A stretch of 64,000 bases of DNA from Thermicanus aegyptius DSM 12793 (GTDB lineage: Bacteria > Bacillota > Bacilli > Thermicanales > Thermicanaceae), in contig NZ_KI783301.1 in NCBI RefSeq assembly GCF_000510645.1, forward strand, positions 688,086 to 752,085, written 5' to 3'. Numbering within the stretch: the stretch's first letter is position 1; each line of letters begins with the position of its first letter. The translations under genes were made by a program, and so were the position numbers. Under the pieces are notes generated by a model. That model was not told the origin of the DNA. It worked only from the letters and a program-made list of their open reading frames with translations, and ran no database searches. This document shows, one piece after another, positions 1 to 64,000 of this stretch.

Positions 1-197
1 ATGGGATGGGGGCGAGTACCATTGCGATAACCCTGACGATCTTCAGACCGTTCGTAGGGCTCTGCATTCAACTGCTCAGTGGCCTGGGCTTGAAGAACCT
101 GATTCAGCACCTGTTCTAGTAAGACAGCCACCCCCTTATCTCCAGAAAATAGATCTTTCAAAATTTCATCGTTCAAGGTAATATTATATTGTGCCAT
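1..197 (-). CDS. IS256-type transposase, N-terminal fragment (runs off left edge)
   Basis: The minus strand encodes about 65 residues beginning MAQYNITLNDEILKDLF and continuing into a LNAEPYERSEDRQGYRNG segment, the hallmark N-terminus of Mutator/IS256 transposases. These are DDE enzymes that move the element by a copy-out mechanism. The start at 197 is preceded on the minus strand by a GGGAGG ribosome binding site. The catalytic DDE core would lie outside the window, so it is unknown whether the gene is intact. Confidence 0.9.
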   Translation of the reverse strand, partial: MAQYNITLNDEILKDLFSGDKGVAVLLEQVLNQVLQAQATEQLNAEPYERSEDRQGYRNGTRPHP

Positions 198-292
198 CTC
201 CATACCTCCCTGTAGATTTTGTTCACAAACTCATTCTACCAGAGAAGGGCGGGGGTGGCACCTGTGTATTATGTCACCCAGCTGAACGATTG

Positions 293-319
293 ATTTTACA
301 CCAATTATACGGACTCAAC
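293..319. repeat. IS256-like terminal inverted repeat
   Basis: The stretch ATTTTACACCAATTATACGG followed by ACTCAAC matches most positions of the known IS256 terminal repeat (TTTTACACAATTATACGGAC). It lies just outside the transposase start, where the outer end is expected. The exact boundary is uncertain by a few bases. Confidence 0.7.
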
Positions 320-361
320 TTTAACACTTTCATGGCGAACAACTTCCCTAATGATTCTGAA

Positions 362-370
362 TGATATAAT
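362..370 (+). promoter_or_regulatory. Extended -10 promoter for the 430 gene
   Basis: A TGATATAAT extended -10 element lies 60 bases upstream of the 430 start, inside an alternating AT run. No good -35 box is seen at 17 bases. It sits about 45 bases from the IS end, so the IS end could influence it. Confidence 0.45.
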
Positions 371-429
371 ATATATATAATCTTATCCATTTCTTAAGAT
401 AGGGGTAAGTTAATCCGGAGGAAATTCAT

Positions 430-987
430 ATGAAGGCGATTAAACTTTTATTGTTTTTTTCACTTATGCTTAATGTCTTTCTCTTTATTTTAGTAATAAA
501 TTACGAAACCAAAAAAGAGGAAATTTCTTATAGTATCCTATATAACGAGATGAACGATGTTCATGATCTCTATAAGATGATATTGAAACAATTAGAAATC
601 GAGGAAGGAAGTGCAGCGACAAATGGAGTACTTTATAAAACAGAGAAAGAAAAAATACCTTACTTCGGATTGTTGTTAGATATTAATAGGACTACAAATA
701 AAATTAACTTGTTAAGCACATTGGCAGGTGAGTTGCAAATTAATTCTTTATTCGGTTATTTTACCGTGTCAAAAACAACAGTCCTAAATCAAATCCAACA
801 AGATATATTATCATCCATGTTAAAAAAAGAACCACTGAAGGTGACTGAGGAGGCAAAAGAAAAAATAAAGGCGGAAATTCAAAGCCTTGAAAAACTAGTA
901 TCGTATTTGAAAAATAAGGATTACATGCATCGATCTGCAATGGAACAGAGAAAAATACTGCAGAATTTTAGTGATTTAAAGGAGTAA
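430..987 (+). CDS. Unknown membrane-anchored protein
   Basis: I do not recognise this 185-residue protein. A hydrophobic helix at about residues 5-25 is followed by charged, probably extracytoplasmic sequence rich in Lys, Glu and Ile, with a helical Lys/Glu-rich end (about 135-185) that may form a coiled coil. There is no lipobox and no clear cleavage site, so a single N-terminal anchor is likely. The start follows a GGAGGAAATTCAT ribosome binding site. Codon use is AT-rich, unlike the housekeeping genes to the right, and it adjoins an IS end, which suggests acquired DNA. Confidence 0.7.
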   Translation: MKAIKLLLFFSLMLNVFLFILVINYETKKEEISYSILYNEMNDVHDLYKMILKQLEIEEGSAATNGVLYKTEKEKIPYFGLLLDINRTTNKINLLSTLAGELQINSLFGYFTVSKTTVLNQIQQDILSSMLKKEPLKVTEEAKEKIKAEIQSLEKLVSYLKNKDYMHRSAMEQRKILQNFSDLKE

Positions 988-1135
988 TTCAATTGGGAGC
1001 TCTGCAATTTTAAATAATTCTGTTCGAGCTTATCTAATTCTAGAAGCAGAACAAAGATCGGCACAGATTGAATTTTTTCATCGCGTCCCGCATAATGGTC
1101 TTGTTTACGATTTTTCTACGGGAGAGTGGAAGCAA
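980..1135 (+). other. Open in-frame segment upstream of the GNAT gene
   Basis: From the stop at 977 to the GNAT start at 1136 the reading frame is open for 52 codons without an ATG, GTG or TTG in frame. An AAGGAG-like site at 979-984 is followed by an in-frame ATT at 992. The segment would read ...SVRAYLILEAEQRSAQIE..., with a YLILE stretch also found in the small gene at 3214. It may be a remnant of a separate small gene or an N-terminal extension with an unusual start. Either is uncertain. Confidence 0.3.
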
Positions 1136-1624
1136 ATGGTCATCTTGAGGGACGCACATCCGGCCGATCTGCCTGATCTGCTGCGCATTTACAACTGGGC
1201 TGTTCTACATACAACGGCTACTTTTGATTTGGAAGAGCAGACGCTGGAGCAAAGAACCGCATGGTTTTCCAAATACGGCAAGAATTATCCGTTGATCGTC
1301 GCCGAAGAGGATGGAAAGGTTGTAGGATACAGCTGTATCTCCCCTTTCCGCGAAAAGCCGGCGTATGCCAAGACGGTCGAGTTGTCCGTTTATATCGACA
1401 AGAACTACTGGGGGAAAGGCATCGGAAAACTTCTCGTCGGAGAGATCATAACGCGTGCCCGCCGATTGGGATACCATACGATATTGGCGGGGATTACCGG
1501 GGACAATGAGGCGAGCATTAAGCTGCACGAGCGATTTGGCTTCCGCCTGGTTGCCCGTTTTGCGGAAGTGGGCTACAAATTCGGCGCCTGGCGAGATGTC
1601 TTGTTTTATCAGTTGATGCTTTAA
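1136..1624 (+). CDS. GNAT N-acetyltransferase, phosphinothricin-acetyltransferase-like
   Basis: This 162-residue enzyme has the Pat/Bar pattern: an N-terminal ADLPDLLRIYNWAVLHTTAT segment (about residues 10-29) and the acetyl-CoA loop YWGKGIGKLL (91-100). GNAT enzymes of this subgroup acetylate small amines, including phosphinothricin and some amino-acid analogues; the real substrate here is unknown. The ATG at 1136 has only a weak GGGAGAG site, but it matches the usual family start. Base composition is richer in GC than its neighbours, so it may have a separate origin. A bidirectional terminator follows. Confidence 0.85.
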   Translation: MVILRDAHPADLPDLLRIYNWAVLHTTATFDLEEQTLEQRTAWFSKYGKNYPLIVAEEDGKVVGYSCISPFREKPAYAKTVELSVYIDKNYWGKGIGKLLVGEIITRARRLGYHTILAGITGDNEASIKLHERFGFRLVARFAEVGYKFGAWRDVLFYQLML

Positions 1625-1674
1625 AAGTCCGGTGAAGGACAACCCATTCCTCGATCGGGATAAAGAGAAAACAA

Positions 1675-1699
1675 ATCCCCACCCTGTGAGAGTGGGGAT
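1675..1699. terminator. Convergent terminator between GNAT and XRE-TPR genes
   Basis: A perfect 8-base stem (ATCCCCAC / GTGGGGAT) with a 9-base loop lies between two convergent genes. T-rich sequence follows on both strands, so it could stop transcription from either side. Confidence 0.75.
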
Positions 1700-1713
1700 G
1701 GAAAAAACATTTT

Positions 1714-2994
1714 TCAATAACCTAAGATTGATTCATGCAACATTTCTAAATAGTTGGTCTGAAGATTTGGCGTATCCTGCTTCTGATATAAGGAAACCAA
1801 ACCGGTTAAGATCAATTGTTTCGTATTCACGGGGCAATGGACATCCTTTACGATCAATTGATACGCCTGCTGCAAATAGCGATTTGCTTCCTTTAAATCA
1901 TTCATTTTGAGATAGATCTCCCCGATCAGCCACGTTGCATTCGGCAATAGCGGAGAGTCCTGTGGGAGACCGGCATGCAGCGCTTTTGCCGTCTCCAAGG
2001 CCTCCTCATACCGATTCAATGCAAATAGGGTGAGGGCCAATTCATAACGGCTGTTTTCCTCTTTTTCTTTCAGGCTGGCCTCCTGATAATGTTGAATCGC
2101 TTTCTGTAAATATTGCAATGACTCCTCGAAGTTCCCCAGTTGACGTTCCACAATCCCTAAGTTTGTGTAGACCGCTCCCAGATTTGTCGCTTTTTCATTA
2201 TACTGATAAAACTGAAGCGCCAGGTTATAATGCAGTTTTGCATTTTCCGGGTCATTCAAACCACTTAATGCCAGACCCCAATGAAATTCGATGTCCCCGA
2301 CGTGGTAGTAGGAATTGGTATTCTTATTCAGATCTTTTGCCTTCTGCACGCAAATGAGCGCGGAACGCGGCTCCTTCCAATGATTGTGAATCATCGCCTG
2401 ATTAAGATAGAGCAAGACGAGATAACGCATGGAGGGAGAGGGAGACTGCGTCATTACCTGTATCCCGGTATTAAAGGATTCAAATGCATCCTCCAATTTT
2501 CCCATACGATACCGGATCACGCCGATGATGTAATGCACTTTGGCAATCAATGAAAGTTCCGTTGAATCCGCCAGCAATTGCAAAGCTTCGTTGCACCAGG
2601 ATTCGCCTTCCGTCCATCGTTCTTGCGGAAGGGCGATTAAGACCGCTTTCTCCCACAACCATTTAGCCTTTTCAAAAGGGGGCAGTACCGCATCTTCGGG
2701 AATCTCCTGCAGCTGCTTTAACGCCTCGCGGTCATCTTGGTTATAGAGCAGCGTCTCGATTTGATTCAGTTTCTCGTAATACGGAGAGGCAGGGTGGGCG
2801 CTTTCCTTGAGATTGCGTAAATCATAACCTAACTTTTTGCTTAACTTGATGATTAATTCGGCGGAAGGCTTCATCTGGTTCTTTTCAATGATGCTGATAT
2901 AACTCCTCGTGCAGATTCCCTCCGCCAATTCCTCCTGTGTCATCCCCAGGTTTTCCCGCAATTCCTTGATCTTTTCTCCGAGGGTTGTGGCCAC
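1714..2994 (-). CDS. XRE-family regulator with TPR domain (RRNPP / NprR-like)
   Basis: An N-terminal Cro/C1-type helix-turn-helix (LGEKIKELRENLGMTQEELA, first 30 residues, then SYISIIEKNQMKPS) is followed by about 350 residues of TPR repeats; YTNLGIVERQLGNFEESLQY is a typical unit. This is the layout of RRNPP receptors such as NprR and PlcR, cytoplasmic regulators controlled by re-imported short peptides. The length (426 residues) is close to NprR. The GTG at 2994 is chosen because an AAAGG site lies 8 bases upstream; ATG at 3000 is an alternative, and the reading frame upstream to 3096 is not protein-like. A terminator follows. The cognate peptide is unknown; candidates are the small genes at 3214, 3321 and 4321. 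Receptor type is well supported, ligand is inferred. Confidence 0.85.
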   Translation of the reverse strand: MATTLGEKIKELRENLGMTQEELAEGICTRSYISIIEKNQMKPSAELIIKLSKKLGYDLRNLKESAHPASPYYEKLNQIETLLYNQDDREALKQLQEIPEDAVLPPFEKAKWLWEKAVLIALPQERWTEGESWCNEALQLLADSTELSLIAKVHYIIGVIRYRMGKLEDAFESFNTGIQVMTQSPSPSMRYLVLLYLNQAMIHNHWKEPRSALICVQKAKDLNKNTNSYYHVGDIEFHWGLALSGLNDPENAKLHYNLALQFYQYNEKATNLGAVYTNLGIVERQLGNFEESLQYLQKAIQHYQEASLKEKEENSRYELALTLFALNRYEEALETAKALHAGLPQDSPLLPNATWLIGEIYLKMNDLKEANRYLQQAYQLIVKDVHCPVNTKQLILTGLVSLYQKQDTPNLQTNYLEMLHESILGY

Positions 2995-3028
2995 TTTCAT
3001 CACCTTTACGTTTATCATTTCTTCTATA

Positions 3029-3057
3029 AGCATAGCAATGATTGTTACAAAAAGCAA
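3029..3057 (-). promoter_or_regulatory. SigA-type promoter of the XRE-TPR gene
   Basis: The minus strand reads TTGCTT, a 17-base spacer, then TATGCT. The -10 box ends about 35 bases before the GTG start at 2994. Confidence 0.55.
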
Positions 3058-3121
3058 CATGAAAGTTTCAAAATATGACTGTAAAAAGTGAATCATAGAG
3101 TAAGATTTTTTGGAAAGGTTA

Positions 3122-3149
3122 TTGAAATATTTTTTTATGATGGTAAACT
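3122..3149 (+). promoter_or_regulatory. Possible promoter of the small ORF pair
   Basis: TTGAAA and TAAACT are separated by 16 bases upstream of the 3214 start, divergent from the receptor promoter. The -10 match is moderate. Two TTAATT-type repeats lie just downstream (3163-3178) and could bind a regulator. Confidence 0.35.
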
Positions 3150-3213
3150 GTTATCAGTAAGGTTAATTCAGTTAATTATAAGATCTAATAAATTTTAAAG
3201 GCGGTCTTTTGAC

Positions 3214-3321
3214 ATGATGATCAGACATACGACCTTTGTCTTTACCCGTTATCTCATTCTTGAATGGGAACGGAGACAACATACCGATGAGCGCTCGCTA
3301 GGAGGAATGTTCTACCTTTGA
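3214..3321 (+). CDS. Small ORF (35 residues), unknown, divergent from the receptor
   Basis: A 35-residue peptide beginning MMIRHTTFVFTRYLILEWER, preceded by an AAAGGCGG site 10 bases from the ATG. It has no signal peptide. The stop overlaps the next start (TGATG), which suggests coupled translation with the 3321 ORF. A YLILE-x-E-x-R stretch recurs in the open segment before the GNAT gene. I do not recognise the family. The position beside an RRNPP-type receptor makes it of interest, but a signal function is not shown. Confidence 0.45.
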   Translation: MMIRHTTFVFTRYLILEWERRQHTDERSLGGMFYL

Positions 3322-3455
3322 TGGCCTTTGTTCTGAACCTATTCACGAATGAATCAGAGAACAGTGAGACATCTCTTAGTCAATTACAGAATTGGATTAG
3401 CGAATTGCCCAATTATATTAAGGCTTTATTCGTATTTTCAGGATGCGAAAGTTGA
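3321..3455 (+). CDS. Small ORF (44 residues), unknown, coupled to the 3214 ORF
   Basis: This 44-residue ORF starts one base inside the stop codon of the preceding ORF. A GGAGGA site lies about 14 bases upstream, longer than usual, so translation probably depends on coupling. The peptide is mildly amphipathic with a hydrophobic end (IKALFVFSGCES) and one cysteine. It could also be the second half of a single frameshifted gene. Function unknown. Confidence 0.35.
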   Translation: MAFVLNLFTNESENSETSLSQLQNWISELPNYIKALFVFSGCES

Positions 3456-3513
3456 GTTATTAATTAATGTGGAAAAAAGTTAACATAGAATCTCTTTGAT
3501 GTTAATGTTTCGA

Positions 3514-3525
3514 ACAATATATTGT
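3514..3525. promoter_or_regulatory. Perfect palindrome upstream of XRE gene
   Basis: ACAATATATTGT is a perfect 12-base palindrome 30 bases before the XRE start at 3556. It would suit an autoregulatory operator for the small repressor encoded next; the pairing is inferred. Confidence 0.4.
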
Positions 3526-3555
3526 ATGTTTTGAATTTTGCGTGGAGGTAAGAAA

Positions 3556-3768
3556 TTGAGAAATAGACTTGCGGAAATCAGGAAAGATAAGAAGATGTCA
3601 TCGGAGGATTTGGCTAAAAGATTAGAGGTAACGAGACAAACCCTTATTTCTATCGAAAACGGGAGGTATGATCCTTCGTTATCTTTAGCTTTTAGGATCG
3701 CAAAGCTTTTTGATTTAGCCATTGAGGATATCTTTATTTTTGAGGAAGGTAATAAGAATGAAGAATAA
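3556..3768 (+). CDS. Small XRE-family transcriptional regulator (YozG-like)
   Basis: A 70-residue protein that is almost entirely one Cro/C1 helix-turn-helix: RNRLAEIRKDKKMSSEDLAK, then TRQTLISIENGRYDPSLSLA and an IFEEG end. This is the common compact repressor usually paired with a membrane protein. The TTG at 3556 is chosen because GGAGGT lies 6 bases upstream; the earlier TTG at 3538 would contain that site. It overlaps the next gene by 11 bases, which supports an operon. A palindrome at 3514 is a likely operator. Confidence 0.85.
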   Translation: MRNRLAEIRKDKKMSSEDLAKRLEVTRQTLISIENGRYDPSLSLAFRIAKLFDLAIEDIFIFEEGNKNEE

Positions 3769-4174
3769 AAAAGCGATACTTTACATTATGCTGTTAATTT
3801 TAGGAGCGGCATTGTACATTGTCGGAATCTACATGAATGAACAGATGAGAAATGGGCTCCCACTTTTTTTTATGACCTTGGGACTGGCCATATTTTTTAA
3901 TAGCATAGAACGTATTAGAAAACTTGCCAGAGGAAAAAATCCGGATATCCGTCGTGAGATGGAGATCGAAGCGAAGGATGAAAGGAACCAATATATCACT
4001 ACAAAAGCAAAAGCATTTGCGTTTGATGTTATGGGTTATGTATTTAGCGCGGTTTTTCTAATCTATGCCTTAATGAAAGTTGACTTCATGATTTTTTTCG
4101 TCTTAGCGGTTTCATTAATCGGTATATATATAACCTATACAATATATAAGAATAAGTTGACGCAAAACACATAG
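3758..4174 (+). CDS. Membrane protein of the DUF2178 type, partner of the XRE regulator
   Basis: A 138-residue protein with four predicted membrane helices in two pairs (about residues 5-22, 30-48, 88-108 and 112-130). The loop carries the KDERNQYITTKAKA pattern seen in DUF2178-like proteins, which are routinely encoded with a small XRE repressor. The start at 3758 follows GAGGAAGGT and overlaps the regulator gene. Function of the family is not established; a repressor-controlled membrane stress or immunity role is only a guess. Confidence 0.7.
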   Translation: MKNKKAILYIMLLILGAALYIVGIYMNEQMRNGLPLFFMTLGLAIFFNSIERIRKLARGKNPDIRREMEIEAKDERNQYITTKAKAFAFDVMGYVFSAVFLIYALMKVDFMIFFVLAVSLIGIYITYTIYKNKLTQNT

Positions 4175-4231
4175 TTTTAGGGAAGATATAAAATCTGTTG
4201 TTTAAAAGAGAAACATTACCATTTTTGAATA

Positions 4232-4260
4232 TTGACAACATGGCCAGAATATGAAATTAT
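4232..4260 (+). promoter_or_regulatory. Possible promoter of the 38-residue peptide gene
   Basis: TTGACA at 4232 is followed after 17 bases by AATTAT. A second TTGACA lies at 4265-4270 without a clear -10 box. Either could drive the peptide gene at 4321. Confidence 0.35.
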
Positions 4261-4320
4261 TAAATTGACATCATTTAGTTACATCACACACAGATCATTT
4301 TGCAAAAGTGGGGTGAGAAG

Positions 4321-4437
4321 ATGAAAAAGTTCCTGGCGATTCTGTTTCTGTTGTTTGCATTGATGGTTTTCGGACAAACAGCTTTTGCGGATTTTGATCC
4401 TGGGCTACCTATCTTAAGCGTTGATGCAGCAAAGTAG
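4321..4437 (+). CDS. Secreted small peptide precursor, Phr/NprX-like candidate
   Basis: This 38-codon gene starts after a GGGGTGAGAAG site and ends before a strong terminator, so it looks like a real monocistronic gene. The peptide has a classical Sec signal: MKK, a hydrophobic core (FLAILFLLFALMVFG) and an AFA cleavage motif, leaving DFDPGLPILSVDAAK. Precursors of RRNPP signal peptides (Phr, PapR, NprX) have this size and layout, and an NprR-like receptor lies 1.3 kb to the left. In known systems the peptide gene is usually adjacent, so pairing is an inference. A short secreted peptide of another kind is the alternative. Confidence 0.65.
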   Translation: MKKFLAILFLLFALMVFGQTAFADFDPGLPILSVDAAK

Positions 4438-4465
4438 GTAAGCAACCAGTATTTCACGGACATAT

Positions 4466-4507
4466 GGAACCCTCTACGAACGAAGTATTGGGTTCCGCTT
4501 TTTTTTT
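4466..4507 (+). terminator. Rho-independent terminator of the peptide gene
   Basis: The 7-base stem GGAACCC / GGGTTCC is followed by GC and a run of nine Ts. Confidence 0.9.
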
Positions 4508-4554
4508 GCAAACGATTAAGGTTGGCAGGGCAGGGTGGGGCGTTTAAGAAAGAA

Positions 4555-4581
4555 GCCCCCACCGCATAAGTTGATGGGGGC
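4555..4581 (-). terminator. GC-rich hairpin, likely terminator of the 4649 minus-strand gene
   Basis: GCCCCCA and TGGGGGC form a 7-base stem. On the minus strand the sequence after it is TTCTTTCTT, so it can end transcription of the 58-residue gene. A similar G/C hairpin is also found at the right ends of some IS200/IS605 elements, but no tnpA or tnpB is present. Confidence 0.55.
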
Positions 4582-4648
4582 ATTCACAACTAAGAACAAT
4601 TACAAACGAACCATGCTGCCGATATAAAATCCTTTCAGTGAAGAAGGC

Positions 4649-4825
4649 TTACTCGATATACCCTTTCTCCTTCAGAAGAGAATATGCCTCTTTTTCGTTT
4701 TCTTCCTTGATTTGGTATTCCAATTTTCCGTCCACGATCTTCGCGCAACGTCCTCCCAATGGTTTTAATGCCTCTTTTACGACCTTTAAGTCAAAGTTTG
4801 TTTTTACGGGATAATTTACTTTCAT
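4649..4825 (-). CDS. Unknown 58-residue cytoplasmic protein
   Basis: A compact, charged protein beginning MKVNYPVKTNFDLKVVKEAL and ending LLKEKGYIE, with no signal or membrane segment. It has an excellent GGGAGGTGTAAGTG site before its ATG and a near-consensus promoter (4846-4874). I do not recognise it; the alternating strand/helix character suggests a small folded protein. A hairpin at 4555-4581 would end the transcript. Confidence 0.7.
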   Translation of the reverse strand: MKVNYPVKTNFDLKVVKEALKPLGGRCAKIVDGKLEYQIKEENEKEAYSLLKEKGYIE

Positions 4826-4845
4826 CACTTACACCTCCCTTACTG

Positions 4846-4874
4846 AATATAGACGTATAGGTTTATGATGTCAA
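4846..4874 (-). promoter_or_regulatory. Strong SigA promoter of the 58-residue gene
   Basis: The minus strand reads TTGACA, a 17-base spacer and TATATT, 21 bases upstream of the start codon at 4825. Confidence 0.75.
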
Positions 4875-5067
4875 GAAAGTTCGTTAAACTCCGTAAACAT
4901 TGACAATACAGAGGGTAACTTCCGTGACGATTCGATGAACTGTGAGAGATCATCTGAACCACTCTTTGAATCCGGGAAGGAGAATCTTTTTGTTATGAAA
5001 TGAATGCGCGGAAACTCTTTCGCTAGGGAGACATGTTCGATAAAACTCTCCTCAATGGGAAGAAAAA

Positions 5068-5076
5068 TGATATAAT
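5068..5076 (+). promoter_or_regulatory. Extended -10 promoter of the 5159 gene
   Basis: TGATATAAT gives a consensus extended -10 box about 83 bases before the start at 5159. No clear -35 box is present. Confidence 0.55.
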
Positions 5077-5084
5077 AAAATCAA

Positions 5085-5096
5085 CTGTCAAGACAG
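5085..5096. repeat. Inverted repeat just downstream of the -10 box
   Basis: CTGTC and GACAG flank two bases, 8 bases after the -10 box, around the expected transcription start. The position suits a repressor operator; the regulator is unknown. Confidence 0.35.
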
Positions 5097-5158
5097 ATTA
5101 AAGGAGTTTTTTCAGCGTAGAAAAAATGAAGAGTAATTTCGAAAAGGGTGATGCGTAG

Positions 5159-5548
5159 ATGTCCATGATGCGAAGTCTGGTGGGGCTCTGGAAAAACAGG
5201 GAAGAGACAAGTGAGAAAGAGAAAGATCCGGCCCTTAAAACTCGCTATTATAAAGAACGGAAGGATAAATTAATCGACCTGATTCTTGATCTCATCCCCA
5301 AAAAACTTCCCCGCTGGAAAGTGATCCATACGGATCGGGAGCGGGGGGAGATCCTGGTGGAAAAACAGGGACTCCTCCGCAAGAGCGATATTGTCATCAC
5401 GGTCTTCCGTATCAACCCCATCCGCTCGGCCATCGATGTGATGTCGGCCAAACGAGGCTCTTTCGGAGATTTGGGAGATACGTATCGGGATATTCTTTTG
5501 TTCTTTCGCGTTCTCCATACGGCAATAAAACCGGAGGAGAAACCATAG
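5159..5548 (+). CDS. Conserved small cytosolic protein (DUF1499-like)
   Basis: A 129-residue soluble protein. After a basic N-terminus it has a core (about residues 30-125) with LIDLILDLIPKKLPRWKVIH, an EILVEKQGLLRKSDIVITV strand pair and a DLGDTYRDILLFFRVLH end, resembling the DUF1499-type cytosolic proteins of Bacilli. The function is not known. The AAAGGGTGA site before 5159 supports this start. It is a single-gene unit with its own promoter and a strong terminator at 5621. Confidence 0.65.
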   Translation: MSMMRSLVGLWKNREETSEKEKDPALKTRYYKERKDKLIDLILDLIPKKLPRWKVIHTDRERGEILVEKQGLLRKSDIVITVFRINPIRSAIDVMSAKRGSFGDLGDTYRDILLFFRVLHTAIKPEEKP

Positions 5549-5620
5549 AGAAGATAGGAATGATCCGTGTTCAAGGGGTGTGTAAGCCCATCGGTGAGAA
5601 TATTAAAAGTAAACCGCATG

Positions 5621-5646
5621 CCCCTTAAAAAACGGAAGGGGTTTTT
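5621..5646 (+). terminator. Rho-independent terminator after the 5159 gene
   Basis: CCCCTT and AAGGGG pair around a 9-base loop and are followed directly by five Ts. Confidence 0.85.
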
Positions 5647-5662
5647 ACTTGATTACAGCTTT

Positions 5663-5694
5663 ACAGATTCACAGATTCACTGCTTGACAGATTC
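5663..5694. repeat. Three direct copies of ACAGATTC overlapping a -35 box
   Basis: ACAGATTC occurs at 5663-5670, 5671-5678 and 5687-5694. The third copy overlaps the TTGACA of the transporter promoter. Such spaced direct repeats are typical of a regulator binding site. Confidence 0.5.
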
Positions 5695-5712
5695 ATAATA
5701 CCCATCTAGAAT
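5684..5712 (+). promoter_or_regulatory. SigA promoter of the ABC transporter operon
   Basis: A consensus TTGACA is followed after exactly 17 bases by TAGAAT. Confidence 0.8.
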
Positions 5713-5726
5713 TAAATTCGTTCCCA

Positions 5727-5750
5727 ATTGAGAATCGTTTGATTATCAAT
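5727..5750. promoter_or_regulatory. Long inverted repeat (operator candidate) before the transporter genes
   Basis: ATTGAGAATC and GATTATCAAT are inverted with one mismatch in ten around GTTT. The site follows the -10 box by 14 bases, around the transcribed start. It resembles a Fur box (TGAGAAT...ATTATCA), but the half-site spacing is 6 rather than 1 or 7, so another regulator is possible. Confidence 0.55.
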
Positions 5751-5780
5751 AGGAGTATAGGTATGAAGGGAGGAGTAAAA

Positions 5781-6845
5781 ATGGGATGGGAGTATAAAAA
5801 GAAATATGCAAAACCGTTTCTGATCGGACTGCTTGCGATGGTTCTTGTAAGCTTAACTGCCTGCGGAACAGGCAATACGGAATCAGGAGGGAAAGGTGCC
5901 CAAGGAACCTCCTCCGCTACTCCGAAAGAGAAAGTGCGGGTCGGCTATCTCCTGGTTATGGATGATGCCCCTGCCATTCTGGCCCATGAGGCGGACCTTT
6001 ATCAGAAACATGGCCTGGATGAAGAGATGCAATTGTTTACCAGTGGGACCGATATGATTAAAGCGATCGTCGGCGGTCAAATTGATGTGGGGGTCCTTGG
6101 CTTTACCAATGCCCTCACGTGGTTGGATAAGGGGGCCGATCTTAAGATCGTCGGCGGGGCCCAGATGGGTTACCATAGTCTCATCGTCCGAAAAGATTCA
6201 GGGATCAAAAGCGTGAAGGATTTAAAGGGGCGTGTCGTTGCCTCTCAACAGAAAGGGAGTACCGCCGATATCGTCTGGAATGGAGTCGTATTAAAAGAGG
6301 CGGGGCTTGCCCCTGAGGATGTTCCCATGCAATATGTCTCCCCTTCCGTTGCGGTTCAATCCTTGACCGCAGGCAGGGTGGATGCGGCTTTTGTCTTTGA
6401 GCCTTATGACCATCTGGCCAGAGCGACGGCGGGAGCCGAGTCCATTTATGAAGTGGGAAAAAGCTGGCCCTTCCCCTGCATGGTGGTGATCGCTTCCGGC
6501 GAGACTCTTAAGAAAAACCGGGAGCTGGTAAATAGGACGCTGGATGCCCAAAAGGAAGCCATCGAAATGTTGGAGAATTCCCCCGAAGAAGCCGCGAAAT
6601 ATCTCACCCCGGCTTTTATGAAAGAGGAAAAACTGCAGACGGTAGAGGGCGGCAGTGTTCCGGCGGTTCAGGTCATACGGGAGGCCATCGAGGCACAAGA
6701 CTTTAATTGGGATATCACCGAGGATCAAATCAAAAAAATGCAGGAGATCGTGGGAATGATGGTGGAACAGGGAATTTTAAAGAAGGAGATCGATGTCAGG
6801 AATGCCCTTGATCTCAGTTGGCAAACAAAGGCTTCATCAAAGTAG
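5781..6845 (+). CDS. ABC transporter substrate-binding lipoprotein, NitT/TauT (SsuA-like) family
   Basis: A lipoprotein signal (hydrophobic FLIGLLAMVLVSLTAC, lipobox cysteine at residue 28) anchors a periplasmic-type binding protein of the NMT1/SsuA/TauA fold. Motifs include RVGYLLVMDDAPAILAHEA near the start of the mature domain and DAAFVFEPYDHLA further on. Relatives bind sulfonates, nitrate, thiamine precursors or other small organics; the substrate cannot be assigned. ATG 5781 is chosen for the GGGAGGAG site 5 bases upstream; ATG 5763 (site AGGAG) is possible. First gene of a three-gene importer operon. Confidence 0.85.
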   Translation: MGWEYKKKYAKPFLIGLLAMVLVSLTACGTGNTESGGKGAQGTSSATPKEKVRVGYLLVMDDAPAILAHEADLYQKHGLDEEMQLFTSGTDMIKAIVGGQIDVGVLGFTNALTWLDKGADLKIVGGAQMGYHSLIVRKDSGIKSVKDLKGRVVASQQKGSTADIVWNGVVLKEAGLAPEDVPMQYVSPSVAVQSLTAGRVDAAFVFEPYDHLARATAGAESIYEVGKSWPFPCMVVIASGETLKKNRELVNRTLDAQKEAIEMLENSPEEAAKYLTPAFMKEEKLQTVEGGSVPAVQVIREAIEAQDFNWDITEDQIKKMQEIVGMMVEQGILKKEIDVRNALDLSWQTKASSK

Positions 6846-6857
6846 GAGGCTTATCCG

Positions 6858-7628
6858 ATGAAAGGAGATCGACGGGTTCCTTTTCTCCTCGCCATAGCGA
6901 CCCTTTTTCTGATTTGGGAAGGGGTCTCTTTCCTTCTGCCCCCATATCTTTTGCCCGATGTTCCCCATGTTTTCGCCCGATTGTGGGAGGAGATACGGAA
7001 GGGAGAGTTCCTCGTTTCTTTAGGGAATAGTTTTATGCGTCTCGGAATCGGATATCCCCTGGCCTGTTTCTTGGGGGGAATTCTCGGGCTTTTTGCCGGG
7101 CTGTCAAAACGGTTCGCCCATTATTTAAGAAGCATCATTACCATTCTTCAATCGATTCCTCCCATCACCTGGATTCCCTTTTTGGTCATCCTCTTTGGGT
7201 TCGGCAATCTGCCCATCGTGATCGTGATCGTGATTGCGGCCTTTTTTCCCATGGCCCTTTCCGTGATGAATGGAACGGAAGGAGTGGAACGAACCCATCT
7301 GGAAGTAGCACGGGTCATGGGGGCTTCAAAAAAGGAACTCCTCACCAGAGTTTATCTACCGGAAACCTTGCCTTCCTTTATCACCGGGGCTCAGGTTGCT
7401 TTCGGCAACGCTTGGCGCTCTCTGATTGCAGCGGAGATGGTGGGCGGTGCCGCTTCAGGCTTGGGTTGGTCTATCAGCTATTCCGGGGAGATTGCCGATA
7501 TGAGCGGGGTGTTGATGAATATCGTAGTGATTGGAACGATTGCTTCCTTTTTAGATCATGTGTTATTAGAACAGATCAAAAGGCGTCTTCTCCATTGGCG
7601 TTATGTGGCGGGAGGGGAGAGGGCATGA
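6858..7628 (+). CDS. ABC transporter permease, NitT/TauT (SsuC-like) family
   Basis: A 256-residue integral membrane protein with about six helices. It has the binding-protein-dependent permease signature around EVARVMGASKKELLTRVYLP (about residues 149-168), which contacts the ATPase. It lies 12 bases after the binding-protein gene and overlaps the ATPase gene by 4 bases (ATGA), so the three are co-translated. The substrate follows that of the binding protein and is unknown. Confidence 0.9.
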   Translation: MKGDRRVPFLLAIATLFLIWEGVSFLLPPYLLPDVPHVFARLWEEIRKGEFLVSLGNSFMRLGIGYPLACFLGGILGLFAGLSKRFAHYLRSIITILQSIPPITWIPFLVILFGFGNLPIVIVIVIAAFFPMALSVMNGTEGVERTHLEVARVMGASKKELLTRVYLPETLPSFITGAQVAFGNAWRSLIAAEMVGGAASGLGWSISYSGEIADMSGVLMNIVVIGTIASFLDHVLLEQIKRRLLHWRYVAGGERA

Positions 7629-8371
7629 AGACAGAACTTGAGTTCCAAGGGGTTTATAAATCTTTCTCCGATTTACAGGTTTTGGAGAACGTAAGTTTTT
7701 CAGTGGGAAAAGGGGAATTCGTCGTCATCGTAGGTCCCTCCGGCTGCGGGAAGAGTACCCTTCTCCGCATGGTGGCTGGCCTTGAACGCCCAAGTCGTGG
7801 AGAGGTGCTTTCCCGTGGCGAGCCGATTAAGTCGCCTTCGCCTGAGCGGATGATGATCTTTCAGGAACCTGCGCTCTTTCCCTGGCTTACGGTGGAGCGG
7901 AATGTAGCTTTTGGACTGGAATTGGCGGGGGTCTCTAAAGAGGAACGGCAGGAGAAAGTGAATCAGATGTTGGAAAGAGTAGGGTTAGGAGATTTTCGCC
8001 ATTTTTATCCCTCTCAGCTTTCCGGAGGAATGAAGCAGCGGGCATCCATCGCCAGAGCATTTGTGATGGATCCCGAAATCCTGCTTATGGACGAACCCTA
8101 TGGGGCTCTTGATGCTTTAACCCGTATGGCAATGCAGAATGAGCTTCTTTCTCTCTGGGAAGGAAGCGGAAAGACGGTTCTATTCATCACCCATGACGTG
8201 GATGAGGCGATCGCCTTGGGGGATCGGGTTCTGGTGATGAGGGCGCGACCGGGCAAGGTGATTGAGGAGCTTGTTATCGACCTCCCCAGGCCCCGAAATC
8301 GGAGCGGGGAGGGGTTTTCCACGCTGCGCCAAGAAATTTTGGAACTTCTTGGGGTTCATCCGAAGGGATAA
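7625..8371 (+). CDS. ABC transporter ATP-binding protein, NitT/TauT (SsuB-like) family
   Basis: A 248-residue ATPase with Walker A GPSGCGKST (37-45), signature LSGGMKQR, Walker B ILLMDEPYGALD and the H-loop ITHDVDEA. The order fits the SsuB/TauB/NrtD group that energises uptake through the preceding permease. It starts at the ATG overlapping the permease stop. No clear terminator follows; the next gene has its own promoter. Confidence 0.92.
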   Translation: MKTELEFQGVYKSFSDLQVLENVSFSVGKGEFVVIVGPSGCGKSTLLRMVAGLERPSRGEVLSRGEPIKSPSPERMMIFQEPALFPWLTVERNVAFGLELAGVSKEERQEKVNQMLERVGLGDFRHFYPSQLSGGMKQRASIARAFVMDPEILLMDEPYGALDALTRMAMQNELLSLWEGSGKTVLFITHDVDEAIALGDRVLVMRARPGKVIEELVIDLPRPRNRSGEGFSTLRQEILELLGVHPKG

Positions 8372-8410
8372 CAGGAAAAATGGATGCTTCCCGCATATGG
8401 ATGATTCACC

Positions 8411-8439
8411 TTGATTCACCTGCCGGTTATTGATATACT
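8411..8439 (+). promoter_or_regulatory. SigA promoter of the Lin0512-family gene
   Basis: TTGATT, a 17-base spacer and TATACT with an extended TG motif lie about 75 bases upstream of the start at 8513. Confidence 0.7.
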
Positions 8440-8512
8440 ATCGCCTAGATGTTTTTGCAACGGGGAATCCGCCGGAGACGTTCATGGCATCTTGGAGAAG
8501 GGGGTTTTACGC

Positions 8513-8872
8513 ATGGAGAAATTATTTTTTGTCCAACTTGGAATGGGTGTCGATCTCCATGGACAAGACGTCAATGTGGCTGCGGTTCGGGCCATCGAAA
8601 ACGCGATTCATCATAATTCGATGCCGGGACTTCGTTCCGTCCTGCCCGGAAACAGCTTGGAGAACATGAGGGTCCATGTGCGCCTTGCCGTTCCCTGTGA
8701 TAAAGAGAAGATCGACGAGGAGAAAATCAGGAAGGTGCTTCCGTTTGGAAAGGTGACGATTGAAATTGCCGATGGAGGAATGCTTACCACCAGTGGAGTG
8801 GTTCTTCCGGAGAAAGGGGATCGGAATGACCTCATTTATGTCGTAAATGCTGCGGTAGAAGTTGGGTATTAA
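8513..8872 (+). CDS. Lin0512-family conserved hypothetical protein
   Basis: A 119-residue soluble protein with the family pattern: FFVQLGMGVDLHGQDVNVAA at the N-terminus, ENAIHHNSMPG, and MLTTSGVVLPEKGD toward the end. Lin0512 proteins are widespread in bacteria and plants but lack an established role. The start at 8513 gives the usual family length; upstream codons are not conserved-looking. It has its own promoter, directly after the ABC transporter operon, so a shared pathway is possible but not shown. Confidence 0.85.
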   Translation: MEKLFFVQLGMGVDLHGQDVNVAAVRAIENAIHHNSMPGLRSVLPGNSLENMRVHVRLAVPCDKEKIDEEKIRKVLPFGKVTIEIADGGMLTTSGVVLPEKGDRNDLIYVVNAAVEVGY

Positions 8873-8968
8873 GGATTCCTCCAAATGGAAGATCTTTCAG
8901 AAAAAATTACATCCCTAAAGGAAGGGGTCGGCACGGTTTGCCTTGAGTCTTAACGCATTGCAACATTT

Positions 8969-9023
8969 TTGACAATATTTTTTTCATAGGGGTATAGCCA
9001 ATAGGTATAAAGTAGGATATAAT
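8969..9023 (+). promoter_or_regulatory. Promoter region of the Spo0E-like gene, with a 0A-box-like site
   Basis: TTGACA at 8969-8974 pairs with TATAGC after 18 bases, and a second -10 (TATAAT, 9018-9023) lies downstream. The complementary strand across the -35 box reads ATTGTCAAA, eight of nine bases of a Spo0A box (TTTGTCRAA). Confidence 0.45.
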
Positions 9024-9066
9024 ACGCCTATAATAAAACGTTTTAATTGAGAGAGAGTGTCGGAAG

Positions 9067-9240
9067 ATGGCGGTTATGGTTCAGGTGGAAAAAGAGGATC
9101 AAATCAAGGAGGAAATTTCGCTCCTGCGGAAAAGTCTCTATGAGCTAAGTCGGCAGGTAGATTCTCTTTCCCACCCGGATTTAGTCCAACTCAGTCAAAT
9201 CTTGGATCAAAAGCTTAATCAATTGGGAAGGATCGTCTAG
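9067..9240 (+). CDS. Spo0E-like aspartyl-phosphate phosphatase
   Basis: A 57-residue protein with the Spo0E family layout: one helix (EEISLLRKSLYELSRQVDSL), then the HPDLVQLSQILDQKLNQ helix carrying the SQxLD signature. Spo0E proteins remove phosphate from Spo0A~P and delay sporulation. In this family the conserved SQxLD aspartate is needed for activity, and it is present. The start at 9067 has only a modest GGAAG site. The gene ends inside a terminator (9228-9250) whose stem overlaps the last codons. It was recognised by pattern, not by search. Confidence 0.8.
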   Translation: MAVMVQVEKEDQIKEEISLLRKSLYELSRQVDSLSHPDLVQLSQILDQKLNQLGRIV

Positions 9241-9250
9241 ATCCTTTTTT
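9228..9250 (+). terminator. Terminator overlapping the end of the Spo0E-like gene
   Basis: AAGGATC and GATCCTT form a stem around GTCTA, followed by T-rich sequence; the stop codon lies in the loop. Confidence 0.8.
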
Positions 9251-9368
9251 ATTTGCCTTCGAACGTTCCGGGAGGAAATGCTTCAATCACATGGTGAAAA
9301 AGTTCACAAAAAGTTAACAATTAAATAGACAGAACCTTTATAATATGGATTTATTTTTAATAATTATG

Positions 9369-9377
9369 TGGTATACT
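9369..9377 (+). promoter_or_regulatory. Extended -10 promoter of the 9425 gene
   Basis: TGGTATACT is an extended -10 box within the palindrome GTATACTATAC, about 48 bases before the start. The -35 region is weak. Confidence 0.5.
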
Positions 9378-9424
9378 ATACGTGAAGAGTCAAAATATGT
9401 CGTTTTCGAAAGGGATGAAATAAA

Positions 9425-9619
9425 ATGGAAGAGTATTCGATGAATCATCGTGAACAATTGGCTTGGCAAAGGCAGGTTATCATCGAGGAAATGTCGGAAT
9501 GGCTTCATTCCCAGAAAAAATCGGCTCTCCTAGATGATGAAGAGATGGAAGCTCTTGCGGCAAAGAAACCGGAAACATTAAAGAAGAGGGGATATTTGAG
9601 GTTACAGATCGAACATTAA
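9425..9619 (+). CDS. Unknown small protein (64 residues)
   Basis: A soluble, acidic, mostly helical protein beginning MEEYSMNHREQLAWQRQV. A GGGATGA site lies 8 bases before 9425; an internal ATG at 9440 has no better site. It has its own promoter and terminator, so it is likely a real gene. I do not recognise a family; its size and setting near Spo0E and SspH genes would fit a sporulation-associated small protein, but nothing in the sequence proves it. Confidence 0.6.
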   Translation: MEEYSMNHREQLAWQRQVIIEEMSEWLHSQKKSALLDDEEMEALAAKKPETLKKRGYLRLQIEH

Positions 9620-9640
9620 TCATGGGAAGTTGTATAAGGG

Positions 9641-9668
9641 AAGAACCCGATGGCCGGGTTCTTCTTTT
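9641..9668 (+). terminator. Rho-independent terminator after the 9425 gene
   Basis: AAGAACCC and GGGTTCTT pair around GATGGCC and are followed by CTTTTAT. Confidence 0.8.
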
Positions 9669-9718
9669 ATATCCAAAAATGAATGAAGAGCATCTTGACC
9701 TTGCTCTTTTTTTGATAT

Positions 9719-9727
9719 TGGTATAGT
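9719..9727 (+). promoter_or_regulatory. Extended -10 promoter of tpx
   Basis: TTGGTATAGT contains a TG-N-TATAGT extended -10 box about 60 bases before the tpx start. TTGC-containing sequence lies near the -35 position but is not a good match. Confidence 0.45.
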
Positions 9728-9788
9728 GTTAAAAGTGTAAACGCGGGAAGAGATTTTCCCCAAGATTTACATAAAAGGAGGAAAGAAA

Positions 9789-10316
9789 ATGTCTTTGGAA
9801 AGGACAAATGTGGCAACATTTAAGGGAAATCCCATTACATTGGTAGGTTCGGAGGTGAAGGTGGGGCAAAAGGCCCCTGATTTTCGCCTGAGAAAGAGCG
9901 CTTTCTCCGACGAGAGGACAACCCTTAGCGATTTTGCCGGCAAGGTGAAGTTAATTAGTGTCGTTCCCAGCCTTGATACGCCGGTTTGTGATGCACAGAC
10001 CCGCCGTTTTAACGAAGAAGCCGCCAACCTTGGGGAGAGTGTAGCCATCATCACCGTAAGCTGTGACCTTCCGATGGCACAAGCCCGTTGGTGCGGAGCG
10101 GCAGGCGTCGATCAGGTGACGGTTCTTTCCGACTATTACGACCACAGCTTTGGTGAAGCTTATGGGGTGTATATAAAAGAATTTGGCCTTGACCATCGTT
10201 CCATTTTTGTGTTGGATCGGGAGAATATCGTTCGCTATGTGGAGATTGTGCCGGATGTAACCTCCCATCCTGACTATGGAAAGGCAATCGCTGCGGTGAA
10301 GGAAGTGTTGGGATAA
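9789..10316 (+). CDS. tpx: Thiol peroxidase Tpx (atypical 2-Cys peroxiredoxin)
   Basis: This 175-residue cytoplasmic enzyme reduces hydrogen peroxide and lipid hydroperoxides with thioredoxin. The peroxidatic cysteine is C67 in PSLDTPVCDAQTRRF, and the resolving cysteine is C102 in DLPMAQARWC; a third cysteine (C92) precedes it, as in many Tpx proteins. The start follows AAAGGAGGAAAGAAA, a very strong site. It is a single-gene unit bounded by terminators. Assignment is firm. Confidence 0.96.
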   Translation: MSLERTNVATFKGNPITLVGSEVKVGQKAPDFRLRKSAFSDERTTLSDFAGKVKLISVVPSLDTPVCDAQTRRFNEEAANLGESVAIITVSCDLPMAQARWCGAAGVDQVTVLSDYYDHSFGEAYGVYIKEFGLDHRSIFVLDRENIVRYVEIVPDVTSHPDYGKAIAAVKEVLG

Positions 10317-10336
10317 CTGGGGATAGCGCATGAATA

Positions 10337-10361
10337 GACCTCTTCCGTTGTGGAGGAGGTC
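10337..10361. terminator. Bidirectional terminator between tpx and the chemoreceptor gene
   Basis: GACCTCTTCC and GGAGGAGGTC pair with one mismatch around GTTGT between convergent genes. T-rich sequence follows on the plus strand. Confidence 0.7.
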
Positions 10362-10380
10362 TCTTCTCTTTCTTATGCAT

Positions 10381-11652
10381 TTATCCCCTTCGGGCTTCTT
10401 CTTCGATCCCTTTCCAACGTTCGGCGATTTGCTTCAATTTCCGCGATTGGTCGAAAACCTCTACGATCTCGGAGGCGAGCTGATCTGTGTTTTCCCGTTC
10501 CGCATCGAGTGCTGCACTGGCTTCTTTTGCTCCGGCGGAAAGATTTTGGGCCATGCTTGCCAGGTTTACGGCCTCGTTCAGGACAACCTCGCTTCCTCTC
10601 CTCAGTTTTTCGCTTTCATTCTTCATGGTAATCGCCATTTTGTTTACCACCTGAATGTTTTGGGATATTCCTAGGAAAAGTTGGGCGAGCCTTTTGGCGA
10701 GCTCATCCTGCTGCTCCGCCCTAAGATGAACCTCCCTCGATTTATCTGCGGTCTCCTGGATCAGTTGCCGTATTGTTGCGACATTTTCCTCGATTTTTTG
10801 AATCGAGTTTTTACTGCTTTCCGACAGCTTCCGAATCTCAACGGCAACTACAGCGAATCCTTTTCCCTTTTCGCCAACCCGAGCCGATTCGATGGCCGCA
10901 TTCAAAGCCAACAAATTGGTCTGATTGGCGATTCTGCCAATCACTTCTACCACTTCCTCCACTTGGGTGAACCATTTCTCTAAGGAAGTGGCGGTTTGAT
11001 CTAATTCGGTGATCTGCTCCACGCTTTCTTTGATGAGAGCGTTTACTTTTTCAACCTGTAAAAAGCCCTCGTTTGCCTGCCCTAACGTTTTTTCCATCAT
11101 CCTGGTTAATTCCTCGGCACCTGAGGCCACTTGCCGAATCGATTCATTCATTTCATCCATGGTCTGGGCCGTTCTTTGTACCCGTTCCGCTTGTTCACGA
11201 ATGCTTCGGGAGAATTGCTCGACCGCTTGGGTCAGCTGGTAAATTCTTTCTTTCGAATGCTGACCGGCCTGGGCGATTTTTTCCGCCTGAAAGAGGAGCG
11301 TGGTCGCCTGGTCCCGAACGCTGACTAATATCATTTTAAAACCCTTGATCACCCTGTTGAATCCGTGGGAGAGACGGCCGAACTCGTTGGTTGACCGATA
11401 GGAAACCCGTTTTGAGACATCGATTCCTTCCGTCATGGAGGTGGTGACCTGAATCATGTCCAAAATCGGGTGAAGGATGTAGCGGGTCATTCCTAGAGCT
11501 AAAAGGGTTGATCCGATCATAAAGAGAAGAAATAAGGGAATGAAAGGGGGAAAAACCTCCTGTTTTGCGAAAAGATAGGAGAAAACGATTAATGCTCCCG
11601 TATAAAGGAGAAAGATAAGAAAAAAGGTCCGGAATAGTTTGGACTTCATCAC
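10381..11652 (-). CDS. Methyl-accepting chemotaxis protein without an external sensor domain
   Basis: A 423-residue receptor. Two membrane helices (about residues 7-27 and 36-56) are joined by a loop of only about 10 residues, so there is no extracytoplasmic ligand domain. A HAMP linker ([11 protein letters not shown]... about 58-110) leads to the cytoplasmic signalling domain with the conserved tip [18 protein letters not shown]. It should form arrays with the CheA/CheW encoded at 45706-48267. Input must come from the membrane, HAMP or cytoplasm. A GGAGGT site precedes the tandem ATGATG start. A CCGAATAT stretch upstream only loosely recalls a SigD -10 box. Confidence 0.92.
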
Positions 11653-11746
11653 TGGAACCTCCGCTACAATGATTAAATATTCGGTCAGTTCCCTCTTATT
11701 GTAACATAACAGAGGATCATTTCAAGCCCCGTTTGCACAGGTGTTC

Positions 11747-11778
11747 CAAAAAAACGGGAGAGCACCCCATGCTCCCCT
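11747..11778 (-). terminator. Terminator of sspH
   Basis: On the minus strand GGGAGCA pairs with TGCTCTCCC (one bulge), followed by seven Ts. T-rich sequence on the plus side may also stop converse transcription. Confidence 0.75.
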
Positions 11779-11807
11779 TTTTAACCAATGGAATATTTTA
11801 AAAATAA

Positions 11808-12002
11808 TCATGAACTCTCCTTCAAATGTTCAATGGATACGAAGAAGGGTTTCTTATCATTAGGTTGAGTCTGAACTTCTTTATGAATCTTTGCGGTTTT
11901 GCTCCGTTCATCTACTTCATCAATCCAAACGGGTTCTCCCTGGTAGAAGACGTCAATCTTCTCGGGAGAACGTAAAATTTCGTTGGCGCGAGATACATCC
12001 AT
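11808..12002 (-). CDS. sspH: H-type small acid-soluble spore protein
   Basis: A 64-residue protein with the SspH pattern: MDVSRANEILRSPEKIDVFY, then GEPVWIDEVDE and a final SIEHLKE. H-type SASPs are minor spore-core proteins made in the forespore. Start 12002 is chosen because AAAGGAGGTTATCCC precedes it; the frame upstream to 12035 would include that site. Its presence shows an endospore former. Forespore promoters (SigF/SigG) are expected but I could not confirm one. Confidence 0.9.
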   Translation of the reverse strand: MDVSRANEILRSPEKIDVFYQGEPVWIDEVDERSKTAKIHKEVQTQPNDKKPFFVSIEHLKESS

Positions 12003-12149
12003 GGGATAACCTCCTTTCTTCATAGATGTCCGCATTTTCTTTTTTTCGGAAAGGGCCGATGTTACGATCCATCAATTTTCAAATCTTAGATTACTTTGAT
12101 CCATTCCTGCAATTTTTATTCGCTCGTTCTTTAAAAAGTCATATTTTCT

Positions 12150-12178
12150 TTGCTTTTTTACGCTAATAGCATTAAAAT
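12150..12178 (+). promoter_or_regulatory. Likely SigA promoter of sucCD
   Basis: TTGCTT, a 17-base spacer and TAAAAT lie about 45 bases before the sucC start. Confidence 0.5.
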
Positions 12179-12223
12179 TTAGAGGGAATAATTGAAACCT
12201 TAAGGAAGTGGGGAGGTTCCAAG

Positions 12224-13384
12224 ATGAATATCCATGAGTATCAGGGGAAAGAGATCCTGAGGGAGTATGGCGTTGCCGTTCCCAGGGGAAAAGTAGCTTT
12301 CTCCGTGGAAGAGGCCGTCGAAGCGGCGAAAGAGCTGGGCTCACCGGTGACGGTGGTCAAAGTCCAGATTCACGCGGGAGGACGGGGAAAAGCAGGCGGT
12401 GTAAAGGTGGCCAAGAGTTTGGATGAAGTAGAGAAGTTTGCCCGAGAGATTCTCGGGAAAACCCTGGTCACCCATCAAACCGGTCCGGAGGGGAAAGTTG
12501 TAAAGCGGCTTCTCATCGAGGAAGGATCGCGCATCAAAAAAGAGTATTACGTCGGTCTTGTGGTAGATCGTCAGTCGGGTCGGGTGGTGATGATGGCATC
12601 CGAAGAGGGGGGGATGGAGATTGAAGAGGTGGCCGCCAAGACCCCGGAGAAGATCTTTCGGGAAACCATCGATCCACTCGTAGGACTTTTGCCGTTTCAA
12701 GCCCGGAGATTGGCCTACGCCATCAACATCCCCAAGGAGTTAAACAGCAAAGCGGTGAAGTTTATGATGGGGCTTTACCGGGTATTTGAAGAGAAAGATT
12801 GCTCGGTGGCGGAGATCAATCCCTTGGTGGTGACGGAAGAAGGGGAAGTGATCGCCTTAGATGCGAAGCTTAATTTTGATGACAATGCCCTTTACCGTCA
12901 CCCGGAGATTCAGAAGCTTCGTGATTTGGATGAAGAGGATCCCAAGGAGATCGAGGCTTCCAAGTTTGATTTAAGTTATATTGCCTTGGATGGGAACATC
13001 GGCTGTATGGTGAATGGGGCAGGGCTCGCCATGTCCACCATGGATATTATCAAGTTTTACGGCGGAGAACCGGCCAATTTTCTCGACGTGGGTGGTGGCG
13101 CCAGCAAAGAGAAGGTGACGGAAGCGTTTAAGATCATCCTCTCCGATGAAAAGGTAAAAGGGATTTATGTAAATATCTTTGGCGGAATCATGAAATGCGA
13201 TGTGATTGCGGAGGGGGTTGTGGCTGCGGCCCGCGAGGTAGGGCTAGACAAGCCTCTGGTTGTCCGTTTGGAAGGAACGAACGTAGAATTGGGCAAAAAG
13301 ATCTTAAACGAATCCGGCCTCAACATCGTTGCTGCCGAGTCGATGGCGGACGGCGCTGAGAAGATCGTCAATCTGGTGAAATAG
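12224..13384 (+). CDS. sucC: Succinyl-CoA synthetase, beta subunit (ADP-forming)
   Basis: The 386-residue beta subunit of the TCA-cycle enzyme that converts succinyl-CoA, ADP and phosphate to succinate, CoA and ATP. It shows [17 protein letters not shown] at the start, an ATP-grasp domain ([15 protein letters not shown] near residue 50; [20 protein letters not shown] near 200) and the C-terminal CoA-ligase domain with [16 protein letters not shown]. The start follows GGGGAGGTTCCAAG. sucD begins 15 bases downstream, so the two subunits are co-expressed. Confidence 0.97.
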
Positions 13385-13398
13385 GAGGGTAGGGGAAG

Positions 13399-14298
13399 AT
13401 GAGTATCCTCGTGAATAAAGATACGAAGGTGATTGTCCAAGGGATTACCGGATCTGCCGGGCTATTCCATACGAAACAGATGGTGGAATACGGGACGAAG
13501 ATTGTAGGAGGTACAAGTCCGGGGAAGGGGGGAACGGAATTGGAAGGCATCCCTGTTTTTGACACCGTAGCGGAAGCGGTTGCGAAGACGGGTGCTAATG
13601 CTTCCATCATCTACGTTCCCCCTGCTTTTGCCGCAGATGCGATTATGGAGGCGGTCGATGCAGGGATCGACCTCATCATTGCCATTACGGAAGGGATCCC
13701 CGTCCTCGATATGGTGAAAGTGAAACGGTTCATGGAAGGAAAGAAGAGCCTTTTAATCGGGCCGAACTGCCCGGGGATCATTACTCCAGGAGAGTGTAAA
13801 ATCGGCATTATGCCCGGGTATATTCATAAACCGGGGAAAGTGGGCATTGTCTCCCGCTCCGGAACCCTGACCTATGAGGCGGTTCACCAGTTAACGACCC
13901 GGGGGATCGGCCAATCCACGGCGGTGGGCATTGGCGGCGATCCGGTTAAGGGAATGGAGTTTATTGATGTATTGAAGCTCTTTAATGAAGACCCGGATAC
14001 GGAGGCGGTTATCCTCATCGGGGAGATTGGCGGAACCGCTGAAGAGGCTGCCGCCGACTGGATTAAGGAAAACATGACCAAACCGGTCGTCGGGTTTATC
14101 GGCGGGCAGACGGCCCCTCCCGGACGGCGCATGGGTCACGCCGGAGCGATCATCTCCGGAGGAAAGGGGACGGCTAAGGAAAAGATCGCTAAACTGGAAT
14201 CGGCCGGTGTTCGCATGGCGAAGACCCCGGCGGTAATGGGCGAAACCCTGGTGGAATTTCTTCGGGAAAAAGGGATACTGGAACGGGTTTTGGTTTAA
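13399..14298 (+). CDS. sucD: Succinyl-CoA synthetase, alpha subunit
   Basis: The 299-residue alpha subunit binds CoA in an N-terminal Rossmann domain ([11 protein letters not shown], 11-21) and carries the phosphorylated active-site histidine H247 in [28 protein letters not shown] and [10 protein letters not shown] are further family motifs. Works as a heteromer with SucC, encoded just upstream. A strong terminator follows, so sucCD is a two-gene unit. Confidence 0.97.
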
Positions 14299-14315
14299 AG
14301 GATTCAATCTTCAAG

Positions 14316-14346
14316 GACCGGATGGCAAAATCCGGTCTTTTTTTCT
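14316..14346 (+). terminator. Rho-independent terminator of sucCD
   Basis: GACCGGAT and ATCCGGTC form a perfect 8-base stem around a short loop, followed by seven Ts. Confidence 0.92.
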
Positions 14347-14348
14347 CT

Positions 14349-14378
14349 CTTTTTTCGGCAGGATTTTTCCGAAAAAAG
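14349..14378. repeat. Perfect 10-base inverted repeat after the sucCD terminator
   Basis: CTTTTTTCGG and CCGAAAAAAG flank a 10-base centre immediately after the terminator T run and about 60 bases before dprA. It could be a second hairpin or a protein site. Confidence 0.5.
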
Positions 14379-14439
14379 AAGAAAAAAGATGAGAACAGGT
14401 TGTAGATGAAGAAGAGGAGGGATTCATCTGGATCGGAAG

Positions 14440-15528
14440 ATGATTGCCGCCACTTTGCATCGGCTGCCGGGGGTGGGAACGGGGATCTTAACCCGCATCG
14501 ATGAGTTGGTACGGGGGGATTGGCAGAAAGTACCGGGAAATCGCCGATGGTTTCGTGAGCTTCCCCTGAAAGGGGAGGAGATCGAGGCGATTCTTGAGCA
14601 TCTTATTCCGGAGAAGATCGAGGAGACGGAGGAGGAATTGCGAAGGTTAGGAATAAAACTTCATATGCGGGGAGAGTCGGACTACCCACGGAGGCTGGAG
14701 GAGATCTCCAACCCTCCCTTTCTGCTGTATAGTTTGGGCGATTCTTCCCTCCTTGCCGAAAGCCGTCTCATCAGCATTGTGGGAACCCGAAAGCCCTCCT
14801 CCTATGGTCAGATCGTATCTCACAAGCTGGCGGCCGATTTGGCAGGGAAGGGATGGGGCGTTGTTAGCGGGATGGCCTCAGGGATTGACTCATTTGCCCA
14901 TCGGGGGGCATTATCGGTGAGGGGGAAGACGATTGCCGTCTTGGGGTGCGGGGTTGATGTGGTTTACCCTCCTGAAAACGAAGATCTCTATCATGAAATC
15001 GGGGAGAGGGGTCTTCTCCTTTCCGAGTACCCACCCCATATGCCTCCCGCAAGGGGGCTCTTCCCGCAGCGAAACCGGATCATCAGCGGTTTAAGCCGGG
15101 GTGTGGTGGTGGTGGAAAGCCATCATCGGAGCGGTTCTCTCATCACCGCCGAATGGGCCTTGGAACAAGGGAGGGAAGTTTTCGCCGTTCCGGGTTCGAT
15201 CCTGAGCGCCAAAAGCGCCGGCCCGCACCGACTGATCAAAGAAGGGGCGAAATTGGTCACCTCCGCACAGGATGTGTTGGACGAATTTTCCTTCTCGATC
15301 CAGCCTGAGCTTTTTCCGGAAAAAGAGAAGGAAGGAAAAACGTTCGTGGGGGACCTCACCCGGGAAGAGGAAGAACTTTTATCCCTCATCTCTTATTCCC
15401 AGATTCACATTGACGAGCTGATCCGCTCGGTCCGTTATCCTCTTTCCCGACTTCACCAGCTTCTCCTCTCCCTGGAGATGAAGAAGGCGATCAAGAAGTT
15501 GCCCGGCTTTTTTTATATGCGCCGATGA
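14440..15528 (+). CDS. dprA: DNA-processing protein DprA
   Basis: DprA binds incoming single-stranded DNA and loads RecA during natural transformation. The 362-residue protein has an N-terminal SAM-like helical domain, the Rossmann-like DprA core (GTRKPSSYG near 115, GVVSGMASGIDSFAHRGAL, FPQRNRIISGLSRGVVVVES) and a C-terminal winged helix. ATG 14440 is the only standard start in this frame after the stop at 14407, but the best site (AGGAGGG) lies 18 bases away and fits a CTG at 14428, which would add four residues. Competence may or may not be functional. Confidence 0.93.
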   Translation: MIAATLHRLPGVGTGILTRIDELVRGDWQKVPGNRRWFRELPLKGEEIEAILEHLIPEKIEETEEELRRLGIKLHMRGESDYPRRLEEISNPPFLLYSLGDSSLLAESRLISIVGTRKPSSYGQIVSHKLAADLAGKGWGVVSGMASGIDSFAHRGALSVRGKTIAVLGCGVDVVYPPENEDLYHEIGERGLLLSEYPPHMPPARGLFPQRNRIISGLSRGVVVVESHHRSGSLITAEWALEQGREVFAVPGSILSAKSAGPHRLIKEGAKLVTSAQDVLDEFSFSIQPELFPEKEKEGKTFVGDLTREEEELLSLISYSQIHIDELIRSVRYPLSRLHQLLLSLEMKKAIKKLPGFFYMRR

Positions 15529-15556
15529 AGGAAAAACTTCTTAAGTTGGAAATCGT

Positions 15557-15586
15557 TTGACAAATGGGTCCAAGACAATACATAAT
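15557..15586 (+). promoter_or_regulatory. Likely SigA promoter of topA
   Basis: A consensus TTGACA is followed after 18 bases by CATAAT, 36 bases before the TTG start. A perfect inverted repeat overlaps the end of the -10 box. Confidence 0.55.
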
Positions 15587-15604
15587 AAACAACGAATTGT
15601 TTAT
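15585..15604. repeat. Perfect 8-base inverted repeat at the topA promoter
   Basis: ATAAACAA and TTGTTTAT flank CGAA. The site spans the end of the -10 box and the expected transcript start, so it could be an operator or a short hairpin in the leader. Confidence 0.5.
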
Positions 15605-15621
15605 CGAAAGGGGGATCATGC

Positions 15622-17724
15622 TTGGCTGATTCTTTGGTGATCGTTGAATCTCCCGCCAAAGCAAAAACCATCGGCAAATATTTAGGCAAGAAATATAAGG
15701 TTTTGGCCTCCATGGGGCATATTCGGGATTTGCCGAAAAGCCAGATCGGCGTTGATGTGGAGAATCATTTTGAACCGAAATATATTACCATTCGCGGCAA
15801 AGGGGAATTGCTAAAGGAACTGAAGGATGCCAGCAAAAAGGTAAAGCAAGTCTACCTGGCGGCCGACCCGGATCGGGAAGGAGAGGCCATCGCTTGGCAT
15901 CTGGCCCAGTATCTGAATTTAGATTTGAATCAGCCCATCCGCGTTGTTTTTAATGAGATTACAAAGCAGGCGATCCAGGAATCCTTTAAACAGCCTCGGA
16001 AGATTAATATGAATCTGGTAGAGGCGCAGCAGGCGCGTCGGATTTTGGACCGCTTGGTGGGGTACAAGATTAGTCCTCTCTTGTGGAAAAAAGTGCGGAA
16101 AGGTTTAAGTGCAGGACGGGTCCAATCGGTGGCGGTGAAGCTGATCATCGACCGGGAGCGGGAAATTAAGTCCTTTGTTCCGGAAGAATATTGGACCGTC
16201 ACCGCTTATTTCGGAGAGGGAAAAGACCGCTTTGAAGCGAGCTTTTACGGCTTTGACGGTGAAAAGGTAGAGCTACGAAATGAAGAGGAAGTAAAGGAAC
16301 TTCTCCGGAAAATTGAAGGGGGAACTTACCGGGTCGTTAAAGTGGTACGGAAAGAGAGGAAGAGGAATCCCCCTCCTCCCTTTACCACCAGTTCACTACA
16401 ACAAGAGGCCGCCAGGAAATTAAATTTCCGTGCTGCAAAAACCATGCGCATTGCTCAACAGCTGTATGAGGGGATCTCCATCGGCCCCGAAGGGAATACG
16501 GGCCTTATTACCTATATGCGGACCGATTCCCTGCGAATCTCCGAAACGGCGGCGGAAGAGGCACGCAAATATATACGTGATGACTTCGGACCCTCTTATC
16601 TTCCTGAAGAACAACGGCATCATGTCAATAAGGCGGGGGCTCAGGATGCCCACGAAGCGATCCGTCCCACCTCGATCTACCGGGAGCCCGATCGGTTGAA
16701 AGCTTATCTATCCAGGGATCAATTCCGACTCTACAAACTGATTTGGGACCGCTTTTTGGCCAGCCAGATGGCTTCCGCGCTCTTGGATACGGTCAGTGTA
16801 AGCATCGAAGTCAATGGGGCGGAATTTCGGGCGAGCGGATCTACCGTTAAATTTCCTGGGTTCATGAAGATTTACATCGAAGGTTCCGATGAAGGGAAAA
16901 AAGAAGAGGAGAAACTCCTGCCCCCACTTGAGGAAGGGGAAACCGTATCCCTGAAAAAATTGGAAGAAAAGCAGCATTTTACCCAGCCTCCCCCGCGGTA
17001 TACCGAGGCTAGGTTAGTGAAGACCATGGAGGAATTAGGAATCGGCCGACCCAGCACCTATGCCCCCACCCTTGAGACGATTCAGAAACGGGGGTACGTG
17101 GTGTTGGAGGATAAGCGCTTCCTACCCACCGAGTTAGGGGAGATCGTTATCTCCCTGATGGAGGAATTTTTTCCCGAGATTATTAACGTAGCCTTTACCG
17201 CAGAGATGGAGAGCAACTTAGATAAGGTGGAAGAGGGAAAAGAAGAGTGGACTCTGGTTTTGGATCAGTTCTACCGGCCTTTTTTGGAGCGACTGCACGT
17301 GGCCGAGGAGAATATGAAAGAAGTGGATATCTCCGAAGAATTCTCCGAGGAAAGGTGTGATCTTTGTGGGCGCCCTATGGTGTATAAGATGGGGAGATTC
17401 GGGAAATTCCTCGCCTGTTCCGGGTTTCCGGAGTGCCGGAATACAAAACCCATCTTAAAAGAGCTAAATATCGTCTGTCCGAAATGCCATCAAGGAAAGC
17501 TGGTAGAACGGAAGACGAAGGCGAGAAGGCGTACCTTTTATGGTTGCAGCCGCTATCCCGAGTGCGACTTCGTCACTTGGGATAAACCGGTGGAAGACCC
17601 GTGTCCTAAGTGCGGCGGTCTTATGGTGGAGAAAAAGGAGAAGGGCGGTATGAGGCGGATCTGTACCTCCTGCGGGTATGAGAGGGGAGAGGGCAAAGGA
17701 ATCGGCGCGACCACAAATTTTTAG
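15622..17724 (+). CDS. topA: DNA topoisomerase I
   Basis: Type IA topoisomerase that relaxes negative supercoils by a transient strand break. The 700-residue protein opens with a Toprim domain ([17 protein letters not shown]; DxD in [13 protein letters not shown]) and has the catalytic tyrosine Y298 in [10 protein letters not shown]. Three C-terminal zinc ribbons follow, with Cys clusters beginning [15 protein letters not shown] and CPKCGG. The TTG start at 15622 is set by a GGGGGATC site 7-8 bases upstream. Length is normal for Bacilli. Confidence 0.97.
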
Positions 17725-17753
17725 GAAATCATGTATGCCCGAGGTGAAACGAA

Positions 17754-19076
17754 ATGATGAAACCCATCGTACAAATCATAGGGGCAGGACTTGCCGGCAG
17801 TGAGGCGGCATGGCAGGTGGCAAAGCAAGGGGTTTCCGTGAGGCTGTATGAGATGCGCCCTAAAAAACGGACGGCCGCCCATCAAACCGATTGGTTCGCC
17901 GAGCTGGTTTGCAGCAATTCCCTTCGTTCCAATTCCTTGACCAATGCGGTCGGTATCTTAAAGGAAGAGATGCGTAAGCTTGGTTCCGTCATCATGAAGG
18001 CGGCCGACGAGACCGCCGTCCCTGCAGGGAGCGCTTTGGCTGTCGATCGTGAAGCTTTTAGCCGAAGGGTAACGGAATTGATCGAGAAAGAACCTCTTAT
18101 TGAGGTCATTCATGAGGAAGTGGGAGAAATTCCGGAAGGAATTACGGTGATCGCGACCGGCCCACTTACCTCCGAGAAATTATCTCGAGAGATTCTTGCA
18201 TTTACCGGAGAAGAGTCCCTTTATTTTTTTGACGCGGCGGCCCCGATCGTAACCAAAGATTCCATCAACATGGAGAAGTGTTTTCTCGCCTCCCGGTACG
18301 GAAAAGGCGAAGCCGCTTACCTAAATTGTCCCATGACGGAGGAGGAGTTTAACCGGTTTTTTGAGGCATTGCAGGGAGCGGAAGTGGCCAAGCCGAAGGA
18401 TTTTGAAAGGGAGATCTATTTTGAAGGATGCATGCCTTTTGAAGTGATGGCGAGCCGAGGAAGGGAAACCCTTCTTTTCGGCCCCATGAAGCCGGTAGGG
18501 CTCATTGATCCCCGAACAGGAAAGGAACCGTTTGCCGTTGTTCAGCTCAGACAAGATAACGCCGCCGCAACCCTTTATAACATCGTCGGCTTTCAGACCC
18601 ACTTAAAGTGGGGAGAACAAAAGCGGATTATTCAAATGATTCCCGGACTGGAAGAGGCGGAGATCGTCCGCTATGGCGTGATGCATCGGAATACCTACCT
18701 CAATTCTCCCAGGATCCTCTTACCTACGTACCAGACGAAGAAAAGGGAGAACCTGTTTTTCGCCGGGCAAATGACCGGAGTGGAGGGGTATGTGGAATCG
18801 GCCGCTTCGGGGCTGATCGCCGGGTTTAATGCCGCACGCATCGCATTAGGGGAAGAGCCTCTGGTTTTTCCTCCGGAGACGGTGATCGGAAGCCTGGCCC
18901 ATTATATCACCCATGCGGATCCCGAACATTTTCAACCGATGAATGCGAATTTGGGACTCCTTCCCCCTCTGGATCAAAAAGTGCGGGATAAAAGGCGGAG
19001 GAATGAGAAATATGGAGCAAGGGCAATCTTTACTATTCAGAATTTTATCCAATCGCTATACAATTCCCTTGCATAG
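17754..19076 (+). CDS. trmFO: tRNA m5U54 methyltransferase TrmFO (folate/FAD-dependent)
   Basis: The 440-residue enzyme makes m5U at position 54 of the tRNA T-loop using methylene-tetrahydrofolate and FADH2. It has the FAD-binding [16 protein letters not shown] (about 7-22) and family motifs [23 protein letters not shown] and [23 protein letters not shown] site precedes the ATGATG start. It lies 29 bases after topA, probably co-transcribed, as in Bacillus. Confidence 0.96.
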
Positions 19077-19130
19077 CCGATCTCCTCTGTGATATGATAG
19101 GTGAGGTGAAAAGGTAAAGGAGTCGTGAAG

Positions 19131-20039
19131 ATGGAAATCAGGGAAGCCATCCGACAGTTCCTTCTCTCCCTCTCCGTGGAGAAAAACGCCTCCTCCCATA
19201 CCCTGACCGCCTATGAAAAGGATCTTCGCCACTTTGTGGAGTCGTTCCAAGAGAGAGGAGAAGGGAAGGAGCTCTCCGTCGGGGAGATTACCATAAGCCA
19301 CGTGCGAAGTTACTTTGCCCAACTGGTGAGGAAGGAGTATTCTAAAAAAACCGTGGCGAGGAAACTCTCCACCTTGCGCTCTTTCTTCCGGTATTTGATG
19401 CGGGAGGGAATCGTGGAGACCAATCCCATGATTGCCCTGAATACTCCTAAACTTCCGAAGACGTTGCCCAAGGTTCTTTACTTAGAAGAGATAAAAGCCC
19501 TGTTGGCACAACCTGATTTAAGCACCCCATTAGGACTTCGGGACCGGGCGATCATGGAGGCGCTTTATGCCGGTGGGATGCGTGTCGGCGAGTTGGTTGG
19601 ACTCACGCTTCCAAAAATTGACCTGGAGTTGGGCTATGCCCTCGTATTTGGAAAAGGAGCGAAAGAACGGGTTGTTCCCATCGGACGTTATGCCGTTGAA
19701 AGCTTGAAGCGCTATCTCCTGGAAGCCAGGCCTCTTCTTTTGGCCAAGGGAAGGCGGGAGTCCCAATTCCTTTTTTTAAACGCCCGGGGCGGCCCCCTTA
19801 CAGATCGGAGCGTCCGGCGAATCCTTGAGAAATATATCACAAAGGCCTCCATCTCCTTAAAAGCCACTCCCCATACCTTTCGTCACAGTTTTGCCACTCA
19901 TCTCTTAGACGGGGGTGCAGACCTTCGGACCGTTCAGGAGTTGTTGGGCCATGCAAACCTCTCCACGACGCAGATTTATACCCATGTTTCTCAGGAGAGG
20001 TTGAGGAAGACGTATTACCGGACACATCCGCGGGCTTAA
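19131..20039 (+). CDS. xerC: Tyrosine recombinase XerC (CodV)
   Basis: A 302-residue site-specific recombinase that with XerD resolves chromosome dimers at dif. It has an N-terminal SAM-like core-binding domain (SVEKNASSHTLTAYEKDLRH) and a catalytic domain with the conserved Arg in GGMRVGELVGL, HTFRHSFATHLL (His and Arg), GHANLSTTQIYTHV and the nucleophile tyrosine near the C-terminus. ATG 19131 is preferred over GTG 19125 because AAAGGAG ends 8 bases before it. The place before hslV matches codV of Bacillus. Confidence 0.94.
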   Translation: MEIREAIRQFLLSLSVEKNASSHTLTAYEKDLRHFVESFQERGEGKELSVGEITISHVRSYFAQLVRKEYSKKTVARKLSTLRSFFRYLMREGIVETNPMIALNTPKLPKTLPKVLYLEEIKALLAQPDLSTPLGLRDRAIMEALYAGGMRVGELVGLTLPKIDLELGYALVFGKGAKERVVPIGRYAVESLKRYLLEARPLLLAKGRRESQFLFLNARGGPLTDRSVRRILEKYITKASISLKATPHTFRHSFATHLLDGGADLRTVQELLGHANLSTTQIYTHVSQERLRKTYYRTHPRA

Positions 20040-20087
20040 CCGTGAAAAGGATTTGGTAAGGATAGTAATGAAGAAAGAGGGAGAGAA

Positions 20088-20630
20088 ATGGAATCCCAAC
20101 TTCGAGGCACAACGATATTTGCCATCCGCCATCAGGGAAGTGCGGCCATGGCCGGGGATGGACAGGTTACCTTTGGAAATTCCATGGTCATGAAGGCTCA
20201 CGCCAAAAAGGTCCGGCGCCTTTACCACGGAGAAGTGGTGGCCGGTTTTGCCGGATCGGTTGCCGATGCCTTCACCTTATTTGAAAAGTTTGAGATGAAA
20301 TTGGAGGAATATCATGGAAATTTGCAGCGGGCGGCTGTTGAGTTGGCGAAAGAGTGGCGGATGGATAAGATGCTCCGCCAATTAGAAGCGATGTTGATCG
20401 TGATGAATAAGGTGGACCTTCTCCTCATCTCGGGTACCGGTGAGGTGATTGAACCGGATGATCACTTGATCGCCATCGGTTCCGGGGGGCCGTATGCGTT
20501 AGCCGCCGGCCGGGCGCTCAAGCGGTTCGCTCCTCAGCTGAGTGCCCGGGAGATCGCGGAAGCGGCCCTTACCATCGCTGGAGAAATTTGCGTCTTTACC
20601 AATTCCAATTTGGTCATTGAAGAACTGTGA
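20088..20630 (+). CDS. hslV: ATP-dependent protease peptidase subunit HslV (ClpQ)
   Basis: A 180-residue proteasome-like peptidase that works with HslU. The core [10 protein letters not shown]...[10 protein letters not shown] and the end [16 protein letters not shown] are typical. The N-terminus is MESQLRG before the Thr-Thr pair. Most HslV use a processed N-terminal threonine; Bacillus ClpQ has a serine at position 2. Here position 2 is Glu and position 3 Ser, so the mature nucleophile is open. The gene overlaps the possible early starts of hslU, indicating an operon. Confidence 0.95.
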
Positions 20631-20644
20631 GGGAGTGTGTTCCC

Positions 20645-22042
20645 GTGAATATGTCCCAATTAACCCCTAAAAAAATCGTAGAAGAGCTGGATAAGTATAT
20701 TGTGGGGCAGAACGAGGCGAAGAGGTCTGTCGCGGTGGCGCTTCGCAACCGTTATCGGCGCAGCCTTCTTTCTCCTGAATTGAGGGAAGAGATCCTGCCG
20801 AAAAATATATTGATGATTGGACCGACCGGAGTGGGAAAAACGGAGATTGCCCGTCGAATTGCCAAGCTGGTGGATGCTCCCTTTGTCAAGGTAGAGGCGA
20901 CAAAGTTTACCGAAGTTGGTTATGTGGGACGGGATGTCGACTCCATGGTCCGGGATTTGGTCGAGGTTTCGATTCGGATGGTAAAGCAGGAAAAGATGGA
21001 GGCTGTTCGTGATAAAGCGGAGAAACTGGCCAATGAGAGGTTGGTGGAGATTCTCGTACCTTCCTCCAAAAAGGGAAGGAATGTTAGGAATCCCCTGGAA
21101 ATGTTCTTTGGCGGGGGAGTACGGGATCCCCAAGAGGAAAACCCCCAGGAAGAGCAAGATAAAGAGCAACAGCGTCGGCTCATCGCTTATAAACTGGCGG
21201 CAGGCCAGTTGGAGGATCAGATTGTGGAAATCGAGGTGGAGGATTCCTCGCCCTCCATGTTTGAACTTTTCTCAGGCCAAGGGGTAGAGCAAATGGGGAT
21301 CAATATGCAAGATCTCTTTGGCAATTTACTTCCCCGCCGCACGAAGAGGAGAAAACTTCCCATCCGGGAGGCACGTCCCTACTTGATCCAAGAAGAAGCA
21401 CAGAAATTGATCGATATGGATGAAGTGCAACAAGAAGGGATACGGAGGGCCGAAGAGACGGGAATCATCTTCCTCGATGAAATAGACAAGATCGCCGGAA
21501 AGGGAGGCTCCACCGGACCTGATGTTTCCAGGGAAGGGGTACAGCGGGATATTTTACCCATTGTGGAAGGTTCCACGATCATGACGAAGTATGGCCCTGT
21601 GAAGACCGATTACATCCTCTTTATCGCTGCAGGCGCCTTCCATGTGTCGAAGCCTTCCGACCTGATCCCCGAATTGCAGGGAAGGTTTCCCGTTCGAGTG
21701 GAATTAAATTCCCTTACCGAGGAGGATTTCGTCCGCATCTTAACGGAGCCGAAACATGCCCTCATTAAACAATATATCTCCCTTATTGAAACAGAAGGCA
21801 TTAAGGTGGAATTTACCACCGAGGCGATCCGTGAGATTGCAAGGCTTGCAACGGAGGTGAATGAGAATACGGAAAACATAGGAGCACGACGGCTTCACAC
21901 GATTTTAGAGAAACTGCTGGAAGACCTCTCTTTTGAAGCTCCGGAGATCCATCTGGAGAAGGTGGTCATCACGCCTGAATATGTTCAGGAAAAACTGAGG
22001 AATTTGGTGAAGAATAGGGATTTAAGCAGGTACATCTTATAA
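20645..22042 (+). CDS. hslU: ATP-dependent protease ATPase subunit HslU (ClpY)
   Basis: The AAA+ unfoldase partner of HslV, about 465 residues. It begins [20 protein letters not shown] and has Walker [10 protein letters not shown], Walker [13 protein letters not shown] and the sensor region [14 protein letters not shown]; the middle (about residues 110-240) is the charged I-domain. GTG 20645 is chosen because GGGAG lies 10 bases upstream; ATG 20651 and GTG 20627 are alternatives. Follows hslV closely and is followed by codY. Confidence 0.95.
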
Positions 22043-22065
22043 CCCGGAAAAAGGAGGAAAAATGA

Positions 22066-22839
22066 ATGGATCTTTTATCGAAGAGCCGGCGCATTAACCG
22101 CTTGCTGCAGCGGACCGGACAACATGTGAACTTTACCGAAATGGCGGAGGTGCTACGGGACGCCATTGAAGCCAACATTTATGTGTTAAGCCGGAAAGGA
22201 AAGGTTTTAGGGTATGCGATTCACCATGAGATTGATAACCAGCGTATGAAAGAGATGCTCTCGGAGAGAAAGTTCCCTGAATGGTACAACAACGAATTGC
22301 TGAAAGTAAGTGAAACGATCACGAACATCGATGTGGAGAATGAATTAACCGCATTTCCGGTGGAAATGAAGGATACATTTCGGGATGGTCTTACCACCGT
22401 TGTACCCATTATCGGGGGCGGCGACCGTTTGGGGACGTTAATTCTTGCCCGTTTGCATGAAAGCTTCGGTGAGGATGACCTGATCCTGGCTGAGTATGGG
22501 GCCACCGTGGTGGGGATGGAGATCCTTAGGGAACGGGCCGACCTGATCGAACAGGAAGCCAGGAATAAGGCCGTCGTCCAGATGGCGATCAGCTCTCTCT
22601 CTTATAGCGAATTAGAAGCGGTGGAACATATCTTTGAGGAATTGGAAGGCAATGAGGGACTTTTGGTGGCGAGCAAGATCGCCGATCGGGTCGGCATCAC
22701 CCGTTCCGTCATCGTGAATGCTTTGCGGAAATTGGAGAGTGCAGGGGTGATTGAGTCTCGTTCCTTGGGGATGAAAGGAACCTACATCAAGATCCTTAAC
22801 GACAAGCTTCTCCCTGAGCTGGAACGGGCGAAATCCTAA
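22066..22839 (+). CDS. codY: GTP-sensing global transcriptional regulator CodY
   Basis: A 257-residue repressor active when bound to branched-chain amino acids and GTP. It has the N-terminal GAF domain ([18 protein letters not shown] at the start) and the C-terminal winged helix with [20 protein letters not shown], the most conserved CodY motif. A strong AAAGGAGGAAAAATGA site precedes the start. Last gene before a terminator; the fla/che operon follows and is a known CodY target in Bacillus. Confidence 0.97.
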
Positions 22840-22882
22840 GAAAAACGAGACGGGAATTTCTTGCATAGGACCGTGGAACTAG

Positions 22883-22918
22883 AAAAAGGCTCAGTTCATG
22901 ATGAACTGGGCCTTTTCT
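22883..22918 (+). terminator. Rho-independent terminator after codY
   Basis: A long stem (AAAAGGC, CAGTTC / GAACTG, GCCTTTT) ends in a T-rich run, separating codY from the fla/che operon. Confidence 0.88.
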
Positions 22919-23018
22919 TTACGTAGATTTAACGTTTTTTTGGAGGGATTTAGGTAAAATTTCTTATTGTTTCTTTAGGTCCGGATGTGTACTATTGAAG
23001 TATGAATGAAAAAAGAGG

Positions 23019-23041
23019 AATTTTAGGGAATTGTGTAGAAT
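23019..23041 (+). promoter_or_regulatory. Putative fla/che promoter with a weak CodY-like box
   Basis: A TAGAAT -10-like box (23036-23041) lies 53 bases before flgB; its -35 region is poor. AATTTTAGGGAATT just upstream matches about 10 of 15 positions of the CodY box AATTTTCWGAAAATT. Both calls are tentative. Confidence 0.3.
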
Positions 23042-23093
23042 ACTCCTTACTAGTGAAAAGGGTAATGTAAAGAGAGAAAGAAGGTGAAGGTCC

Positions 23094-23513
23094 ATGGCAT
23101 TTTTTCTCCCCCCTTCATTTCGTATCGTGGAAAATGCCCTTGATGCGGCCACGTTAAGGCAGCGAGTGATTGCGAATAATATTGCCAATGTCGATACCCC
23201 GGGATATAAGACCCAAAGGGTAGAATTCGAATCGATCTTGAAAGAGGCTCTGCAAGAGGATAAACCCACAACTTTCATAGGTAAAAGGACCGATCCCCGC
23301 CACCTTTCCATCGGAACGGCAGGAGGGCCTGAAGAGGTCCGGGCGAGGGTAAGCACGGATCCGACCACTTGGGTAGAAAACAACGGCAATAATGTGGATG
23401 TAGAGTATGAAATGACGAAAATGGCGGAAAATCAAATCTGGTACAACGCCCTCGTAGAGGAAACCAATTCCTTTTTCACGCGGCTCCGTGAAGTGATTAA
23501 AGAAGGGAGATAG
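23094..23513 (+). CDS. flgB: Flagellar basal-body rod protein FlgB
   Basis: A 139-residue proximal rod protein. It has the rod/hook family motif ANNIANVDTPGYKTQRVEFE (about residues 25-44) and the C-terminal heptad region (YEMTKMAENQIWYNALVEE) that packs in the rod. First gene of the fla/che operon, preceded by an AAGGTGAAGG site. Exported by the flagellar type III system without a cleaved signal. Confidence 0.96.
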   Translation: MAFFLPPSFRIVENALDAATLRQRVIANNIANVDTPGYKTQRVEFESILKEALQEDKPTTFIGKRTDPRHLSIGTAGGPEEVRARVSTDPTTWVENNGNNVDVEYEMTKMAENQIWYNALVEETNSFFTRLREVIKEGR

Positions 23514-23521
23514 GGTAAATC

Positions 23522-23974
23522 ATGAGTCTTTTCCAAGGCATGGACATTAGCGGTTCCGCTTTGACGGTGAATCGCCTGCGCATGGACATCATTTCCTCTA
23601 ACATAGCAAATGCAGACACTACGCGGGGGCAGTATGTGAATGGAGCGTGGGTGCCCTACCGGAGAAAGATGGTTTCCATTGCTCCGATGACGGAAAAATC
23701 CTCCTTCCAGGAGATCTTACAGAATGAGATGGATCAAACGAATCAGGCAGGGGTAAAAGTGACCGGAATTTACGAAGATCCCTCTCCTGACCGCCTTATC
23801 TATGATCCCAGCCATCCGGATGCCGATGCCAACGGTTACGTTAGATTGCCGAATGTGGACATTCTCCGGGAGATGGTGGATTTGATGAACGCTTCCCGCT
23901 CCTATGACGCGAACGTTACCGCACTTAACGCCACCAAGGCCATGTACATGAAAGCCCTGGAAATCGGAAAATAG
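23522..23974 (+). CDS. flgC: Flagellar basal-body rod protein FlgC
   Basis: A 150-residue proximal rod protein with SALTVNRLRMDIISSNIANA at the N-terminus and a C-terminal YDANVTALNATKAMYMKAL helix. It lies 8 bases after flgB and pairs with it in the rod. Confidence 0.96.
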   Translation: MSLFQGMDISGSALTVNRLRMDIISSNIANADTTRGQYVNGAWVPYRRKMVSIAPMTEKSSFQEILQNEMDQTNQAGVKVTGIYEDPSPDRLIYDPSHPDADANGYVRLPNVDILREMVDLMNASRSYDANVTALNATKAMYMKALEIGK

Positions 23975-23983
23975 GAGAGATGA

Positions 23984-24298
23984 ATGATGAACCCTTTGTC
24001 CATATCGAATCCCACCCTGTTCAATGGGAACTTCCAAAGCAAGGACGCTGTGAATAAAACCTCTCCAGCCACCGCTCTGAATCAATTTTCTCAATATCTA
24101 GGAGATGCTTTGGAAGCCGTAAACCGGCAACAGGTGGAAGCGGAACAGATGACGGAGAAACTGGCGACGGGGGAAGTAAAAGATCTCCATCAAGTGTTAA
24201 TCGCCACGCAAGCGGCGAACCTATCTTTGGCATTAACCGTACAAGTGCGAAACAAAGTGATCGAGGCTTATCAGGAGATCATGCGCATGCCCTTATAA
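23984..24298 (+). CDS. fliE: Flagellar hook-basal body complex protein FliE
   Basis: A 104-residue adaptor between the MS ring and rod. The helix after residue 30 (LNQFSQYLGDALEAVNRQQV) and the end VRNKVIEAYQEIMRMPL are typical. Start 23984 (ATGATG) follows AGGAGAG; the second ATG (23987) is equally possible. Confidence 0.95.
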   Translation: MMNPLSISNPTLFNGNFQSKDAVNKTSPATALNQFSQYLGDALEAVNRQQVEAEQMTEKLATGEVKDLHQVLIATQAANLSLALTVQVRNKVIEAYQEIMRMPL

Positions 24299-24357
24299 GG
24301 TCTTCAAGAGCACTCATGTGATTCATAGACGGAGAGAGTCTTTATGGGAGGAAGGGT

Positions 24358-25974
24358 TTGTCCTTGCTAGAGCGAGTTAAACATCTGTGGGAGCGACTGG
24401 TTCAATTTTTAAAGAAGACGACCTTAAGACAGCGTATCATAGGATTAACCCTGTTTTTCACGACGGTGGGTCTGATCCTCCTCTTGCTCTTTACCTTCTC
24501 CCGCCCTCATTATGTGCAATTGTACGATAATCTGAGCGAAAAGGAGACCGGGGAAATCACCGCCCGCTTAAAAGAGATGGGGGTCCCTTATGAACTCACG
24601 CCGACGGGGAAGGGCATATCCGTTCCCCAAGAAAAAGCGGCTGAGGTGAGGGTCCAACTGGCCGCCGAGGGAATTCCGAAGAGCGGCTCCATCACCTATG
24701 AAAGCTTTGCCCAGAACATGGGTCTTGGGATGACCGATCGTCAATTCTCCGTCGTGGAACGGGATGCCATGCAGAATGAACTGAGAAAAATGATCATTCA
24801 AGGGATTCATGGCATTCGGGATGCCCAAGTCATGATCACCTTGCCGCCGGAAAAAGTTTGGGTGAGCCAAGAAGCGGAAAAGGCGACCGCCTCCCTCATC
24901 CTTGATGTGGATCCCGGGACTTCGTTAAGCCAAACACAGGTAAATGCCATCTATACTCTCGTTTCTCGCAGTGTCCCCAACCTTCCGGTAGAAAATATTA
25001 TCATCACCAATCAATATGGAGAAGCGCTTGAACCCAATTTCGCCAATCCGGATAATGCCATCAGCACGGATGATTTTCAAAAAATGCAAGCCATAAAGAA
25101 CTCGATCGAGAGGGATATCGAGGGGAGCATACGAAACCTCTTAAGCCCCATCATGGGTCCGGATATGGTGACGGTTCAAGCCTTTGCCACGCTGGACTTT
25201 ACCAAAGAACAGCGGCAAGAAAACCTGGTGACCGCTCCCGATACGGTCAATAACTCCGGCCTTGTGATCAGCATGGAGAAACTAAATGAGACCTGGAACT
25301 CCCAGGGAAATGGTGGAGTGGGAGGCGTTCCCGGTCCGGGAACCACCGATGTGCCGGGATATCAGGCAGGAACCCAGGGAAATGGAAACAGCAATTACGA
25401 AAAAGATGACCAAAAGATCAACTATGAAGTAAATCGGATCACCCGTTCCATCACCGCATCTCCCTATCGGATTGCGGATCTATCGATCAATGTTGGTGCA
25501 AACATCCCGACCCCGAACCCCAATGATCCAAACGCGGTACAAGCGGCGAATGCTCTTAAGGCAGACATTCAACAGGTCGTGGCCAATGTGGTACGAACCG
25601 CCTTGGGACAAGCCGGGAGAACCTTTACCAATGCAGACATTAACCAACGGGTAACGGTGATCGCGATGCCTTTCCGCCAAGCGGCTCCTACCCAAACCAA
25701 TCCGCCCAATCTCTTTTCTTCCTGGTTTACTTACGCCGTTATAGGAGCTCTATTAGCGGCTGGACTTCTGCTATTCTTCCTATTTAGATATAGAAGGAAA
25801 AAGAAGGGTGAGAGCATGGAGGAAGAACTGATTCCTACCAAATTGGAGGAGATTCCCCCCATAGCCATGGAAGAGACGGAGGAATCGGTCATACGGAAAC
25901 AATTGGAGCGTCTTGCCCGGGAAAATCCGAAGGATTTCGTCACGCTATTAAGGACCTGGATATCGGAAGAATGA
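24358..25974 (+). CDS. fliF: Flagellar MS-ring protein FliF
   Basis: A 538-residue membrane protein that forms the MS ring. Transmembrane helices lie near residues 26-47 and 458-478, with the ring-building domains between (PHYVQLYDNLSEKETGEI; RDAMQNELRKMI) and the FliG-binding end ENPKDFVTLLRTWISEE. The TTG start at 24358 is set by GGGAGG six bases or so upstream. The 59-base gap before it is the largest so far in the operon. Confidence 0.96.
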   Translation: MSLLERVKHLWERLVQFLKKTTLRQRIIGLTLFFTTVGLILLLLFTFSRPHYVQLYDNLSEKETGEITARLKEMGVPYELTPTGKGISVPQEKAAEVRVQLAAEGIPKSGSITYESFAQNMGLGMTDRQFSVVERDAMQNELRKMIIQGIHGIRDAQVMITLPPEKVWVSQEAEKATASLILDVDPGTSLSQTQVNAIYTLVSRSVPNLPVENIIITNQYGEALEPNFANPDNAISTDDFQKMQAIKNSIERDIEGSIRNLLSPIMGPDMVTVQAFATLDFTKEQRQENLVTAPDTVNNSGLVISMEKLNETWNSQGNGGVGGVPGPGTTDVPGYQAGTQGNGNSNYEKDDQKINYEVNRITRSITASPYRIADLSINVGANIPTPNPNDPNAVQAANALKADIQQVVANVVRTALGQAGRTFTNADINQRVTVIAMPFRQAAPTQTNPPNLFSSWFTYAVIGALLAAGLLLFFLFRYRRKKKGESMEEELIPTKLEEIPPIAMEETEESVIRKQLERLARENPKDFVTLLRTWISEE

Positions 25975-25989
25975 GAGGGGGAGAGGGGA

Positions 25990-27003
25990 ATGGCCAAGAG
26001 TTCAAAAGAGTTGACCGGGAGGCAAAAGGCAGCTATTCTTCTCATCTCGTTAGGACCTGAAGTTTCTGCCCAGATTTTTCGTCACCTTCGTGAAGATGAA
26101 ATTGAACAGTTAACATTAGAGATTGCCAATGCCCGCAAGGTGGATTATCACGAGAAGGAGAAAGTATTAAACGAGTTCCATCAGATTTGCGTTGCCCAAG
26201 AATATATCTCTCAAGGGGGCATCCAATACGCGAAGGAGATTTTGGAAAAAGCGCTGGGCAATCAGAAGGCTCTGGAGATTATTAACCGATTAACCGCAAC
26301 GCTGCAGGTACGACCCTTTGATTTTATGAAGAAGCTGGATCCGCAGCAAATCCTCAACTTTTTGCAGAATGAACATCCCCAGACCATCGCCCTCGTTCTG
26401 GCCTATCTCGATCCCTCTCAAGCCGCCCTGATTTTATCTGCACTCCCCCATGAGCACCAAGCAGATGTGGCAAAGAGGATTGCGACCATGGGAGGCGCCT
26501 CCCCGGAGGTGATCTATCAGATCGAGCAGATCCTAGAGCAAAAATTAGCCACCACATCTCTGCAGGACCTGACCCAGGCGGGAGGGGTGGAGTCCATCGT
26601 CCAAATTTTAAATGGTGTAGACCGGGCGACGGAGAAAACCATCTTGGAGTCCCTAGAAATCCAGGATCCTGACTTAGCGGAAGAGATTAAGAAGCGGATG
26701 TTTGTCTTTGAAGACATTATCCATCTCGATGATCGCTCCATCCAACGTGTGATTCGTGAAGTCCAGAATGAAGACCTCATGCTGGCTTTAAAAGTAGCAA
26801 GCGAAGATGTGAAAAATGCGATCTTTCGCAATATGTCCAAAAGGATGTCGGATACGTTCAAAGAAGAGATGGAGTATATGGGTCCGGTCCGGCTTCGGGA
26901 AGTGGAAGAAGCGCAGTCCCGCATTGTTGCCGTGATTCGCCGCTTAGAAGATCTGGGTGAGATCATTATCGCCCGCGGAGGAGGAGATGAGATCGTTGTC
27001 TAA
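25990..27003 (+). CDS. fliG: Flagellar motor switch protein FliG
   Basis: A 337-residue rotor protein that binds FliF and transmits torque from the stators. It starts ELTGRQKAAILLISLGPEVS, has the EHPQTIALVLAYL armadillo motif in the middle, and the C-terminal charged torque helix region (IQRVIREVQNEDLMLALK; RMSDTFKEEMEYMGPVRLRE). It overlaps fliH by 17 bases. Confidence 0.97.
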   Translation: MAKSSKELTGRQKAAILLISLGPEVSAQIFRHLREDEIEQLTLEIANARKVDYHEKEKVLNEFHQICVAQEYISQGGIQYAKEILEKALGNQKALEIINRLTATLQVRPFDFMKKLDPQQILNFLQNEHPQTIALVLAYLDPSQAALILSALPHEHQADVAKRIATMGGASPEVIYQIEQILEQKLATTSLQDLTQAGGVESIVQILNGVDRATEKTILESLEIQDPDLAEEIKKRMFVFEDIIHLDDRSIQRVIREVQNEDLMLALKVASEDVKNAIFRNMSKRMSDTFKEEMEYMGPVRLREVEEAQSRIVAVIRRLEDLGEIIIARGGGDEIVV

Positions 27004-27802
27004 AGTGATTAAAGTGACCGAATACCGTGAAGAAAAAGCGCGTCGTCACTTGTTGCTTCCCCTTCATCCTCCAAAACGGGTTGAGGATCAGACCGATCAC
27101 CTGCCTTCTCCCGCGGTGACGGAAGAAGAAGGGAAAAGGGCGGCGGAGCAGGAACGTTTAAGGATGTTGAAGCAGGCTGAAGAAGAGGTTGCCCGCCTTT
27201 ATCGGGAAGCCGAAGAAAAAGTGAAACGTTTAATGGAAGAAGAACATATAAAACTGGAAAAAGAAAGGGAGAAAATCTATCAAGGCGCCCGGGAAGAGGG
27301 ATTTCAAGCGGGGTGGGAAGAGGGAGTAAAGAAGGGAGAAGAAGAGGCAAAGGGAAGATATGAATCGCTCATCAGCCAGGCGGAGGAACTTCTTCTCGAT
27401 GCAGAAAAAGAGGCGAAGAGGAGGATTAAAGAATCGGAGGAGGAGCTGCTTCTTCTATCGATCCAGATCGCAGAAAAGATTCTTCATTTTACCCTGAAAA
27501 GGGACGAAGATGCTTTTCTTGCCATGGTGAAGGAAGCGATTCTCCAGAATGACGAGCGGCATGAGATTACTCTCCGTACAAATCCTTCATCTTACATTTA
27601 TCTTAAATCCCGTCTTTCCACACTGAAAGAGATGATATCGGATCAAGCGAAGCTCATCCTTCTCCCTGATCCGAAGATCGAAGAGAATGGGGTTGTGATT
27701 CAAACCTCTACGGGAAATCTGGATGCCCGCCTCTCCTCCCAACTGGAAGAGATCAAAGCGGCTCTCCTTCAAGCTTGCAGAAGGGGGGAGGAGGATGAGT
27801 AA
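26987..27802 (+). CDS. fliH: Flagellar assembly protein FliH
   Basis: A 271-residue regulator of the export ATPase FliI. The first half is a long charged coiled coil (roughly residues 35-150, rich in Glu, Lys and Arg), with a GxxxG-like stretch EEGFQAGWEEGVKKG; the end (SIQIAEKILHFTLKRDEDAF) matches the FliH/YscL domain. ATG 26987, preceded by GGAGGAG, is chosen; the frame upstream is inside fliG. Confidence 0.93.
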   Translation: MRSLSKVIKVTEYREEKARRHLLLPLHPPKRVEDQTDHLPSPAVTEEEGKRAAEQERLRMLKQAEEEVARLYREAEEKVKRLMEEEHIKLEKEREKIYQGAREEGFQAGWEEGVKKGEEEAKGRYESLISQAEELLLDAEKEAKRRIKESEEELLLLSIQIAEKILHFTLKRDEDAFLAMVKEAILQNDERHEITLRTNPSSYIYLKSRLSTLKEMISDQAKLILLPDPKIEENGVVIQTSTGNLDARLSSQLEEIKAALLQACRRGEEDE

Positions 27803-29102
27803 TGCAGGAATTTTATCCAAATATAAGGAAGTGGTGAAGAAGGTAAATCCGATCCGAAGGAACGGCTATGTTTCTAAGGTGATCGGACTTACCGTAGAAT
27901 CCCAGGGCCCCGAGAGCAGAATCGGAGAGATATGCCTCATTTATCCCAGGGAGGGAGTTCCGATTCAAGCCGAAGTGGTTGGTTTCAGGGAAGAGAAGGT
28001 TCTCCTCATGCCCTTGGGGGAATTGGGGGCGATCGGACCGGGTGCCGAAGTGCGGGCAACGGGAAGACCGCTAGAGATCCGGATCGGCAACATGAAGGGG
28101 AGAATTTTAGATGGATTAGGGAGAGCGATGGATGGGAAACAGATTCGTCCGACAGGGGATTGGATCCATGTCGAGCGTAAACCTCCTAATCCCCTTTCCC
28201 GCCCTCGGATTACACAGCCGATCACCGTAGGGGTTAGGGCGATCGATGGACTTCTCACCCTGGGAAAGGGACAGCGGATTGGAATCTTTGCAGGAAGCGG
28301 GGTGGGAAAGAGTACCCTCCTCGGGATGATCGCCCGCAATACCTCGGCCGATGTGAATGTGATTGCATTGATCGGTGAGCGGGGCCGGGAGGTGAAGGAG
28401 TTCATCGAGCGGGATCTGGGAGAGGAGGGACTGAAGCGATCCATGGTAGTGGCCGTTCCTTCCGATCAGCCTGCCCTTCTCCGCATGAAAGGAGCCTATG
28501 TCGCCACTGCTATCGCAGAATACTACAGGGATCAAGGATTAGATGTGATGCTCATGATGGATTCCGTAACCCGTTTTGCCATGGCAGGACGAGAAGTGGG
28601 ACTGGCCATTGGGGAGCCCCCTGCGACCAAGGGATACCCCCCCTCCGTCTTCGCAAACCTGCCGAAACTCTTGGAGCGATCGGGAACCAGTGAAAAAGGG
28701 ACGATTACCGCCTTTTACACCGTATTGGTCGATTCCGACGATATGAATGAACCGATCGCCGATGCGGTGCGGGGGATTCTCGACGGGCATATCGTCTTAA
28801 GCCGGGATCTCGCCAACAGAGGCCATTTTCCGGCCATTGATGTCTTGGAAAGCGTAAGCCGATTGATGACAGAGGTCACAAACCCTGAACATCAGGAAAA
28901 GGCTCGTCAAGTAAGGCGACTCCTCTCTGCTTACCAGGAGGCGGAAGATCTCATCTCCATCGGAGCCTATCGACGGGGAAGCAATCGGGAGACTGACCTT
29001 GCGATTGCCATGAAACCGAAGCTGGATCAATTTTTGCGGCAAAGGGTGGATGAACGACCCACGTTTGAAGAGACGCTTCAATTCCTCCAAACGGAGATTT
29101 AG
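27795..29102 (+). CDS. fliI: Flagellar export ATPase FliI
   Basis: A 435-residue F1-beta-like ATPase driving flagellar type III export. Walker A GIFAGSGVGKSTLLGM and the motif LMMDSVTRFAMAGREVGLAIGE identify the family. ATG 27795 is chosen for the very strong GGGGGGAGGAGG site; it overlaps fliH by 8 bases. Works with FliH and FliJ, encoded on either side. Confidence 0.97.
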   Translation: MSNAGILSKYKEVVKKVNPIRRNGYVSKVIGLTVESQGPESRIGEICLIYPREGVPIQAEVVGFREEKVLLMPLGELGAIGPGAEVRATGRPLEIRIGNMKGRILDGLGRAMDGKQIRPTGDWIHVERKPPNPLSRPRITQPITVGVRAIDGLLTLGKGQRIGIFAGSGVGKSTLLGMIARNTSADVNVIALIGERGREVKEFIERDLGEEGLKRSMVVAVPSDQPALLRMKGAYVATAIAEYYRDQGLDVMLMMDSVTRFAMAGREVGLAIGEPPATKGYPPSVFANLPKLLERSGTSEKGTITAFYTVLVDSDDMNEPIADAVRGILDGHIVLSRDLANRGHFPAIDVLESVSRLMTEVTNPEHQEKARQVRRLLSAYQEAEDLISIGAYRRGSNRETDLAIAMKPKLDQFLRQRVDERPTFEETLQFLQTEI

Positions 29103-29113
29103 AGGTGAAGGAA

Positions 29114-29575
29114 ATGGCCTACTCTTTCCCACTGCAAAGGATTCTTGATTTAAAAGAACGGGAAAAAGAATTCCTGGTACGCAGTCTGGCGGATTCTCTG
29201 CAGAAAAAGGAAACGGCGGAAAAGGAATACATAGAAACCCGCCATATCCAACAGAGAGCTGAGGAGCACCTCTCCCGCATTCCTGAACAAGGGATACAAG
29301 TAAAGGAACTTCTCGAACAGTACCGTTTTATTCAACAGGTCGCCGGAAAGGTAAAAAGAGCTGAGGAGATACTTTCTACGCTTGAGAAAGAAGTAGAACG
29401 GGAGATGGAGAAAGTAAAAGGGAAGGAGATGGAAGTAAAAACGTATCGGCGATTGCGGGAAAACGGTTATCGTGAATGGTTGAACGAAGAGGAGAAGAAG
29501 GAACAGAAAGCGCTGGATGAGATTTCTATCCACTCTTTTTTGAAGAAAAGGGAAAACGCAACCCAGACCGGATGA
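29114..29575 (+). CDS. fliJ: Flagellar export chaperone FliJ
   Basis: A 153-residue all-helical protein: YSFPLQRILDLKEREKEFL at the N-terminus is the FliJ hallmark, followed by coiled coil to the end. It sits in the FliI ring and helps couple export to energy. ATG 29114 is favoured by GAGGTGAAGG; a GTG at 29105 would include it. Confidence 0.9.
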   Translation: MAYSFPLQRILDLKEREKEFLVRSLADSLQKKETAEKEYIETRHIQQRAEEHLSRIPEQGIQVKELLEQYRFIQQVAGKVKRAEEILSTLEKEVEREMEKVKGKEMEVKTYRRLRENGYREWLNEEEKKEQKALDEISIHSFLKKRENATQTG

Positions 29576-29671
29576 AACGTATCGTCTCTCGCCGAATAGA
29601 GGAAGAGGAGAATCATCGTTATCTGTGAATCTAAAATCGGTTCATGCCTTTTAAAGGGAGGAGGGAATGAA

Positions 29672-30673
29672 ATGGAGAGAGTACAGGAGTTGAACAGGGG
29701 AAAAGGAAAAGGAGAAAAGGAGAAAGAAAGAGTCGCAGAAAGACCGGTTGACCCCGAAGAAGAGAAAGTGGCAGAAGAGAAAGATTACTCGAAGTTAGAA
29801 TGGTTTTTCTATATCATTTTCATCCCCTCCCTTTTTACTCTCATCATGGTTTCCGTGATTCTCTCATTCTTTCATATTAATGTGTGGGAGTCGGCCAAAG
29901 GAGCGGTTCAACAAATTCCCTTTGTTAATCAGTGGATTTCCCCCGGAGGAAAGGAAGAGAAAAAGATAAGTCCGGAAGAAGCATTAAAACAACAACTGGC
30001 AGAGAGCGAAAAAAAGCTCGCCGACGCGACAACCGCCCTTAATCAGCAAAAAGCAAAAGTTCAGCAGCAGGATCAGGAAATTGCTCAGCTAAAACAGCAA
30101 CTGGCCGATGCCTTAAAAAGTGGAGAAGAAAAAAAGGCGACACAAGAGGAAAGAAGACAAAAAGCGGTTGAAATGGCGAAGATGCTAACGGGGATGAATG
30201 CGAGTAAAGCGGCATCGATACTGGATCAGCTTACCCTCCATGAAGCCGCCGTGATCCTTTCCCAAATGAAGGAATCAGATCGCTCCACATTAATGTCCAA
30301 ATTGGATCCCAAAAAGGCGGCGGATCTGACGGCCCTTCTCTATAACACCCCGTATAGCGAAAACTTGGAGGTTATGGCACTGCAAGAAAGAGTAGATCAA
30401 CTCACCACCCAGTTGGATGATCTAAAACTTCTCATGGATGGAGGGGCGAAGAATACTCAGGGGACAACAGCGACGTTAAGAAATGCGATTGCCACCTTTC
30501 AACAGATGTCTCCTTCGGCTGCAGCGGCCGTGTTAGAAACCATGTGGAAGAATTCAGAAAGAAAAAATGTCCTATCCATCCTGGCAGGGATCGATCCCAA
30601 AGTGAAGGCACCCATAATTGCGGCGATGGATCCGAAAGTGGCGGCTCAAATCAATCAAGCCTTTCTCCAGTGA
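29672..30673 (+). CDS. MotE/YlxF-family flagellar operon protein
   Basis: A 333-residue protein with a charged cytoplasmic N-terminus, one membrane helix (about residues 46-67), a coiled coil (110-165) and a helical MgtE-N-like domain (LTGMNASKAASILDQLTLHE; MSPSAAAAVLETMWKNSERK). It corresponds in place and layout to Bacillus YlxF. Related MotE proteins chaperone the stator protein MotC in some bacteria; a stator- or hook-related role here is inferred. An AAAGGGAGGAGGG site precedes it. Confidence 0.85.
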   Translation: MERVQELNRGKGKGEKEKERVAERPVDPEEEKVAEEKDYSKLEWFFYIIFIPSLFTLIMVSVILSFFHINVWESAKGAVQQIPFVNQWISPGGKEEKKISPEEALKQQLAESEKKLADATTALNQQKAKVQQQDQEIAQLKQQLADALKSGEEKKATQEERRQKAVEMAKMLTGMNASKAASILDQLTLHEAAVILSQMKESDRSTLMSKLDPKKAADLTALLYNTPYSENLEVMALQERVDQLTTQLDDLKLLMDGGAKNTQGTTATLRNAIATFQQMSPSAAAAVLETMWKNSERKNVLSILAGIDPKVKAPIIAAMDPKVAAQINQAFLQ

Positions 30674-30736
30674 AAAGGGTATACGCGGGAATTGAAAGGC
30701 GATTTTTACCATGGGCAATGAAAGGAGGTGATATCG

Positions 30737-32152
30737 ATGAATGAAACGTTGGTTACCCCTTATGGGGCACTTTCCTCTTTAAAGACGGCGAATGTCCTCT
30801 TTTCGAGCGGAGGAGGAAAAAATCTTCTTGATTCTTCCGACCCATTTCTTTCCCTCCTCATGACCGCAGGGCAAAATGGGGCAGAACTCCAAGGTTCCCC
30901 TATGAATGGAAACTTAACGGGTGGGTTTGAGTTGCTAAACCTCCTTGCAGCGCTTCGCGGGTTTGAGGGGGGGAATGGCAACTTAGGAGAAGAAGAACTT
31001 CTAAGCCCCTCCACAGGGAATAAAGGAGAGGCAAATGAAGACGATTGGAAGGCGTTGCTTTCCCTCTTGCAACAACTGGGAGTCCTATCCATCCCCTCAA
31101 ATCTAAATCAAGGGGTTCTCCTTCCCACCCTTCAGGAGAATTCCACACAGCTGAAAAACCTTCTCTCCCAAGCCATCGGAGGAAAGGAAGGGGAAAGGCT
31201 TTTTTCAGGTGAAACCTTCGCTCAGCAAAAGGGAGCAGATCTGACGGCCTTGTTTTCGAGGGGAGATCTCCTTGATGGAAAGGCAATGTTAAACCTTTCT
31301 TTAGTGAAGAACCTTCTTACTCAAGTATTAGACGGAGCGGAGGGGGGAGACCTGCTCTCGCCGGACCAAAGCCCAATGGGGCAAAACCCCATTCGCCACC
31401 TCTCGATCGGGCAAAATGAAGGCTCCCTTCTACTTAAACTACTGTCTTCATTGAAGGGCCAAGATGGAGCACTCCTCCCCCAAAGCACCGGGCAACAAGG
31501 AGAGTTCATCCAGGCTCAAGGGGGTGGGCCGGAGAAATTAATCTCCATGGCACAAGGAAAGGAAAAGAGTGTTCCCTTATTCCCCGAAGGAGGAACGGGA
31601 AAGGATGGGGAAGGGAGGACCAAGGGAAATGGAAATGAAGCAACGAAGGCGGGATTTTATCAGCTCCTTGGAGAATGGCAGGGAAAAGCCTCCGCCCAAC
31701 CGTCCATTAAAGAGACCGTTACCCTTCACGCCAATCAATTTAAGGAAGATCTAAGCCGTTTCCTCCTCTCCCAGGTGAAGATGATCCGCCTACCCGATGG
31801 GACATCGGAAGCCCATTTGAAACTCTTCCCTGAACAGTTAGGGAGCCTCGATGTGAAAATCGCCATGCACCGCGGCATCATGCAGGCTACTTTTATCGTT
31901 GACACCCTCCAGGGAAAGGAACTGTTAGAGCAGAACCTGACCCATCTCCGCCATCAATTGGTTCAACAAGGAATTCAGGTGGATAAGATGGAGATCCTAA
32001 CCCCTAAAGAACTTCCCTACTCCCAACAAACATGGCAAAGGGAAGGGGAGGATCGCAGGAGACAACCGTACCCATGGAGAGCTTTGGAGAAGGAGTATGA
32101 CGGGGACGAGGAATTTTCAAACCTCATCACCTCTCCCTTAACCCTGGGGTAA
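30737..32152 (+). CDS. fliK: Flagellar hook-length control protein FliK
   Basis: A 471-residue protein. The first 330 residues are low-complexity, rich in Gly, Leu, Gln and Ser, as expected for the ruler part. The C-terminal hook-length domain has SEAHLKLFPEQLGSLDVKI and IMQATFIVDTLQGKELLEQN. It measures the hook and switches FlhB specificity. ATG 30737 follows AAAGGAGGTGATATCG, an almost perfect ribosome site. Confidence 0.92.
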   Translation: MNETLVTPYGALSSLKTANVLFSSGGGKNLLDSSDPFLSLLMTAGQNGAELQGSPMNGNLTGGFELLNLLAALRGFEGGNGNLGEEELLSPSTGNKGEANEDDWKALLSLLQQLGVLSIPSNLNQGVLLPTLQENSTQLKNLLSQAIGGKEGERLFSGETFAQQKGADLTALFSRGDLLDGKAMLNLSLVKNLLTQVLDGAEGGDLLSPDQSPMGQNPIRHLSIGQNEGSLLLKLLSSLKGQDGALLPQSTGQQGEFIQAQGGGPEKLISMAQGKEKSVPLFPEGGTGKDGEGRTKGNGNEATKAGFYQLLGEWQGKASAQPSIKETVTLHANQFKEDLSRFLLSQVKMIRLPDGTSEAHLKLFPEQLGSLDVKIAMHRGIMQATFIVDTLQGKELLEQNLTHLRHQLVQQGIQVDKMEILTPKELPYSQQTWQREGEDRRRQPYPWRALEKEYDGDEEFSNLITSPLTLG

Positions 32153-32194
32153 AACGATCCTATCCTCATTCCTTAGAAGAAAGGAGGAAAGAAA

Positions 32195-32473
32195 ATGGAT
32201 AACACGATCCGTTCATCTTCCGTCATCGGAACAGCGGGAACAAATCAAGGGAGCACAAATCCGGAAGGCCGAAATACCTTGGGGCAAGATGCCTTTTTGC
32301 AGATTCTTGTAGCTCAGTTAAAGTATCAGGACCCTCTCCAGCCCATGCAAGACCGAGATTTTATCGCCCAAATGGCCACGTTCTCCTCTGTTCAGCAATT
32401 GATTCAGTTAAATCAAGCTGTGGCAGAAATTAAAGAGATGCTGAAGGGGACTTCTCCTGCCCAAGGGGGTTAA
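32195..32473 (+). CDS. flgD: Short hook-capping protein FlgD
   Basis: FlgD guides hook assembly. This one is only 92 residues: the conserved N-terminal part (GQDAFLQILVAQLKYQDPLQ, then FIAQMATFSSVQQLIQLNQA) is complete but the usual C-terminal tudor/Ig-like domains are absent, shorter than the Bacillus protein of about 140. The stop is followed by non-coding sequence, so it is not an obvious frameshift. Start follows AAAGGAGGAAAG. Confidence 0.92.
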   Translation: MDNTIRSSSVIGTAGTNQGSTNPEGRNTLGQDAFLQILVAQLKYQDPLQPMQDRDFIAQMATFSSVQQLIQLNQAVAEIKEMLKGTSPAQGG

Positions 32474-32547
32474 GACGTCTCCGGCCGTTTCCGGGTAGAA
32501 CGAACCCTTCTCATTCGGCTTAAACACAAAGAAAAGGGGTAAGTAAG

Positions 32548-32934
32548 ATGGACGAAACATGGAGAATTGGACAAATCGTTCCTCCTCCATTGCCTTCTCC
32601 CACCCGGCCTTCGAATAAGGGGGATAACGTAGGGCTAGATTTCGCTTCCTATTTGGAGGAAGAGAAGGAGCGGCAAAATCCTCCCATCTCCTTCAGCCGC
32701 CACGCCGAAGAGCGGTTGATTGAGCGGGGCATTAAGCTTTCCCCGGAGCTTACCCATCGTTTAGAAAAAGCAGTGACCAAAGCAGGGGAGAAAGGATCGA
32801 AGGAAACGCTGGTCATCGTAGACGATCTCTTCTTTGTCGTCAGCGTGAAGAACCGAATGGTGATTACAGCCCTTGAGAAAGCACAGGCAAAGGAGAATCT
32901 CTTTACCCATATCGACAGTGCCGTCTTGTACTAG
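32548..32934 (+). CDS. Flagellar operon protein (TIGR02530 family)
   Basis: A 128-residue protein of the small family found only in Firmicutes-type flagellar operons. The marker is ISFSRHAEERLIERGIKLSP with VIVDDLFFVVSVKNRMVITA. The N-terminal 35 residues are proline-rich. Its role in hook assembly is not defined. It sits, as usual, between flgD and flgE. Confidence 0.88.
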   Translation: MDETWRIGQIVPPPLPSPTRPSNKGDNVGLDFASYLEEEKERQNPPISFSRHAEERLIERGIKLSPELTHRLEKAVTKAGEKGSKETLVIVDDLFFVVSVKNRMVITALEKAQAKENLFTHIDSAVLY

Positions 32935-32941
32935 GGTTGGA

Positions 32942-32984
32942 CCGTCAGGGAACCTTGATCCTGCCGATTGACGGAAGCAGGATC
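32942..32984 (+). other. Pseudoknot-like RNA structure before flgE
   Basis: Two stems interleave: CCGTCA (32942-32947) with TGACGG (32969-32974), and GATCCTGC (32957-32964) with GCAGGATC (32977-32984). The order of arms is that of an H-type pseudoknot, or of two competing hairpins. It lies in the longest gap inside the fla/che operon (131 bases), 80 bases before flgE. Confidence 0.5.
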
Positions 32985-33065
32985 CGAGATGCGCTCTGTG
33001 ATCAGTGGGAAGCGACCTCTTTCACGTAGGGAGAAAAGAAGAGGAAAAGTAGAGGAGGATGAGAA

Positions 33066-33878
33066 ATGCTTCGATCGCTATATTCAGGAATTTCCGGCAT
33101 GCGGGGATTTCAGACGAAACTGGATGTGATCAGCAACAATATTGCCAATGTGAACACGATTGGTTTTAAGGCGGGACGGGTGATGTTCTCCGATATCCTA
33201 AGCCAGACCCTCTCCGGTGTTACCGCACCGGTAGATGGGGTTCGGGGAGGGGTAAATCCAAAACAGGTAGGCCTAGGCTCCCAGGTAGCCGCCATCGACA
33301 CCATCCATACCGGTGGAAGCGCCATGACCACAGGGGTTAACTCCGATCTCCGGATTGACGGGAATGGCTTTTTCGCCGTCCAGGATCCGGCGGGGAATGT
33401 CTTTTATACCCGCGCCGGCAATTTTACCGTCGATGCCAGTTATCAATTGGTGACTCCCCAAGGCTTTCTCGTGTTAGGCGCCGATGGTGCCCCCATCACA
33501 TTGGAAGATACGGTGGAGAGTTTTTCCATCGCGAAGGATGGGACGATTATTCAAGTCCTGAATGATGGGACGATCAATACCGATTTGCAGGTCGGCGTGG
33601 CAAGGGTGAGAAATCCAGGGGGGCTGGAGAAGATGGGCAATTCCCTCTACCGCCTCACCTTAAATGCAGATCCGGAAACAGATCCCCTTGCGTTGATCGG
33701 AACGGCAGGACAGGATGGGAGGGGAGAGGTCATCGCAGAGCAACTGGAAATGTCCAATGTGGATCTTACCAATGAGTTTACGGAGATGATCGTGGCCCAA
33801 CGTGGTTTCCAGGCGAACTCCCGCATCATCACCACTTCCGATGAAATTTTACAGGAATTGGTTAATCTGAAGCGTTAA
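33066..33878 (+). CDS. flgE: Flagellar hook protein FlgE (FlgG-like)
   Basis: A 270-residue rod/hook family protein with SGISGMRGFQTKLDVISNNI at the start, a LRIDGNGFFAVQDPAG core and the C-terminal VDLTNEFTEMIVAQRGFQAN. In Bacilli this operon position holds the hook gene, which is as short as FlgG elsewhere; the distinction from FlgG rests on position. A GAGGAGGATGAGAA site precedes it, after a gap with a pseudoknot-like fold. Confidence 0.9.
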   Translation: MLRSLYSGISGMRGFQTKLDVISNNIANVNTIGFKAGRVMFSDILSQTLSGVTAPVDGVRGGVNPKQVGLGSQVAAIDTIHTGGSAMTTGVNSDLRIDGNGFFAVQDPAGNVFYTRAGNFTVDASYQLVTPQGFLVLGADGAPITLEDTVESFSIAKDGTIIQVLNDGTINTDLQVGVARVRNPGGLEKMGNSLYRLTLNADPETDPLALIGTAGQDGRGEVIAEQLEMSNVDLTNEFTEMIVAQRGFQANSRIITTSDEILQELVNLKR

Positions 33879-33921
33879 AGGAGATCGTAGACCTAACGAG
33901 TAAAGAAGGAGGGATAGGGAG

Positions 33922-34152
33922 ATGGTTCGGTTAACCCGTTTTAGCCGGGAGGAATATTACTTAAACCCTTTTTTAATCGAGACCGTGGAATCTACTCCGG
34001 ATACGGTGATTACGCTCACCTCAGGCAAAAAACTGCTGGTAAAGGAATCGGCAGAAGAAGTAGTGGCGCGAGTAACGGACTATTTCCGGAGTCTCTCCCT
34101 TCCCTCCTTTCCCTCCCGGATTGAGTCTACGAAGAGAGAAGATGAGGAGTAG
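33922..34152 (+). CDS. flbD: Flagellar protein FlbD (SwrD family)
   Basis: A 76-residue protein with the FlbD pattern MVRLTRFSREEYYLNPFLIE and TLTSGKKLLVKESAEEVVAR. In Bacillus the homologue SwrD raises motor power and swarming; that function is transferred by homology. Encoded between flgE and fliL, 5 bases before fliL. Confidence 0.9.
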   Translation: MVRLTRFSREEYYLNPFLIETVESTPDTVITLTSGKKLLVKESAEEVVARVTDYFRSLSLPSFPSRIESTKREDEE

Positions 34153-34157
34153 CGCCG

Positions 34158-34595
34158 ATGAAGAATAAACTTTTAGGTTTTTCCATCGCTTTGCTCGTTG
34201 CCATTAGCCTCTTAGCCATCACCACCTTGCTGTTGATCAAATTTGTCTTGACTCCTCCTGCAACACAAGCGGATGGTGTGTTCCGAAATATGGACGAAAT
34301 GGCGGCCATGTCCATTAATACCGGGGAGATGACCACCAATTTAAAGGATAACCGCTATGCCGTCATGGAATATACCATCATTCTCTCCAATAAAAAAGCG
34401 AAGGATGAGGCGGAGAAAGGGTTATTTCTCATCAAGAGGGAGATTCTGGGGGTTCTATCCTCGATGGATTCCACCCAATTGGTAGGGGATGATGGGGTGA
34501 AAAAGATGGAGGATGCCATTCAAAAGCGCATCGACTCCATTTTGAAAGAGGGCAAGGTGGTCAGGGTGGTAACGACGAGGAAGATCGTTCAGTAA
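34158..34595 (+). CDS. fliL: Flagellar basal body-associated protein FliL
   Basis: A 145-residue single-pass membrane protein (helix at about 7-30) with a periplasmic-type domain containing TNLKDNRYAVMEYTIILSNK. FliL supports the stators around the basal body. Start 34158 follows GAGGAGTAGCG. Confidence 0.93.
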   Translation: MKNKLLGFSIALLVAISLLAITTLLLIKFVLTPPATQADGVFRNMDEMAAMSINTGEMTTNLKDNRYAVMEYTIILSNKKAKDEAEKGLFLIKREILGVLSSMDSTQLVGDDGVKKMEDAIQKRIDSILKEGKVVRVVTTRKIVQ

Positions 34596-34661
34596 ACCGA
34601 ACCTTCTTCAATAAGAATGTAAGGGAGATCGACACAGTTCGCAAGAAGGGGGGGTGAAAAC

Positions 34662-35660
34662 TTGACAGAGGTATTATCCCAATCGGAAATCGATGCCTTG
34701 CTTCAAGCGCTCTCGTCCGGGGAGATGGATGTTGACCAACTAAAGAAGGAAGAAGAGAGCAAAAAAGTACGGGTTTATGATTTTAAGCGAGCCCTTCGTT
34801 TCTCAAAGGACCAAATCAGAAGCTTAACCCGTATCCATGAAAATTTTTCCAGGCTTCTTACCACGTATTTCTCCGCCCAGCTACGCACCTATGTCCATAT
34901 CACGGTGGCAAGTGTAGATCAGTTGCCCTATGAAGAATTTATTCGCTCCATTCCGAAGACCACGACGTTGGGGATTTTTTCCGTGGCTCCTCTGGAGGGC
35001 CGCTTTGTTCTGGAGATTAATCCAATTATCGCCTATGCCATGTTGGAGCGCTATTTAGGGGGGCATGATAATGGCCCCATTAAGATGGGGATGATGACTG
35101 AGATTGAATTGGCCGTGATTGAGCGCATCTTTCGGAAGGCGTTGGAGAGCTTTAGAGAAGCATGGCAATCGATGGTCGAACTGGAACCGGAACTGGAGGG
35201 GTTAGAAACGAACCCCCAGTTTATGCAGATTGTATCGCCCAATGAAACCGTCGCGGTCATCTCCTTCACCACGAAGATCGCGGACATCAGCGGGATGATT
35301 AATCTCTGTCTTCCTCATGTGGTCCTGGAACCCCTCATGCCTAAACTGACGGCCCATTATTGGTTGGAAGAAAAGCAGAAAAAGCCGGACCCCGCTCAAA
35401 CAGAGCAGATAACGCAGAAGATCAGGCAAACAGAACTTCTCATCCGTGTTCTCTTAGGGTCTTCCACCATCACCATCGGGGATTTCATCCATCTCACCAA
35501 GGGAGATGTGATCCACCTAGATCAAGGAATCGATGATGCGTTGCCCATCCTTCTCGGAGAGAAGAAGAAATTCCTGGGCCGTCCTGGAATTTACAATGGC
35601 CGATTAGCCGTTCGAATTGATGAAATCGTAAAGGAGGGAGAAGAAGAGGATGGAGAGTAA
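34662..35660 (+). CDS. fliM: Flagellar motor switch protein FliM
   Basis: A 332-residue C-ring protein. The N-terminal CheY~P-binding motif is LSQSEIDALLQALSSG, the middle CheC-like domain has SIPKTTTLGIFSVAPLEGRF, and the end is the SpoA/FliN-like domain. The TTG start follows AAGGGGGGGTGAAAA. It overlaps fliY by 11 bases. Confidence 0.97.
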   Translation: MTEVLSQSEIDALLQALSSGEMDVDQLKKEEESKKVRVYDFKRALRFSKDQIRSLTRIHENFSRLLTTYFSAQLRTYVHITVASVDQLPYEEFIRSIPKTTTLGIFSVAPLEGRFVLEINPIIAYAMLERYLGGHDNGPIKMGMMTEIELAVIERIFRKALESFREAWQSMVELEPELEGLETNPQFMQIVSPNETVAVISFTTKIADISGMINLCLPHVVLEPLMPKLTAHYWLEEKQKKPDPAQTEQITQKIRQTELLIRVLLGSSTITIGDFIHLTKGDVIHLDQGIDDALPILLGEKKKFLGRPGIYNGRLAVRIDEIVKEGEEEDGE

Positions 35661-36819
35661 AGATATGTTGAGCCAGGAAGAGATCGATGCTCTGTTAAGA
35701 CAAGGGAATATCGGCGAGGGAGAGGTCGTCGAAGAGAGGGGAGAGGAGTTAGAAAACTACTTAACCCCTCTAGAGGAAGACGCTCTGGGGGAAATTGGGA
35801 ATATTACCTTCGGGAATGCCTCCACAGCCCTCTCCACCTTGTTAGGACAGAAAGTAGATATAACGACCCCGGAAGTTAGTCTGCTCAAAAAAGAAGAATT
35901 GTCTACCATATTCCCTCATCCCCATGTTTCCGTACAGGTAGAATACACGCAGGGATTTACAGGGACAAATCTACTGGTACTTAAGACGAGGGATGCGGCG
36001 GTGATCGCCGACCTCATGATGGGGGGCACCGGAGAAACCCCCGCCACCGAATTGGGAGAAATGGAGTTGAGCGCATGTCAGGAAGCGATGAACCAGATGA
36101 TGGGCGCTGCGGCTACCTCCATGTCTTCCCTTTTTCAAAGGCTGGTCAATATCTCTCCTCCAAAAGTAGACATCTTAGATATACCGGCCGGAAAAGTAAA
36201 TGTACCGGTTTTTGAGGAAGATCCCCTCATCCGTATTGCCTTCAACCTTAAGGTCGGTTCTCTTATTCAATCGTCCATCATGCAGCTTCTCCCCCTTTCC
36301 TTCGCCAAGGAATTGGCGAAGTCGCTCTTGGGCGGAGGAGCATCTCCGAATGAAGAAAAAAAGGAGGAGAGAATAGAGGAAAGAAAGGACGTGTCATCTC
36401 GGGAGGAAGAAAAGCGGGCGAGAAGTGAGCCTGCCCCTTTAAGCCATTCTTCTCCTCCCATTCAAGAGAGCAGGAACCAGAGGATGAAGAATCCGGAACC
36501 TCAGGTACAGGCCGTTCAGTTCGCCAATTTTGAAAAAAACCCGACATTAACTCCCCAAAACGAAATAAACCTTAATTTGCTTATGGATATTCCTCTGCAA
36601 GTTACAGTAGAATTGGGTCGAACAAAGCGTTATATTAAAGATATTCTGGAACTTGGGCCTGGTTCGATCCTGGAGCTGGATAAGTTAGCAGGCGAACCGG
36701 TTGACATTCTGGTAAACCATAAGCTGGTGGCAAAAGGGGAAGTCGTAGTGATTGATGAGAATTTTGGTGTGCGAATTACAGAGATCATCAGCCAATGGGA
36801 GCGACTTCAAAAACTGTAA
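35650..36819 (+). CDS. fliY: Flagellar motor switch phosphatase FliY
   Basis: A 389-residue switch protein combining CheY~P phosphatase and FliN functions. It starts with a FliM-like MLSQEEIDALLRQG peptide. Both CheC active-site motifs are intact (EIGNITFGNASTALSTLLG; CQEAMNQMMGAAATSMSSLF), with a Glu/Ser-rich linker at about 230-290 and the SpoA domain at the end (IPLQVTVELGRTKRYIKDIL). Two-site FliY should be an active phosphatase. Confidence 0.96.
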   Translation: MESKDMLSQEEIDALLRQGNIGEGEVVEERGEELENYLTPLEEDALGEIGNITFGNASTALSTLLGQKVDITTPEVSLLKKEELSTIFPHPHVSVQVEYTQGFTGTNLLVLKTRDAAVIADLMMGGTGETPATELGEMELSACQEAMNQMMGAAATSMSSLFQRLVNISPPKVDILDIPAGKVNVPVFEEDPLIRIAFNLKVGSLIQSSIMQLLPLSFAKELAKSLLGGGASPNEEKKEERIEERKDVSSREEEKRARSEPAPLSHSSPPIQESRNQRMKNPEPQVQAVQFANFEKNPTLTPQNEINLNLLMDIPLQVTVELGRTKRYIKDILELGPGSILELDKLAGEPVDILVNHKLVAKGEVVVIDENFGVRITEIISQWERLQKL

Positions 36820-36843
36820 TTAGAGACCTGAGGAGGATCATGG

Positions 36844-37206
36844 ATGGGGAATCGAATACTCGTAGTTGATGATGCAGCATTTATGCGAATGATGATTAAA
36901 GACATTTTAACGAAAAATGGCTTTGAGGTGGTAGGGGAAGCGACCGATGGAGTGCAGGCGGTGGAGAAATACCAGGAATTAAAACCGGATCTGGTCACCT
37001 TAGACATAACAATGCCTGAGATGGACGGCATTGAAGCGTTGAAACAGATCCGAAAAATAGACCCCCAGGCCAAGGTGATCATGTGTTCCGCCATGGGCCA
37101 ACAAGCCATGGTGATTGATTCGATTCAAGCGGGAGCGAAAGATTTTATCGTAAAACCGTTTCAGGCAGACCGGGTGATCGAAGCGGTCCGGAAAACATTG
37201 GGGTAA
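36844..37206 (+). CDS. cheY: Chemotaxis response regulator CheY
   Basis: A 120-residue single receiver domain. Acid pocket DD at 9-10, phosphorylated Asp54 in LVTLDITMPEMDG, and the conserved switch Ser and Lys (MCSAMG; IVKPFQ). Phosphorylated by CheA; binds FliM. Start follows GAGGATCATGG. Confidence 0.97.
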   Translation: MGNRILVVDDAAFMRMMIKDILTKNGFEVVGEATDGVQAVEKYQELKPDLVTLDITMPEMDGIEALKQIRKIDPQAKVIMCSAMGQQAMVIDSIQAGAKDFIVKPFQADRVIEAVRKTLG

Positions 37207-37212
37207 TCTCCG

Positions 37213-37866
37213 ATGGGGAAGATTGGACGATGCCTCCTCATCCTTCTCTTTTTCTTCCGGTTCGACCTCATCGATCCAGCTTCCGCTTATGCATTAAAAG
37301 GTCCGGATCCCAGTGTGGACCAATACCTAAAGTCGGACCAGGAAGGTACGAGCAATGAGGGAGGGAAATGGGTCGGACAAGGAGAGAAAAATCCACCCTC
37401 TTACTGGGCGCTGGCAGGGAAGGTCCTTCTCGCTCTGGCCATTGTCCTTATTCTCCTCCTTGGTTTTGTGAAATGGATGGGAAGAGGAAGAAGGAAGACC
37501 GGAGGAGCTTCTGTGCAGGTGGTAGCCTCCCTCTGGCTTTCCCAGCAGAAATCGATAAAACTCGTAAGAGTTGGTTCACATCTTTTTTTAATCGGCGTAG
37601 GGGAGAATATAAATCTTCTCTATCATTTTCAGAAAGAAGAGGAGGTATCCACCCTTTTAGAAGAATTGGCCCCCCCTCAAGCCATGAATCGAGAAGGAAG
37701 AATTCTTTTTTATCCTTTCAAGAAAAGGTTGAAAAAAGATGTACGACGCCGGGAAGAGGGAAAGGATGACTTCAAGGAAGAGCTGCTTCGCCAGTTGGAA
37801 CGGTTGCGTACCAGGGAGGACCGAGGGGAGAGGGAAGGGGAGGGAAGAGGAAAAGATGAAGCGTAA
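37213..37866 (+). CDS. fliO: Flagellar biosynthesis protein FliO (FliZ)
   Basis: A 217-residue membrane protein. A signal-like N-terminus, an outside loop, a membrane helix (about 70-90: [19 protein letters not shown]) and the FliO core [20 protein letters not shown] with [11 protein letters not shown]. The C-terminal tail is highly charged. FliO assists FliP assembly. It overlaps fliP by 11 bases. Confidence 0.88.
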
Positions 37867-38611
37867 GAGAACGATCTTTGGGGTTTTCCTCCTTGTTCTC
37901 CTCTTTCTCTCTCCTTCGGCGAGCACCGCTGCCCCAGGAGACCCTATTCCGGGGATTAATGTGCAAATTACGGGGGGAGGAACGGGATCGGCGGTTTCTA
38001 TTCAACTTCTTCTGCTTCTTACGGTTTTATCCTTGGCGCCGGCGATATTGATCCTGATGACAAGTTTTACTCGCATCGTCGTGGTACTCTCCTTCGTAAG
38101 AACGGGACTTTCAACCCAGCAGATGCCGCCCAACCAAGTTCTCATCGGGCTTGCCCTCTTTTTAACCTTTTTTATCATGGCGCCTACGTTTATGCAGATC
38201 AACGATCAAGCCCTACAACCTTACTTACAGGGGAAGTTGACTCAGACCGAAGCCCTGCAAAAGGCTGAACTTCCTATCAAACAATTTATGGCGAAACATA
38301 CCCGGCAGAAGGATTTGGAACTCTTTCTCTCTTACGGGAACTATCCAAAAGTAACAAAGGTAGAAGAGATTCCCCTTGTTGCCCTCGTCCCTGCATTTGC
38401 CATCAGCGAATTGTCCACCGCCTTTCAAATCGGTTTTCTCATCTTCGTGCCCTTTTTGGTCATTGACATGGTGGTGGCCAGCATCTTAATGGGAATGGGG
38501 ATGATGATGCTTCCGCCTGTGATGATTTCTCTTCCCTTTAAGATTCTGCTTTTTGTCCTAGTCGATGGCTGGCATCTGGTGGTACAGACCTTGCTTGAAA
38601 GTTTTCAATAA
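37856..38611 (+). CDS. fliP: Flagellar export apparatus protein FliP
   Basis: A 251-residue core of the export gate with a cleavable signal sequence (first 25 residues) and four helices. Hallmarks are [40 protein letters not shown] and the C-terminal [23 protein letters not shown] 37856 is chosen for AGAGGAAAAG upstream and the signal peptide. Confidence 0.97.
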
Positions 38612-38623
38612 GGGGGAAGAATT

Positions 38624-38893
38624 GTGAGCCAGGAGATGGTCCTAAAGGTAGGAGAAGAGGCGATCATGGCGATCCTCTTGCTTATTGCGCCGGCCTTGGG
38701 ATTAGGTCTGGTGGTCGGTCTCATTATAAGCATTTTCCAAGCGACCACTCAGATTCAGGAACAGACGTTGGCGTTTATCCCAAAAATTGTAGTTATTCTC
38801 TTATCCTTTCTCATCTTTGGAAAGTGGATGCTTTCCTATCTCATCACCTTTACCAACCATATATTTGAGTTGATTCTTCAGGTGGTGATGTAA
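38624..38893 (+). CDS. fliQ: Flagellar export apparatus protein FliQ
   Basis: An 89-residue two-helix protein; GLIISIFQATTQIQEQTLAF is the family signature. GTG start after AAGGGGGAAG. fliR begins directly after its stop codon. Confidence 0.97.
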   Translation: MSQEMVLKVGEEAIMAILLLIAPALGLGLVVGLIISIFQATTQIQEQTLAFIPKIVVILLSFLIFGKWMLSYLITFTNHIFELILQVVM

Positions 38894-39667
38894 TTGGACC
38901 TCCTCTTTCAATACTTGCCTCCATTTCTTTTGATCTTGTTCCGATTGACCAGTTTTTTCCTGCTGGCTCCCTATTTCAGTACCTATGGCGTTCCTGCTCC
39001 CTTCAGGATCGGCTTGGCTGCATTTCTTTCCATCCTGACGGTTCCGGTGGTGGGGACGGGGGAAAGTCTTTCTTTCGACGGGCGGTATCTTTTTTTGGTG
39101 ATGAAAGAGATTTTTGTGGGTCTATCATTAGGTTTTGTCGGTGCCCTCTTCTTTTACGCTTTACAGACGGCAGGAGGATTTATCGATCTTCAGATGGGTT
39201 TCGCATTCGCCAACATTATTGATCCCCAGACGGGGTTAAGCAATCCCATCATGGGCAATTTAAAATATATCTTGGGAATACTCTTCCTCATCTCCACAGG
39301 AGGGCATCATCTTCTCATTCAAGGGATCTTGAACAGTTTTTTTCTTGTCCCCTTAGGAGAATTGGTTCCCGTTCAAAATGGGAGAATCGCAGATGAGGTA
39401 TTAAATCTTTTTATCAAGACGTTTATCATCGCTGTCCAGATTGCGGCCCCGTTGATCGTTACCCTTTTTCTGATCGATGTAGCGCTCGGCTTTGTTTCTA
39501 AAACGGTTCCTCAGTTCAATCTTTTTGTGGTTGGTTTTCCGATGAAGATTTTAGCTGCCTTTGGGCTTTTTCTCATCATACTTCCCGGTTTTTTCTACGC
39601 TTTACAACTTCTCTTTTCCGATCTCTTTTATTCTTTGGGCCAATTTACACGACAAATGGTGAGATAG
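38894..39667 (+). CDS. fliR: Flagellar export apparatus protein FliR
   Basis: A 257-residue membrane protein of the export gate with about six helices. Motifs: FLLAPYFSTYGVPAPFRIGL, GFIDLQMGFAFANIIDPQTG and GFPMKILAAFGLFLI. The TTG start immediately follows the fliQ stop, with GGTGGTG as a weak site, so translation is probably coupled. Confidence 0.95.
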   Translation: MDLLFQYLPPFLLILFRLTSFFLLAPYFSTYGVPAPFRIGLAAFLSILTVPVVGTGESLSFDGRYLFLVMKEIFVGLSLGFVGALFFYALQTAGGFIDLQMGFAFANIIDPQTGLSNPIMGNLKYILGILFLISTGGHHLLIQGILNSFFLVPLGELVPVQNGRIADEVLNLFIKTFIIAVQIAAPLIVTLFLIDVALGFVSKTVPQFNLFVVGFPMKILAAFGLFLIILPGFFYALQLLFSDLFYSLGQFTRQMVR

Positions 39668-39668
39668 A

Positions 39669-40775
39669 GTGAATCATTTTCCCTATTCCCTACAACTTCA
39701 ATTTTTTGCTGAGGAAAAAACGGAACCTGCAACCCCTAGGCGAAGGCAGGAGGCCAGGGAGAAGGGGCAGGTGGCCAGAAGTCAGGAGATTCCGTCCGCT
39801 TTTGGACTTCTCGCCGGGATGCTTTCCCTTCTCCTCTTTGGGAGTGGTTTTCTTACTCTTTTTAAACAACTCTTTCCCCTCGTCTTAAGCAACTATTCCG
39901 ATCAACCAATGAATGTTGAGACGTTAGGGAATCTTTCCATGCAAATGTTGGGTATGATCATCCAACCTCTTCTTCCTTTTTTGGCGGTGGTGATGGCTGT
40001 GGGAATCCTATCCAATGCCTTGCAAGTGGGGCCTCTTTTAACCTTGGAGCCCATAAAGCCGAAATGGGAACGAATTAATCCCATCCAAGGGTTGAAAAGA
40101 ATCTTTTCCCTCCGTGCCTTCGTAGATTTGGTCAAATCTCTGATAAAAGTTGCAGCGGTAGGAGGCGTCGCATACATCATTCTATGGAATGAGCGGGATC
40201 ATCTTCTCACGTTATCCCAATACTCCATAAACAGCATCGAACACTATGTGTACGAGATCATTTTTAAAATGGGTGTTATGATTGCCATCGTGCTCGTTAT
40301 TCTCTCTTTCCTTGATTATTTATTTCAAAGATATGAATATAACAAGGGCCTGAGGATGTCAAAACAGGAGATTAAGGATGAATGGAAAAAAATAGAGGGT
40401 GATCCCCTGATTAAATCGAAGATTAGGGAGCGGCAGCGGCAGATGGCCATGCGAAGGATGATGCAGGAAGTCCCTAAGGCGGATGTGGTGATCACCAACC
40501 CGACACACTTTGCCGTTGCCCTTCGTTATGAGGCGGGAAAAATGAAGGCTCCCGTCGTGATCGCAAAGGGACAAGATTATTTGGCGCTTCGCATCAAAGA
40601 GATCGCCCGAGCGCATAACATTCCTCTCATGGAAAACAAACCCTTGGCCCAGACGCTCTATCGAAGGGTAGAGATTGGGGAATCCATTCCTGAAGATCTC
40701 TTTAAAGCGGTTGCCGAAGTTCTCGCTTATGTTTATCAATTGAAAAGGCGGACCGGAAGGATAAACCCCTCATAG
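39669..40775 (+). CDS. flhB: Flagellar export switch protein FlhB
   Basis: A 368-residue export gate protein that controls substrate switching. KTEPATPRRRQEAREKGQVA opens the protein, four helices follow, and the self-cleavage motif NPTH is at residues 277-280 with the usual flanks. GTG start one base after fliR, overlapping its translation signals. Intact motif implies normal switching by FliK. Confidence 0.97.
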   Translation: MNHFPYSLQLQFFAEEKTEPATPRRRQEAREKGQVARSQEIPSAFGLLAGMLSLLLFGSGFLTLFKQLFPLVLSNYSDQPMNVETLGNLSMQMLGMIIQPLLPFLAVVMAVGILSNALQVGPLLTLEPIKPKWERINPIQGLKRIFSLRAFVDLVKSLIKVAAVGGVAYIILWNERDHLLTLSQYSINSIEHYVYEIIFKMGVMIAIVLVILSFLDYLFQRYEYNKGLRMSKQEIKDEWKKIEGDPLIKSKIRERQRQMAMRRMMQEVPKADVVITNPTHFAVALRYEAGKMKAPVVIAKGQDYLALRIKEIARAHNIPLMENKPLAQTLYRRVEIGESIPEDLFKAVAEVLAYVYQLKRRTGRINPS

Positions 40776-40867
40776 AAATTCCCTTTTAATGGATCATCAC
40801 GAAGTAGCGCAAGCCTGTAACCCCGATGTTCTACCGTTACGTTCATGATCATAAAGGAGGTGGAGAA

Positions 40868-42898
40868 ATGTTTAGGGAGCTCGGTGTATTGGTGGGAGTC
40901 ATCATGATTGTCATTATGATGGTGATTCCTGTTCCCCCTTTCCTTCTCGATTTCTTTATTCTCCTAAATATTTCTCTTTCTCTTACCATCCTGTTGGTGT
41001 CGATGAACACGAAGGAATCCCTTCAATTTTCGATCTTTCCTTCTCTCCTCCTTCTCACCACACTTTTTCGCCTCTCCTTAAATGTTTCCACCACCCGTTC
41101 CATTTTGACGACGATGAATGGAGGGGAGGTCATCAAGGCCTTCGGTAATTTTGTGGTGGGAGGTCAACCCATTATCGGTCTTATTGTTTTCCTCATTCTT
41201 GTCATCATTCAATTTATCGTCATTACCAAAGGGTCTGAACGGGTTGCCGAGGTAGCCGCTCGTTTCACCTTGGATGCCATGCCGGGAAAACAGATGAGCA
41301 TCGATGCAGATTTAAATGCGGGATTGATTCATGAAGAGGAAGCCCGGAATCGTCGACGCAGGATTGAACGGGAGGCCGACTTTTATGGAGCGATGGACGG
41401 GGCGAGTAAATTTGTAAAGGGGGATGCCATCGCCTCCATCATCATCTTGGCGGTTAATGTCCTGGGTGGACTGATCATCGGAACTTTGATCCACGGAAAA
41501 AGTCTTCAGGAAGCAGCCTCGGTCTATACCCTGCTTTCGGTTGGGGATGGATTGGTCAGCCAGATTCCTGCCCTCCTGATCTCCACTGCGACCGGGATCA
41601 TTGTAACCAGGGCCGCCTCTGAGGGAAACCTGGGGGAAGATCTTTTACAACAGCTTCTCTCCTATCCTAAGCTGCTTTATGTGGTCGCCGGAGTCCTCTT
41701 TATCTTAGGTCTCTTAACTCCCATCCCCGATCTCATCACCATTCCTTTGAGCGCGGTCGTTTTCTATGGGGGGTATACCATGGAGAGAGCCCGAAAGAAA
41801 AAAGAGGAAAAAGCTTTCATCGAGGAGAGAATGGAAAGAGACGCGGAGCTTGCGAAGGGACCGGAGAGCGTCTTGAATCTCTTGGATATGGACCCGGTGG
41901 AGTTCGAGTTTGGCTATGCCCTCATTCCTTTGGCGGACCCGAATCAAGGGGGGGATCTAATGGACCGGGTTCTGATGATCCGCAGGCAATTAGCCTTGGA
42001 ATTGGGCTTTATTGTTCCAACGGTCCGCTTTCGTGACAATATCCAGTTAAAGCCCAATCAATATACCATTAAAATAAAGGGAAGTCGGGTAGCCCAAGGG
42101 GAGATCTTTCTTGACCGCTATCTGGCGATGAGTCCGGGCATAGATGATGATTCCATCACCGGGATTCCTACGACGGAACCGGCCTTCGGTCTAGAAGCGC
42201 TCTGGATCGATGAGACGATGAAAGAGAAGGCGGAGCTATCCGGCTATACGGTGGTTGACCCCCCTTCCGTGGTTGCAACTCATCTGACCGAAATCCTGAA
42301 GCGTCATGCCCATGAGCTTTTGGGAAGAGAAGAGACGAAGGCGCTGATCGAACACCTAAAAACGACGCATCCTGCCCTGGTGGAAGAATTGGTTCCCTCT
42401 CTTCTTAGCGTAGGGGAGATTCAAAAGGTATTGGCCAAACTTTTAAAAGAGCGGGTTTCGATCCGAAACTTGGTGGTCATCTTTGAAGCCCTCGCAAATC
42501 ACGCAGCCTATACCAAAAACCCGGATATCCTCACCGAATATGTACGTCAAGCCCTATCCAGGCAAATCACCTCCACCTATGTGAAGGAAGGAAGCGTTTT
42601 GAAGGTGATTCATGTAAGCCCCGCGTTGGAGAAGGTGATTGCCGATTCGGTGCAGCATACGGAACAAGGAAGCTATCTCGCCTTGTCTCCGGAGAAATCT
42701 CAAGAAATCTACGATCATTTAAGCAAGCAGGTGAAAAAAGCCCAGGAGATGGGGATTTCTCCCCTGCTCCTCGCATCCCCGGCAACCCGAATGTACCTGC
42801 GGCAGCTTTTAGATCGAATCCTGCCTGATTTACCTGTTCTCTCCTATAATGAACTTGAACCGGATGTAGAAATACAGAGTGTTGGGATGGTGAGCTAA
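40868..42898 (+). CDS. flhA: Flagellar export protein FlhA
   Basis: A 676-residue export gate component with about eight helices (residues 1-320), the FHIPEP-type signature region (RFTLDAMPGKQMSIDADLNA) and a large cytoplasmic substrate-docking domain. ATG 40868 is favoured by AAAGGAGGTGGAGAA; upstream codons look non-coding. The 92-base gap after flhB contains no clear structure. Confidence 0.97.
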   Translation: MFRELGVLVGVIMIVIMMVIPVPPFLLDFFILLNISLSLTILLVSMNTKESLQFSIFPSLLLLTTLFRLSLNVSTTRSILTTMNGGEVIKAFGNFVVGGQPIIGLIVFLILVIIQFIVITKGSERVAEVAARFTLDAMPGKQMSIDADLNAGLIHEEEARNRRRRIEREADFYGAMDGASKFVKGDAIASIIILAVNVLGGLIIGTLIHGKSLQEAASVYTLLSVGDGLVSQIPALLISTATGIIVTRAASEGNLGEDLLQQLLSYPKLLYVVAGVLFILGLLTPIPDLITIPLSAVVFYGGYTMERARKKKEEKAFIEERMERDAELAKGPESVLNLLDMDPVEFEFGYALIPLADPNQGGDLMDRVLMIRRQLALELGFIVPTVRFRDNIQLKPNQYTIKIKGSRVAQGEIFLDRYLAMSPGIDDDSITGIPTTEPAFGLEALWIDETMKEKAELSGYTVVDPPSVVATHLTEILKRHAHELLGREETKALIEHLKTTHPALVEELVPSLLSVGEIQKVLAKLLKERVSIRNLVVIFEALANHAAYTKNPDILTEYVRQALSRQITSTYVKEGSVLKVIHVSPALEKVIADSVQHTEQGSYLALSPEKSQEIYDHLSKQVKKAQEMGISPLLLASPATRMYLRQLLDRILPDLPVLSYNELEPDVEIQSVGMVS

Positions 42899-42900
42899 CC

Positions 42901-44148
42901 TTGAGGGTAAAACGGTATATCGCTTCCTCTGTGAATGAAGCGGTGGAAAAGATTCGTAAAGATCTAGGCAGCGATGCCATTATTCTCGATACGAAGAAGG
43001 TAAGCACCAGGGGCTTCTTAGGTTTATTTAAGCAAGTTCACTTTGAAGTGATCGCAGCGATCGATGAACCGGCGCCTTCTTTTAAGCCAATTCCATCGAT
43101 TCCGGAGGAAAAGAAGATCTCTCCACCCCCTCTTTCCGCAGAGACCAAACCAAAAATGGAAGCCACCCTCCCTACAGCTCAAGAACAAGGGAGGGAACCA
43201 AACCAGGGAACCTCTCTAAGCGAAAAAGGGAAACAAAAAGAAAAAGATTCCCCCACGCAAGGGGACGGGGAAGATCCATGGCAAAAGATGGTCCTACAGG
43301 AAATGAAAGAAATGAGAAGCCTAATTCGGACCTGGGTGGAAGGACGGAACTTTCCTTCTTCCCTACCGGAAGATTATAAATCCCTCTATACTCACCTGAT
43401 CGAACAAGAAGTGGAAGAGGAGTTGGTCATCAAACTCTTCATCGATCTTATGGAGAATCATGGGGCTCCCCAGTCGGAAGCAGAGGCGAGGATGCGGGTT
43501 AAAGAAAAGTTGATCGAATGGATTCGTCCACGCCTAACGGGAGGAATAAAGTCTTCGACTCGCCTCGTTCATATCATCGGACCGACAGGAGTGGGAAAGA
43601 CCACCACCATTGCGAAGCTCGCCTCCGAATACCTTCTCCATCGCAAAAAAAAGGTGGCTTTCCTTACCTCCGACACCTATCGGATCGCCGCGATTGATCA
43701 ACTGAAGACCTATTCAAACATTCTCAATATCCCGATGGAGGTGATTTTTTCACCCAAGGATCTGCCTCCGGCCCTTTCCCGCGTTTCCCATTATGATCTC
43801 ATTCTGATGGATACTGCAGGTCGGAATTATCGAGACCGGGTTTATCTCAACGAAATGAAAGAACTTCTTACTTCCTCTCTTCCTTCGGAGACCTACCTTG
43901 TCTTAAGTTTAACCACCAAATTTAAGGATATGAAAGAACTGGTAGAAGAATTTTTGCAGCTTGGTATCGACCATGTCATTTTTACGAAACTGGATGAGAC
44001 GCTAACCCATGGTGCCATCTTCAATCTTGCTTACCATTATCCTATCACCCTATCATATATTACCAACGGCCAGAGCGTACCAGATGATCTCTTATTTTTG
44101 ACGCCGGAACGGTTCGCCGATTTGCTGTTAGGGGGAGAGAAATCATGA
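42901..44148 (+). CDS. flhF: Flagellar positioning GTPase FlhF
   Basis: A 415-residue SRP-type GTPase. RVKRYIASSVNEAVEKIRKD is the FlhF N-terminus, then a low-complexity basic/acidic region (60-130), the N domain, and the GTPase domain with Walker A GPTGVGKT (227-234), DTYRIAAIDQLKTY and the G3 motif DTAGRN. Works with FlhG to place flagella. TTG start three bases after flhA; it overlaps flhG by 4 bases. Confidence 0.95.
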   Translation: MRVKRYIASSVNEAVEKIRKDLGSDAIILDTKKVSTRGFLGLFKQVHFEVIAAIDEPAPSFKPIPSIPEEKKISPPPLSAETKPKMEATLPTAQEQGREPNQGTSLSEKGKQKEKDSPTQGDGEDPWQKMVLQEMKEMRSLIRTWVEGRNFPSSLPEDYKSLYTHLIEQEVEEELVIKLFIDLMENHGAPQSEAEARMRVKEKLIEWIRPRLTGGIKSSTRLVHIIGPTGVGKTTTIAKLASEYLLHRKKKVAFLTSDTYRIAAIDQLKTYSNILNIPMEVIFSPKDLPPALSRVSHYDLILMDTAGRNYRDRVYLNEMKELLTSSLPSETYLVLSLTTKFKDMKELVEEFLQLGIDHVIFTKLDETLTHGAIFNLAYHYPITLSYITNGQSVPDDLLFLTPERFADLLLGGEKS

Positions 44149-45011
44149 AAGATCAAGCTGATGCTCTCCGTCGCCATTTGGGAGCGAAAGAAGGTAAACC
44201 GCCTGCTAAGGTAATCACGATTACCAGTGGAAAAGGGGGTGTGGGAAAGTCCAATTTTTCCCTTAATTTTGCTCTGGCGTTGATCCAATTAGGAAAGAAG
44301 GTGGTCATCCTCGATGCCGATTTAGGGCTGGCCAACATCGATGTTCTGATGGGGATTTCCCCCAAAGGAAATCTGTTCCAAATGATTGAGCAGGGCCTCT
44401 CCATATGGGATATACTGGAAAGAGGACCTGGAGGAGTAGAGTTAATCGCCAGCCAGTCCGGTTTTACCCGCTTGCTTAGCTTAGATGAGCAGGCATTAAG
44501 CAATCTTATGAATCAGCTTCACAGGTTGGATGGATATGCCGACTTCATCCTAATCGATACGGGAGCGGGACTCACAAAAGAAGCCCTTTACTTCATCCTC
44601 TCCTCCGATGAGGTGATTCTCATTACAACGCCTGAACCTACTTCATTAACCGACGCTTATGCGGTGATCAAAATGATTCATCTGAAGGATCCTTTTATTC
44701 TTCCAAACCTGGTGGTAAATCGGGTTCACTCCTCACAGGAGGGAAGAAGTACAGGGGAACGCTTATCAATGGTGGTCCAAAAGTTTCTTCATATGGAACT
44801 CCCTTTGCTGGGGTTTATCCATGAAGATGCTCACGTAGGATGGGGAGTACGCCGGCAAGAACCCTTTATTCTTCTCTATCCCGAGGCAAAAGCATCGGAA
44901 GATTTGAGGGCTCTTGCCAGAAGTTATCTCTCCCTGCCTCTTCCAAAGATCGAGAAAGAAGGGAGGGGAATGAAAGGATTTTTGCAACGAATGTTGAATT
45001 TTATTAAATAA
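44145..45011 (+). CDS. flhG: Flagellar number regulator FlhG (MinD-like ATPase, YlxH)
   Basis: A 288-residue P-loop ATPase with the deviant Walker A KGGVGKSNFSLN and DADLGLANIDVLMG. It stimulates FlhF GTPase; the short N-terminal stretch DQADALRRHL fits the FlhF-activating peptide. Start overlaps the flhF stop (ATGA). C-terminus is basic and amphipathic (MKGFLQRMLNFIK), as in membrane-targeting MinD-type proteins. Confidence 0.94.
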   Translation: MKDQADALRRHLGAKEGKPPAKVITITSGKGGVGKSNFSLNFALALIQLGKKVVILDADLGLANIDVLMGISPKGNLFQMIEQGLSIWDILERGPGGVELIASQSGFTRLLSLDEQALSNLMNQLHRLDGYADFILIDTGAGLTKEALYFILSSDEVILITTPEPTSLTDAYAVIKMIHLKDPFILPNLVVNRVHSSQEGRSTGERLSMVVQKFLHMELPLLGFIHEDAHVGWGVRRQEPFILLYPEAKASEDLRALARSYLSLPLPKIEKEGRGMKGFLQRMLNFIK

Positions 45012-45055
45012 GGTCTTTTCAACGAAAATGTTGTCGAAAAAGGCTTTTCCTTAGG

Positions 45056-45700
45056 GTGAAGGATGTGGAGAAATTGGTACAATCGATGGACAAGTCTAAG
45101 AACAGGGTGGAGGAAATTGTAGCCATCGGCACATCGACCGGTGGCCCGAAAACCTTAGAGGTGGTGATCCGACATCTCCCTCCCCATTATCCTTACCCGA
45201 TTCTGGTTGTCCAACACATGCCGTCCGGTTTTACCAAAGCGATGGCGGATCGCCTCAATGCGATCTCTTCCCTTACGGTGAGTGAGGCGGTCCAAGGAGA
45301 AGAGCTGGAACCTGGACATGTTTACATAGCGCCAGGGAATCATCACATGCAGGTAAAGCGATCCCAAGCATATCATTACTTTCTTCAGATTGATGGGACA
45401 ACTCCTCCACGCGGGGGGCACCGTCCTTCCGTTGATGTCTTGTTTGAATCCCTTGCTCCTCTCCACGAGGTGAAAAAGACCATTATTTTGCTTACGGGAA
45501 TGGGGAGCGACGGTACGGCCGGATTGCGAAAAATCAAAGAGGTTTCCAATCCGAAAGAGGTGACGGCGATCGGCGAGTCGGAAGAATCTTGTGTGGTATT
45601 CGGAATGCCTAGATCGGCGATTGAAGAAGGGTTAATTGATCTGATACTTACCAAAGAAAAAATCGCAGAATATTTACGGGCCAAAGTGTCCGGGAGGTGA
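45056..45700 (+). CDS. cheB: Stand-alone CheB methylesterase domain (no receiver)
   Basis: CheB removes methyl groups from chemoreceptors. This protein has 214 residues and consists of the catalytic domain alone: Ser27 in GTSTGG, His54 in QHMPSGF and Asp152 in LLTGMGSDGTAGL form the expected triad. The usual N-terminal receiver domain is missing, and only 44 bases separate it from flhG, so no receiver is hidden upstream. Without that domain CheA cannot control it by phosphorylation in the usual way. GTG start; it overlaps the cheA start region. Confidence 0.93.
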   Translation: MKDVEKLVQSMDKSKNRVEEIVAIGTSTGGPKTLEVVIRHLPPHYPYPILVVQHMPSGFTKAMADRLNAISSLTVSEAVQGEELEPGHVYIAPGNHHMQVKRSQAYHYFLQIDGTTPPRGGHRPSVDVLFESLAPLHEVKKTIILLTGMGSDGTAGLRKIKEVSNPKEVTAIGESEESCVVFGMPRSAIEEGLIDLILTKEKIAEYLRAKVSGR

Positions 45701-45705
45701 AGCTC

Positions 45706-47754
45706 ATGGAACTTAATCAATATCTGGATATGTTTCTGGAAGAGTCGAAAGAGAATCTTCAGGCGATCAACGAAAATCTCCTCAAACTGGAAGGCGAACC
45801 GAACAATCTCTCCTATGTACAGGTGATTTTTCGTGCCGCTCACACGTTAAAAGGAATGTCGGCCACCATGGGTTTTGAAGATTTGGCCACGCTAACCCAC
45901 GAGATGGAAAACGTGTTGGACCAAATTCGAAATGAGAAGATTGCCGTAAACGAAGGCATTATGAATCAACTCTTCTCCGCCGTAGATCGCTTGGAGGAGA
46001 TGATTGCGGCAATTGAAAACGGGGAGGACGGAAAGATGGATGTGAGCAAAGAGGTATCCTCCCTTCGGAAAATACTCACAAGCGGCGGAGAAGCGGCGAA
46101 CGAGGATGAAAAGGTGAAACCGACGGCCCCCTCACCTGTAGAGAAAACGTATGAATATGATTCCTATCAAGTAAATATTCTCCTCCAGTCCCTAAGGAAC
46201 GGATATCAGGCCTTTGAAATCGAAGTGGAACTCGATGAAAGGACCATGCTGAAGGCGGCACGGGCTTACATGGTTTACTCCGCCCTGGAGGAAATAGGGG
46301 AAGTGATCCGCACGCTTCCTTCCGTAGATGAATTGGAGGAAGAGAAGTTTGATCGCAGTTTCTCTCTCACCCTGATCACGATGCTGTCCAAAGAAGAGGT
46401 AGAAAAGACGATCAATCGGATTTCGGAGATTCGAAGAGTAGAGGTGGTCCGCCTATCGAAAGGGAGCATAAAGAGCCTTAATGAGGTAGCTGCGTCCAGT
46501 GCCATGACGGAAGAAAAGGAGGGGGTAAGTCCAAACCTTTCCCAACCAAAAGATGGGGAGAAGGGCGAAGAGGAGAGGGATGTCCATCCAATACGGAGAC
46601 ATCATAGCTCGAAAACGATCCGGGTAGACACGGAACGATTGGAGAGATTGATGAACCTCTTCAGCGAATTGGTGATCGATAGGGGCCGCTTAGAACAAAT
46701 TGCCCGGGAAATAGGATCTCCCTCCCTCACGGAAGTGGTTGAACATATGAGCCGAATCAGCAGCGACCTGCAAAACTTGGTACTCACCATTCGGATGGTT
46801 CCTGTAGAGCAGGTATTTAACCGATTTCCACGCATGGTGCGGGATTTGGCAAAAGAGTTGGGCAAACAGGTTAATCTTACCATTACGGGGGCGGAGACGG
46901 AGCTGGATCGAACGGTGATCGATGAAATCGGAGATCCTCTGGTTCACCTATTACGAAATGCAATCGATCACGGATTGGAGTCGACGGAGGAGCGGAAGAA
47001 GAAAGGAAAGCCGATCCCAGGGGAGATTTCCTTGCGGGCCTATCACAGTGGAAACCATGTCTTTATCGAAGTAAGTGATGATGGCCAAGGCATCGACCGG
47101 GAGAAAGTTCTAAAAAAGGCCGTAGCTCAAGGCTTAGTCACCGAGAGGGAAGCGACGCAACTCAAGGAAGAAGAGGTTTATCGCCTTCTCTTTCATTCCG
47201 GTTTTAGCACGGCGGAGAAAGTGTCCGACATCTCCGGAAGAGGTGTTGGACTTGATGTGGTGCGTAGCAAGATAGAAGCGTTGGGAGGAAGTGTTTCGGT
47301 TCTGTCGGAGAGAGGGAAAGGGAGCACGTTCCGCATTCAATTACCTCTAACCCTCTCCATCCTCTCTGCCATGTTGGTAGAAATAGAGAGAGAAAAATAT
47401 GCCATTCCTATTAATTCGATCCTGGAAACTCTCTCTCTTCCCAAAGAGGAAATTCGTGTCGCCCATAAACAACCTGTCCTTGATTTCCGTGGAAAGGTGG
47501 TCCCTCTCCTCTCCCTGAAGGAACTCTTTTCCATCCCTTCAAGTGGAGAGGAAAGAGAGGAGGTCTCCGTAGTCGTCATTCGTAAAGGGGAAAAATTGGT
47601 GGGCATCGAGGTGAATGATTTCTTAGGGCAACAAGAAATCGTGCTGAAATCGATGGGAAAATACTTGCACAACCTTTTCGCCATATCCGGAGCTACGATT
47701 CTGGGGGATGGACAGGTTGCATTGATCCTTGATCCCAACGCGTTGATTAAATAG
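45706..47754 (+). CDS. cheA: Chemotaxis histidine kinase CheA
   Basis: A 682-residue kinase: HPt domain with His46 (RAAHTLKGMSATMG), a P2 domain (about 150-255), the dimerisation domain, the ATPase domain (HLLRNAIDHGLESTEER; DDGQGIDREKV; GRGVGLDVV) and a CheW-like end. It phosphorylates CheY; CheB here lacks a target receiver. ATG 45706 is chosen for GGGAGGTGAAG; GTG 45697 overlaps cheB. Confidence 0.97.
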   Translation: MELNQYLDMFLEESKENLQAINENLLKLEGEPNNLSYVQVIFRAAHTLKGMSATMGFEDLATLTHEMENVLDQIRNEKIAVNEGIMNQLFSAVDRLEEMIAAIENGEDGKMDVSKEVSSLRKILTSGGEAANEDEKVKPTAPSPVEKTYEYDSYQVNILLQSLRNGYQAFEIEVELDERTMLKAARAYMVYSALEEIGEVIRTLPSVDELEEEKFDRSFSLTLITMLSKEEVEKTINRISEIRRVEVVRLSKGSIKSLNEVAASSAMTEEKEGVSPNLSQPKDGEKGEEERDVHPIRRHHSSKTIRVDTERLERLMNLFSELVIDRGRLEQIAREIGSPSLTEVVEHMSRISSDLQNLVLTIRMVPVEQVFNRFPRMVRDLAKELGKQVNLTITGAETELDRTVIDEIGDPLVHLLRNAIDHGLESTEERKKKGKPIPGEISLRAYHSGNHVFIEVSDDGQGIDREKVLKKAVAQGLVTEREATQLKEEEVYRLLFHSGFSTAEKVSDISGRGVGLDVVRSKIEALGGSVSVLSERGKGSTFRIQLPLTLSILSAMLVEIEREKYAIPINSILETLSLPKEEIRVAHKQPVLDFRGKVVPLLSLKELFSIPSSGEEREEVSVVVIRKGEKLVGIEVNDFLGQQEIVLKSMGKYLHNLFAISGATILGDGQVALILDPNALIK

Positions 47755-47790
47755 TGGATGGGTTAAAATCATCATTTGGAGGGATGAACG

Positions 47791-48267
47791 ATGTTGGAAC
47801 AGAGCAAGACCGTGAAAGAAATAAAGGCGATCGTCTTTCGCCTTCAGAACGAAGAGTATGGGGTGGATGTTCAGCAGGTTCGTTCGATCGAACGATTGGA
47901 ACATATTACGAGAGTACCTAATGCCCCCGATTTTGTAAAAGGTGTGATTAACCTGCGGGGGGTTGTTACTCCCGTGATCGATCTGAGGAAGCGTTTTGGA
48001 CTTCCTCTCACATCCTATACCGATCAAACTCGGATTATCATCGTAAGAATCGATGAAATTGAAGTCGGTTTAATCGTAGACGCAGCCAATGATGTGATCG
48101 ATATCCCTGAGGAGATGATTGAAGCGCCGCCTGAAATCGTAGGAGGGGTTGGTGCGGAATACTTGCGTGGGGTCGCCAAGATCGGCACGAGGCTTCTGAT
48201 TCTCTTAAATTTGGAAAAAGTCCTTTTGATGAATGAAGTGGAACAGCTGGAACAATTTGAGGCGTGA
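47791..48267 (+). CDS. cheW: Chemotaxis coupling protein CheW
   Basis: A 158-residue coupling protein joining receptors and CheA. FRLQNEEYGVDVQQVRSIER and VKGVINLRGVVTPVIDLRKR are hallmarks. A TGGAGGGATGAACG site precedes the start; the stop overlaps the cheC start region. Confidence 0.97.
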   Translation: MLEQSKTVKEIKAIVFRLQNEEYGVDVQQVRSIERLEHITRVPNAPDFVKGVINLRGVVTPVIDLRKRFGLPLTSYTDQTRIIIVRIDEIEVGLIVDAANDVIDIPEEMIEAPPEIVGGVGAEYLRGVAKIGTRLLILLNLEKVLLMNEVEQLEQFEA

Positions 48268-48269
48268 GG

Positions 48270-48884
48270 ATGACTGGGGGATTTCGTTTGGAACCACTTC
48301 AGTTGGACATATTGCGTGAAATAGGGAACATTGGGGCAGGACATGCCGCCACTTCTCTCTCAAAGATCCTGGGCATGAGAATTGAGATGTCGGTTCCCAA
48401 TGTGGAGATCCTCTCCTTTGATAAGATTGCTCAGTATGTAGGCGAGGATAAACTTGTGGTAGGAATATATATGAGCGTCGAAGGAGACATGACGGGGAGT
48501 ATTTTCTTTCTCATGGGAATAACATCCGCAAAATTTCTTCTCTCCCAGCTTTTTCAAGAGGAGTTGAATGAGAAAGAACCTTTTACAGAGAAAGACCTGG
48601 ATGCTTTGCAAGAGATCGGAAACATATTAACCGGCTCTTACCTAAGCGCACTGGCTGATTTCACCCATCTAACCCTTTATCCGTCGATCCCTTCCATAGC
48701 GGTGGATATGGCCATGGCAATTTTAACGTATGGCATTTTAGAAATTGGGCGGTCCGGCAACGATGCTCTCTTGATCGATACCTCCTTTATGAATGGTTCT
48801 GAAAAGTTGGAGGGTCATTTCTTCTTTATTCCTGATCCATCCTTCTTTCCTACTCTTTTTAAGGCGTTAGGAGTACCCATGTAA
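48270..48884 (+). CDS. cheC: CheY-P phosphatase CheC
   Basis: A 204-residue protein with both CheC catalytic motifs: EIGNIGAGHAATSLSKILG near the N-terminus and EIGNILTGSYLSALADF near residue 115. It removes phosphate from CheY~P and binds CheD. ATG 48270 is preferred over GTG 48264 because GAGG lies 7 bases before it. cheD begins one base inside its stop. Confidence 0.95.
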   Translation: MTGGFRLEPLQLDILREIGNIGAGHAATSLSKILGMRIEMSVPNVEILSFDKIAQYVGEDKLVVGIYMSVEGDMTGSIFFLMGITSAKFLLSQLFQEELNEKEPFTEKDLDALQEIGNILTGSYLSALADFTHLTLYPSIPSIAVDMAMAILTYGILEIGRSGNDALLIDTSFMNGSEKLEGHFFFIPDPSFFPTLFKALGVPM

Positions 48885-49363
48885 TGTACGAGATAAAGGT
48901 TGGAATTGCCGATTTAAACATTACTTTTGCCCCAAACCGATTGCGGACAACAGGATTGGGGTCCTGCGTAGGGATCACGCTGTACGATGAAAGCATCCAT
49001 TTGGCGGGTCTCGCCCATGTGATGTTGCCAAGTTCCGAATTAGCAAAAGGAGAGGTTCAGGTGGCAAAATATGCCGACACAGCCATTCCCGAGCTCTTGA
49101 TGCGCATGGAAAGGGCAGGTGGGCGAAGATCCCGCATGAAAGCGAAGCTGGCCGGCGGAGCCCAGATGTTTCAAAATAAGGGGAATGACCTTCTTCGAAT
49201 TGGTCCCAGGAATGTAGAAGCTTCTCTAATCGAGCTCCGCCGGCTACAAATCCCGGTGGTAGCGCAGGATACGGGCGGTAATTATGGCAGAACCATCGAA
49301 ATCGAGGCAGAGACGGGAATTCTCCGCGTATGGACCGTTTATCATGGGGAAAAGGTGATCTGA
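48884..49363 (+). CDS. cheD: Chemoreceptor glutamine deamidase CheD
   Basis: A 159-residue deamidase. Catalytic Cys28 in GLGSCVGI and His45 in GLAHVMLP are present, with KLAGGAQMF downstream. It deamidates receptors and activates CheC. The start overlaps cheC (TAATG), so translation is coupled. Confidence 0.96.
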   Translation: MYEIKVGIADLNITFAPNRLRTTGLGSCVGITLYDESIHLAGLAHVMLPSSELAKGEVQVAKYADTAIPELLMRMERAGGRRSRMKAKLAGGAQMFQNKGNDLLRIGPRNVEASLIELRRLQIPVVAQDTGGNYGRTIEIEAETGILRVWTVYHGEKVI

Positions 49364-49386
49364 TTCTCCCGAGGGGGTGAAGGTTT

Positions 49387-50166
49387 GTGGCCGATTACCA
49401 GACCGCAATCGATCTTAAACTGGATTGGAAGCGGCTCAAGGAAGAGGGGGATAAAGGAGCCGAAGAGAGAATCGTAGAACATTTTCTCTATCTCGTGGAT
49501 AAAGCGGTACGGCAGATCGCGCCCAGCTTACCCACAACGGTGAGAAAGGAGGATCTGCGCAGTTTTGGGCTGATGGGACTCCTAGATGCGGTTAGGAAAT
49601 TCGATCCTGACCGAAACCTGCAGTTTGTCACCTATGCCAGTTGGCGGATCCGGGGGGCGATCCTGGACGGCCTGAGGGAAAATGATTTCCTTCCCCGTTC
49701 GTTAAGGGAAAAAGCAAAAAGGGTGGAAGAGGCCTATGCCGTCTTGGAACAGGAAAAATTATCTTCCGTTACCGATGAAGATGTGGCGAACTATCTGGGA
49801 ATCACCACCCAAGAATTGAACCATATCCTTCAAGAAAGTTCCACCCATTTTTATTCGATTGATGAATCTTTTATTGATGAAGAAAGTACGGACAAGGCGA
49901 GGAGCTTAAACCTCATCGATGAACAGACGGAAACCCCGGAAGAACGGGTGGCTAGGGTGGAATTAAGGCGGGTTTTAACCGAGGCTATTGAAACTCTTCC
50001 TGAAAAGGAAAGGTTGGTCTTATCCCTCTTTTATTTTGAAGAACTAAGTTTTACGGAGGTGGCCCAGGTCCTCTCCCTCTCCCCTTCCCGAATCTCCCAA
50101 CTTCATTCCAAAGCGATGATTCGGTTAAGGACCGCACTGGGAAAAATGAAGGGATACTTGCGTTAG
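49387..50166 (+). CDS. sigD: Flagellar sigma factor SigD (FliA/WhiG family)
   Basis: A 259-residue sigma-28 family factor that directs late flagellar, motility and autolysin genes. Region 2 (RSFGLMGLLDAVRKFDPDRN; FVTYASWRIRGAILDGLREN) and region 4 (TLPEKERLVLSLFYFEELSF; LSLSPSRISQLHSKAM) are clear. GTG start after GAGGGGGTGAAGG. Confidence 0.97.
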   Translation: MADYQTAIDLKLDWKRLKEEGDKGAEERIVEHFLYLVDKAVRQIAPSLPTTVRKEDLRSFGLMGLLDAVRKFDPDRNLQFVTYASWRIRGAILDGLRENDFLPRSLREKAKRVEEAYAVLEQEKLSSVTDEDVANYLGITTQELNHILQESSTHFYSIDESFIDEESTDKARSLNLIDEQTETPEERVARVELRRVLTEAIETLPEKERLVLSLFYFEELSFTEVAQVLSLSPSRISQLHSKAMIRLRTALGKMKGYLR

Positions 50167-50172
50167 GGGAAA

Positions 50173-50190
50173 TATGGTATACTTACCATA
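50173..50190. promoter_or_regulatory. Promoter-operator candidate after sigD
   Basis: TATGGTA and TACCATA are inverted around TACT. Within them TGGTATACT forms an extended -10 box 33 bases before the 50216 gene, so a binding protein would cover the promoter. Confidence 0.45.
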
Positions 50191-50215
50191 GAGATTATAG
50201 AAGGAAGGGGTTTCC

Positions 50216-50443
50216 ATGTCTCTCAAGACGTTGGAGATGCAGATTGCGCTCCCAAGAAGTGTCGATTGGGGAATGATGATGGAACGGATGAACCAACACC
50301 CTTACCTGGTACAGGAGAGGGCGGCCTCCTTAAGACAAAAAAGGGAAGAGCGGTTTCGAAAAACGGCGGAAAAAACCTCCTCCGCCTCCTACCAAACCCT
50401 TTCCCATCCCTATAAGGGACAACATCTGGACCGTTCCATCTAG
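50216..50443 (+). CDS. Small conserved protein following sigD
   Basis: A 75-residue hydrophilic protein beginning MSLKTLEMQIALPRSVDWGM and ending in a basic, Ser-rich tail. Small proteins with this N-terminal pattern follow sigD in Paenibacillus-like genomes, in the place where Bacillus has swrB. Its function is unknown. An AGGAAGGGG site precedes it, and it may be read from the operon and from its own extended -10 promoter. Confidence 0.65.
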   Translation: MSLKTLEMQIALPRSVDWGMMMERMNQHPYLVQERAASLRQKREERFRKTAEKTSSASYQTLSHPYKGQHLDRSI

Positions 50444-50488
50444 TTGTGTGAACCACATCGTTCCGGCAGCAACCTCCTATGTAACATC

Positions 50489-50515
50489 ACGAACGGCCAT
50501 CGTTTTTGCGTTCGT
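50489..50515. other. Hairpin between the fla/che operon and rpsB
   Basis: ACGAACG and CGTTCGT form a 7-base stem around a 13-base loop. There is no T run after it, so it is not a classical terminator. Confidence 0.4.
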
Positions 50516-50535
50516 TCGGTAGGCAAGAGATCTCC

Positions 50536-50564
50536 TTGCGCAGGAATCATGAGTATGTTATAGT
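50536..50564 (+). promoter_or_regulatory. SigA promoter of rpsB-tsf
   Basis: TTGCGC, a 17-base spacer and TATAGT with an extended TG motif lie about 120 bases before rpsB. The long leader contains a CTCC...GGAG hairpin (50605-50631), which may serve S2 autoregulation; that is inferred. Confidence 0.6.
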
Positions 50565-50682
50565 ATATAGCGGTGTAAAACCAACCCACACGCCTTCCAA
50601 TTCCTCCATGGGTGCCGGGGTTTCCGGAGAGTGGGGGGAGATGAAGAGGGCGGAGGAAAAACCCATTTTAAGGAGGAAAATC

Positions 50683-51471
50683 ATGTCGGTCATCTCGATG
50701 AAGCAATTGTTAGAGGCAGGGGTCCATTTTGGACATCAGACCCGCCGATGGAACCCGAAGATGGCGAAGTACATCTTTACCGAACGGAACGGGATTTACA
50801 TCATCGATCTGCAGAAGACGGTAAAGAAGATCGAGGAGGCTTATCAATTCGTCCGCGATCTTGCCGCAGAGGGCGGAACCCTTCTCTTCGTGGGAACAAA
50901 GAAGCAGGCTCAGGAATCGGTGAAGGAAGAGGCGGAACGATGCGGGATGTACTATGTCAACCAACGTTGGCTTGGGGGGACATTAACCAATTTTACCACG
51001 ATTCGCAAGCGAATTGACCGCCTGCGCCAATTGGAAGAGATGGAAAAGGATGGAACCTTTGATGTGCTGCCGAAGAAAGAGGTGATCCTGCTCAGAAAAG
51101 AGATGGATCGCCTGGAGAAGTTCTTAGGCGGAATTAAGGATATGGGGAGATTGCCGGATGCCATCTTTATTATAGACCCTCGGAAAGAGCGGATCGCCGT
51201 AGCGGAAGCGAGGAAACTGGGCATTCCTATCATCGCTATCGTCGACACCAACTGTGACCCCGATGAAGCCGACTATGTCATCCCCGGGAATGATGATGCC
51301 ATCCGGGCTGTGAAGTTGATTACCGAGAAGCTGGCCGATGCAGTGATTGAGGGACGCCAGGGCGAGCAGATGAGTGATGCGCCGGTAGATGATAGCGCCG
51401 AGGTTCCTGAGGAAGTCGCCGTAGAAGCCATCGCTGAAGAGACGGCGACCGAGACGGAGTTGCAAGCGTAA
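50683..51471 (+). CDS. rpsB: 30S ribosomal protein S2
   Basis: A 262-residue S2 protein: [44 protein letters not shown] and [20 protein letters not shown]. An acidic C-terminal tail of about 30 residues follows the core. ATG 50683 is set by AAGGAGGAAAATC; the long open frame upstream is leader. A hairpin separates it from tsf. Confidence 0.98.
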
Positions 51472-51534
51472 TTCCCTCGTATTCGGCTGAGGAGAACGAC
51501 AAGGTTGGATGTAGAGGAATAAAGTGTTCATTAG

Positions 51535-51576
51535 AGGGTGGCTCATGGGTTCAGGAACCCGGACCACCCTATTTTA
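51535..51576 (+). terminator. Terminator or attenuator between rpsB and tsf
   Basis: AGGGTGG and CCACCCT pair with an inner GGGTT / AACCC stem, followed by ATTTTA. It may reduce tsf transcription relative to rpsB. Confidence 0.65.
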
Positions 51577-51604
51577 AAATGAAAAATCGTAGGAGGCAGA
51601 GCGC

Positions 51605-53619
<2,015 letters not shown>

Positions 53620-53627
53620 GGTTCTTA

Positions 53628-53652
53628 AATCCTCCTCGTAGTGAGGAGGATT
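53628..53652 (+). terminator. Hairpin after frr
   Basis: A perfect 10-base stem, AATCCTCCTC / GAGGAGGATT, around GTAGT. The following sequence (CTTACTTT) is only moderately T-rich, so it may attenuate rather than end transcription into uppS. Confidence 0.55.
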
Positions 53653-53680
53653 CTTACTTTACAGACTTGGAGGGCCTTCA

Positions 53681-54445
53681 ATGAAATCATTAAATCTTTG
53701 GCCTGGCAGGGAAAAAAGTCCGTCAAAGGAAGATGGAGAAGGAAAGATTCCTCAACATATCGCCATCATCATGGATGGAAACGGACGTTGGGCGAAGGAG
53801 AGGGGAATGCCCAGAGTTGTCGGACATCGGGCCGGCATGAAAACGGTGAAGGAAATTACGAAAGCTGCCGATGAGGTGGGGGTAAAAATTTTAACCCTTT
53901 ACGCCTTCTCCACCGAGAATTGGAAGCGTCCCAAAGAGGAGGTAGATTTCCTGATGCGTCTTCCGGAAGAATTTCTTGAGCTCGAGTTGGAGGAGCTGAT
54001 TGTAAATAATGTCCAGGTGAGGATGATCGGGGATAAGGAGGGATTGCCTTCCCATACGGTGAAGGCTGTAGAGAAAGCCATCCAAGAGACAAAAGATAAT
54101 TCTGGATTGATTCTTAATTTTGCTTTAAACTATGGAGGAAGGAAAGAAATACTCGATGCCGTGAAGGCGATCGCCCGCAAGGTGGAAAAAAGGGAACTTT
54201 CCCCGGACTCGATCGATGAGCAATTCTTCCATCAATATCTCCTCACGCCGGATTACCCGGATCCCGATTTGTTGATCCGGACCAGCGGTGAGATTCGCCT
54301 CAGCAATTTTATGCTTTGGCAACTCGCCTACACGGAATTTTGGTTTAGCGACAAATATTGGCCTGATTTTCACCGGGAGGATTTTCTGGAGGCCGTAGAG
54401 GCATACAAAAAGAGAGAGCGAAAATTTGGTAGGATCAAATCTTAG
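53681..54445 (+). CDS. uppS: Undecaprenyl diphosphate synthase (isoprenyl transferase)
   Basis: A 254-residue cis-prenyltransferase that makes the lipid carrier for peptidoglycan. IAIIMDGNGRWAKERGMPRV with the catalytic Asp, LTLYAFSTENWKRP and DLLIRTSGEIRLSNFMLWQ are diagnostic. TTGGAGGGCCTTCA precedes the ATG. Confidence 0.97.
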   Translation: MKSLNLWPGREKSPSKEDGEGKIPQHIAIIMDGNGRWAKERGMPRVVGHRAGMKTVKEITKAADEVGVKILTLYAFSTENWKRPKEEVDFLMRLPEEFLELELEELIVNNVQVRMIGDKEGLPSHTVKAVEKAIQETKDNSGLILNFALNYGGRKEILDAVKAIARKVEKRELSPDSIDEQFFHQYLLTPDYPDPDLLIRTSGEIRLSNFMLWQLAYTEFWFSDKYWPDFHREDFLEAVEAYKKRERKFGRIKS

Positions 54446-54493
54446 GTGGAAAAAGAGTACCATTTGGAGGCATCCTAATAGGGAGGGTCTTCT

Positions 54494-55276
54494 GTGAGGC
54501 AACGCATCCTGACTGGTTTAATCGGGGGGACAATCTTTTTAGGTTTTGTCTGGTTGGGAGGAATTTGGTTTATTCTTCTCATCCTTGTCGTAGCATTAGG
54601 AGCTTTCTTTGAATATGTCCGGATGCGGGGAGTGGAATGGTACAGGCCCTCTTCCTTAGTGGGTGCTCTTCTCCTCATCTATTTTCTGGACTTCGGTTTC
54701 AAGAATTTATCACCCAATTCCTTCTACGCGATCTGGATGGTTGCCTTTCTTCTCCTCTTGGCCTCGGTTCTTAGCAAAAATCAGACCAGTGTTTTAGATG
54801 TTTCCTATATCTTTCTGGGCGCGTTTTATATCGGAATGGGCTTTCATGCCATGTTCCTGATTCGCCAAATGCCTTTGGGACTCCCCCTCACTCTCTATAC
54901 CATTGCTTTAGTCTGGCTTACGGATTCGGGGGCTTATTTCATGGGCCGATTCTTCGGCAAACATAAACTTTGGCCCTCCATCAGTCCTAAGAAGACGATT
55001 GAAGGCGCCGTGGGGGGGATTGCCGTGGCGGTGGTCGGTAGCCTTCTGATCTATCGACTTATCGATCCTCAGATCACCTCTTGGGATGCATTCTTTATTG
55101 CCGTTTTAATCTCTCTGGTTTCAATGGTGGGCGATATGATTGAGTCGGCCATTAAGCGGAACTTTAAAGTGAAGGATTCAGGCTGGATCCTCCCTGGACA
55201 CGGGGGCTTCTTCGATCGTTTCGACAGCATGATCGTTGCCTTCCCCACCATGCTCTGGTTATTGCATGTACTATAG
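54494..55276 (+). CDS. cdsA: Phosphatidate cytidylyltransferase
   Basis: A 260-residue membrane enzyme making CDP-diacylglycerol. About seven helices; the signature LPGHGGFFDRFDSMIVAFP is close to the C-terminus, preceded by DSGAYFMGRFFGKHKL. GTG start after AGGGAGGGTCTTCT. Confidence 0.96.
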   Translation: MRQRILTGLIGGTIFLGFVWLGGIWFILLILVVALGAFFEYVRMRGVEWYRPSSLVGALLLIYFLDFGFKNLSPNSFYAIWMVAFLLLLASVLSKNQTSVLDVSYIFLGAFYIGMGFHAMFLIRQMPLGLPLTLYTIALVWLTDSGAYFMGRFFGKHKLWPSISPKKTIEGAVGGIAVAVVGSLLIYRLIDPQITSWDAFFIAVLISLVSMVGDMIESAIKRNFKVKDSGWILPGHGGFFDRFDSMIVAFPTMLWLLHVL

Positions 55277-55316
55277 TGCCTCTCCTGACAGAAGAGGGGA
55301 AATAGGGATAAGAGGG

Positions 55317-56471
55317 ATGGATGAAGTGAAGGGAATTTCTATATTAGGTTCGACCGGTTCCATTGGAACGAACACACTAGATGTGATCCGTCAGCATCGG
55401 GACCTTTTTCAGGTGATCACTCTTGCGGCAGGGAGGAACCTTCCGTTACTATATAAACAAATTGAAGAATTTCGGCCAAAGCGGGTGGCGGTTGCCACCA
55501 AGGAACTCGCCGATGAGCTTCGAATCCAATTGATGCATCCACCGGAGATTTTGTATGGGGAAGAAGGGCTGATCGCCTGCGCCACCCATGGAGAGGTGGA
55601 ATTTGTCGTTGCAGCTTTAGTCGGATTTACGGGACTTGCACCTACCTTGGCGGCGATTGAAGCAGGAAAAGATATCGGTCTGGCCAACAAAGAGACCCTG
55701 GTTGCCGCAGGTCATTTGGTCATGGAGGCGGTCAAAAGGAACGGGGTGCGGCTTCTTCCCATCGACAGCGAACACTCGGCCATCTTTCAATCCCTCCAAG
55801 GGGAAAGGAGAGAAGATATTTTAAGGATCCTTCTAACCGCCTCAGGGGGTGCCTTTCGGGAAAAAAGAAGGGAAGAGTTAAAGAACGTTACGGTCGAAGA
55901 AGCGCTTAAACATCCCAATTGGAAGATGGGAGCGAAGATTACCCTCGATTCGGCCACCATGATGAACAAAGGCTTTGAGGTGATTGAAGCCCATTGGCTT
56001 TTCTCCCTCCCCTATTCCAGCATCGATGTGGTACTCCATTATGAGAGCATCCTCCATTCGATGGTGGAATTTGTGGATGGTGCCATCATCGGCCAGCTAG
56101 GGACACCGGATATGAGAATCCCCATTCAATATGCCCTTACCTATCCGGTAAGAATTCCTCTAAAGGGCGGACGTCTAAATCTCGCCCAAATTGGACAATT
56201 AACATTTAGAGAGGTTGACGCGGAGCGCTATCCGGCCCTTTCCCTCGCTTATGAGGCGGGGGAGCAGGGGGGCACTTATCCGACCGTTCTCAATGCGGCG
56301 AACGAGGCGGCCGTACAATCGGTTTTAGCGCGCCGGCTTCCTTTTTACCGGATCGAAGAAGTGGTTGCGAAGGTTTTGGAGCGGCATTCTTCGATATCAC
56401 ATCCTTCCTTGACGGATATTTTGGAGGCAGATCGATGGGCTCGGGAAGAAGCGCAAAATATGATCGGATAA
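55317..56471 (+). CDS. dxr: 1-deoxy-D-xylulose-5-phosphate reductoisomerase
   Basis: A 384-residue MEP-pathway enzyme. NADPH-binding GSTGSIGTNTLDVI, DSEHSAIFQSLQG and TLDSATMMNKGFEVIEAHWL are clear. ATG 55317 has AGAGGG directly before it; GTG 55326, 9 bases after that site, is an alternative. The pathway continues with ispG at 58062. Confidence 0.96.
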   Translation: MDEVKGISILGSTGSIGTNTLDVIRQHRDLFQVITLAAGRNLPLLYKQIEEFRPKRVAVATKELADELRIQLMHPPEILYGEEGLIACATHGEVEFVVAALVGFTGLAPTLAAIEAGKDIGLANKETLVAAGHLVMEAVKRNGVRLLPIDSEHSAIFQSLQGERREDILRILLTASGGAFREKRREELKNVTVEEALKHPNWKMGAKITLDSATMMNKGFEVIEAHWLFSLPYSSIDVVLHYESILHSMVEFVDGAIIGQLGTPDMRIPIQYALTYPVRIPLKGGRLNLAQIGQLTFREVDAERYPALSLAYEAGEQGGTYPTVLNAANEAAVQSVLARRLPFYRIEEVVAKVLERHSSISHPSLTDILEADRWAREEAQNMIG

Positions 56472-56487
56472 AGGAGTGAGCGTATCG

Positions 56488-57969
56488 TTGACTTGGATTG
56501 TGGGAAATGCCCAGACCATTTTCTCCATCATCGTGGTCTTTGGCCTGCTCATTTTTGTCCATGAATTGGGCCATTTTCTCCTGGCAAAACGAGCAGGCAT
56601 TTTAGTCCGCGAATTCGCCATCGGCTTCGGCCCGAAGCTCTTCTCTTTTAAAAGAGATGAAACGAAATGGACGATCCGTCTTCTTCCATTGGGAGGATAC
56701 GTGAGGATGGCGGGAGAAGACCCGGAAGTGGTGGAGGTTAAACCGGGACAGAGGATACGCATCTTGGAGAATGAGGCAGGGGAGATTACACACTTCCTCC
56801 TCGATGAAGAGTCGATGCCGGGAGAGGGGAAAGAGGTGGTTGCTTCCTCCATCGATGTGGAGAGAAGGCTTCGCTTCGTTGCCCAGCTCGGAGAAGCGGA
56901 AAAGGAGTTCGCCGTCTCTCCCCAAGCGGAAATGGTGCGGAATGGGGAAGGGTTCCAAATTGCCCCCCTGAACCGGCAGTTCGGCAGTAAAACCGTGGGA
57001 CAGCGGTTTTGGACCTTGACGGCAGGGCCCTTGGCCAATTTTATCCTGGCGATCTTCTTATTTATCCTTTTGGCGGCCATGACAGGAGTGGATACCGACG
57101 AGCCGGTCGTTGGTGGAATTGCTCCAGGTTTTCCTGCAGAGGCTGCCGGACTTAGACCGAATGACCGGATCCTTTCCATCGACGACACGCCCATTCACTC
57201 CTGGACAGAGGTACAGCAGGCGATTAACCAAAAAGCAGGGAAGGAGATTACCATTCTCCTAGAGCGGAATAAAGAACAACGGCAGGCCAAAATCACTCCG
57301 GCTCCTTTCCTCTATATTGCCTCTTTAAGCGATACAAACCAAATCGATCTTGTACCCGGCGATGAAGTGGTGGCGATCAATGGAAAGCCCGCCGCCTCTT
57401 TGGCAACCGCCAACCGTCTCCTGGAGGAATCCGCGGGGAAACCCGTTGTGATTACCGTAAATCGGGTGGAAAATGGAGTAAACGTGAAGCGAGATTTTAC
57501 CTACGACTTGGGAAAAGGTACCTTACAGCTTGGCGAAATCGGTCGCATCGGTATTAGTCAAAAACGGGATTTTTCGGTTGGGAAGATCCTCCTAAGCGGT
57601 CCCGTTGAAACCTGGAATTGGACGGTCCGTATCGTTACCTCCTTGGGACAACTTTTCCATACTCCGGATCCTTTAAACCAAATGGGAGGGCCTGTAGCCA
57701 TTTTTAAAATTACTGGTGATGCGGCCAATCGTGGATTTTCCACCCTGGTCTTTTGGGCTGCCCTCCTCAGCATCAACTTAGGAATTTTTAACCTCTTGCC
57801 CATTCCCGCTTTGGATGGGGGAAGGCTTCTCTTCCTTCTCATTGAAGCGGTTCGAGGGAAGCCGATCGACCCTGCCAAGGAGAGCCTGGTTCATTTTATC
57901 GGTTTTGCCTTTCTGATGCTTCTTATCCTGATCGTCACCTGGAACGATATCCAGAAGTTTCTGCTATAA
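56488..57969 (+). CDS. rseP: Intramembrane site-2 protease RseP (RasP)
   Basis: A 493-residue membrane metalloprotease. Zinc motif HELGH at residues 25-29, LPLGGYVRMAGE, and the third-helix LLPIPALDGGR near residue 440. Between them are a PDZ domain (about 205-270) and a second PDZ-like half (PGDEVVAINGKPAASLATAN). It is longer than Bacillus RasP (about 420). TTG 56488 is chosen because AAAGGAG lies 10 bases upstream; GTG 56476 falls on that site. Cleaves anti-sigma factors and signal peptide remnants in relatives. Confidence 0.95.
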   Translation: MTWIVGNAQTIFSIIVVFGLLIFVHELGHFLLAKRAGILVREFAIGFGPKLFSFKRDETKWTIRLLPLGGYVRMAGEDPEVVEVKPGQRIRILENEAGEITHFLLDEESMPGEGKEVVASSIDVERRLRFVAQLGEAEKEFAVSPQAEMVRNGEGFQIAPLNRQFGSKTVGQRFWTLTAGPLANFILAIFLFILLAAMTGVDTDEPVVGGIAPGFPAEAAGLRPNDRILSIDDTPIHSWTEVQQAINQKAGKEITILLERNKEQRQAKITPAPFLYIASLSDTNQIDLVPGDEVVAINGKPAASLATANRLLEESAGKPVVITVNRVENGVNVKRDFTYDLGKGTLQLGEIGRIGISQKRDFSVGKILLSGPVETWNWTVRIVTSLGQLFHTPDPLNQMGGPVAIFKITGDAANRGFSTLVFWAALLSINLGIFNLLPIPALDGGRLLFLLIEAVRGKPIDPAKESLVHFIGFAFLMLLILIVTWNDIQKFLL

Positions 57970-58061
57970 GGGATTGAGGTACTCATCCGTTTACCTCGGT
58001 CCAATGATTCATCAGGGATCGTTCATCAGGTGACATGACAAGAAAAAAGGAGGTTTTTCCC

Positions 58062-59126
58062 TTGTTTAAGCGGGAAGAGACTCGGCCGGTTTATGTGGGG
58101 GGAGTACAAATCGGAGGACAATCTTCCGTGGTGATCCAGTCGATGACCACGACCGACACCCGGGACGTTAAGGCGACGTTGGCCCAGATTGAGCAATTGG
58201 CGGACGCCGGCTGCCAGATCGTCCGATTGGCGGTCGTAAACCAGGATGCCGCAGAAAAATTGGCAGAAATTAAGAAAGGATCTCCCCTTCCCATCGTTGC
58301 AGATATTCATTTTGATTATAAATTGGCTTTAAAAGCGCTGGAAAGCGGCGTAGATAAGATTCGCATCAATCCGGGAAATATCGGTTCCAAGGAGAAGACG
58401 AAGGCGGTTGTGGAAGCCTGTAAAGAGCGTGGGGTTCCCATCCGCATCGGGGTGAACTCCGGATCGGTGGAGAAACGTCTTTTGGAAAAATACGGATATC
58501 CAAGCCCCGAAGCCATCGTCGAGAGCGCCATGAATCACGTGGAGATCTTGGAGGATCTGGGTTTCTATGATATCGTCGTCTCCTTAAAATCTTCCGATGT
58601 TCCCACAATGATTAAGACGTATACCCTGATGGCGGAGAAGAGGAACTATCCCCTTCACGTGGGCGTGACGGAGGCAGGGACCGCCTATGCGGGAGGGATC
58701 AAGTCGGCGGTTGGAATAGGAACCGTCCTTGCCATGGGCATCGGTGATACCATCCGCGTCTCCCTTGCTGCCGATCCTTTGGAAGAGATGAAGGTGGCGA
58801 AGAATATTCTAAAGAGCCTTAACCTGGCAGCCACGGAGCCGGTCGTCGTCGCTTGTCCCACCTGCGGAAGGACGGCGATCGATCTAATCGGTTTGGCCAC
58901 ACGGGTGGAAGAGGCGACGGCGAAGTTAAAGAAACCTCTTAAAATCGCCGTGATGGGCTGTGCGGTGAATGGACCTGGAGAGGCGAGGGAGGCGGATATC
59001 GGCATCGCAGGCGGCAACGGAGAGGGTCTTATCTTTAAGAATGGAGAGATTATCCGCAAAGTGAAAGAAGAAGAACTCTTTGATGAATTGATGAAAGAAA
59101 TTCATGAGATGGAAGGTTTGTCATAA
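58062..59126 (+). CDS. ispG: 4-hydroxy-3-methylbut-2-enyl diphosphate synthase
   Basis: A 354-residue 4Fe-4S enzyme of the MEP pathway. [39 protein letters not shown] and the cluster cysteines in ACPTCGR and [11 protein letters not shown] are present. TTG 58062 is favoured by AAAAGGAGG 8 bases upstream; ATG 58035 would place that site in the coding region. Its place between rseP and proS differs from Bacillus subtilis. Confidence 0.96.
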
Positions 59127-59141
59127 AGGAGTGAACGATCG

Positions 59142-60848
59142 ATGAGACAGAGTCATGCCTTTATTCCCACTTTGCGGGATCTTCCCGCCGACGCGGAGGT
59201 GGTAAGCCACCAACTGATGCTCAGGGCGGGGATGATGCGGCAAATTTCCTCCGGGGTATATACCTATCTCCCCCTGGGTTATCGAGTCATCAAAAAAGTA
59301 TCGGAGATCATCCGGGAGGAGATGGATAGGGCCGGCGGGCAGGAGCTTCTCATGCCTGCACTGCAGCCTGCGGAACTTTGGATGAAGACAGGCCGTTGGG
59401 ATGATTACGGACCTTTGATGATGAAAGTAACGGATCGGCATGAGCGGCCTTTTGCCCTGGGACCCACCCATGAAGAGGTGATTACCTCCATCGTTAGGGA
59501 TGAAGTAAAAACATATAAAAAGCTCCCCTTCATCCTGTACCAGATTCAAACCAAATTCAGAGATGAATACCGCCCCCGGTTTGGTCTTCTACGGGGACGT
59601 GAGTTTATTATGAAAGATGCCTATTCCTTTGATACCTCCGAAGAAGGATTGGATCGAAGCTACAAAGCGATGTACGACGCCTATGTCCGCATCTTTACCC
59701 GCTGTGGCTTAAAGTTCAGAGCGGTGGAGGCGGACTCGGGAGCCATCGGGGGAAAAGATAATCACGAGTTTATGGTATTGGCATCCATTGGAGAAGATAC
59801 CATCGCTTATTGTTCCTCTTGTTCCTATGCAGCCAATCTGGAGCGGGCGGAAGTGGTACATACTCCTAATCCCTCTGACGAAGAGCCTCAACCTCTTCGC
59901 AAAGTAACCACCCCCGGGGTACGAACCGTGGCGAAACAGGCGGAAATTATGGGCATTCCCGTCTCCAAGGTGATTAAAAATGTGGTCTTCTCCGTAGAAG
60001 GCAAACCTGTCGTTGTTCTGGTACGGGGGGACCATGAGGTGAATGAGGTGAAGGTGAAAAATTTTCTCAACCTCACCACGCTGGAGATGGCCGATGAGGA
60101 AACCATTCGAAAGGTGTTTGGCTGTGAACCTGGATTTGTCAGCCCGATCGGAATCGCAGGGATTACCGTCTTGGCCGATCGGGCGATTAAGGAGATGGTG
60201 AATGCCTCTACAGGGGCCAACGAGACAGATTACCACTATTTAGGAGTTCAACCCGAACGGGATTTCCATGTGGACCATTATGGGGATTTTCGCAATATCC
60301 GGGAAGGGGACCCATGCCCCCGTTGCGGTGCTCCCATCCGGTTTACCCAAGGGATCGAAGTAGGGCATGTGTTTAAGCTTCGGACCAAGTACAGCTCTGC
60401 ATTAGGCGCCGTTTATCAAGATGAAAAGGGAAATTTAAAAGAGATGCTGATGGGAAGCTATGGAATCGGGGTTTCGCGTCTAGTCGCTGCGGTGGTGGAA
60501 CAATCTCATGACGAGAACGGGATGATTTGGCCGAAGGCGATTGCACCTTTTGCGGTTCATCTGGTCCCCGTCAACATAGAGGATGCGGAACAGCGGGAGT
60601 TCGCCGAGAGACTCTACGGAGAACTTCAGAATCAGGGAATAGAGGTTCTATTCGATGACCGGAACGAGCGGGCTGGGGTGAAGTTTAAGGATTCGGATCT
60701 TCTCGGCATCCCTCTTCGGGTGGTGATCGGCACCAAGATCAGGGAAGGAAAGGTGGAGTTAAAGATTCGCCGTACCGGTGAGAGCCTGGAGGTTCCTACC
60801 AGGAATGCGCTGCAGGAGATCCTGCGGGTATGGGAGGGTCTTGAATAA
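59142..60848 (+). CDS. proS: Prolyl-tRNA synthetase
   Basis: A 568-residue class II synthetase of the bacterial type with an editing insertion (about residues 225-400, VRGDHEVNEVKVKNFL). Motif 2 FRDEYRPRFGLLRGREFIMK and motif 3 GSYGIGVSRLVAAVVEQ are intact. AAAGGAGTGAACGATCG precedes the start. polC begins 59 bases downstream. Confidence 0.97.
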   Translation: MRQSHAFIPTLRDLPADAEVVSHQLMLRAGMMRQISSGVYTYLPLGYRVIKKVSEIIREEMDRAGGQELLMPALQPAELWMKTGRWDDYGPLMMKVTDRHERPFALGPTHEEVITSIVRDEVKTYKKLPFILYQIQTKFRDEYRPRFGLLRGREFIMKDAYSFDTSEEGLDRSYKAMYDAYVRIFTRCGLKFRAVEADSGAIGGKDNHEFMVLASIGEDTIAYCSSCSYAANLERAEVVHTPNPSDEEPQPLRKVTTPGVRTVAKQAEIMGIPVSKVIKNVVFSVEGKPVVVLVRGDHEVNEVKVKNFLNLTTLEMADEETIRKVFGCEPGFVSPIGIAGITVLADRAIKEMVNASTGANETDYHYLGVQPERDFHVDHYGDFRNIREGDPCPRCGAPIRFTQGIEVGHVFKLRTKYSSALGAVYQDEKGNLKEMLMGSYGIGVSRLVAAVVEQSHDENGMIWPKAIAPFAVHLVPVNIEDAEQREFAERLYGELQNQGIEVLFDDRNERAGVKFKDSDLLGIPLRVVIGTKIREGKVELKIRRTGESLEVPTRNALQEILRVWEGLE

Positions 60849-60907
60849 TTGATGATGAAATACATCGAAGGGAACATTTTTCCATCTCATCAATGAAGGT
60901 GTTGAAA

Positions 60908-63900
60908 ATGGGAGAGGATAATAAAAAGAGATTAAACATCTTGCTGCAATTAGTACCGCCTCCGGAGCCTTTGAGGAACGTATTGGAGGAGGGGGAGATG
61001 GAACAATTGGTGGTGGATGTGGAGAAAAAGAGCTGGGAATTTACCCTGCTCTTTCCTCATCTTCTCCCGCCTGCCCCCCTTAAAGAGTGGATAAAACGTG
61101 TGAAAGAACGGTTTGCTTCCATCGCCGAAGTTTCCTTCACCTTTCTCTACCGGAATCCTCCTTCTTTGGCGGAGGCGGTTTCCCTTTACTGGCCCGTTCT
61201 CCTTGAAACCTTAAAGGAAGAATGGCCCTCATTTTCCTTGCAAAGATACTTGGAGCATACCCCCAAGATCGAAGGAGGAAAACTTCTCTTTCCTGCCTTA
61301 AACGGAACCTCCTTAGAAGTGCTCCGCGCAAGACGTGCGGAAGAACGCATCGCTTCTTTTTACCGGGCGTGGACAGGCCTCTCCCCATCCGTTCAACTGA
61401 TCTTATCCGAAGAGGCAAAAACCCTTCAAGACCTCTATGCCGAGAAGAGGGAAGAAGAGGAGAAGCAGGCGGTAGAAGCGCTTCTCCTAGCTGCCAATTC
61501 TCCGGAAGAGAGGGTGGAGGAGAAGGAAACAAAACCTGAGCTTCTCTTCTATGGAGGAAAGATCGAAGGGGAGGCTCGCCCTCTGCGGGAGATCCGGGAA
61601 GAAGAGAAATGGGTGATCGTGCAAGGGACCCTCTTTGCCATCGACAGCCGTGAACTAAAGAGCGGCAGCACCTTATTTCTTCTGAAGGTCACGGATTTTA
61701 CCGATTCCATTCTGGTCAAACTGTTCGCCCGCTCCCAGGAGGATAAAACCCTCTTATCCCAACTGAAAGAAGGAATGTGGGTAAAAATCCGCGGCAGTGT
61801 CCAAGAGGATACGTTTGAACGGGATCTTATCTTGATTGCCCATGACATCAACCAGATTCTCCCCCATGAGCGGAAAGATGAAGCGCCGATGAAACGGGTG
61901 GAACTCCATCTCCATACGACGATGAGCGCCATGGACAGCAACCTATCGCCCAAAAGGGCCATCGCCCAGGCAGCGAAGTGGGGACATCCGGCCATTGCCG
62001 TTACGGATCACGGGGGAGTGCAAAGCTTTCCTGAAGCCTTTGATGCGGCGCAGAAACACGGCGTGAAATTGATCTTCGGCATGGAAGCTTATATGGTGGA
62101 TGACGGCGTTCCGATCGTTCACAGGCCCGCCCATCGCTCTCTTCAGGACGATACCTATGTGGTCTTTGACGTGGAAACGACCGGACTCTCGGCGGCCTAT
62201 GATACGATTATCGAACTTTCCGCGGTGAAGATGCGGGAGGGAGAAGTGATCGACCGATTTGAGCGTTTTGCCAACCCCCATCGTCCTCTGTCGGCCAAAA
62301 TTAAGGAATTGACCCATATCACGGATGAGATGTTGGTGGGGGCACCGGAGGTGGGAGAGGTGCTCCGGGAATTTCGGGATTTTATGGGAGATGCGGTCCT
62401 CGTAGCCCATAACGCCCGCTTTGACATGGGTTTTATCTCGGTGGGTTTCCGTCGGGAAGGAATGGGGGAGATCGGGAATCCGGTTCTCGACACGTTGGAA
62501 TTGGCCCGCAATCTCCTGAAAGATTTGAAAAACCATCGCCTTGACACCCTTTCCTCCTATTATGGAGTTACCCTCACCCAACACCACCGCGCCGTCTACG
62601 ATGCGGAAGCGACAGGCCACCTTCTCTTTAAGATGCTCGACACCTTAAAAGAGAAAGGAGTCGAGTATCTGGATCAGGTGAACGGCTTACGTGCGGTGGA
62701 AGATTTTAAACGGCAACGCCCCTTCCATGCCACCCTGCTGGTCAAAAATGAGGTGGGGCTAAAAAATCTTTATAAGCTCATCTCTCTCTCCTATCTGGAG
62801 TATTTTCACCGAAATCCCCGAATTCCTAAGGGGGAATTGGAGCGCCATCGGGAAGGGCTGATCGTGGGCTCCGCCTGCGAAGAGGGAGAGATCTTTGAAA
62901 TCGCCATGCAAAAGAGCGAAGAAGAGTTAAAGGAAGCCGTCCGTTTCTATGATTATATCGAAGTTCAGCCCCTCTCCCATTATAAATACCTGATTGAAGA
63001 GGAGCTCATTCGGGACGAGGAACATCTGAAGGAGATTCTGAGAAAGCTGATCCGGGTGGCGAAGGAGGAAGGAAAACCGGTGGTGGCCACGGGGAATGTG
63101 CATCACCTGGAGCCCCATGAACTCATCTATCGAAAAATCTTGATTAAAGCCCAGAACGGAATCAAGACGAAAGATCCCAAGCATCTGGTTCCCCAATATT
63201 TCCGCACCACGGAGGAGATGCTCGCCGAATTTTCATTCCTGGGAAAGGAATTGGCGGAGGAGATCGTGATCACATCTCCCCGTCGGCTGGCCGATGAGGT
63301 GGAAGAGATGAAGCCGTTTCCTGATGAACTCTTCACGCCCGTCATCGAAGGGGCGGAAGAAGAGATGGAGAGGATGAGCTTTGAAACGGCGCGTCAGATT
63401 TATGGGGATCCACTTCCGGAGATCGTGGAAAGCCGGTTGAAAAAGGAATTAAACAGCATAATTCATAATGGATTTGCGGTGATTTACCTCATCGCCCATA
63501 AATTGGTCACCAAATCCCTGGATGACGGGTATCTCGTGGGATCGCGGGGATCCGTCGGTTCCTCGTTGGTGGCCACCATGTCCCGCATCACCGAGGTAAA
63601 TCCCCTTCCTCCCCATTACGTTTGCCCAAATTGCAAGTTTAGTCAATTTATTACCGATGGTTCGGTAGGATCCGGTTTCGACCTCCCGGAAAAAGATTGC
63701 CCGAAGTGTGGGGCTCCTCTGAAACGGGACGGGCATGACATTCCCTTTGAGACCTTCATGGGATTTAAGGGGGATAAGGTACCTGATATCGACCTGAACT
63801 TTTCCGGGGATTACCAACCCCGTGCCCATAAATATACGGAGGAACTCTTTGGTAAAGAATATGTATATCGGGCAGGAACCATCTCCACCGTGGCGGAGAA

Positions 63901-64000
63901 AACGGCCTATGGTTTTGTGCGAAAATATCTGGAGGAAACAGGGATAAGTGTCCGCAAGGCGGAGATGGATCGCCTCGCATTAGGATGTACGGGAGTGAAG
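60908..64000 (+). CDS. polC: DNA polymerase III PolC-type, N-terminal 1031 codons (runs off right edge)
   Basis: The main replicative polymerase of low-GC Gram-positives. The open frame from ATG 60908 continues without stop to the edge. In order: an N-terminal domain, an OB fold (WVIVQGTLFAIDSRELKSG), the PHP domain (VELHLHTTMSAMDS, about 330), the inserted 3'-5' exonuclease with DVETTG (about 420) and HNARFDMGF, the zinc-binding Cys motifs (CPNCKF; CPKCGAPL, about 905-935), and the start of the catalytic palm with PDIDLNFSGD (about 960). The rest of the palm, fingers and thumb lies outside. A modest AAGGTG site precedes the ATG. Confidence 0.97.
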   Translation, partial: MGEDNKKRLNILLQLVPPPEPLRNVLEEGEMEQLVVDVEKKSWEFTLLFPHLLPPAPLKEWIKRVKERFASIAEVSFTFLYRNPPSLAEAVSLYWPVLLETLKEEWPSFSLQRYLEHTPKIEGGKLLFPALNGTSLEVLRARRAEERIASFYRAWTGLSPSVQLILSEEAKTLQDLYAEKREEEEKQAVEALLLAANSPEERVEEKETKPELLFYGGKIEGEARPLREIREEEKWVIVQGTLFAIDSRELKSGSTLFLLKVTDFTDSILVKLFARSQEDKTLLSQLKEGMWVKIRGSVQEDTFERDLILIAHDINQILPHERKDEAPMKRVELHLHTTMSAMDSNLSPKRAIAQAAKWGHPAIAVTDHGGVQSFPEAFDAAQKHGVKLIFGMEAYMVDDGVPIVHRPAHRSLQDDTYVVFDVETTGLSAAYDTIIELSAVKMREGEVIDRFERFANPHRPLSAKIKELTHITDEMLVGAPEVGEVLREFRDFMGDAVLVAHNARFDMGFISVGFRREGMGEIGNPVLDTLELARNLLKDLKNHRLDTLSSYYGVTLTQHHRAVYDAEATGHLLFKMLDTLKEKGVEYLDQVNGLRAVEDFKRQRPFHATLLVKNEVGLKNLYKLISLSYLEYFHRNPRIPKGELERHREGLIVGSACEEGEIFEIAMQKSEEELKEAVRFYDYIEVQPLSHYKYLIEEELIRDEEHLKEILRKLIRVAKEEGKPVVATGNVHHLEPHELIYRKILIKAQNGIKTKDPKHLVPQYFRTTEEMLAEFSFLGKELAEEIVITSPRRLADEVEEMKPFPDELFTPVIEGAEEEMERMSFETARQIYGDPLPEIVESRLKKELNSIIHNGFAVIYLIAHKLVTKSLDDGYLVGSRGSVGSSLVATMSRITEVNPLPPHYVCPNCKFSQFITDGSVGSGFDLPEKDCPKCGAPLKRDGHDIPFETFMGFKGDKVPDIDLNFSGDYQPRAHKYTEELFGKEYVYRAGTISTVAEKTAYGFVRKYLEETGISVRKAEMDRLALGCTGVK

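Follow-up and report, generated by a model that had tools for sequence, protein, structure and literature searches.

The window, the whole stretch of 64,000 nucleotides of Thermicanus aegyptius DSM 12793 DNA that was analysed, contains a flagellar and chemotaxis operon with the gene order flhA-flhF-flhG-cheB-cheA-cheW-cheC-cheD-sigD (Table 1). The Bacillus-type layout is present in that cheA, cheW, cheC, cheD and a sigma factor gene follow flhF and flhG, but the two-domain CheB typical of the slot between flhG and cheA is absent. Both CheC and CheD are complete by Pfam, and no receiver domain is found by Pfam in CheA.

Table 1. Features of the chemotaxis locus and their positions in the window
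Feature	Position	Strand	Basis or remark
cheY of the flagellar operon, some 8 kb before cheB	36844..37206	+	Groups with stand-alone CheYs
flhG/ylxH, MinD-like ATPase, upstream edge of the slot	44145..45011	+	Pfam ParA/AAA_31; same neighbour in relatives
Intergenic gap of 44 nt between flhG and cheB	45012..45055	+	Receiver and linker of several hundred nt in full-length relatives
cheB without receiver domain	45056..45700	+	Pfam PF01339 only; catalytic residues; AlphaFold model; sole CheB
cheA with Hpt, P2, H-kinase_dim, HATPase_c and CheW domains	45697..47754	+	Pfam
cheW	47791..48267	+	Pfam
cheC, CheY-P phosphatase family, two ExxN motifs (REIGN, QEIGN)	48264..48884	+	Pfam CheC, CheX-like; motifs from translation
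cheD, receptor deamidase/CheC partner family, SCVG cysteine	48884..49363	+	Pfam; motif from translation

The cheB frame opens with a GTG at 45056 and encodes a product of 214 amino acids; its exact start is uncertain, with a further candidate, an ATG at 45086, downstream. Pfam detects CheB_methylest alone (PF01339, E 2.6e-60, profile positions 1-174 of 174) and no Response_reg match in this product. The methylesterase domain is complete (residues 22-207) and is preceded by about 18-20 residues that are predicted to form a helix. The catalytic residues Ser27, His54 and Asp152, found in the motifs GTSTGG, VVQHM and GMGSDG, are invariant in an alignment of 45 CheBs. The AlphaFold model (mean pLDDT 96.2) superposes on the catalytic domain of Thermotoga maritima CheB, the closest solved structure (3SFT, rmsd 1.2 Å, 47% identity), and also on that of Salmonella CheB (1CHD). 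The protein solved in 3SFT was a construct made for crystallisation that holds just the catalytic domain.

Only 107 nt separate the flhG (ylxH) stop, which ends just before 45012, from the esterase core. Relatives that carry a receiver at this slot have 457-880 nt in the same place, and receiver-less ones have 11-180 nt, except in a Lachnospiraceae MAG (L092), where 918 nt without a receiver match, probably holding an intervening gene, lie between flhG and a receiver-less cheB. A CheB-receiver HMM gave no match in any frame of that strand in the 1.5 kb upstream. Room for a receiver of about 120 residues is absent, whichever cheB start applies. Because there is neither a Response_reg domain in the product nor a receiver match upstream, the gene is, on sequence grounds, a CheB-family esterase and not a classical response-regulator CheB with a phospho-acceptor Asp. 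The earlier note had described a CheB without its receiver domain and with all catalytic residues present, and both points hold; its argument that a 44-base gap excludes a hidden receiver is right in the exclusion, which follows from the 107 nt, but the 44 nt figure is valid only if the GTG is the start. That a sequencing error or a mis-called start conceals a receiver is extremely improbable. Two relatives (L044 and L063) do have a receiver and an esterase in two frames, as from a frameshift, but the Thermicanus locus offers only 107 nt with a receiver in no frame, and the same state recurs in a relative from the order and in several one-contig genomes. The short distance and the lack of an HMM match refute this possibility for the Thermicanus locus. 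The split genes of L044 and L063 consist of overlapping frames of 202+217 and 195+196 codons, which may be frameshifts or natural splits, and their receivers belong to the CheB group in the receiver tree.

This is the only CheB in the genome (3.66 Mb, one contig), with no second copy, full-length or otherwise. A single CheR gene lies between ndk-like and aroC-like genes. The genome has no CheV, because its four CheW domains are all accounted for by two CheWs and two CheAs. There are 34 receiver domains, and those that stand alone are two CheYs, one Spo0F-like protein and one that adjoins a histidine kinase. In the receiver tree a supported branch divides 39 CheB receivers from all four of the stand-alone ones, so none of these four looks like a detached CheB receiver. 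Since the receiver is truly missing and this genome has neither a full-length CheB elsewhere nor, among the four stand-alone receivers examined, a separate one of CheB type, both of which the earlier note had named as findings that would count against it, direct phospho-feedback from CheA to CheB must be absent. The proposed break in the loop from CheA to receptor methylation is thereby upheld. Thirteen genes match the MCP signalling domain above the Pfam cut-off, and a methylation-site-like motif occurs in 10 of the 13 proteins. A second chemosensory cluster (L008:5254-9834; G000:C1:1179253-1183833) encodes an MCP, CheW, CheA and a CheY-like protein, and has no CheB, CheR, CheC or CheD beside it.

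A CheB without a receiver domain is already known from Campylobacter jejuni (PMC340952) and helps to define the F3 chemosensory class of Campylobacterota (PMC9321776, PMC3879368), so the Thermicanus protein is not a new kind. Both consist of a methylesterase domain without a receiver. However, the F3 class has a cheVAW core operon and an additional receiver domain in CheA, neither of which is found in Thermicanus, and Thermicanus has CheC and CheD. The operon resembles that of Bacillus subtilis (flhG-cheB-cheA-cheW-cheC-cheD-sigD) in gene order, neighbours and CheB family, but B. subtilis has a CheB with a receiver as well as CheV, and Thermicanus has neither. In domain content the protein matches the laboratory construct CheBc (E. 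coli CheB residues 147-349, PMC5809149), so that constitutive activity without phospho-regulation would be expected. Unlike CheBc, it occurs naturally as the only allele, has a short N-terminus of its own and is found alongside CheC and CheD. In a literature search of mainly open-access papers we found no report of receiver-less CheB in Bacillota, nor of its recurrence in Bacilli with CheC/CheD.

The same domain loss, for which the earlier note had suggested a survey of relatives, proved to be widespread. The sample comprised 399 genomes from the class, 217 of them with CheB. The order was represented by six genomes, in which the Thermicanus genome is the sole one of its family. The only other CheB-bearing genome of the order (G003) has the same receiver-less gene in the same slot. 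Receiver-less CheB occurs in at least 33 of the 217 CheB-bearing Bacilli genomes, from 13 family codes, and also in the Lachnospiraceae MAG mentioned above. The state was scored by open-frame length and direct inspection of the DNA, as frame length alone undercounts where GC-rich frames are open by chance (L078, L079). In 26 of these at least 33 genomes Pfam finds no second CheB, and CheR is kept in all 23 receiver-less genomes tested. Most receiver-less cheB genes occupy the flhG-cheB-cheA slot, and some lie elsewhere. Most of their proteins appear to begin about 5-40 residues before the esterase core, so both receiver and linker have been lost. CheV-sized CheW proteins were found in 13 of 28 relatives with a receiver versus 1 of 22 without, a difference that is not significant once relatedness is considered (independent pairs, sign test p 0.5-1).

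Several loci in the sample depart from these arrangements. In L056 (G078) 64 nt separate the end of a true CheY gene from a downstream receiver-less cheB that is followed by cheA-cheW-cheC-cheD, and flhA, flhF and flhG are not in the stretch read. In L043 (G037) cheW comes straight after the cheB in the slot, without a cheA at that place, and cheC lies in two frames. The cheB of L076 (G243) has a receiver and is truncated at the C-terminus, its frame ending about 107 positions into the esterase profile. In nine genomes (G010, G042, G062, G088, G099, G143, G145, G164 and G223) a CheB match sits in a frame 1179-1273 residues long; this is the second CheB of the genome, except in G223, where the match is the sole CheB. 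In those checked, a CheR match lies in a frame of equal length beside it, which points to CheB-CheR fusions.

We reconstructed the history of the receiver from two trees. A tree of FlhA+FlhF+CheA+CheC+CheD for 53 loci requires seven changes of receiver state, at least five of them on well-supported branches, and a topology with all receiver-less loci in one clade is rejected (AU p 6e-59). To tell repeated loss apart from the transfer of a single receiver-less gene, we built a further tree from just the esterase domain. It gives eight changes and also rejects a single receiver-less clade (AU p 0.016), although it is weakly resolved, with 10 starred branches and at least two changes forced, and the exact number of changes is uncertain. 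Both trees are quick searches, and letter composition differs among their rows. That one receiver-less cheB was transferred horizontally into the conserved slot, in place of several independent domain losses, is therefore very unlikely. A large receiver-less cluster in the esterase tree (12 rows of f7 with L041, L042 and L055) would fit such a transfer, but beside the rejected clade the nearest relatives of several receiver-less esterases carry receivers in both trees (L046 with L132, L054 near L129, L043 with L113/L124). Receiver-less CheB thus appears to have arisen more than once in Bacilli, by about 7-8 changes, with a single origin rejected by both trees. The direction was probably loss of a receiver and not gain, because all examined CheB receivers lie on one side of one branch and two-domain CheB occurs across phyla. 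Long branches lead to some receiver-less esterases in the esterase tree (0.93 for the window CheB, 2.03 for L040), which may reflect a shift in function. Between close species pairs of relatives, dN/dS of receiver-less cheB is 0.05-0.18, near the values of cheA and flhG. This indicates that the gene is under purifying selection in these relatives, and therefore that the receiver was repeatedly lost from functional proteins and that cheB is not decaying.

In E. coli and Salmonella the CheB receiver blocks the active site until phosphorylation exposes it; removal of the regulatory domain activates the enzyme, but less than phosphorylation does, and receptor binding by E. coli CheBc is weak (PMC8609364). 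E. coli cells with CheBc have no phospho-feedback and still adapt precisely, because the methylation enzymes follow receptor activity (PMC5809149), so loss of phospho-feedback should not be equated with loss of methylation adaptation. Receiver loss is nonetheless costly in the E. coli background: in addition to the weak receptor binding, steady-state activity is bimodal and variable from cell to cell, and the cells spread poorly in soft agar (PMC5809149). For B. subtilis the role of CheB phosphorylation has been called unknown, and it has been argued that it makes little sense as feedback, CheY being the logical alternative, yet CheB has been reported to require phosphorylation for activity (PMC340952).

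We consider it fairly probable that the Thermicanus gene encodes a functional, CheBc-like CheB gated by the receptors, with kinase feedback running through CheY-P, CheC and CheD. The methylesterase of a standard Bacillus-type che operon would have lost its N-terminal receiver and linker, keeping the catalytic domain behind a short new N-terminus. The esterase would be constitutively competent, and it is in this sense that the earlier suggestion of a constantly active enzyme becomes the best reading. It would not be a substrate of CheA and would work with CheR on the receptors, where receptor conformation (activity-dependent demethylation), and not CheB phosphorylation, would set which sites and receptors are demethylated. 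The rapid feedback that reports kinase activity would fall to CheY-P, acting through CheC and CheD. The methylation cycle is probably still operating, because CheR is kept, cheB is under purifying selection in relatives, and methylation-site-like motifs are present in most of the receptor-domain proteins.

The same evidence bears on the possibility that cheB is decaying or dispensable, with methylation adaptation being abandoned and adaptation left to CheC, CheD and CheY. The recurrence of the domain loss agrees with this, and CheC/CheD can carry part of the adaptation of B. subtilis, but with invariant catalytic residues, selection on cheB in relatives, CheR in every receiver-less genome tested and the receptor motifs against it, we regard decay as quite improbable. 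Adaptation by CheC, CheD and CheY alone, as the earlier note had also suggested, is accordingly less likely than an unswitched methylation cycle, since CheR, CheB and the motifs are all kept. Another protein may regulate the exposed esterase domain. CheY-P, CheC or CheD could act in trans on the surface vacated by the receiver, so that phospho-feedback would be re-routed and not lost. CheC, CheD and CheY are retained nearby in nearly all receiver-less slot loci, but CheC and CheD occupy the same place in operons with a receiver, hence their presence is not specific. The CheY gene next to the receiver-less cheB of L056 is suggestive, but no CheB-type receiver is among the stand-alone receivers of the Thermicanus genome. 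Residues 35 and 62 are near-fixed in CheBs with a receiver and vary in those without; the signal comes mostly from one family, however, and plain relaxation could explain it. Regulation in trans thus seems unlikely to us.

If the reading of a functional, receptor-gated esterase is correct, the repeated loss of the phosphorylation switch challenges how far chemotaxis needs such a switch. More generally, though we offer this only tentatively and think it rather doubtful, CheB phosphorylation could be dispensable in Bacilli with CheC/CheD and have been shed repeatedly because the kinase feeds back to the receptors through CheY-P, CheC and CheD; the bare esterase may, in some lineages, even be bound and controlled directly by CheY-P, CheC or CheD in a re-wired loop. 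Since the losses are natural, repeated and apparently functional, and occur in intact operons with close two-domain relatives, the role of CheB phosphorylation becomes directly testable, and the receiver-less CheBs of Bacilli would provide natural examples of a minimal activity-dependent adaptation circuit.
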